From: a virus
Length of the DNA: 28,810 nt
Direction: 5' to 3' (one strand)
Virus record (IMG/VR): IMGVR_UViG_3300034682_000143
Span: 1 to 28,810 of that record
The stretch's first letter is position 1. Each line of letters begins with the position of its first letter. This document shows positions 1 through 28,810 of this stretch, piece after piece. The translations under genes and the position numbers were made by a program. The notes under the pieces were generated by a model that had not been told where the DNA came from, did not search any database, and was given only the letters and a program-made list of their open reading frames with translations.

Positions 1-186
1 AAAGTCCTCCCTGCGTCCGCTGATGGCCGGCAGCAGCCCGTCGTTGCCTGATGGATCCAACCCCTCCGCTGCTATAGTGCAGTCGGCTTCTGACGTTCAG
101 TGCAGCCGTCTTCTGAAAACGACACCCTGCCTGTTATGTCCTTCAAAAACTCAAAAGTGATTAGACATCGGTAATGCTTGCCTGCT
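1..186. other. Non-coding leader upstream of the terminase genes
   Basis: I see no convincing gene in this stretch: the only open frames are short, lack a ribosome binding site and do not resemble anything I know. It holds an imperfect direct repeat (78-93 and 101-116). A TATAGT hexamer at 73-78 has no good -35 partner. In many tailed phages the packaging recognition site (cos or pac) lies beside or within the small terminase gene, so this is a plausible place for one, but no cohesive-end signature can be recognised by eye. Confidence 0.5.
78..116. repeat. Two-copy imperfect 16-bp direct repeat near terS
   Basis: TGCAGTCGGCTTCTGA at 78-93 and TGCAGCCGTCTTCTGA at 101-116 match at 14 of 16 positions with a 23-bp period. 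Small terminase rings of several phages bind direct repeats near terS, so these could be terminase recognition sites. That role is inference from position only. Confidence 0.4.
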
Positions 187-188
187 TG

Positions 189-207
189 ATCAGTAAGTGT
201 TTACTTA
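189..207 (+). promoter_or_regulatory. Palindromic intergenic element, copy 1 (before terminase block)
   Basis: The left arm GATCAGTAA (189) and right arm TTACT (201-205) flank the 4-bp centre GTGT. The element belongs to a family of six. TATTAT (206-211) abuts the right arm and is -10-like. Alternatively TTTACT (200-205) with an 18-bp spacer and TAAACT (224-229) could form a weak sigma70-type promoter. The copy lies 121 bp ahead of the terminase genes with a hairpin terminator in between. A regulator binding site is likely; whether it activates or represses is not visible. Confidence 0.65.
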
Positions 208-263
208 TTATGGAGGTTCGATCTAAACTGGCGCCGGAGATCTTAGGACTCCCTGTTCAGCTC

Positions 264-308
264 GGGGCGAGCCCCTCTTTTGAGGACTCCTCGCTCGCCC
301 CAATTTTT
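264..308 (+). terminator. Hairpin with T-tract in the terS leader
   Basis: GGGGCGAG (264-271) pairs with CTCGCCCC (294-301) and is followed by AATTTTT. The loop has an inner hairpin, CCTC-TTTT-GAGG (274-285). This is a good intrinsic terminator on the + strand. It could end an upstream transcript. If copy 1 of the palindromic element is part of a promoter, it could instead be an attenuator just before terS, which would call for antitermination. The octamer AGGACTCC occurs at 245-252 and again at 283-290, inside the hairpin. Confidence 0.65.
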
Positions 309-327
309 CCTATTCAGGATGGAGCAA

Positions 328-924
328 ATGGCCGATCCCAAGCGCAGGCTCACTCCCGGGGAGTGGGCGAAAGCAGAATCACTCTACGAGTCCGGCGAGT
401 TTAACCTTGAGCAGATCGCCGAGGAGTTTGGCGTTCACCCGATCACCGTTCAGCGCCACATGAAGGCCAACGGCATCGAGAAGGGCTCCAAAGCAGCCGA
501 GATCAAAGAAAAAGTCACCGAGAAGATGAAGGACGCGGCTGAAGAAGACGCATCTATCATCGCTCAGCGCATTCGCGAGACCAAAGAAGAGCACTACCGG
601 CTTAACCAGGCGATCGATAAGCGGATCGTCCGAGAGATGGTCGGTGTCGAGTCAGAAGGTCGCTCTATCGCAACGTCCCTCGGCGTCTTCAAGGCGCTGA
701 AAACTGCTGCCGAGACTCTGAAGCTGACCCGAGAGAACCGGTACACGGTGCTTGGCATTATCGACAACGACACCCTGGACGACGAACTGCCGACCCTCGA
801 GGTTAGAGACATGCTTGAGGAAGAGATCGAGTCGATCCGCGAGCAGCAGCGCCTCCAGGCTGAAGAGATGGGCCTCACAACGGACGAAGGTTACGATGAC
901 GACGCCCTGGAGGGTGCCGAGTAG
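328..924 (+). CDS. terS: Small terminase subunit (TerS)
   Basis: 198 aa. The DNA-recognition subunit of the packaging motor binds the phage packaging site and recruits the large subunit. Residues about 10-46 form a helix-turn-helix (core around LEQIAEEFGVHP), followed by a long charged helical region and an acidic tail, the usual plan for TerS proteins. The frame is open from 280, but I prefer ATG 328, with GGAG just upstream and the sequence MADPKRR; ATG 319 (MEQMADP) is the alternative. Its stop overlaps the GTG start of the large terminase by one base, so the two are probably translationally coupled. The call rests on the HTH, the size and the position beside an unmistakable TerL. Confidence 0.85.
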   Translation: MADPKRRLTPGEWAKAESLYESGEFNLEQIAEEFGVHPITVQRHMKANGIEKGSKAAEIKEKVTEKMKDAAEEDASIIAQRIRETKEEHYRLNQAIDKRIVREMVGVESEGRSIATSLGVFKALKTAAETLKLTRENRYTVLGIIDNDTLDDELPTLEVRDMLEEEIESIREQQRLQAEEMGLTTDEGYDDDALEGAE

Positions 925-2162
925 TGAGCTTCTCGATGGCCTTCCATCCGGCTCAGGGCAAGGTGGCCCGTTCGAGGGCTCGCTTTCGCGTGGTTGTAGC
1001 CGGTCGCCGGTTTGGAAAGACGCACCTTTGCCGCGGCCTCATGATCCGGGAGGCCGCTCGCAAGCCTAAGCAGCGTATTTGGTATATCGCGCCGTCCTTC
1101 CGCATGGCGAAACAGATCATGTGGCGGGATCTTGTGGCGGTCATTCCAAAGTCCTGGCTGGCCAGAAAGCCCAACGAGACGGAGCTTACGCTGTTCCTGC
1201 GGAACGGCACCGAGATCAGCTGTAAGGGCGCGGACAACCCAGACTCGCTGCGCGGCGTTGGTCTGGATTTCGTTGTTCTGGACGAGTACCAGGATATGCG
1301 GCCGGAGGTGTGGGAGGAGTGTATCCGCCCAACATTGGCAAGCACCAACGGGCGAGCCGTTTTTATCGGTACGCCAAAATCCTTCAACCTCCTCTATGAC
1401 GCCTATATCAAGGGGCAGGATGAAACCTTGCCGATGTGGGAGAGCTGGCAGTTCCCAACTATCACCTCCCCCTTCATCCCTGCATACGAGATCGACCAGG
1501 CTCGAAAAGACATGGACCCTCGAACCTTCCGGCAGGAGTTCGAGGCTTCTTTCGAGAGTGTGTCCGGTCGCGTTTACTATCCGTTCGACCGGCGAACCCA
1601 CGTTCGGAACGACGTCAAGTTCGACCCGAAACTGCCAATTTGGGTCGGTATGGACTTCAACATTGACCCGATGTCTATGGTTGTCATGCAGCCACAGACC
1701 AATGGGCAGATCTGGATCGTGGATGAGATCGTGCAGTTCTCTTCCAACGTTGACGAGGCCGCAAGTGAGCTGGCCCGCCGATATTGGAGGCACATGGATC
1801 AGATCACTATCTACCCCGACCCTGCCGGCAAGGCCAGACAGCATGCCCGAGGAGAGTCCTCTCTGGATATCCTTCGCGATCACGGGTTCAAGAGGATCAA
1901 GTTCCGGCGCAAGCACCCGGCTATCGATGACCGAGTGAACGCCGTCAACAGGAAGCTGCTGAGTGCGGAAGGCCATATCGGTATGTTTGTCGCCCCGCAT
2001 TGTCACCAAACGATTATCTCCTTTGAGCAGACCATGTATCAGGAGGGATCGCGTGAGATCAACAAGGCCATGTCCGTCGAGCACGTTACCGACGCGCTTG
2101 GTTACTGCATCGAGATGGAGTTCCCTGTACGGAAAATCTTCATTGCTGGGGTTTCATTGTGA
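924..2162 (+). CDS. terL: Large terminase subunit (TerL), ATPase and nuclease
   Basis: 412 aa. This motor protein translocates DNA into the prohead and cuts concatemers. The N-terminal ATPase has a Walker A motif GRRFGKT (27-33), Walker B ending VVLDEYQ (D120, E121) and a coupling motif FIGTPKS near 150. The C-terminal RNase H-like nuclease shows the expected acidic residues D244 (GMDFN), D299 (YPDPAG) and D390 (TDALGY). The length is normal for the family. The start is GTG 924, which overlaps the terS stop and has GGAGGG about 9 bases upstream; ATG 936 is possible. No key residue is missing. Confidence 0.97.
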   Translation: MSFSMAFHPAQGKVARSRARFRVVVAGRRFGKTHLCRGLMIREAARKPKQRIWYIAPSFRMAKQIMWRDLVAVIPKSWLARKPNETELTLFLRNGTEISCKGADNPDSLRGVGLDFVVLDEYQDMRPEVWEECIRPTLASTNGRAVFIGTPKSFNLLYDAYIKGQDETLPMWESWQFPTITSPFIPAYEIDQARKDMDPRTFRQEFEASFESVSGRVYYPFDRRTHVRNDVKFDPKLPIWVGMDFNIDPMSMVVMQPQTNGQIWIVDEIVQFSSNVDEAASELARRYWRHMDQITIYPDPAGKARQHARGESSLDILRDHGFKRIKFRRKHPAIDDRVNAVNRKLLSAEGHIGMFVAPHCHQTIISFEQTMYQEGSREINKAMSVEHVTDALGYCIEMEFPVRKIFIAGVSL

Positions 2163-2169
2163 TTGCATG

Positions 2170-2188
2170 GTCAGTAAATACTTACTAA
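2170..2188 (+). promoter_or_regulatory. Palindromic intergenic element, copy 2 (before portal)
   Basis: GGTCAGTAA (2169-2177), centre ATAC, then TTACT (2182-2186). TAAAAT (2186-2191), overlapping the right arm, is -10-like and is followed by the 6-bp palindrome GGCGCC. The element lies in the 56-bp gap between the terminase and portal genes. Confidence 0.65.
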
Positions 2189-2218
2189 AATGGCGCCGTA
2201 ATGTAGGAGAAGGTACAG

Positions 2219-3736
2219 TTGGACAAAAAAATTCTCTTCGAAATGCTTCAACGCCGGCACCCTGAATACTCAGGGATGCTTGAGCATTGGGATTTTTTGA
2301 AGGCTACCTATGAGGGTGGCAGAGATTGGTTTGCCAAAAACATCTTCCCCTACATGAAAGAAGGCCAGGGCGAGTTCCAAGATCGCGTGAAGCGGGCTTA
2401 CCGTTTCAACCACTCTCGAGAAGTGGTCGATCTTGTGAACAAGTACACCTTCAAGGGTGAAATCCGCAGACGAGAGCAGGATGCGCCTGAGTGCATCCGT
2501 AAGTTCTGGGGTGCCTCCACTCGAAAACGCGCCAGTATCGACACCTACATGCGATACATCTCCAAGCTGGCCAGCGTGTACGGCCGGATTTGGGTTGTGG
2601 TCGATAGTGTGGTTGAGAGACAGGGTGAGTCACTGGCCGAGACCAAGTCTCAGGTTTATTCATACGAAGTGCCTCCCCAGGATGTACTGGATCTCGCAGT
2701 TGATGAAGACGGCGATCTTCGCTGGATTCTGATCCGCGAGCGTGTGCGTGACGATTCTGACCCGTTCGTCAGTTCGGGCGATGTCAGCTATCGGTATCGA
2801 CTGTGGACAAGAGAGGAATGGTTCCTTTTCTCCGTTCATTTCATCGACAAGGGGAAAGGGTTCGAGCTCGGTAACGTCGAGTTCACTATCCAGACTGACG
2901 TTCACGGGCTTGGCGTAGTGCCGGTTATCTGGGTTGACCATATGATCAGCGAGGGCATTTACACCGCCCCTAGCCTGATCGGTGATATTGCCTACCTAGA
3001 CCGAGCCTGCGCCAACTACTTGAGCAACCTGGACGCGATTATCCAGGATCAGACCTTCTCCCAGCTGGCTATTCCCGCGCAGAGCCTTCTGCCCGGGGAC
3101 GATGGCCACAACAAGGTTCTGGAAGCCGGCACCAAGCGCATCTTCACCTTTGATGGAGCGGAAGGCGGCAAGCCTTTCTTCCTGTCCCCTGATCCAAAGC
3201 AGGCGGAGCTGATCATTACCAGCATCAAGCAGATCATCAACGAGATCTACCACTCGGTAGGTGTTGCTGGTGAGCGCACGAAGCAGGACAACAGCTCTGG
3301 GATCGATAACAGCTCAGGCGTGGCCAAGGCCTACGATTTTGAGCGCGTTAACTCCCTGCTTGTGAACAAAGCCGCCTCGCTTGAGCTCGCAGAATTGCAG
3401 ATGCTCAAGCTGGTCTGTAAATGGTCTGGCGACCAGCACGAAGTCGCCATGTCAGGGCCGGAGCGGCTTGTTCATTACCCGCGCAATTTCGACACCAGAA
3501 CTCTCTATGACGAACTGGATATTTCAGGTCGCATCGAGATGCTAACCGCCCCCATCGAGTTGAAGCGCTACCAGCTTAAGCAGGTGGTCTCCAAGCTGTA
3601 TCCGTACATCTCTGATAAGGATCGCAAGGAGATTGAGTCCGCTATCGACGAGATGGACGACGCGGTTGCTTCAATGCTGTCTGGATTTGACGCAACCAAC
3701 AAACCAACCAAGGAAGATAACAACCAAGGAAACTAG
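2219..3736 (+). CDS. Portal protein
   Basis: 505 aa. The portal ring at the unique capsid vertex is the channel for DNA and the docking site for terminase and then for connectors. The size, the position immediately after TerL and before the scaffold and capsid genes, and the general character (mixed alpha/beta, helical C-terminal half with a segment rich in SSG and Asn near 355-370) fit siphophage portals. I do not see a motif that would assign a subfamily. The start is TTG 2219, with GGAG at 2206-2209 and AAGG at 2210-2213; ATG 2243 would shorten it by 8 residues. The acidic and Asn-rich tail (EDNNQGN) is unstructured-looking. Confidence 0.88.
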   Translation: MDKKILFEMLQRRHPEYSGMLEHWDFLKATYEGGRDWFAKNIFPYMKEGQGEFQDRVKRAYRFNHSREVVDLVNKYTFKGEIRRREQDAPECIRKFWGASTRKRASIDTYMRYISKLASVYGRIWVVVDSVVERQGESLAETKSQVYSYEVPPQDVLDLAVDEDGDLRWILIRERVRDDSDPFVSSGDVSYRYRLWTREEWFLFSVHFIDKGKGFELGNVEFTIQTDVHGLGVVPVIWVDHMISEGIYTAPSLIGDIAYLDRACANYLSNLDAIIQDQTFSQLAIPAQSLLPGDDGHNKVLEAGTKRIFTFDGAEGGKPFFLSPDPKQAELIITSIKQIINEIYHSVGVAGERTKQDNSSGIDNSSGVAKAYDFERVNSLLVNKAASLELAELQMLKLVCKWSGDQHEVAMSGPERLVHYPRNFDTRTLYDELDISGRIEMLTAPIELKRYQLKQVVSKLYPYISDKDRKEIESAIDEMDDAVASMLSGFDATNKPTKEDNNQGN

Positions 3737-3813
3737 GAAGTTATCAACCAAGGTTCAAAGCAGTAAAGACCGGCCGAGAGACAGGCCAAAGATAGCCAAG
3801 AGAGAGGCTTACC
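3737..3813. other. Gap between portal and scaffold with short repeats and a half-site
   Basis: The octamer AACCAAGG occurs three times across the end of the portal gene and the gap (3706, 3722 and 3746). CAGTAA at 3761-3766 matches one arm of the palindromic element, but no second arm follows. GAGAGAGG upstream of ATG 3814 serves as the ribosome binding site. I see no promoter or terminator. Confidence 0.4.
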
Positions 3814-4668
3814 ATGAAATTTCGTAACCAATTCCTGAAGTACATGACTCCAGCCGGCGAAGACGGTGCCGCATCCGGTGGCTCTACCGGTGCGGACGGC
3901 GCAGATGCCAACGTTGACCACAACAAGGGCAACGACGGCAACGGCAAGCCCTCTGATCGTGAGGCGCAGTTGCTCAAGGAGTCCATGAGCCGCAAGGAAA
4001 AGATCGGTCAGTTGGAGGCTCGACTGGCGGAGTTTGAGGGTATCGACCCCAAGGTTTTCCGCGAGATGCAGGAGCGCCTGCAAAAGCTGGATCAGCAGGA
4101 GCGTGAGCAAGCTAACGCTCGACTGATCGAGCAGGGTCGTTTCGATGAAGCCCTCAAGGCTATGCGCGATGAGCACGAAGGTGTCTTGGCGCAGATTCGC
4201 GCCCAATCCGGTGCGGAGCTGCAGTCCGTGGCAAAGGAGCGCGATGAGCTCCGCAACCAAGTCACATCGTTCCAAAAGCAGATCGAAGACCTGACCATCG
4301 GTGCGGCCTTTAGCAACTCCTCTTTCATCCGTGAGGAGCTTGTCCAGGCCATGAATCCCGAGCGTAGCCGCCGCCTGTATGGCGACCACTTCGACATCGT
4401 GGATGGCAAGGTTGTTGGTTACGACAAGCCGCGTGGCCAAGAGGGTCGAGCCCCTCTGGTCGATAAGGACGGCCAACCCGTCTCGTTCGATGAGGCGTTC
4501 AAGCGTGTTTTGTCCGCTCAGAGCGACTATGAAAGCCTGATCCGCTCCAACGTTAAGTCTGGCGCCGGTTCTGGTACTCGCACCGACAAGGCTGCTGATC
4601 CCACCAAGGCTATCGGCCAGGGTGTCAGCCGCATTGAGGCTGCTCTGAATAAGCAAAGCGCCAAGTAA
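3814..4668 (+). CDS. Capsid scaffolding protein
   Basis: 284 aa. Scaffolding proteins guide capsid shell assembly and leave before packaging. Residues 15-50 are Gly/Asp/Ala-rich and flexible. Residues about 50-165 are highly charged and predicted as continuous coiled coil (KEKIGQLEARLAEFEG, then Q/E/R-rich). The C-terminal part is mixed, with a basic, Gly/Ser-rich tail. The gene lies between portal and major capsid protein, where the scaffold is normally found. No serine-protease motif is visible, so it is not an obvious protease-scaffold fusion. The frame and composition leave little doubt about coding; the function rests on position and coiled-coil character. Confidence 0.8.
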   Translation: MKFRNQFLKYMTPAGEDGAASGGSTGADGADANVDHNKGNDGNGKPSDREAQLLKESMSRKEKIGQLEARLAEFEGIDPKVFREMQERLQKLDQQEREQANARLIEQGRFDEALKAMRDEHEGVLAQIRAQSGAELQSVAKERDELRNQVTSFQKQIEDLTIGAAFSNSSFIREELVQAMNPERSRRLYGDHFDIVDGKVVGYDKPRGQEGRAPLVDKDGQPVSFDEAFKRVLSAQSDYESLIRSNVKSGAGSGTRTDKAADPTKAIGQGVSRIEAALNKQSAK

Positions 4669-4676
4669 CGCTTTTT
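4655..4676 (+). terminator. Weak terminator-like hairpin at the end of the scaffold gene
   Basis: AAAGCG (4655-4660) pairs with CGCTTT (4669-4674) across an 8-base loop and runs into TTTTTA. The stem is short, so it would be partial at best. It overlaps the scaffold stop codon. Confidence 0.35.
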
Positions 4677-4690
4677 ATCGGCGAGGCATG

Positions 4691-4709
4691 ATCAGTAAAT
4701 GTTTACTGT
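4691..4709 (+). promoter_or_regulatory. Palindromic intergenic element, copy 3 (before major capsid)
   Basis: GATCAGTAA (4690-4698), centre ATGT, then TTACTG (4703-4708). It lies 28 bp ahead of the capsid start codon. Unlike the other copies it has no -10-like hexamer just downstream, which argues that the element itself is a protein-binding site and not simply part of a promoter. Confidence 0.65.
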
Positions 4710-4735
4710 TGCTCACTCGTAAGGAGAAATGAAAC

Positions 4736-5635
4736 ATGCCATTGCTGCGTGAAGAGGCCGCGAAGCTGTCCCAAGAAGACATGCTGCGCGGCGTGATTGA
4801 AGAGTTCATCAACAAGGATGACCTGTTCGGCATTCTGCCGTTCGCCCCTACCACCGGTAAGGCGCTTGTTTACCATCGCGAGAAAACTCTGGCGACCGGT
4901 GACTGGCTTGATCCGAACGATGAAGTGAAGGAAGGCGCGTCCACCTTCGACGAAGTGACCACCCAGCTCCGCATTCTGATCGGCGACGTCGATGTGGATA
5001 AATTCCTGGATGGCACCATGTCCAATGTGAACAGCCAGAAGGCCATCCAGATCGCGTCCAAGCTGAAGGGTATGCGGACTCAGTTCCAAGATGCCCTGAT
5101 CAACGGCACCCAGGCCAAGAAGCAATTCGACGGCCTGAACGCTCTGGTGAACGCCAATCAGATCATCGATGCGAAGGGCTACGACATGGGCTTCTCCATG
5201 TTCGACGAGCTGACCGATGCTGTGAAGCTGGGCGCTGACTGCCTGATGATGCGCTCCGAGCACGTTCGTGCCTACAAGGCCATGCTGCGCCTGATGGGCG
5301 GCAACAACGGCGGCATGATCCAGCTGCCGAACTTCGATCGCCCGATCCTGGCCCACGACGGTGTGCCGATTCTGGTGAACGACTTCATCCAGAAGAAGGA
5401 CGGCAAGGCCGACATCTTCGCCTTCCACCTGGATGAGAACAGCGGTCTGCACGGCCTGTTCGCGTCGAACCATCCGGCCGGCTTCGCCATCGAAGATCTG
5501 GGCACCGTCCAGAACAAAGATGCGACCCGTACCCGTATCAAGATGTACGTGGGCATGGCGCTGAAGGCTACTCACGCACTGGCCAAACTGTCCAACGTCA
5601 AGCTGCCTGGCGCTGCTCCGGCGACTGGCGGTTGA
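4736..5635 (+). CDS. Major capsid protein (HK97-like fold expected)
   Basis: 299 aa. It forms the icosahedral shell. Position after the scaffold, length near 300 residues, an N-terminal helical segment (LREEAAKLSQEDM) and a long alpha/beta body ending in a strand-rich segment fit compact HK97-fold capsid proteins that need no delta domain because a separate scaffold is present. A strong AAGGAG (4721-4726) precedes ATG. Codon choice is markedly more uniform than in neighbours (CTG, GGC, AAC, ATC favoured), as expected for the most abundant virion protein. The gene ends with adjacent stops TGA TAG. Confidence 0.88.
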   Translation: MPLLREEAAKLSQEDMLRGVIEEFINKDDLFGILPFAPTTGKALVYHREKTLATGDWLDPNDEVKEGASTFDEVTTQLRILIGDVDVDKFLDGTMSNVNSQKAIQIASKLKGMRTQFQDALINGTQAKKQFDGLNALVNANQIIDAKGYDMGFSMFDELTDAVKLGADCLMMRSEHVRAYKAMLRLMGGNNGGMIQLPNFDRPILAHDGVPILVNDFIQKKDGKADIFAFHLDENSGLHGLFASNHPAGFAIEDLGTVQNKDATRTRIKMYVGMALKATHALAKLSNVKLPGAAPATGG

Positions 5636-5645
5636 TAGTGACAAA

Positions 5646-5665
5646 CAGGGGGCTTCGGCCCCCTG
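5646..5665 (+). terminator. Perfect UUCG hairpin after the capsid gene
   Basis: CAGGGGGC (5646-5653), TTCG loop, GCCCCCTG (5658-5665). An 8-bp GC stem with a UUCG tetraloop is extremely stable. No T-tract follows, so it is more likely an mRNA-stabilising 3' structure or a partial transcription brake that raises capsid expression over downstream connectors than a full terminator. Confidence 0.6.
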
Positions 5666-5685
5666 AGCCATGCAGGAGATTCACC

Positions 5686-6159
5686 ATGAAGACCCATTTC
5701 AAAGTCAAGCTGACCGGCCCCTACGCTGGGTTCTCTGGCCTGTTGTTCGGTCGGTTTGCATTCGAAAACGGCGTTTCTGTTACCAAGCTCCACTTCCTCG
5801 AGGCTCAGCTGCTCGCTTCGGAGGCCCGCGGCCTTTCGATGCTCGATGAAAGCGGCAAAGAAGAGGGCCCTGTCTACCCGGGTGCCATGCCTCTTGCAGA
5901 GTTGGAGCCAGGAGAGATGGTCGTGACGCTGCGTGACGAGACCGAGAGCGCAGATCGGATCGAAGTGACCGTTGTGACCGCTATCGGCGAAGAACAGCGG
6001 GAGGTGATCGACCTCACTGACATTCCCGATCGAGCTGGCCTTGAGGCTATCGCAGACAAAGAGGGCATGTCCGGCCTCCGAGTCATTGCGGATCGCCTTG
6101 GTGTCCGCGCCAAGAGCATTCCGGTGCTGATCGACAAGATCCTTGAGAAGCGAGGCTGA
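5686..6159 (+). CDS. Putative head or capsid accessory protein with C-terminal SAP/HeH-like motif
   Basis: 157 aa; function not recognised with confidence. The N-terminal 100 residues look beta-rich. Residues about 118-157 read as a small helix-extended loop-helix (LEAIADKEGMSGLRVIADRL then a second helix SIPVLIDKILEKRG), the pattern of SAP/HeH-type domains often found at the ends of phage head proteins placed right after the capsid gene. The start is ATG 5686, with AGGAG at 5673-5677; the frame is open further upstream but would include the UUCG hairpin. It could be a capsid decoration or head-completion protein. Confidence 0.6.
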   Translation: MKTHFKVKLTGPYAGFSGLLFGRFAFENGVSVTKLHFLEAQLLASEARGLSMLDESGKEEGPVYPGAMPLAELEPGEMVVTLRDETESADRIEVTVVTAIGEEQREVIDLTDIPDRAGLEAIADKEGMSGLRVIADRLGVRAKSIPVLIDKILEKRG

Positions 6160-6163
6160 TCGC

Positions 6164-6937
6164 ATGTTCAAGACGATTCAGGCAAATACCGAGCTGACGC
6201 TGACTATTCCGTTCGAGATCGACGGCGAGCCCGTTGCTGACGTCCATTCTGTCGAGTGGAGTGTCTTCAATGAGTTTGGTCAGGCGTCGGAAACAGGCAT
6301 GGCTGCACCGGAGGCGGGCGCCAATTCCATCTCCGTGGTTATCCCTGCAAAGGCGAACGTTGCTGAGCGCGGGCGCCCATACACCACGTATGAGTTGGCC
6401 TACACCCTCGTCACCAAGTCAGGTCGTCTCGAATCAAGTCTCGTATTTCAGGTTGAGAGCGCTGATGCGTTTGTCGAGCCGAACAATACCCTCGTCTCGC
6501 CGCTTCGTGCGTTGTCGATTCTGCGAGAGATCCCCAACCTCGCCAGCTTTGCAGCCGCGACCAGAGAGGATCAGAAGGTGGCCCTGCTTTGCGCTCACAA
6601 CGCCATTGCTTCCTTGCCTCTGAACCCCAAGGCGTTCCCATTTGTAAGAGAGAACGAGCCATTCACATCGATCTCCCAACTGACCAAGGAAATGTGGGAG
6701 CAGCTCGATCGGCGAGTTGTTTCGGACTTCCAGGCCGCTCAGGTGATCGAGGCGAACAATCTCTTGGGCACCACCGAGTTCAAGACCTTGCGAGAAGCAG
6801 GAGTGCTCTCTTACACGGTCGGAGAGGTTAAGCAGTTCCTCAGTTCCAATCGCCCGCTTGAGCTTGGCCTGTGTCGGGACGCGATGCGCCGTATCGGGCG
6901 TTATCTGGATACCGTCAGGAGACTCGGTCGTGCTTGA
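6164..6937 (+). CDS. Putative head-tail connector (adaptor) with an extra N-terminal beta domain
   Basis: 257 aa. Residues 1-115 are beta-strand-rich and resemble a small immunoglobulin-like or decoration domain. From about 120 the protein becomes helical (LRALSILREIPNLASF, then alpha helices), as in head-tail adaptor proteins that dock under the portal. Classical adaptors are about 100-150 residues, so this looks like an added N-terminal domain. ATG 6164 lies 4 bases after the previous stop and within reach of GAGG in that gene's end. The adaptor assignment depends on gene order and on the helical half; no signature motif is visible. Confidence 0.55.
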   Translation: MFKTIQANTELTLTIPFEIDGEPVADVHSVEWSVFNEFGQASETGMAAPEAGANSISVVIPAKANVAERGRPYTTYELAYTLVTKSGRLESSLVFQVESADAFVEPNNTLVSPLRALSILREIPNLASFAAATREDQKVALLCAHNAIASLPLNPKAFPFVRENEPFTSISQLTKEMWEQLDRRVVSDFQAAQVIEANNLLGTTEFKTLREAGVLSYTVGEVKQFLSSNRPLELGLCRDAMRRIGRYLDTVRRLGRA

Positions 6938-7631
6938 CCAGAAGGCTGCTGCCCAGCTCGTTATCCAACCGGTCGTGTCTGCTTGCCACGAGATCGTCGG
7001 CATGGTCTCAAGCGAGATGAGCAACGGCTCTTCTCTCTCAAAGGCCGCGATTTCCAGGCTGCAGGTTCGCATCGTTCCGGTGGCGTCCAGGGCGGCCAGA
7101 GACTTCGCAGAATTGCTCGATAACCAGCTGCAGAGCGTAATCAAGTCTGAGAGTCATCGAGCAGAGCGAGAGCTGTCTGTGGCGCAGTCAGAATCGATGC
7201 TAGAGCGCTCCCCGTCTGTCTCTGCGATGCAAGAGAGAGTCGAAGCTGAGTTGAGAGCTTATGGTGTCGAGGGCGTCAGGATCCTGAACGCTATGAGCTC
7301 CCAGGCGATGGTAAACGCATCAGCAGGGCACCGAGCTCAAGCAGCGATGTCTCTGGCCAGAACCAGCGTAAACGGCCGGTTCTCGCGCTGGGCGAGCGGC
7401 AAGGTTGGGAATGGCCACTCTATCGTGCATCGTCTTTACCTCTGCACTGCAGAGTTGCTGATGATGGCAGGCGTGTCGGCTTATCTGGCCAAGGCCTCCA
7501 GTCTTGGCGTGATCCGCTTTCGGATCGATAACCCGGGCAAGCACGGCGATGGAGAGTCCTTCTCCCCTTCTTCTGTCCCGTATCGATACCTGCACCCGCA
7601 AAGCGGGGCGAAAGTGATTGCGGTGAGGTGA
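6930..7631 (+). CDS. Putative minor head or connector protein, unrecognised
   Basis: 233 aa, mostly alpha-helical in its first 170 residues and basic towards the C-terminus. I do not recognise a family. The GTG start at 6930 is supported by AGGAG at 6917-6921, 8 bases upstream, and gives an 8-base overlap with the preceding gene; the frame extends further upstream but that would read deep into the neighbour. Its place in the connector cassette, between the adaptor-like gene and the head-closure-like gene, makes a virion structural role likely. Confidence 0.6.
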   Translation: MLDQKAAAQLVIQPVVSACHEIVGMVSSEMSNGSSLSKAAISRLQVRIVPVASRAARDFAELLDNQLQSVIKSESHRAERELSVAQSESMLERSPSVSAMQERVEAELRAYGVEGVRILNAMSSQAMVNASAGHRAQAAMSLARTSVNGRFSRWASGKVGNGHSIVHRLYLCTAELLMMAGVSAYLAKASSLGVIRFRIDNPGKHGDGESFSPSSVPYRYLHPQSGAKVIAVR

Positions 7632-7633
7632 GC

Positions 7634-7981
7634 ATGTTCATCCCAGTCAGAAAAGACGGCCTCCTGTTCAAGAGGGCCGGACAGAACGCATATAACGAAC
7701 CCGTTTACAGCGCCAAGGGCGTGAAGTTCGGATGGGGCCCTATCTATATGCGCCAGGCCCTCGAGCGGACGGAGGTCCGAGCCGACAAGTCTGCGTCAAA
7801 GAGCAGGGCGGAAACCGACACTATCGATTACCGGATGGTCATCGAAAAGTCGGTGACTCCCCAGCGGGGCGACCTGATCACCCTGAGCACTGGCGAGCGC
7901 ATGAAGGTCGTCCTGGTTCACCGCAGAGTGGACATCATGGGCAGACTCCACCACTGGGAGGTGGACTGCGTTGCAGAGTAA
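7634..7981 (+). CDS. Putative head-closure (stopper) protein
   Basis: 115 aa. Head-closure proteins sit below the adaptor and seal the filled capsid before tail joining. Size, beta-rich pattern (RGDLITLSTGERMKVV, then HHWEVDCV) and position between connector genes and a gp10-like gene fit the HK97 gp7/SPP1 gp16 group, but the match is by general features. ATG 7634 is favoured by GAGGTG at 7625-7630; GTG 7628 (GTGA overlap with the upstream stop) is a possible alternative start. Confidence 0.6.
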   Translation: MFIPVRKDGLLFKRAGQNAYNEPVYSAKGVKFGWGPIYMRQALERTEVRADKSASKSRAETDTIDYRMVIEKSVTPQRGDLITLSTGERMKVVLVHRRVDIMGRLHHWEVDCVAE

Positions 7982-8498
7982 CAGCCGATCGCTTCTGCAG
8001 GTTCGCAGAGACATCGCCAGGGTAAAGGTAAACCTGAAGAACACGGCGGAGCGGTCCAGCCATGCCGCGCTTCGTGTCCTTCGTTCTGAATCCCGCAAGA
8101 TCGCGCAACTGGCGGCAATGTATGCGCCGTTCAAGACCGGCCTTTTGGACGGATCTACAGGGGCAACGCCGTCATTCGAGATCATTGAACGGGCCGGCGC
8201 CCGCGGCCGGAAGGAGATAGCAGTCGAACTCAACTTGCGGAAATGGAAGCTGGTCGGCACCCGTCGGGTGTCGCTGGCAAGGTATGCGGAGGTCATCCAC
8301 TCCGGCATCACCAGGAACGGAAGCCAATGGAAGCTCGGAAAGAAGTCGATCGAGAAGGCGGTAAGGCTTGGCCTGTCGCCAAACCCGACGACAAGCGGCA
8401 AGTATGTCGGTCGCTTGTTCCTTTCTCGCGCTGCAAACCAGAGGCGAGGGGCTATCGAGTTCCACCTGAAGAGGGCAATTAGAGAGGCGCTTACCTGA
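7971..8498 (+). CDS. HK97 gp10-like tail completion protein
   Basis: 175 aa, basic. HK97 gp10-type proteins join head and tail or complete the tail end. Typical features are present: an N-terminal helix, then YAPFKTGLLDGS near residue 50 (the P-x-[KR]-TG-x-L motif of this family), a central VSLARYAEVIHSG segment, and a C-terminal helix. The start is TTG 7971, inside the preceding gene, with a strong GGGAGGTGG at 7956-7964; an ATG start would remove the family's N-terminal helix. Overlap with the previous gene is 11 bases. Confidence 0.78.
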   Translation: MQSNSRSLLQVRRDIARVKVNLKNTAERSSHAALRVLRSESRKIAQLAAMYAPFKTGLLDGSTGATPSFEIIERAGARGRKEIAVELNLRKWKLVGTRRVSLARYAEVIHSGITRNGSQWKLGKKSIEKAVRLGLSPNPTTSGKYVGRLFLSRAANQRRGAIEFHLKRAIREALT

Positions 8499-8878
8499 TG
8501 GATGTACTCACCGCACTTGCTGGTTACTTGGAGCAAAAGGACGTGGGCAAAGTTGGGGACTCCATCTTTGTCAGCGAAATGCCAAGCGGAAAGAAGGGCG
8601 TTCTGCTCTTCACCACTGGCGAGGGGTTGATGCGTCACACCGACATTAGCCGCTACTTCCGAGGAACGGTGTTTGTCGCCGCTCGGAGCTCCAGTTATCT
8701 CGATGCCGGCGAGTTGGCCAAAAAGGTCTTCGATGTCATGGATTTCGAAGGGTTGGAGCTTGAAGGCATGAGAGTGCTCGTCTGCCAGCCGGAGGCGCTT
8801 CCTATGCCGTTCGGCAGGGACGAGAGTGGTTTTACCGAGTGGCTGTCGAGCTACGAATTGGCATTAACCATAGATTGA
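8498..8878 (+). CDS. Putative tail terminator protein
   Basis: 126 aa. Tail terminators (lambda gpU type) cap the tail tube and set the joining face. Length, position directly before the tail tube gene, and an alpha/beta pattern starting with a helix (VLTALAGYLEQKD) then strands and a helix (LDAGELAKKVFDVM) fit the terminator fold. The ATG overlaps the upstream stop (TGATG). It is assigned by order and size; no diagnostic motif is visible. Confidence 0.65.
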   Translation: MDVLTALAGYLEQKDVGKVGDSIFVSEMPSGKKGVLLFTTGEGLMRHTDISRYFRGTVFVAARSSSYLDAGELAKKVFDVMDFEGLELEGMRVLVCQPEALPMPFGRDESGFTEWLSSYELALTID

Positions 8879-8888
8879 GGAGGATTCA

Positions 8889-9416
8889 ATGCCAGATACC
8901 AAAAACATTCGCCTTGGCACTTGCAAGGTGTTTTACGACAACGTGGATCTCGGCCTGACCATCGGCGGCGTGGAGATGGAGGTCACTACCTCTACCCACG
9001 AGACCAAGGTTGACCAGTTCGGCGACTCCGTCGTTGAAGAGATCATCACCGGTCGCAACGTCAAAGTCACCGTCCCCATGGCGGAGACCAACCTGGACAA
9101 CATGGTTCGCATCATGCCAGGTGCCAAGCTTGTGACTGACAAAACTGTGCCGACCAAGAAGCGAGTCGATGTGACCGTTCCTTCCGGCATGAGCCTGTAC
9201 TCAGCCGCAAAAGAGCTGCGCCTGCACCCTGTCGCACTGCCTGACACCGATAAGTCAGAAGATGTGATCATCAAGCGAGCCGGCACCTCTGGCGCTCTGA
9301 AGTTCGCCTACAAGAACGATCAGGAGCGCATCTACAACGTTGAGTTCAAGGGATACCCAGATCCCGAAACTCGCTTGCTGGTGAGCTTCGGCGACCCGGA
9401 TGCGAGCGCGAAATAG
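8889..9416 (+). CDS. Major tail tube protein
   Basis: 175 aa. It forms the stacked hexameric rings of the tail tube. It is beta-rich with the motifs common to tube proteins: an early strand (CKVFYDNVDLGLTIGGVEME), a central acidic strand (GDSVVEEIITGRNVKVTV), and a C-terminal strand preceding a short tail (YNVEFKGYPDPETRLLVSFG). A strong GAGGAGGA ribosome binding site at 8877-8884 suggests high expression. The position just before the chaperone pair matches lambda gpV. Size is standard for tubes without the extra Ig domain of gpV. Confidence 0.85.
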   Translation: MPDTKNIRLGTCKVFYDNVDLGLTIGGVEMEVTTSTHETKVDQFGDSVVEEIITGRNVKVTVPMAETNLDNMVRIMPGAKLVTDKTVPTKKRVDVTVPSGMSLYSAAKELRLHPVALPDTDKSEDVIIKRAGTSGALKFAYKNDQERIYNVEFKGYPDPETRLLVSFGDPDASAK

Positions 9417-9430
9417 TTCGCCAACAATGA

Positions 9431-9449
9431 TCAGTAAACATTGACTGAT
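9431..9449 (+). promoter_or_regulatory. Palindromic intergenic element, copy 4 (before tail chaperones)
   Basis: GATCAGTAA (9429-9437), centre ACAT, then TGACTGAT (9442-9449), so the arms are GATCAGT/TGACTGAT with one mismatch. Downstream TGTGATAGTAT (9451-9461) contains an extended -10-like sequence (TG-N-GATAGT) and ends at a terminator hairpin. If it is used, transcription would begin inside the left arm of that hairpin. Confidence 0.65.
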
Positions 9450-9461
9450 ATGTGATAGTAT

Positions 9462-9488
9462 GGCCCTGTTTTGTTACAGGGCCTTTTT
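9462..9488 (+). terminator. Intrinsic terminator between tail tube and chaperone genes
   Basis: GGCCCTGT (9462-9469), a 6-base loop, ACAGGGCC (9476-9483), then TTTTT. This is a textbook rho-independent terminator. It would reduce read-through from the highly expressed capsid/tube block into the chaperone and tape-measure genes, which are needed in small amounts. The left arm directly follows the -10-like sequence of copy 4. Confidence 0.85.
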
Positions 9489-9500
9489 ATAGGAGATGCC

Positions 9501-9824
9501 ATGAAGCTACTGAACCTGGATGACCTGATCCCGACCGAGCGCTTTGTTCGAATCAAGGGTGTTGATTACTCCATTGCCGAACAGTCTCTCGGCAACCTGA
9601 TCGATGCGATCAAGCGTGAAAAGAACGTTGACCGTCAAGATCAGGCCGCCTTCTTCGAGCACATGCTGGACTCAGCCGCTGCGCTGATCCCGGATGCCCC
9701 TCGGGAGATTGTTCGCACCCTCAGCCCCCGCCAGCTGACCGCTGTTGTTGAGTTCGCGTCCGCACGGGACGAGATGCTGCCGGACGCTGACGAGGCTGCT
9801 CAGGCCTCCGAAGAGGGAAAGTAA
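9501..9824 (+). CDS. Tail assembly chaperone, short form (lambda gpG-like)
   Basis: 107 aa. Short chaperone that coats the tape measure protein during tail assembly and is absent from the mature virion. It begins at ATG 9501 with AGGAG at 9491-9495. The protein is small, acidic and helical. The final codons are Gly-Lys-stop on the sequence GGGAAAG TAA. The position between tail tube and tape measure is that of lambda G. The sequence itself does not resemble lambda G closely by eye; gene order, size and the slippery sequence support the call. Confidence 0.88.
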   Translation: MKLLNLDDLIPTERFVRIKGVDYSIAEQSLGNLIDAIKREKNVDRQDQAAFFEHMLDSAAALIPDAPREIVRTLSPRQLTAVVEFASARDEMLPDADEAAQASEEGK

Positions 9825-10138
9825 CTCCCCGCGAACTGGAGGGGGTCGATTTCCCCTTTTTGTTCTCTCGTTTTTGTCATTTTTACTCGCTAACCCCCGA
9901 CTACGTGCTGGCCATGCCGGCACGGATGTTCTTCACGATGGAGCGTCAGATCGTTCGGATCATGGCGGAGGGGGACTTGAGAGCCCTGGCAGTCGGCGCC
10001 TCGTCAGTGAGCGGGGAGACGGCTCAGAGAGTTCATCAGGTGCTTATCGCTGAACAAGGAGAAGTGTACGTCCTAGCTCGTTCCTCGCTGGTCGCAGCAG
10101 AGGAAGGGGCTATCGACAAGCTCAAGGCTTTGTTTTAG
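9501..10138 (+). CDS. Tail assembly chaperone, frameshifted long form (lambda gpGT-like)
   Basis: About 212 aa, made by reading 9501-9821, slipping back one base at GGGAAAG, and continuing 9821-10138. The first 107 residues equal the short form. The added 105 residues begin V-T-P-R-E-L-E-G and include the hydrophobic/aromatic stretch FLFSRFCHFYSLTPDYVLAM; in lambda, the T part contacts the tape measure. No good ribosome binding site or ATG exists for an independent start of the second part (a TTG at 9860 has a T-rich upstream), supporting frameshift expression. It ends 10 bases before the tape measure start. Confidence 0.88.
9815..9821 (+). other. Programmed -1 ribosomal frameshift site GGGAAAG
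   Basis: The heptamer G GGA AAG is in the zero frame of the short chaperone, one codon before its TAA. It is identical to the site used in lambda G-T. After a -1 slip the reading frame continues from 9821 without a stop to 10138. GC-rich sequence follows (CTCCCC at 9825-9830, GGGGG at 9841-9845) and could form a stimulatory stem. Confidence 0.9.
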
Positions 10139-10148
10139 CGGAGGACTG

Positions 10149-13100
10149 ATGTCTGTAGCCGGAGATGTAAGGGTCGGCCTCGTTCTTGAAGGGGCCGACG
10201 AGTTCAAGGTTCAGGTGGTTCGCGCCGCGGACTCCCTGGACCGCATTGCCAACAAGATGGATGACTATGCTCGCTCGACCGAGAAGGCCAGACGAGCAAA
10301 CTCCATTGTTTCCACCAGTATTCGGGAAATGGCTCTCAACATGGAGCTGGCCCGACTCACCATTGCCAACCTGTCCGCTGGGTTGACCGCCCTGCCCCGA
10401 GCTCTGCTCGAACAGGCCTCCTTTTTCGACAAGACAACCCTGCTCCTAGCTGGCCTTAACGTAGAGACCGCCACTTTTGCCGAGGCGCAAAAACAGGCTG
10501 CGGTCGAAGTTAAGAACCTGATGAGCGCCGCCGCGTCATCGCCGTACAAGATGAACGCCTTGGTTGACGCCTACACCAAGCTAAAGGCCGCAGATCTGGC
10601 CAGCCCCGACGGCTTCCTTGCCGGCCTGATGAACACCGCGGGTAAATTCGGTAAGAGCTCGGAAGAACTGAAGCGGGCCTCCGTTGCCATCCAGCAGATG
10701 GCCGGTAAGGGCGTCATCTCGATGGAAGAGCTGCGCCAACAATTCGGCGAAGCGGTCCCCGATGCGATGGGCATGATGGCCCGTGCTGCCAGTGTGTCTA
10801 TGGGCGATCTGGTCAAGCAGGTCTCCACGGGCACCGTAGAGGCCAAGCAGGCGCTTGAGCTGCTTTCCCGAGAGATGTACCTGTCATCAGCTGGCGCTGC
10901 AGTAGAGATGACAAAAACATGGGACGGCGCCCTTAACCGGATTTCCACCTCCCTGACGGAGCTGGCGGTGATCACTGGAGATACCGGCTTCTATGACAAC
11001 GCCGTTGGCTTGGCCAATGCGTTCAACTCTTTCCTCAAATCCGACGAGGTGGTTGCTGACGCAAACCGGCTTGGCCTGGTGCTTACCGACCTGTCGAACA
11101 TGATGGCCGCTGTCGCGGCGTTCATCTATGACCACGCGAAAGAGCTGACGATGATCATCGGCGCCATGTTTGGCGCATCCTGGGCAAACAAGATCATCTC
11201 CGGGGTCGGCGCACTCACTGAGGCCTACAAGGCCGAGTCGGCTAAGTGGCCTGAATCCACAAGGGTGGTGCAGAACCAAATGCTGGAGCTCCAGCGCGAT
11301 TTCCAGCGCCGCGGTCTTGCTCTGGAAGCCGACTACCTTGCATCACGCTCAGCAGCACAAGACCGGGCAATCCTGAACGCCATGGACGCGAACAAGCGTC
11401 AGTACGACCTCGATCGTGCCGCACTGCAGGAGCGACTCCAGACCTTGCAAGCCGGCCAGTCTCGACTGTCCGCGATGACCAACTCCGTGGCCAACATGTT
11501 CGGGGGGTGGACGAACGTGATCGTCGCGGCCATCGGTGTGGCGCTCTACGCCCTTGATGAGTTCTACCTGAAGCAGCGCCGCATTGCCGATCAGGTTATC
11601 GAAACCGGTGGTCTCGTCGCCTCATTTGAAGATCTGCAGTACGCCAGCAAGCAGATGGCAGAGGACAAGACACGGCTTCAGGAGCGCAAGCAAGGGCTCG
11701 AGGAGTCGAGACAGGCCGTCTCCGCTCTGACAGAGGCTTACAAGCTGACAAATGAGCAGGTTCGGATCCTGAACAGCGGCACAAGTGCTGAAAAAATGGG
11801 TCTGGCTCAAAAGCTGGGGCTGAACTCCGTACAGTCCGGCAAGCTCTTCAGCACCTTTGACGATGTGAAGCGAGCGGACTCCGAGATCAAGGCGATGGAG
11901 AGCCGGATCAAGAGAGCAAACGAGGCCATCTCTTCCGCCAAGGAGCATGTCAGCGAGACCTTCCGCAACCAGGGATCTGGTGTTGTTGCGAACATCATGG
12001 CCGCCCCGCTCCGCCAGGTATCGATGGAGTATGAGAAGGCGGCGAAGAAGGCAGAAGCGGCGGCGAAGCAGGAGTCGGCGAAGTACAAGGACGATGCAAA
12101 AGCGGCAAATGATGCCTATCAGAAGGTGCTGACCGAGAAGTTGGCCCCGGCTCGCCAGAAGGCAATCGCCTCGATGAATAGCATCTTCGAGGGTGAGTCG
12201 AAGGCCATCGCTGCTCAGATGGAAAAGCTCAAGTCAGAGAAGCCGGCTGATGGCAGTAACGAGAGCCTTGTCCTTGAGAGAGACAAGCAGCTTGCCATTC
12301 TGGAAGGCCGCCTTGAGCGCGTGAACAAGGACTGGGACACCTTCAAAGAGGCCATTTCGGTCTCCCATGAGGGGCTGGACAGGCTTGCAAGCCAGATGGC
12401 CAAGACAGGTAAGATCGACCCGTCGGTCTCCTACATGCAGTCATCCAAGATCTTCACTGCTGGCAAGCAGGAAGAGATCAAGATGCAGAAGGTAGCCCTC
12501 GGATTGCTGGACGAGCAGGCAGTCAAAGGCAAGGAGCTGGCCAAGCTAGAGGCTGCTATCGCGGCCGGCAAGTACAAGTCCCTGAAGAGCGCGACCATCG
12601 AGCAGATGAAGATCGACGCCATGGCGAGGGACATGGCCAACACCGAGTTTCAGGAGATCAAGGAAAGGGCTCGCTTGCGCCGGACAACGGTCGATCGCTT
12701 GGATGACCTGTCCATCTCTATCTCGAAGAAGATGGGCTCTGCAAAGGGGCGTAGCGACAACCCCCTTCTGGAATGGCAGCGAGCTGCTGAGCAGACCAAC
12801 GAAGCGATCAAGGAGATCGAGGCGAACCTCAAAAAGGCCTCCGGCGTCCTGCCGGATGACGCGGCAAAGATCGCCGAGATCATGCAAAAGCAGCGTATGG
12901 CTGATCAGTACAACATCGCCGCCAAGATGAACGAGTCAATCCGTGAGACCAACGAGGCGATGATGCCGAACATGGCGAGAACAAGAGCGGAATTTGACCG
13001 GCAGATCGCCCAGCTGGATGAGCTGCTCGACCTCGAGATGGCAAGACTCAATGCTGCCAAGGCCAGGGGCACCGCCAGCAAAGAAGAGGCTGACCTGATC

Positions 13101-13784
13101 CAGAAGAACATCGACCTCATCAAGAAGCAGCGTGAGCTGACCGAGCAGCAGAAATCGCAGCAGACAACCATCTATGGCGTATGGAAGCGAAGCCTCGAGG
13201 ACATGAAGGACGGTATCAACGAGAAGCTCGGGGCGACATTCGAGGGAGTGTTTGACGCATTCGCAGCCGGCATTGTGGAGGGCAAGGACAGCTTCAAAGA
13301 CATGATGGACTCGCTCACCAAAGACTTGGAAAAGTTCCTGGTCAAGATGGCGATGATGCAGATGTTCGAGTCCACCCTCGGCGGCTTCTTCGGCGGCGGC
13401 GGTGGCGGTAAGGGAGGCAAGGGCGGTGGAATTTTTAGCTTCGCCAATGGCGGGATCATGTCTGAGCTCGGCAGCGTCCCCCTGCGCAAGTACGCAAAAG
13501 GGGGTGTAGCAACCAGCCCGCAGCTGGCTCTGTTTGGCGAAGGCTCCATGAACGAGGCTTACGTCCCCCTGCCTGACGGCAGAACCATCCCAGTGACGAT
13601 GACGGGGCCGCAGGCTGGTGCCGCACCCACCGTCCATTTCAACCTGATCAACCAGAGCGGCATGCCTGTCGAGGCCGAGAACAGAGGGCAGAAGTTCGAC
13701 GGCGAGAAGTACATCATCGATGTCGTGCTGAACGCCATGTCTCGCCCGGGCAGGCTCAGAACAGCAATGCAAGGAGTTAAGTGA
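10149..13784 (+). CDS. Tape measure protein
   Basis: 1211 aa. It sets tail length and is ejected with the DNA. An N-terminal tape-measure domain lies at about residues 128-250 (motif SPYKMNALVDAY, then GKGVISMEELRQQFGEAVP). Hydrophobic segments at about 318-357 and 454-472 could insert in the host membrane. A long charged helical region spans about 480-1060. A Gly-rich linker follows (about 1077-1094), and a lambda-H-like C-terminus (ANGGIM, KYAKGGVATSPQLALFGEG, EAYVPLPDGR) that is usually cleaved in relatives. At about 0.15 nm per residue the tail would be near 180 nm. GAGGA precedes ATG 10149. Confidence 0.95.
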   Translation: MSVAGDVRVGLVLEGADEFKVQVVRAADSLDRIANKMDDYARSTEKARRANSIVSTSIREMALNMELARLTIANLSAGLTALPRALLEQASFFDKTTLLLAGLNVETATFAEAQKQAAVEVKNLMSAAASSPYKMNALVDAYTKLKAADLASPDGFLAGLMNTAGKFGKSSEELKRASVAIQQMAGKGVISMEELRQQFGEAVPDAMGMMARAASVSMGDLVKQVSTGTVEAKQALELLSREMYLSSAGAAVEMTKTWDGALNRISTSLTELAVITGDTGFYDNAVGLANAFNSFLKSDEVVADANRLGLVLTDLSNMMAAVAAFIYDHAKELTMIIGAMFGASWANKIISGVGALTEAYKAESAKWPESTRVVQNQMLELQRDFQRRGLALEADYLASRSAAQDRAILNAMDANKRQYDLDRAALQERLQTLQAGQSRLSAMTNSVANMFGGWTNVIVAAIGVALYALDEFYLKQRRIADQVIETGGLVASFEDLQYASKQMAEDKTRLQERKQGLEESRQAVSALTEAYKLTNEQVRILNSGTSAEKMGLAQKLGLNSVQSGKLFSTFDDVKRADSEIKAMESRIKRANEAISSAKEHVSETFRNQGSGVVANIMAAPLRQVSMEYEKAAKKAEAAAKQESAKYKDDAKAANDAYQKVLTEKLAPARQKAIASMNSIFEGESKAIAAQMEKLKSEKPADGSNESLVLERDKQLAILEGRLERVNKDWDTFKEAISVSHEGLDRLASQMAKTGKIDPSVSYMQSSKIFTAGKQEEIKMQKVALGLLDEQAVKGKELAKLEAAIAAGKYKSLKSATIEQMKIDAMARDMANTEFQEIKERARLRRTTVDRLDDLSISISKKMGSAKGRSDNPLLEWQRAAEQTNEAIKEIEANLKKASGVLPDDAAKIAEIMQKQRMADQYNIAAKMNESIRETNEAMMPNMARTRAEFDRQIAQLDELLDLEMARLNAAKARGTASKEEADLIQKNIDLIKKQRELTEQQKSQQTTIYGVWKRSLEDMKDGINEKLGATFEGVFDAFAAGIVEGKDSFKDMMDSLTKDLEKFLVKMAMMQMFESTLGGFFGGGGGGKGGKGGGIFSFANGGIMSELGSVPLRKYAKGGVATSPQLALFGEGSMNEAYVPLPDGRTIPVTMTGPQAGAAPTVHFNLINQSGMPVEAENRGQKFDGEKYIIDVVLNAMSRPGRLRTAMQGVK

Positions 13785-14152
13785 TGCCTGTTTCATCCAT
13801 CTTCCCACCAGAGGGGGTCCGAGAGGACTCCCGCTTCTTCAAGAAGAGCCTTAAGGACAATACCGTCGAGAACAAGACTGAGGGCGGGTACGCCTACACT
13901 CGCCCCCGAAGCGCCAGACCTCCAAGAAGGGTGTTCAAAACGGGCTTCTCCAACCTCGACCCTGCCCAGGAGAACTCCTTGATGCGCTTCCTCTCCGAAG
14001 TCGGCCGGCACACGATTTTTACCTATCGGGTCCCGACATCGGGCGAAATGGTTTCAGTCAGGCTGACCGGATCCCTCCCCTCATCGAATTACGTTGGCGT
14101 TGGCGGAACACATCGTTACGACATTACTGACGTGGAAATGACAGAGGTGTAA
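13784..14152 (+). CDS. Minor tail protein (lambda gpM-like)
   Basis: 122 aa. Tail-tip ring protein beneath the tape measure. It has the FPPEG-type N-terminus, a central RVFKTGFSNLDPAQENSLMRFL segment and a beta C-terminus ending YDITDVEMTEV, like phage minor tail proteins of the M family. The ATG overlaps the tape measure TGA (TGATG) with AAGGAG at 13771-13776. It is the last gene of its block: copy 5 of the palindromic element follows within 3 bases. Confidence 0.8.
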   Translation: MPVSSIFPPEGVREDSRFFKKSLKDNTVENKTEGGYAYTRPRSARPPRRVFKTGFSNLDPAQENSLMRFLSEVGRHTIFTYRVPTSGEMVSVRLTGSLPSSNYVGVGGTHRYDITDVEMTEV

Positions 14153-14154
14153 AA

Positions 14155-14173
14155 TCAGTCAATATTTACTTAT
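14155..14173 (+). promoter_or_regulatory. Palindromic intergenic element, copy 5 (before gpL-like gene)
   Basis: ATCAGTCA (14154-14161), centre ATAT, then TTACT (14166-14170). It nearly fills the 30-bp gap, leaving 12 bases before the next ATG, which hold the GGGGG used as ribosome binding site. A promoter with a -10 at ACTTAT (14168-14173) would start at about 14180 and make a nearly leaderless RNA, so this copy is hard to read as a normal promoter. Confidence 0.6.
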
Positions 14174-14182
14174 GGGGGCGCA

Positions 14183-14812
14183 ATGAACAACCTGAGTATC
14201 GCAAGTGTCCTTGAGAAGAACCGGATCAGCTCTGAAAACGCCATGACGATGGCCCTGGACATCGAGCTGGTCGATCCGGTGTCTGGAAACTACGTGATGA
14301 CGCTTCGAATCGCCAACTACGACACCGATTTGACCATCGACGGCAATCTTTACACCAAGATCGGGTTCGACCTGTCCCTGCAGGACGACACGAATGAGCT
14401 CCAGAACGTCAACCTGACCATCCAGGATCAGGTCGGCCTGATCCGCCCCTATCTGCAGACTTACAGAGGGGCGGTTGGCAGTCGAGTCACCATGATGATC
14501 GTCACCGTTGACCCGACAGATAAAACAACCCTGATCGACTTCTCTGAGATGTTCGAGATCGTCAGCAGTTCGTCCCCTGACTACGCCGTCAGCATCGAGC
14601 TGGGTGCAGAGAACCCCCTGATGAGGATGTTTCCTGGAAGAACGCAGATGCGCGACAGATGCAGCTTCCGGTACAAGTCCGCCTGTTGCGGGTATACCGG
14701 AGCACTTCCATCTTGCGACCTGACGCTTACTGGCGATAACGGGTGCCGAGCTCATCAGAACGAAAGCCGATTCGGCGGGGCTCCTTCTATCACGGTCGCG
14801 GTGCTGTCGTGA
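14183..14812 (+). CDS. Minor tail protein L (Fe-S cluster tail-tip protein)
   Basis: 209 aa. In lambda, gpL is a tail-tip protein that binds an iron-sulfur cluster through C-terminal cysteines. Here cysteines lie at 160 (RDRC), 168-169 (SACCGY), 178 (PSC) and 188 (NGC), matching the family pattern, while the N-terminal 150 residues are beta-rich (tip ring domain). The GGGGG at 14174-14178 acts as ribosome binding site. The stop overlaps the next gene's GTG (GTGA). Confidence 0.9.
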   Translation: MNNLSIASVLEKNRISSENAMTMALDIELVDPVSGNYVMTLRIANYDTDLTIDGNLYTKIGFDLSLQDDTNELQNVNLTIQDQVGLIRPYLQTYRGAVGSRVTMMIVTVDPTDKTTLIDFSEMFEIVSSSSPDYAVSIELGAENPLMRMFPGRTQMRDRCSFRYKSACCGYTGALPSCDLTLTGDNGCRAHQNESRFGGAPSITVAVLS

Positions 14813-15237
14813 TCTCTTGTGGAGACCTGATCGGCGTCCCCTTCAGGTATGGCGGCCGAGACCCTGGAGAGGCCCTCGACTGCTATGGATTGTTGATGGA
14901 GCTCTATCGCCGCGCTTACCAGATAGAGCTCCCCGATTACACCTCTCCGACAAGCGCGGCCGAGATCTCCGCGCTTATGCGTGGCCAACTTCATCTCTGG
15001 CAACCGGTAGACGATGTCGAGCCGGGGGTCGTTTTGTTTATGCGCCTTGGGCGCTTTACTCACGTCGCCATGTACCTCGGCGACGATGAGTTTATTCATA
15101 CCAGCGAAATTACGGGTGGGGTCTGCAGAGAGCGCCTTTCGAATTGGATCAATCGCATCGAGGGGCTGTATCGCTATGCCGCACAATACTCCACAGACCA
15201 TTCGGTTTGTGATCATCAGGAACCCGCTCGTCCCTGA
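14809..15237 (+). CDS. Tail-tip NlpC/P60 peptidase (lambda gpK-like)
   Basis: 142 aa. NlpC/P60 cysteine peptidase thought to cut peptidoglycan cross-links or act in tip assembly. Catalytic Cys25 lies in ALDCYGLL; His85 is in RFTHVAMYL; a third polar residue, His97, is in EFIHTSE. There is no JAB/MPN domain in front, so the protein is shorter than lambda gpK. Start GTG 14809 overlaps the L stop; an upstream GTG at 14743 in the same frame would read through the L gene and is unlikely. The 3' end overlaps the I-J start by about 60 bases. Confidence 0.9.
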   Translation: MISCGDLIGVPFRYGGRDPGEALDCYGLLMELYRRAYQIELPDYTSPTSAAEISALMRGQLHLWQPVDDVEPGVVLFMRLGRFTHVAMYLGDDEFIHTSEITGGVCRERLSNWINRIEGLYRYAAQYSTDHSVCDHQEPARP

Positions 15238-18200
15238 TGTAAAACACATTGAAGAGCGAGTGCTGAGCCCCGGCAAGCCGCTTTCCGAATACATCGGAGA
15301 GCTGTCCGGGGTTTACGCATTTTCCGTGAACGGGCGAGTCGTTCCCCAGAGCGACCTATGCCTCGAAATCCCCCAAGCCGGTGATGTCATCGCTATCGCC
15401 CCCGTTCCGATGGGTGGTGGGGGCGGTGGCGGCAAGAGCATCGTGCGACTGGTCGCCGTTGTTGCGCTTACCTATTTCACCATGGGCACTGGCGCCTATA
15501 CGCTCGGCGGACTGACAGGTCTTACCGCTGGTTCGGCTGGTATGGTGGCAGCGAGTGCGGCCGTAATGATCGGCGGCACCATGATGATCAACGCGCTGCT
15601 TCCGTACTCGAAAATGAATGCGCGTGGCGCACGAGACAGCGGTAGCGACTCTCGGACATACGGCGTCGATGGCGCCAAAAACACATCGGAAGAGGGACTC
15701 CCAATTCCGGTCGTGTACGGCCGGCACCGTCAGGCCGGTAACATCATTGGCAATTACACAACGCTGTCTGGCCAGACCCAGTATCTTCACCTGCTGATTA
15801 ACGCTGGCGAGGGCGTCACTGCCGGCATTGCCCCTGGCAGTATCCAGCTGAACGATCAGCCTATCGACTCCCTCACCGACGTGGAGTACCGCTTCTTCCA
15901 CGGCAACGACGGCCAGGAGACGACCGGCGTGTTTGATCGGCAAATCACCCCTAATCAGGTGACGATCAACCGCGAGATGAAGAAGTCCAATGTTTGGACG
16001 GAGTTCACCACTAGCGTCAACAAAGAGGTTGAAGGCGTCCGCCTGGACTTTCTCGCCAGCCTGTACCGGATGGACGACAGCGGGAATGAGCAGCCTCACA
16101 GCGTTGACGTCATCGCCGAGATCAAGCCTTTTGGAGCACCGGACACCGAGTTTCGCCCTCTAACTACTGGCGTTTCCCGCGCTCACTCTGCGCGTGGCTG
16201 GCAAATCGACATGGCTGGCGCTCGACTCATCAACGGCGAGATCAAAGAGGTCAAGAAGGGCTCCCAGTTCATCGATAAGACCCGGCCCAACATCTTCGAC
16301 AAGGCCTCCGGTCTATACCGTAACCACTACGTCAAATCGGGTACCAAATTCGTACTGGTAGGTGAAGCGGTAACGCCGAACGGCGCCAAGAACACCACCT
16401 ACTACGGCCGGCCATACGGTCACAGCCGCCCAGAGAACACCGTCGCCCCTAGAGAGCTGCCAAGCGCCTCTGGGTTGACCGAGTACGATTACGGCGAGCT
16501 GGTAAGCAACGGCAAGGTCATCGGCACCTATCACAAGTTCCATGCCGCCAACATCATGGTCAGTGGCTACAACGCCGACTCAGTCACTACCTACACCCAA
16601 AACGACGCCACGCTGCGCCTCACCGGTCGCGACGCGAGTGCCACTATGCGCTTCTCTTTCGAGTCTCCAAGGCTGCCGGAAGGGCGCTATGTTGTGCGGG
16701 CTCGAAGAACCACTGATGACTCGACTGACGAGAAGATCGGCGACACCGTGGTGCTCAATGAGGTGTCCGAGATCGTCTATTCGGACATCGCCTATAACCA
16801 CACCGCGCTGCTGTATGTGAAGGTCAAGATCAGCGACCAGATCAGCTCTATCCCGAAAGTCACCTTCGAGAACCTTGGCCGTGTGATTCGTGTGTGGGAT
16901 GAGACACAGCGGAAGTGGGTGGCCAGTGCCGATTCTGGTTACTTCAAATTCCCGATCAGCAGCAAAGAGGCCGCTGACTTCCCGCCTCTCACGGCAGAGC
17001 AGCACAAGGAGACGTTGAAGCGACTGGGCACCATCACACCCAACGTCCGCGCTCTCTCAATGCCCGCTCACATGCTGCCAAAGGCATCTGCCGGCAAGTA
17101 CGTTGGCGGCGTCTACGACCATGACAACCCGGCTTGGATCGCCTGGGACATGTTCACCGACACCCGATTCGGCGGAGGCATCGACCCCAGTCGCCTCGAC
17201 TTCTGGGCGTTTAAGAAGTGGGCCGACTACTGCCGAGCCAAGGGCTTGCACTTCCGAGCCATTATCGACGGTAAGGAGACGCTGTGGGACGCCCTGGCAT
17301 CGGTATTCCGAGTCGGCCGCGCCGTGCCCGTTCGGACCGGCACCAGATACACCGTCTCTATCGAGATGCCGAAGGAAAAAGTCATGTCCTTTGGCGTGGA
17401 CAACATCGTTGAAGGGTCCTTCTCTATCAACTGGATGGGGGTGAATGACCGAGCCAACGAGATCGAGCTCACCTATTACGATGAGGAGTACGACTACAAG
17501 CAGCGCGTCATCAAGGTATACGACAAGCAGGCTGCAGCGAGAGGGGCTAAGCCGGTCTCGACATCGACCAAGCTGGTTGGCGTAGTCACCAACGAGCAGG
17601 CGGTTCGTGAGGCCAACTTTATGTTGAACACGAACAAGCTGGTCGAGACAGTGACTTTTACCGCACCGGTAGAGGCGCTCGCTTGCACGATCGGCAGCGT
17701 CATCGAGGTTCAGCACAACATGATGACCTGGGGCGAAGCCGGTAAGTTGGCTGGCGTCAGCAAGGTCGCGGCTGGCGTGTACGACCTCGTCCTTGACCAC
17801 GAGATCAGCTTCGAGAAGGGCAAGGCGTGGAAGATCAACCTTCAGACCAGCGTTGTTGATCGAGGCTCGTTCAAGGTTGAATCAGTCCTCGGCGGCTACG
17901 TGATCCTGACCGGCTTTGACCCGGACAAGGTTGGCCGCGTCTCAAGGGCCAAGGTCGCCAACGTCGAGACCCCCGTTTTCGACACCTTCGTCGATTCGAA
18001 CGGCAAGAAAGGGATCGTGGTTCGCGACTTTGACGCATTTGCCGCTGGCGCATCGGTAAGGCTTTTCGATACCGATGTCATCGTCTCCGCCGCTGTTACG
18101 CCGCCTGTTTACGGATCACCGGTAGACCGAGTTCGCGTGTCCGGCCTGACCGTTGAGCCTCAGAAGTTCGATCACTTCATGGTTGGCTTCCCTGAGTTCC

Positions 18201-21200
18201 AGGCTCGGCTCTTCACCGTTCGCAGCATTGGTCTGACCGGCGATGACATGACTCGCCAAATCACCGCGCTGGAATATGACGAGCGCGTGTTTGATGACAG
18301 CGACACGGACTTCATCGTCACCGATAACGCCTACGAGCGGGCTCTGACAGCTGTTGAGAACGTGGAGATCACCGAGAGCGCGGTGTTCGATGGCGCAGGG
18401 ATGAGTGTGCGGGCGACCATCACCTGGACTCATCCATCGACCAACTACAAAAACGCAGAGGTGTCAGTCACCGTCAACAACGGCCAGATCCAGCGACTTG
18501 GCCGCCAGACCACTCACGCATCTGTCTTGGTTAAGCCGGGCGACCGCATCGATGTAACCATCATCCCCTATGCGATCAGCGGCAAGGCTGGCGCAGTGCT
18601 CAAGACGGGAGTTGTGCTCACCGGTATCCCGCAAAACTCCAACGATATGCCCGTCACCGGAGGCGCGGTCGCCGCAACGAACGGCGGGCTGGTGCTGTCC
18701 GGCCTCCAGTTTGACCCCTACAGAGTCAAGCAGGTTGAGATCTGGGCTATCCGTCAGGGCACGGTAATTGGCGCAGGCTACGGCCAGGGTATCGTCGGCG
18801 ACAAGACAAAGATCGAGGACTTGAAGGACCCCTCTGTCGTCACGGCGGAAGGCATTGAGCTGTTCGGCAAGCAGATCGGCTATGCCGATCAGTTCGGCCG
18901 GTTCAGCCACATCATCACTGACCGCAATGATGAAAAGGTTCGGTTCTTCTATTGGGCCAGAACGATCGACATGGTTGATGCCAAGGGCCCAATGGGGTTC
19001 GTCGGCAGTGGCAGAGCTATTCGCTCCGCAGCCTTCAACGATGTTTCTGTCTACACCTATGCCGTCAAGGCGCCGGCCAGGCCGACTGGCGGCAGCTATG
19101 ACTCCCCTCGCCCTGTGGAGTCGATCTGGAAGCCGACCCCTGACAGAACCGGAGTCACCAACAAAGACGCCGCGCTGTTCATCTCTTCTCGCCGCTTCTG
19201 CAGCGTAGATGAGCTCAGCGACACTTCATGGTCCATGCCGGCCGCCATCTACGACCCGAAAGAGGCGGAGGCGGTTGAGCCGTCCATCAAGCCGACCGGT
19301 GTCAATGTGACCGCGGCTTTTGGCGCAATCCGCGTCTCCTGGGACAAGCCGGTCTATGAAGGGCATGGCAAGACTCAGGTGTTCGTCCAGCGAGTCCTTG
19401 TGAACGCCTCCGGCGCCCCCTTGTCAGCTGCCAAGCTCGATATGAATACGATGCTCGCCGCCGAGGAAACCTCCACGATGGTCAGCATCGCAGCGGCCGC
19501 AGGCTACGGGTACTACGTCTGGGTTCGCCACATCAACAAGGCTGGTATTGAGGGGCCGGTCCATACGGACGGCGGCGCTTTCGTTCTTGTGCGCCTGACC
19601 CCGGAGGAGATGAGCAAGCTGCTGGACAAGCAGATCAAGTTCGACTTCCTCGATACCGATGTCGCCGACACCCTGAAAAAGGCCGGTGAGGACGCAAAGA
19701 AGGCGTTCGACTCTCTTACCACCATCGACAAGAAGGCATCGGAGTCTCTGGCGCTTTCCCAAACCACGGCAGAGGTTGGCCTGCGCCTGTTGATGCAGCA
19801 AGAGACCAACGAGACCGAGCGCCGGATCGAGTGGTACGGCCCGGATGGCGTGAGAGGGATGGTCGATAAGCTGCGAGAGAACGTGCTCGGCAAGGGCGGC
19901 GCGATCGAGAAGGTCGAGCAGATGATCGGCGTTGTCCAGGGCGGTGCTGCTTCAGGCTTGAAAGAACTGAGCGAATCAGTCGCCTCTCTCGACTCCAGCA
20001 TGGCCAACAAGGTCAGTGAGATCTACGCCAAGTTCCGCGATGTCGATGTCTCCTCCATGGCGAACATCAACGAGGTGAAGACCTCTATCGCTGACGCGAA
20101 AAAGGCGCTTTCTGACCTGACAACGACCGTTGCCGCGAACAAGAAGCTCGCCTCTGATCAGCTGACCTCTGAGGTCAACGCTCGCAAGCAGGCCATCACA
20201 GACGAGTCAGGCGCCCGGGCTGCCGACATCAACGGGGTGAAAGCCTCTCTGGACACGGTCGGCCAAAAGGTTGCCGCAGAGACCCTGGAGCGCTCGAACG
20301 CCATCACGACCCTCAACAAGTCGCTGGCCACCCTTGAGACAAAGCTAAGCGCCACAATCTCCACCCTGGACAAGGCTGTATCGACCGAGATCGCCGAGAG
20401 AAAGGCGTCGGTTGCCGACGTCAGCAAGGCTCTGTCAGAAACCGAAAGCCGTCTATCTGGGGCGGTATCTGGCGTGGATGGAAAGGTCGAAACCGAGATC
20501 ACAGAGCGAAAATCGGCCGTTACTGCCCTGAACACCTCCATCACGGAGATGAACAGCAGGCTCACCGGCTCGCTCAACACGCTGACAGGCAAGATCAACA
20601 CCGAGATCTCGGAGCGGAAGGCGGCAACCACGGCTACCGACAAGGCTTTGGCGGAGCAATCTACCGCTTTGCAGACAAAGATCGACGGCGTTGATGCAAA
20701 GGTCGCGACCGAAGTCTCCGACCGGAAAACCGCTGTCTCGACTGTGGCCAGCTCTGTCACGGCTCTGGATACCAAGCTGTCCGGGTCCATCTCCAGCGTG
20801 GACAAGAAGGTCGCTACCGAGATTGCCGACCGGAAGACCGCTGTTACAGGTGTCAACGAGTCCATCGCTGCGCTGGATAGCAAGCTGTCCGGCTCAATCA
20901 CTGGGGTGGACAAGAAAGTCACTACAGAGATTGCAGATCGAAAGACGGCCATCACTAGCGTCAACGAGTCAATTGCCGCGATAGACACCAAGCTGTCAGG
21001 CGCCGTTGACGGTGTCAGCGGTAAGCTCAACGCCGAGATTGCAGAGCGGAAAGCGGCCGATGTCACCCTGACCAACTCAGTTACCGCTGTTGAGACTCGC
21101 CTTAGCGGCAGCATCGACTCGGTAGACAAGAAGGTCACGACAGAGATTTCCGACCGGAAGTCGGCCATCACCTCTGTCAACTCTGCGCTGACCAGCCTTG

Positions 21201-22603
21201 AGTCAACCCTGAAGTCGCTGATCTCCACAGAGGCCGGCAAGATCGCCACCGAGATCAGCGACCGCAAGGCCGCAATCGCCACCGAGCAGAAGGCGAGAGC
21301 TGACCTGCAGACCTCGCTCACATCCTCAATCAACGGTGTTTCTGCCAGCGTATCGACCCTCAGCTCGACCGTGGCCGGCATCGATGGCAAGTACAACTCC
21401 CAGTGGGGTGTAAAGACCAAGGTTGGCGATTTGCAGGGCGGCATTGGCTTCTTCAATGACGGTAAAGAGACCAGTTTCCTCATCGAGGCTGACAACCTGG
21501 GACTTATCTCCCGGGATGCCGCCGGCACCGTGCTTCGCACCTCGCCATTCAAGGTGGTAAACGGGAAGGCTTTCCTGTCCGATGCCTACATCGACAACGC
21601 CGTGATCGAAAATATCGTGGCGAAGAAGATCACGGCGGATTACATCAACGCCCTGAGCGTCGTGGCTCGCTCTATCGTGGCGGGCGCCTCACTCACCGCT
21701 CCGGTGATCAGCGGCGGCCGCATCTCGATTGGCTCGCGGTTTAGCGTTGATGAAGGCGGGAACATGGTCGCAAACAACGCGAACATCAACGGCATCTTCA
21801 ACGCATCGACATTCCGAGGTGGCAATATCGAAGGTGCGGTTATTCGAGGCGGCGCGATCCGAGGCACAAACATCCAAGCCTCTCGGTTCGTGGTTGACGC
21901 CGGCCTCCAGGTGCTCTCGTGGGCCAACCAGGAGACATACGGAACAATGGACCTGCCAACTATCGTTGGGGTTCACGGCCAGAATGCTCCGTTCGTTTGT
22001 AACCTGGACGGGGTGGCCGCAGATGTCTCCTCAAAAGTCTCTTTGGGGTGGGATCAGTTCTACCGTGGCGGCACCTACAGGGCGAACCTTTCATACCCGA
22101 TCGTGAGCTACAACCACTCTGACCGCTCAAGGGCGTTCCGCTACTCAAGGAAGCTCATCTCCCCGAAGGTGACGGTAAGAGTGTGGGCGGACGGCAGTCA
22201 AAGAGCTATCGACGCCAACATGGCGCTGACCTTCATCATGTACGCGGGCGGCACCGCTATTTGGTCTTGGCAAGCCCCTGCAGTGTCACAAGACGGATCT
22301 GACGGCCAGCGCCCGGGCGGCGGTATCTCTTGGGCAATGCCGAACGGGACATGCACCTGCTCCTTCTCGGCTTATGACCCGCCAAACCCTAACCATTACT
22401 CTTGGGTGCCCGGGTCGTTCGGGTTCTATGAGTTTGTCCTGCAATTCAACGATCTGCCCTACTGGTCGGATGGCACTCTCGATGTAGGCATCACCGTTCG
22501 AGATCTGCATGACAGGTTCAACGACGGCACCAACGAGTTGACCTTCCGAATCGAAGATACGGCTAACAACGCAACCCAACCCAACGGCCCTGGCCCGGGC
22601 TAA
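15176..22603 (+). CDS. Fused tail-tip I-J protein (TipJ-like host-specificity protein)
   Basis: 2475 aa, the largest gene here. Residues 1-75 form a ThiS-like beta-grasp unit as in lambda gpI, followed by seven Gly (80-86) and two or three hydrophobic helices (88-145). The central part (150-1050) carries the tail-hub domains of J proteins. Fibronectin-like strands occur around 1058 and 1371. Residues 1663-2058 are eleven tandem 36-residue coiled-coil repeats. A DUF1983-like region follows from about 2073, then pentapeptide-like turns (about 2203-2240: FRGG, NIEGA, VIRGG, AIRGT), and a 220-residue C-terminal domain ending NGPGPG that is a candidate receptor-binding head. ATG 15176 is chosen because GTG 15209 would cut the first beta strand; its ribosome binding site is weak (GAGGGG about 11 bases upstream), suggesting coupling to K. 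Confidence 0.9.
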   Translation: MPHNTPQTIRFVIIRNPLVPDVKHIEERVLSPGKPLSEYIGELSGVYAFSVNGRVVPQSDLCLEIPQAGDVIAIAPVPMGGGGGGGKSIVRLVAVVALTYFTMGTGAYTLGGLTGLTAGSAGMVAASAAVMIGGTMMINALLPYSKMNARGARDSGSDSRTYGVDGAKNTSEEGLPIPVVYGRHRQAGNIIGNYTTLSGQTQYLHLLINAGEGVTAGIAPGSIQLNDQPIDSLTDVEYRFFHGNDGQETTGVFDRQITPNQVTINREMKKSNVWTEFTTSVNKEVEGVRLDFLASLYRMDDSGNEQPHSVDVIAEIKPFGAPDTEFRPLTTGVSRAHSARGWQIDMAGARLINGEIKEVKKGSQFIDKTRPNIFDKASGLYRNHYVKSGTKFVLVGEAVTPNGAKNTTYYGRPYGHSRPENTVAPRELPSASGLTEYDYGELVSNGKVIGTYHKFHAANIMVSGYNADSVTTYTQNDATLRLTGRDASATMRFSFESPRLPEGRYVVRARRTTDDSTDEKIGDTVVLNEVSEIVYSDIAYNHTALLYVKVKISDQISSIPKVTFENLGRVIRVWDETQRKWVASADSGYFKFPISSKEAADFPPLTAEQHKETLKRLGTITPNVRALSMPAHMLPKASAGKYVGGVYDHDNPAWIAWDMFTDTRFGGGIDPSRLDFWAFKKWADYCRAKGLHFRAIIDGKETLWDALASVFRVGRAVPVRTGTRYTVSIEMPKEKVMSFGVDNIVEGSFSINWMGVNDRANEIELTYYDEEYDYKQRVIKVYDKQAAARGAKPVSTSTKLVGVVTNEQAVREANFMLNTNKLVETVTFTAPVEALACTIGSVIEVQHNMMTWGEAGKLAGVSKVAAGVYDLVLDHEISFEKGKAWKINLQTSVVDRGSFKVESVLGGYVILTGFDPDKVGRVSRAKVANVETPVFDTFVDSNGKKGIVVRDFDAFAAGASVRLFDTDVIVSAAVTPPVYGSPVDRVRVSGLTVEPQKFDHFMVGFPEFQARLFTVRSIGLTGDDMTRQITALEYDERVFDDSDTDFIVTDNAYERALTAVENVEITESAVFDGAGMSVRATITWTHPSTNYKNAEVSVTVNNGQIQRLGRQTTHASVLVKPGDRIDVTIIPYAISGKAGAVLKTGVVLTGIPQNSNDMPVTGGAVAATNGGLVLSGLQFDPYRVKQVEIWAIRQGTVIGAGYGQGIVGDKTKIEDLKDPSVVTAEGIELFGKQIGYADQFGRFSHIITDRNDEKVRFFYWARTIDMVDAKGPMGFVGSGRAIRSAAFNDVSVYTYAVKAPARPTGGSYDSPRPVESIWKPTPDRTGVTNKDAALFISSRRFCSVDELSDTSWSMPAAIYDPKEAEAVEPSIKPTGVNVTAAFGAIRVSWDKPVYEGHGKTQVFVQRVLVNASGAPLSAAKLDMNTMLAAEETSTMVSIAAAAGYGYYVWVRHINKAGIEGPVHTDGGAFVLVRLTPEEMSKLLDKQIKFDFLDTDVADTLKKAGEDAKKAFDSLTTIDKKASESLALSQTTAEVGLRLLMQQETNETERRIEWYGPDGVRGMVDKLRENVLGKGGAIEKVEQMIGVVQGGAASGLKELSESVASLDSSMANKVSEIYAKFRDVDVSSMANINEVKTSIADAKKALSDLTTTVAANKKLASDQLTSEVNARKQAITDESGARAADINGVKASLDTVGQKVAAETLERSNAITTLNKSLATLETKLSATISTLDKAVSTEIAERKASVADVSKALSETESRLSGAVSGVDGKVETEITERKSAVTALNTSITEMNSRLTGSLNTLTGKINTEISERKAATTATDKALAEQSTALQTKIDGVDAKVATEVSDRKTAVSTVASSVTALDTKLSGSISSVDKKVATEIADRKTAVTGVNESIAALDSKLSGSITGVDKKVTTEIADRKTAITSVNESIAAIDTKLSGAVDGVSGKLNAEIAERKAADVTLTNSVTAVETRLSGSIDSVDKKVTTEISDRKSAITSVNSALTSLESTLKSLISTEAGKIATEISDRKAAIATEQKARADLQTSLTSSINGVSASVSTLSSTVAGIDGKYNSQWGVKTKVGDLQGGIGFFNDGKETSFLIEADNLGLISRDAAGTVLRTSPFKVVNGKAFLSDAYIDNAVIENIVAKKITADYINALSVVARSIVAGASLTAPVISGGRISIGSRFSVDEGGNMVANNANINGIFNASTFRGGNIEGAVIRGGAIRGTNIQASRFVVDAGLQVLSWANQETYGTMDLPTIVGVHGQNAPFVCNLDGVAADVSSKVSLGWDQFYRGGTYRANLSYPIVSYNHSDRSRAFRYSRKLISPKVTVRVWADGSQRAIDANMALTFIMYAGGTAIWSWQAPAVSQDGSDGQRPGGGISWAMPNGTCTCSFSAYDPPNPNHYSWVPGSFGFYEFVLQFNDLPYWSDGTLDVGITVRDLHDRFNDGTNELTFRIEDTANNATQPNGPGPG
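20162..21349 (+). repeat. Eleven tandem 108-bp (36-codon) coiled-coil repeats in the I-J gene
   Basis: Units start at 20162 and every 108 bp thereafter. The shared pattern is V-x-T-E-I-x-x-R-K-x-A, a hydrophobic-spaced middle, then L-S-G-S-I-x-x-V-D-K-K. Units 6 to 10 are most alike; units 1, 2 and 11 are diverged. The register never slips. 36 is not a multiple of 7 but equals 7+7+11+11, compatible with alternating heptads and hendecads. DNA identity between units is only moderate, so these are not recent duplications. Confidence 0.9.
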
Positions 22604-22612
22604 GGAGAAGAA

Positions 22613-23083
22613 ATGGCGAAAATCGTAGAGGTGCCCTTGGCGGGCGCCTCAATCACTGGAGACGTGGCTGTGGTCAGCTTGGATGACTTTGTCGGCTCGA
22701 CTGACATGGCTTACTCGATTGCCCTGTCAGTGAGAAAGGCTGGTAAAAGGGTCGCTCTGCTGACGGAGGTGGACATCTCATATCTGCTCGACTGGCAGGA
22801 TGACCCGGATCCGGAAGTTCGGGTCTATGACAACGCGACCAGTGTTTACGACAACATGACCGTGATCGTCATCAATAGCGGCCCTATCACGAGGGAAATG
22901 CTGAATATCCCGTCCGCGCAGGCCGTCATCGGAGTAACAGCCGATAGCCTCAAGCTGACTCTTGATGCCTTCCGTATGGAGCAGAGCGACAGGATGTTGC
23001 TCGACGAGCTGGAGAAGCTGCTGCCGCCGGACTCGCAGGTCAGAAAGCTACGGGATGAACTACGCAGGAGGATCTACAAATGA
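22613..23083 (+). CDS. Unrecognised protein with MinD/ParA-like pattern and no P-loop lysine
   Basis: 156 aa. Not a family I can name. Residues 18-51 (VAVVSLDDFVGSTDMAYS onwards, ending GKRVALLTEVD) align without gaps to the first strand, P-loop, helix and second strand of ParA/MinD ATPases (VVNQKGGVGKTT ... GKRVLLIDLD), but both lysines of the deviant Walker A are replaced (D24 and S29). A later segment (NMTVIVINSGPITREML) recalls the VLIDTPPG strand. It would therefore be a non-ATP-binding relative, or a chance fold likeness. The C-terminus is a charged helix. AAGGAG precedes ATG by 5 bases, and its stop overlaps the glycosyltransferase ATG (ATGA), so the two are probably coupled. Confidence 0.55.
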   Translation: MAKIVEVPLAGASITGDVAVVSLDDFVGSTDMAYSIALSVRKAGKRVALLTEVDISYLLDWQDDPDPEVRVYDNATSVYDNMTVIVINSGPITREMLNIPSAQAVIGVTADSLKLTLDAFRMEQSDRMLLDELEKLLPPDSQVRKLRDELRRRIYK

Positions 23084-23925
23084 AGCCAGTGGTTTTCTAC
23101 TTTTCGGACGGTAACGACCGGGACTACCTCATCGCCTCCATTCGTTCGCTTCTTGAGAACGGAGAGGCAGGAGAGCCTGTCGTTTTCAGCTATGAACCTC
23201 TCGAGCTGCCAGTACCTCATCGCATGATCACCTTGCCTCCCCTGGAGCTCTGTGAGTTTCAGCTTGGCAAGTACCGTCGGGATGTGTGCATCTCTATGTG
23301 CATGAGGGTCGCCGCGATTGACTGGCTGGCTCAAGAAGGGGTTGAGAAGGCTATTTACCTGGATACCGACACCGTGGTTTTGCGACCACTCACCGAGATC
23401 GTCAGGTTTTTGGACGGCGGAGGAGTTTTCGGCGGTGTTCTCGATGTCGATGAGGAAGACACCGACCAAAGCTCTGGCTGGGCTGGCCGCGCAGCGCCGG
23501 TCGTTGACGTTAACCCCTATGTGAACAGCGGGGTGCTCGCGCTCAACGTTCTGGCCCTGTGCAAGAGCGGTCCGCTCACTCCCAAGCTGCAGATGTTCTT
23601 CGAGCATCATCGGCGGGCTGTTTACCCAGACCAAGACTTTCTCAACTTCATCGCGCACGACTTGGGGGTCATGAGTGTTCTGCCCAAGAAGTTCAATGCG
23701 ATGATGAGTAGGCTGGCGACTATGGCTGACACTGTCACCTATGCGAGGAGGATCGATTTTATTCTCAACGAGGCGGTTGTCGCTCATTACGCATGGTTTA
23801 AACCCGCAATGCGGCAAAAGAAGTCGGCTCTTTTCTACCGGCTGATTCTGCCCTATCTGCCAGAGGGCGACCTGAAAAACAGCGTCCTGAAGAACCTGGA
23901 TTTTCTCCACCCCCTAGCAAAATAG
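23080..23925 (+). CDS. Glycosyltransferase family 8-like enzyme
   Basis: 281 aa. GT8 enzymes are retaining, metal-dependent transferases that move a sugar from a nucleotide donor. Signature elements are in order: an N-terminal nucleotide-fold strand (PVVFYFSDGNDRDYLIASI), the DxD metal motif D95-T96-D97 in AIYLDTDTVVLRPL, N149-S150-G151 (NSGVLALN), D184-Q185-D186 (YPDQDFLN), and His236 in VAHYAWFKP, near the usual C-terminal His. No signal peptide or membrane segment is visible, so it should be cytoplasmic. It follows the small coupled gene and precedes the tail fibre. The acceptor is unknown: tail fibre or tip protein, or host surface sugar, are the main options. Confidence 0.88.
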   Translation: MKPVVFYFSDGNDRDYLIASIRSLLENGEAGEPVVFSYEPLELPVPHRMITLPPLELCEFQLGKYRRDVCISMCMRVAAIDWLAQEGVEKAIYLDTDTVVLRPLTEIVRFLDGGGVFGGVLDVDEEDTDQSSGWAGRAAPVVDVNPYVNSGVLALNVLALCKSGPLTPKLQMFFEHHRRAVYPDQDFLNFIAHDLGVMSVLPKKFNAMMSRLATMADTVTYARRIDFILNEAVVAHYAWFKPAMRQKKSALFYRLILPYLPEGDLKNSVLKNLDFLHPLAK

Positions 23926-23933
23926 CGGCACAC

Positions 23934-23959
23934 AAGATCAGCAAATGCTTACTGATCTT
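23934..23959 (+). promoter_or_regulatory. Palindromic intergenic element, copy 6 (before tail fibre)
   Basis: AAGATCAG (23934-23941) and CTGATCTT (23952-23959) are perfect inverted arms; with the inner bases only one pair (C/A) is mismatched across 26 bp. This is the longest and most symmetrical of the six copies. It covers the -35 position of the promoter described next and could be its operator. Confidence 0.75.
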
Positions 23960-23977
23960 GCATGGTTTAAATATAAT
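23948..23977 (+). promoter_or_regulatory. Probable sigma70-type promoter for the tail fibre gene
   Basis: TATAAT (23972-23977) is a perfect -10 hexamer in an AT-rich setting (TTTAAATATAAT). Eighteen bases upstream lies CTTACT (23948-23953), a weak -35 inside the palindromic element. The start point would be near 23984. A weak -35 overlapped by a palindrome suggests dependence on, or repression by, a bound protein. Confidence 0.6.
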
Positions 23978-24003
23978 GCCTCCAATGTTGAATTGGAGGC
24001 TTT
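23978..24003 (+). promoter_or_regulatory. Hairpin that hides the tail fibre ribosome binding site
   Basis: GCCTCCAAT (23978-23986) pairs perfectly with ATTGGAGGC (23992-24000) across a 5-base loop. The right arm contains GGAGG (23995-23999), the only ribosome binding site for ATG 24004. A read-through transcript would fold and hide it. A transcript starting near 23984 lacks most of the left arm and would leave it free. With only TTT after the stem it is a poor terminator. Confidence 0.65.
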
Positions 24004-27000
24004 ATGACCACACCGACCATTACTGAGCTATATGCCAAGATCGGCGACATGATGGCGAATTGGCAGCGGTTCCTTGACCAGCAAATGAACTGGCAAGCTG
24101 GGCCTTCAGCTGCGAATGACCTCGCCCCGCCGGATAACAACCCTGAGAAAAAAGGCTATCGAGTCATGACCGATGCTGCCGGCAACAAGCGGCAAATCAT
24201 GACTCCGGCGCAGATGGAGAAAATCGTTTCTGACGCCGTACAGCAGATTACCGACCTGAAGCCTGCAGAACTCGCACCTCAAATGGCTGACGTTCGTCGC
24301 CAGCTGAATGAGGTTTCGGCCAAGATGACCTCTACCCGAGCCGAGCTGGTCGGGTTCAGAGACGCCGCCGCCTCGTCTCAGTCAGCTGCCGCCTCCTCTG
24401 CCTCCGCTGCAGATACCTCCAAAAAGAACGCCGCGACTAGCGAAGCCAACGCGCTGGCCAGCAAGAACGCTGCAGCTAGTAGCGCCTCTGACGCTCAAAA
24501 ATGGGCATCCAACCCGGAGAACTCCGCCGTAACACCAGGAAAGTTCTCCTCGATGCACCATGCCATCAAGGCAGAGCAGTCAGCGTCCGTCTCATCGGCA
24601 AAATCCCAAGCCGCGACCGAATCTGCAGCGCTTGCATCGGTCAAAGCAGCTGACGCGAGTGCCGCCTCCGGCGTTGCTGCGGCTAAAGCCAGCGAGGCCT
24701 CGGTCTCTGCAAACATCTCTCAGACAAAGGCTGGAGAGGCTGCATCCAGCGCGAGCGTGGCTGTTGAGATGTCAAAGTCGGCAAAAGCCAGCTCTGACGC
24801 TGCATCTGCGAGCGCAGCCTCCGCCAAGAACAGCGAGACTACTGCGACCACGAGAGCGAATGCGGCATCCCAAAGCGCCACTACCGCTCAGAAGTGGGCC
24901 GCTAACCCAGTAGACACCGCTGTCTCTCCTGGGCAATTCTCCGCGTTGCACCACGCGACAAAGGCCGATGCCTCCGCTTCTGCGGCAGCTGCAAGCGCGG
25001 CGACCGCTACACAGAAAGCCGACGAAGCAGGCAACAGCGCCACGGTGGCTTCGGACAAGGCTACCCTGGCGACCACGAAAGCTACTGAAGCGGCGGCAAG
25101 CGCCAAGTCTGCACTGGACAACAAGAACGCGGCGGGCACCTCCGCTTCGTCTGCGAGCGCCTCTGCTACCACGGCTACCCAGAAGGCTGGCGAGGCTGGC
25201 CAATCGGCGTCTGCCGCCGCCAAGTCGGCTTCTGATTCGGCTGCCTCCGCTGCTGCCTCAAAGACACAGGCCGATGCCGCTGCTGCTTCAGCAAAAATCG
25301 CCCAAGATGCGGCCGCGGTTACAATCGGTGGTCTTGTTGAAGCTGGCGAAGTCAGCATGGCGTCAGGCGACTACCCTCCCCCGATCAAGAGCAAATCCGG
25401 CTCCAACGTCGCTTGCTTCTGGAAAGTCACCACGGCAGGGGTCTCTAAAGTCGGCGGGATCGACTATGAGGTCGGGGATACCCTCGTCTACTCCAGTGCG
25501 ACAAACAGCTATTACAAGATCGACAGCACTGACGCTGTCGCCAGCGTGAACAACAAGAAAGGCGCAGTCGTTCTCACTGCTGCTGATGTTGAGGCGCGTC
25601 CTGACGACTGGGTGCCGTCGTGGAGTGAGATCACAGGGAAACCTGAGACGGCTACACGGTGGCCGACACCTGCTGAAGTCGGCGCTGCTGTCCGCATCCC
25701 GCTGAACCTATCTTCAAGCACCGCTGGACGACGTAGTTGTCGGCTACTGACCGTCGGACTGACTGACAACTCTGCGTCATTCATGGTCACAGCTCAAGGA
25801 GACTTCGGGCAGCGTGAGCGTGGGTGGTACTTCGTGTCCGTCGCCACTCGTGGGAGTGTGATTACGATCAACACTTACCTACTGAACGGCTTCCAGGCCG
25901 ACCCGTTGCGTCTGTTTTGGAAGAACACCGGCTCTGCGTTTGAAGTGTGGGGTGAGTTCTCTGACTACAACAACAATAACTATCTGTTCCCGCTAGGCGA
26001 GCATGGAGCGACGTACAACGTTGACAACATGGGCACTTCGCGTGACTGGACAGGGTTCACTGAAGTAGCAGTCAACCGCATCTACACCACAAACGATAAG
26101 CCGACAGCAGCAGACGTAGGAGCACGTCCGGTAAACTGGGTCCCTACCTGGGACGACGTGACTGGGAAGCCTTCTACTCTTCCTCCTTCGGCACACAGCC
26201 ACACTGCGAGTGAAGTGGGGGCGTTCCCTGCGACTGTCACAGCTCAAGTCCAAGCGAACCCTGGCGTGGCATGGTCGGCATCTTCAGGTGTCTATACTTC
26301 ATCAAACGCCTCCGATTCCGATCTGGTCCTGCAATTGAAGGGGTCTGGGTCGTGCCCTGCGCTACAGATCAAGGCCCGCTACAAGAACGGCGGTTTGTGG
26401 TATCGCAGTGCGAGGGATTCGCTAGGGTTTGAAGAGGGATGGACTGGGGTCTTCACCAACAAGCATCCTCCAACAGCATCCGACGTGAAGGCCCGTCCTG
26501 ACAACTGGGTGCCGTCTTGGGGTGACGTGACAGGCAAGCCATCGACGTTCCCCCCTGCCACGCACTCACATTCAGCAGCAGACGTAGGTGCGATGGCGAA
26601 GAGTGTGGGGACTGTCGGTGAGCATGACTGGAACACGCTGACTACCCCTGGGTCTTACGGTGTGTCCAACATGACCGGTCCTAACAAGCCCTCGATCCAA
26701 GGACTCCCTCCGGTGTACCCCTACGGGACACTGCTAGTGCAGAACAACGGATTGACAATCAGTCAGCTCTACATCACCGACGGGAACAAGATCTACCTGC
26801 GGGACAAGTTCAACACGAACGGATGGGGTACATGGACGGCTGTGTCGAACGACGAGGCTGTTCCGATTAACACCTCAATCGACCTGGACACCCTGACATA
26901 CAGTTGTACCTACGACATGTATAAGGGGTCAGGGGTAACGTTCACGAACGCACCTGAAGACTTCTCTTACGGGTCTCTCCAGGTAATCGGACGAGGGAAG

Positions 27001-28810
27001 GCGACCAACTCCTTCGTTACCCAGATCCTCACATGGCGGGGTGACGGTCAGCAGATGATCCGCACACGCACTGATGGCTCATTCAGTTGGGGTCCGTGGA
27101 AGAAGATCTATTCAGAAGCCCAGAAGCCTACCCCTGGTGAAATCGGTGCTGCCGATCTGAACCACGGCCACGCCCGTCAGTTCGGCTCCGAGCAATCACT
27201 GGGCACAGAGGACCTGGACACCATCAAGACTCCTGGTGTCTACGCCCAACACGCCAACGCGAACACCTCCGCTGAACGTCACTACCCTGAGTTGCTTGCT
27301 GGCTCTCTGATCGTGACTGTGGGGGCGGGCGTCCAGCAGCGTTACCACGTCTACAACACCAGTCGTGTCTGGACGCGAGCCCAGTACGATAAAGGAGCGT
27401 GGACGCCGTGGGCGTGTGAGTACAACACCACAAATAAACCGACTGCTGCTGACGTCGGTGCTGCTCCGGCTGGATATGGTCTTGGCGGCGGCTCAACGCC
27501 GATGGGTGTTAAAAACCAGTTCCTATCGTATGGAGGAAAGCCTGCAACAAACGAAGTGCCGACGCATGGCGCGGGCTGGCAATCAACGTACAACTCTAAC
27601 CGTAGAGCGCAGTTGTACGTTGCAGCCAATGGCGACGTTTATTCTCGATTCTCATTGTCTGACGTTACGTTGGATGCAGATACGGCCTGGGCCATTCACT
27701 ACACATCTGCAAACAAGCCCACCTCGGCCGACGTTGGTCTTGGAAGCGTCAACAACTGGGGCGCCACCGCTGCGGTCAATGACGACAGCGACACCAAATA
27801 CGCCACCGCTGGGGCTGTCAAAAAGGCTTACGACCTGGCGGCCGCAGCGTTGCCGTCTAACAAGGCCGATGTGTTCAAGTCTGCCGGTGCCTTGACGGAT
27901 CTGAACGTCGCTGCTGCCGCCAAACCCGGCTTCTTCCAGTACGGCCCGGGGGCTGTGGGGGCGCCAATGTCAGGCTACGGCCATGGCTTGGTGGTCTCGA
28001 CTGGCAGCAACCCGGGCTCTGGCAACTGGTATCAGCAGATCGTGTTCGGTCATGATTCCAAGATCTATACCCGCAGAGGGGTCAACTCCGCGGCGACCGG
28101 CGCGTGGGCTCGAATCTATACCACTGACGACAAACCATCCCTTGCGGAGCTTGGCGCTGCGGCTGCAGATCACACTCACTCTCTGCGCGAAATCAAGGAC
28201 TCACCCTACAAGGAGGGCTGCGACTGCGCGACCACTGCGAATCTAGCCTCCGCTTATGCGAACGGCAGTTCTGGCGTCGGCGCAACTCTGACCAACAACT
28301 CGACTCTGGCCGCACTGGTCATCGACGGCGTGACCTGTTCTGTGGGTATGCGTGTTCTGGTGAAGAACCAGACCTCTGCGGCTCAGAACGGGATCTACAC
28401 AGTGACCAAGGCGGGCTCAACCACCGAAGCTTGGGTGCTGACCCGCTCCCCGGGTTGTGACACACCTGCAGAAGCAGCAGGCGCGGTCGTCACCGTTGAT
28501 CAGGGAACCGAGAACGGCGGCCTGCTGATGACCACTGAGTTCAAGCGGAACAGCACTATCGGCTCTACCGCAATGAACTGGCGCGTCGTAGTGGACAGCG
28601 GAAACATCGGCACTCAGCACCACGCCTCCGGCGTGTCGGCCGGCACATATCGGTCTGTCACTGTTAACAGCCAAGGCCATGTTACTGGCGGTTCCAATCC
28701 TACGACTCTTGCAGGCTATGGCATCACCGATGCGGCGCCAAGCGGTCACGTCGGATCAGGAGGTGACGCTCATGCGAACGCTACCGGAACCGCCGATGGC
28801 TTTATGAGTG
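24004..28810 (+). CDS. Modular side tail fibre protein, 3' partial
   Basis: At least 1602 codons, open to the window end. Residues 1-120 are a helical base that should attach to the tail. Residues about 121-436 are Ala/Ser-rich coiled coil like lambda Stf, with two copies of an AQKWA-x-NP-...-PG-x-FS-x-x-HHA-x-KA motif. From about 517, fibre linkers of the type NKPTAADVGA and RPDDWVPSW alternate with beta modules, several of them pyocin-knob-like (around 26600-26870, 26870-27120, 27200-27430, 27880-28140). The last part has AQNGIYTVTKAG and VNSQGHVTGGSNP motifs typical of fibre shafts. The true tip and any chaperone gene lie beyond the window. It binds the host surface; the target cannot be read. 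Confidence 0.9.
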   Translation, partial: MTTPTITELYAKIGDMMANWQRFLDQQMNWQAGPSAANDLAPPDNNPEKKGYRVMTDAAGNKRQIMTPAQMEKIVSDAVQQITDLKPAELAPQMADVRRQLNEVSAKMTSTRAELVGFRDAAASSQSAAASSASAADTSKKNAATSEANALASKNAAASSASDAQKWASNPENSAVTPGKFSSMHHAIKAEQSASVSSAKSQAATESAALASVKAADASAASGVAAAKASEASVSANISQTKAGEAASSASVAVEMSKSAKASSDAASASAASAKNSETTATTRANAASQSATTAQKWAANPVDTAVSPGQFSALHHATKADASASAAAASAATATQKADEAGNSATVASDKATLATTKATEAAASAKSALDNKNAAGTSASSASASATTATQKAGEAGQSASAAAKSASDSAASAAASKTQADAAAASAKIAQDAAAVTIGGLVEAGEVSMASGDYPPPIKSKSGSNVACFWKVTTAGVSKVGGIDYEVGDTLVYSSATNSYYKIDSTDAVASVNNKKGAVVLTAADVEARPDDWVPSWSEITGKPETATRWPTPAEVGAAVRIPLNLSSSTAGRRSCRLLTVGLTDNSASFMVTAQGDFGQRERGWYFVSVATRGSVITINTYLLNGFQADPLRLFWKNTGSAFEVWGEFSDYNNNNYLFPLGEHGATYNVDNMGTSRDWTGFTEVAVNRIYTTNDKPTAADVGARPVNWVPTWDDVTGKPSTLPPSAHSHTASEVGAFPATVTAQVQANPGVAWSASSGVYTSSNASDSDLVLQLKGSGSCPALQIKARYKNGGLWYRSARDSLGFEEGWTGVFTNKHPPTASDVKARPDNWVPSWGDVTGKPSTFPPATHSHSAADVGAMAKSVGTVGEHDWNTLTTPGSYGVSNMTGPNKPSIQGLPPVYPYGTLLVQNNGLTISQLYITDGNKIYLRDKFNTNGWGTWTAVSNDEAVPINTSIDLDTLTYSCTYDMYKGSGVTFTNAPEDFSYGSLQVIGRGKATNSFVTQILTWRGDGQQMIRTRTDGSFSWGPWKKIYSEAQKPTPGEIGAADLNHGHARQFGSEQSLGTEDLDTIKTPGVYAQHANANTSAERHYPELLAGSLIVTVGAGVQQRYHVYNTSRVWTRAQYDKGAWTPWACEYNTTNKPTAADVGAAPAGYGLGGGSTPMGVKNQFLSYGGKPATNEVPTHGAGWQSTYNSNRRAQLYVAANGDVYSRFSLSDVTLDADTAWAIHYTSANKPTSADVGLGSVNNWGATAAVNDDSDTKYATAGAVKKAYDLAAAALPSNKADVFKSAGALTDLNVAAAAKPGFFQYGPGAVGAPMSGYGHGLVVSTGSNPGSGNWYQQIVFGHDSKIYTRRGVNSAATGAWARIYTTDDKPSLAELGAAAADHTHSLREIKDSPYKEGCDCATTANLASAYANGSSGVGATLTNNSTLAALVIDGVTCSVGMRVLVKNQTSAAQNGIYTVTKAGSTTEAWVLTRSPGCDTPAEAAGAVVTVDQGTENGGLLMTTEFKRNSTIGSTAMNWRVVVDSGNIGTQHHASGVSAGTYRSVTVNSQGHVTGGSNPTTLAGYGITDAAPSGHVGSGGDAHANATGTADGFMS
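24493..24981 (+). repeat. Two copies of a 32-codon motif in the fibre stalk
   Basis: Copies at 24493-24588 and 24886-24981 (393 bp apart) encode AQKWASNPENSAVTPGKFSS and AQKWAANPVDTAVSPGQFSA respectively, followed by HHAxKA and Ala/Ser. The motif is known in lambdoid and T5-like tail fibres and interrupts the Ala-rich coiled coil, probably as a small knot in the shaft. Confidence 0.8.
25554..28158 (+). repeat. Fibre linker repeats of the KPTxADVGA / WVPxWxxVTGKP type
   Basis: ADVGA-like linkers recur at 26095, 27433, 27712 and 28129 (DKPTAADVGA, NKPTAADVGA, NKPTSADVGL, DKPSLAELGA). The W-V-P-x-W-x-x-(V/I)-T-G-K-P form recurs at about 25605, 26135 and 26505, where DNA similarity is high enough to support recombination. 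They separate the beta modules of the fibre. Confidence 0.75.

Follow-up and report, generated by a model that had tools for sequence, protein, structure and literature searches.

Predicted start-in-stem control and an operator-like palindrome at the tail fibre gene of an Aeromonas phage-plasmid sequence

The tail fibre gene in a 28,810-nucleotide viral sequence (IMG/VR record IMGVR_UViG_3300034682_000143; the whole analysed stretch is called the window here) is, in our judgement, fairly probably held under a double lock, in which an operator would close its promoter and a hairpin would silence RNA reading in from upstream. An initial annotation had placed a palindrome, a perfect TATAAT, and a 9-bp hairpin hiding GGAGG in series before this gene, and all three are present at 23933-24000. 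Its reading of them as a start within the stem is consistent with the sequence, with the fold energies, and with the conservation across differing upstream genes, but it missed the genome-wide set to which the palindrome belongs.

Judged by its sequence, the window is the late region of an Aeromonas phage-plasmid, since its GT8 and fibre sequences are near-identical to those of Aeromonas plasmids and one of these, pKAM329_1, carries RepB, ParA, and late genes. Aeromonas plasmids of 111 to 118 kb are 96 to 98% identical to the window's GT8 and fibre N-terminus, and pKAM329_1 (111 kb, circular), the only Aeromonas plasmid read over its full length, encodes RepB, ParA, and a complete late phage gene set. 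The window's terminase is 62% identical to that of Pseudomonas phage nickie and 59% identical to that of Rhizobium phage RHph_Y2_11. The fibre, GT8, and a 156-aa protein had no close relatives in phage records or viral contigs, nor in genome contigs, and the plasmid collection was the sole source of relatives. The GT8 gene would be the source of any RNA reading into the fibre junction. The two genes at this junction are as follows.

23080..23925, + strand: upstream gene, glycosyltransferase family 8 (GT8); Pfam Glyco_transf_8, E=1e-11; pKAM329_1 protein 97.5% identical
24004..28809, + strand: tail fibre gene, running off the window; PHROG tail fibre matches; N-terminus 98% identical to the pKAM329_1 "tail fiber domain-containing protein"

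At 78 nt, the gap that separates the fibre ATG (24004) from the end of GT8 (stop, 23925) is one of the window's longer ones; it contains the following features.

23933..23960, no strand: palindromic operator-like site CAAGATCAG-N10-CTGATCTTG, with core TCAGCAAATGCTTACTGA at 23938-23955, covering the -35 region
23964..23971, + strand: invariant block GGTTTAAA, directly 5' of the -10 in all aligned relatives
23972..23977, + strand: -10 hexamer TATAAT, invariant in all aligned relatives; predicted +1 at 23984
23978..23986, + strand: left (5') arm of the SD-hiding hairpin, GCCTCCAAT
23987..23991, + strand: hairpin loop GTTGA, diverged among relatives
23992..24000, + strand: right arm of the hairpin, ATTGGAGGC, containing the Shine-Dalgarno (SD) sequence GGAGG at 23995-23999

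The sequence at the predicted fibre promoter is TTTAAATATAATG, and its -35 region is the right half of the palindrome. The TATAAT is the sole copy in the window on either strand, and apart from the palindrome and the SD hairpin the 28.8 kb contain no perfect stem of 9 bp or longer. Geometry from the -10 predicts a +1 at 23984 (A), inside the left arm of the hairpin, in agreement with the start near 23984 proposed by the initial annotation. No good -35 precedes the fibre TATAAT (best match, at most 3 of 6), and promoter strength is therefore uncertain. Beyond a U-U mismatch the 9-bp stem extends outward, with 13 of 14 bases complementary, and takes in both the -10 box and the start codon. A 12-mer, GCATGGTTTAAA, is repeated at 23791 and 23960; it looks like chance, most relatives having CTATGG or GAGG there. 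RNA begun at 23984-23985 would open AUG UUG AAU UGG, a nearly leaderless 13-codon open reading frame (23985-24026) that overlaps the fibre start out of frame.

RNA spanning 23972-24030 had a folding z-score of -4.95, with 0 of 200 shuffles as stable, and the same RNA without 23972-23983 (5' end at 23984) had no excess structure. The predicted cost to open 23993-24008 was 16.7 to 17.9 kcal/mol in read-through RNA with 5' ends from 23880 to 23972, 14.4 kcal/mol from 23978, and 2.7 kcal/mol from 23984; the point at which the cost drops is the predicted transcription start. The predicted unpaired probability of the SD in read-through RNA was 0. Perfect SD-hiding stems reached 9 bp at the fibre but did not exceed 6 bp among 172 starts in RHEph10 or 4 bp among 39 in BUCTxx99, and none of 4 bp or more was found at 40 nickie starts; a perfect stem longer than 6 bp thus hid the SD at 0 of the 251 annotated control starts in these three related phages. 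No Rfam family matched above its gathering score in the window.

The fibre start is present in 11 plasmid records, and the alignment comprised 10 sequences (the window and nine plasmids), 9 of them distinct. Three plasmids have GT8 upstream of the fibre, in pVA7-1 J precedes it directly, and the rest have small genes unrelated to these; from the palindrome on, the cassette is kept despite these differing neighbours. The hairpin loop has diverged while the stem survives: SD-stem pairs are 93.7% kept and those of the whole structure 83.6%, versus 32 to 45% with partners slid. The block GGTTTAAATATAATGCC, which includes the -10, is invariant, and the left-arm part GCCTCCA varies at a single base, where C becomes U and pairing is retained as U-G; this is the only stem pair at which a pair-keeping change was seen. 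Four of the 9 distinct sequences lack the two inner A-U pairs; in these, the outer U-U mismatch becomes U-A, and the stem continues unbroken between the -10 box and the start codon. The outer arms of the palindrome covary among relatives (CAAGATCAG/CTGATCTTG, GAAGATCAG/CTGATCTTC, and GATGATCAG/CTGATCATC). Because the invariant block reaches outside the stem, conservation of the left arm could partly reflect promoter recognition. One candidate junction relative, L002, was set aside as a fragment overlapping the J N-terminus and ending short of the junction. In the plasmids pNY4625-IMP and pNY4622-IMP (L214 and L221), the annotation puts three hypothetical genes in antisense over the 5' part of the fibre gene and starts the fibre further in, which reflects either misannotation or a disrupted frame.

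These data bear on two other readings of the hairpin. It might be a constitutive SD hairpin, a thermometer or attenuator that lowers or tunes translation of a fibre gene transcribed from upstream, with TATAAT as its A/T-rich outer part. The pairing of TATAAT with the spacer and start codon, the missing -35, and the modest enrichment over permuted arms described below all fit this idea. However, TATAAT is invariant and is extended 5' by the invariant GGTTTAAA, which lies outside the stem; the fibre TATAAT is one of four copies adjoining a palindrome in pKAM329_1; and a permanent block of 17 kcal/mol would nearly silence a structural gene. We regard this reading as unlikely. That the hairpin is instead an intrinsic terminator, ending upstream RNA at the junction and overlapping the ribosome binding site by accident, appears highly improbable: the fibre hairpin did not score as a terminator (tail UUUAU, score -5), and divergent relatives have AUUAUG there, even though the stem contains GC and is followed by TTT, longer U runs follow the same stem in L003, L005, and other matches to the layout, and a real terminator (score +23) lies after the palindrome at 9429.

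The palindrome is no one-off. It is a repeated DNA site, one of six copies in the window, all in gaps and with at most 5 mismatches of 22, where none is expected. The other five are listed here, none assigned to a strand.

188..209: operator-like palindrome
2169..2190: operator-like palindrome
4690..4711: operator-like palindrome, before the major capsid gene
9429..9450: operator-like palindrome, then a terminator hairpin at 9462-9483
14153..14174: operator-like palindrome, before a minor tail gene; RHEph10 has one (13521) at the same junction

Across the 111 kb of pKAM329_1 there are 29 palindromes with at most 3 mismatches of 18 versus 0.1 expected, nearly all of them intergenic and lying before early and late genes. 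Under a relaxed consensus, RHEph10 has 37 (33 within the intergenic 11% of its genome) and Y2_11 and N1_10 have 40 each. The Aeromonas consensus finds 22 in B1VFA and 20 in X66, none in nickie, and 0 to 2 weak ones in BUCTxx99; a strict search had made B1VFA and X66 seem palindrome-free, a result overturned by these roughly 20 sites in each. Four of the eight intergenic TATAAT boxes in pKAM329_1, which are promoters by prediction, have a palindrome centre no more than 45 bp away, versus one expected. Near these boxes the palindromes occupy three registers: over the -35, over the -10 (twice, CTTACTATAATGCGC), and just downstream of the -10. Palindromes also often abut an SD. No conserved -10 or -35 was found at a fixed offset in 65 sites, and the idea that the palindrome is itself a promoter or part of a fixed one was dropped. 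Because the register to promoters varies, the palindromes are better explained as repressor operators than as activator sites, and the set points to a repressor operator network like that of P1. Since the fibre palindrome belongs to this set, regulation is probably by repression in the plasmid state and not by T4-like early/late timing.

A candidate for the repressor is an XRE regulator of 151 aa in pKAM329_1 (44001-44456, WP_107961298.1). Homologues occur in all five Rhizobium phages with palindromes and are absent from nickie and BUCTxx99, and in every case (Aeromonas and the five Rhizobium phages) the XRE gene has a palindrome no more than 150 bp upstream of it. The link drawn from this co-occurrence and placement is suggestive and not proof, because two other proteins, one ParA-like and one of 186 aa, are distributed across these genomes in the same way. 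The phages nickie (MG018927) and BUCTxx99 (OR529408) have a late gene order like that of the phage-plasmids, without the palindrome network, the XRE gene, or the ParA-like gene. They may be relatives in which the plasmid state was lost or never existed, and are possible virulent derivatives.

Two further roles for the palindromes were weighed against repression. The absent -35 could be compensated for by binding of a phage late activator near -38, and the palindrome centre does lie about 37.5 bp upstream of the predicted +1. The many registers to -10 boxes, the frequent abutment to SDs, the lack of a fixed-offset element in the 65 sites, and the placement before early and late genes alike argue against this, and we consider it quite unlikely. 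Less likely again is a role in partition, as ParB-type sites with no connection to transcription. The presence pattern shared by the ParA-like gene and the encoding of ParB-like proteins would suit such a function, but ParB-like genes are also found in nickie and BUCTxx99, both without the network, and the palindromes coincide with predicted promoters.

Under the double lock, we infer that a phage repressor, probably the XRE protein, would sit on the palindrome over the -35 and silence the TATAAT promoter for as long as the plasmid state lasts. RNA leaking in from the upstream tail genes is predicted, from folding and conservation, to form the 9-bp stem, extendable to the start codon, and would go untranslated with its GGAGG buried. 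After induction the promoter would fire and RNA would begin at about 23984, within the left arm. This short RNA would lack the full left arm and could not form the stem, leaving the SD exposed.

Parts of this arrangement have precedents. In fold-back inhibition of IS10 and IS50, read-through RNA folds over the ribosome binding site and own-promoter RNA does not; there, transposase expression is protected and not a phage structural gene. For T4 genes e (lysozyme), soc, and 49, upstream RNA hides the SD, and transcripts from a promoter located within the 5' arm lack that arm (PMC3014915). The T4 logic invoked by the initial annotation thus has real precedents, in these genes and in I-TevI (PMC3014915, PMC2988022), although the promoter here is TATAAT and not the T4 late box. 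The fibre leader resembles e, soc, and 49 in that its SD is sequestered in longer RNA (predicted, 17 kcal/mol) and in that its promoter is placed so that RNA lacks the 5' arm (predicted, cost 2.7 kcal/mol). The T4 genes use the late promoter TATAAATA and gp55 for timing control, with no operator network, whereas here a TATAAT with a palindrome on the -35 precedes a tail fibre gene of a phage-plasmid; the leader would work like those of the T4 genes, and its promoter is not a T4 late promoter. In T-even phages, I-TevI, I-TevII, I-TevIII, segB, and mobE have a hairpin over the ribosome binding site only on read-through RNA, with a late promoter in the stem, and at I-TevI an operator also overlaps that promoter (PMC2988022). 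The double lock of operator and start-in-stem is the same, but the I-TevI endonuclease is its own repressor, whereas the site here belongs to a genome-spread palindrome set.

For the network, the closest comparison is with the P1 C1 operators, asymmetric 17-mers at 22 dispersed sites that hold lytic genes off in the plasmid-prophage (PMC8546580). The palindromes likewise form at least 20 dispersed sites (29 in pKAM329_1) that overlap predicted promoters, but they are symmetric and about 18 to 22 bp long; judged from the sites, the set would work like the P1 operators and is not a member of them. The operators and stoperators of mycobacteriophage L5, also numerous, are asymmetric, orientation-dependent 13-mers bound by a monomer (PMC9283540). 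Like the palindromes, they are found in promoters and in short gaps between genes, but the palindromes are set apart from stoperators by their symmetry. The RNA half of the mechanism is thus already known from T4-type phages, and the palindromic operator set looks undescribed; no earlier description was found in searches of an open-access library, which is weak evidence of novelty. Start-in-stem control would thereby extend beyond T4-type phages to the tail fibre of a phage-plasmid and be tied to an operator set with a candidate repressor.

The pattern TATAATGCCTCC-N3-20-GGAGGC-N0-8-ATG matched 5 viral and 48 genome stretches. With extension of the stem past the six pairs forced by the search pattern as an internal test, at least three extra inward pairs were found in 7 of 46 distinct genome matches of TATAAT-GCCTCC-loop-GGAGGC-ATG, versus 2 of 95 hairpin seeds before an ATG without TATAAT (loop-swap null, 0.6). 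Viral contigs, duplicates removed, gave 39 loci with the complementary arm, 25 with a permuted arm, and 10 with the arm after the start; a control TAATAT pattern matched only two short contigs of near-identical length. The layout appears recurrent, but its excess over chance is moderate. A strong case is an HNH/NUMOD3 endonuclease-like gene (L006, 8538-9652) with the TATAAT-stem-SD layout, which echoes I-TevI and mobE. We tentatively suggest that operator, -10, and SD-hiding stem form a transferable read-through-proof cassette, insulating an exchanged gene so that it answers only to the prophage repressor, and that the TATAAT-CCTCC-loop-GGAGG-ATG layout evolved repeatedly in unrelated phages and bacteria. 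Such a cassette would offer a simple reason why fibre modules can be shuffled between phages without wrong expression, and a -10 box abutting the complement of an SD is a searchable signature.

Several palindromes are accompanied by other structures. At window positions 9429-9501, a palindrome is followed by TAGTAT, the terminator GGCCCTG-loop-CAGGGCC-TTTTTAT (score +23), and then an SD; with its -10-like box directly before the terminator stem, this may be another start-in-stem unit, one that acts on termination. In RHEph10 (L188), palindromes at 471-566 and 2749-2827, in the gap before late genes, are followed 3 to 4 nt on by hairpins of 8 to 11 bp; both pairs also occur in Y2_11 and N1_10, and at 2749-2827 the stem sequence differs between phages with pairing kept. 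Another RHEph10 palindrome precedes an 8-bp hairpin in which the SD of gp015, a minor tail gene, is partly hidden (13521-13567), the same junction as window position 14153. As a second start-in-stem this hairpin is suggestive only, its -10 being weak and one pair being lost in N1_10. At RHEph10 position ~104326 (L198) and at 60400 and 57396 (L197), palindromes lie centrally in longer inverted repeats with flanking arms of 8 to 12 bp.
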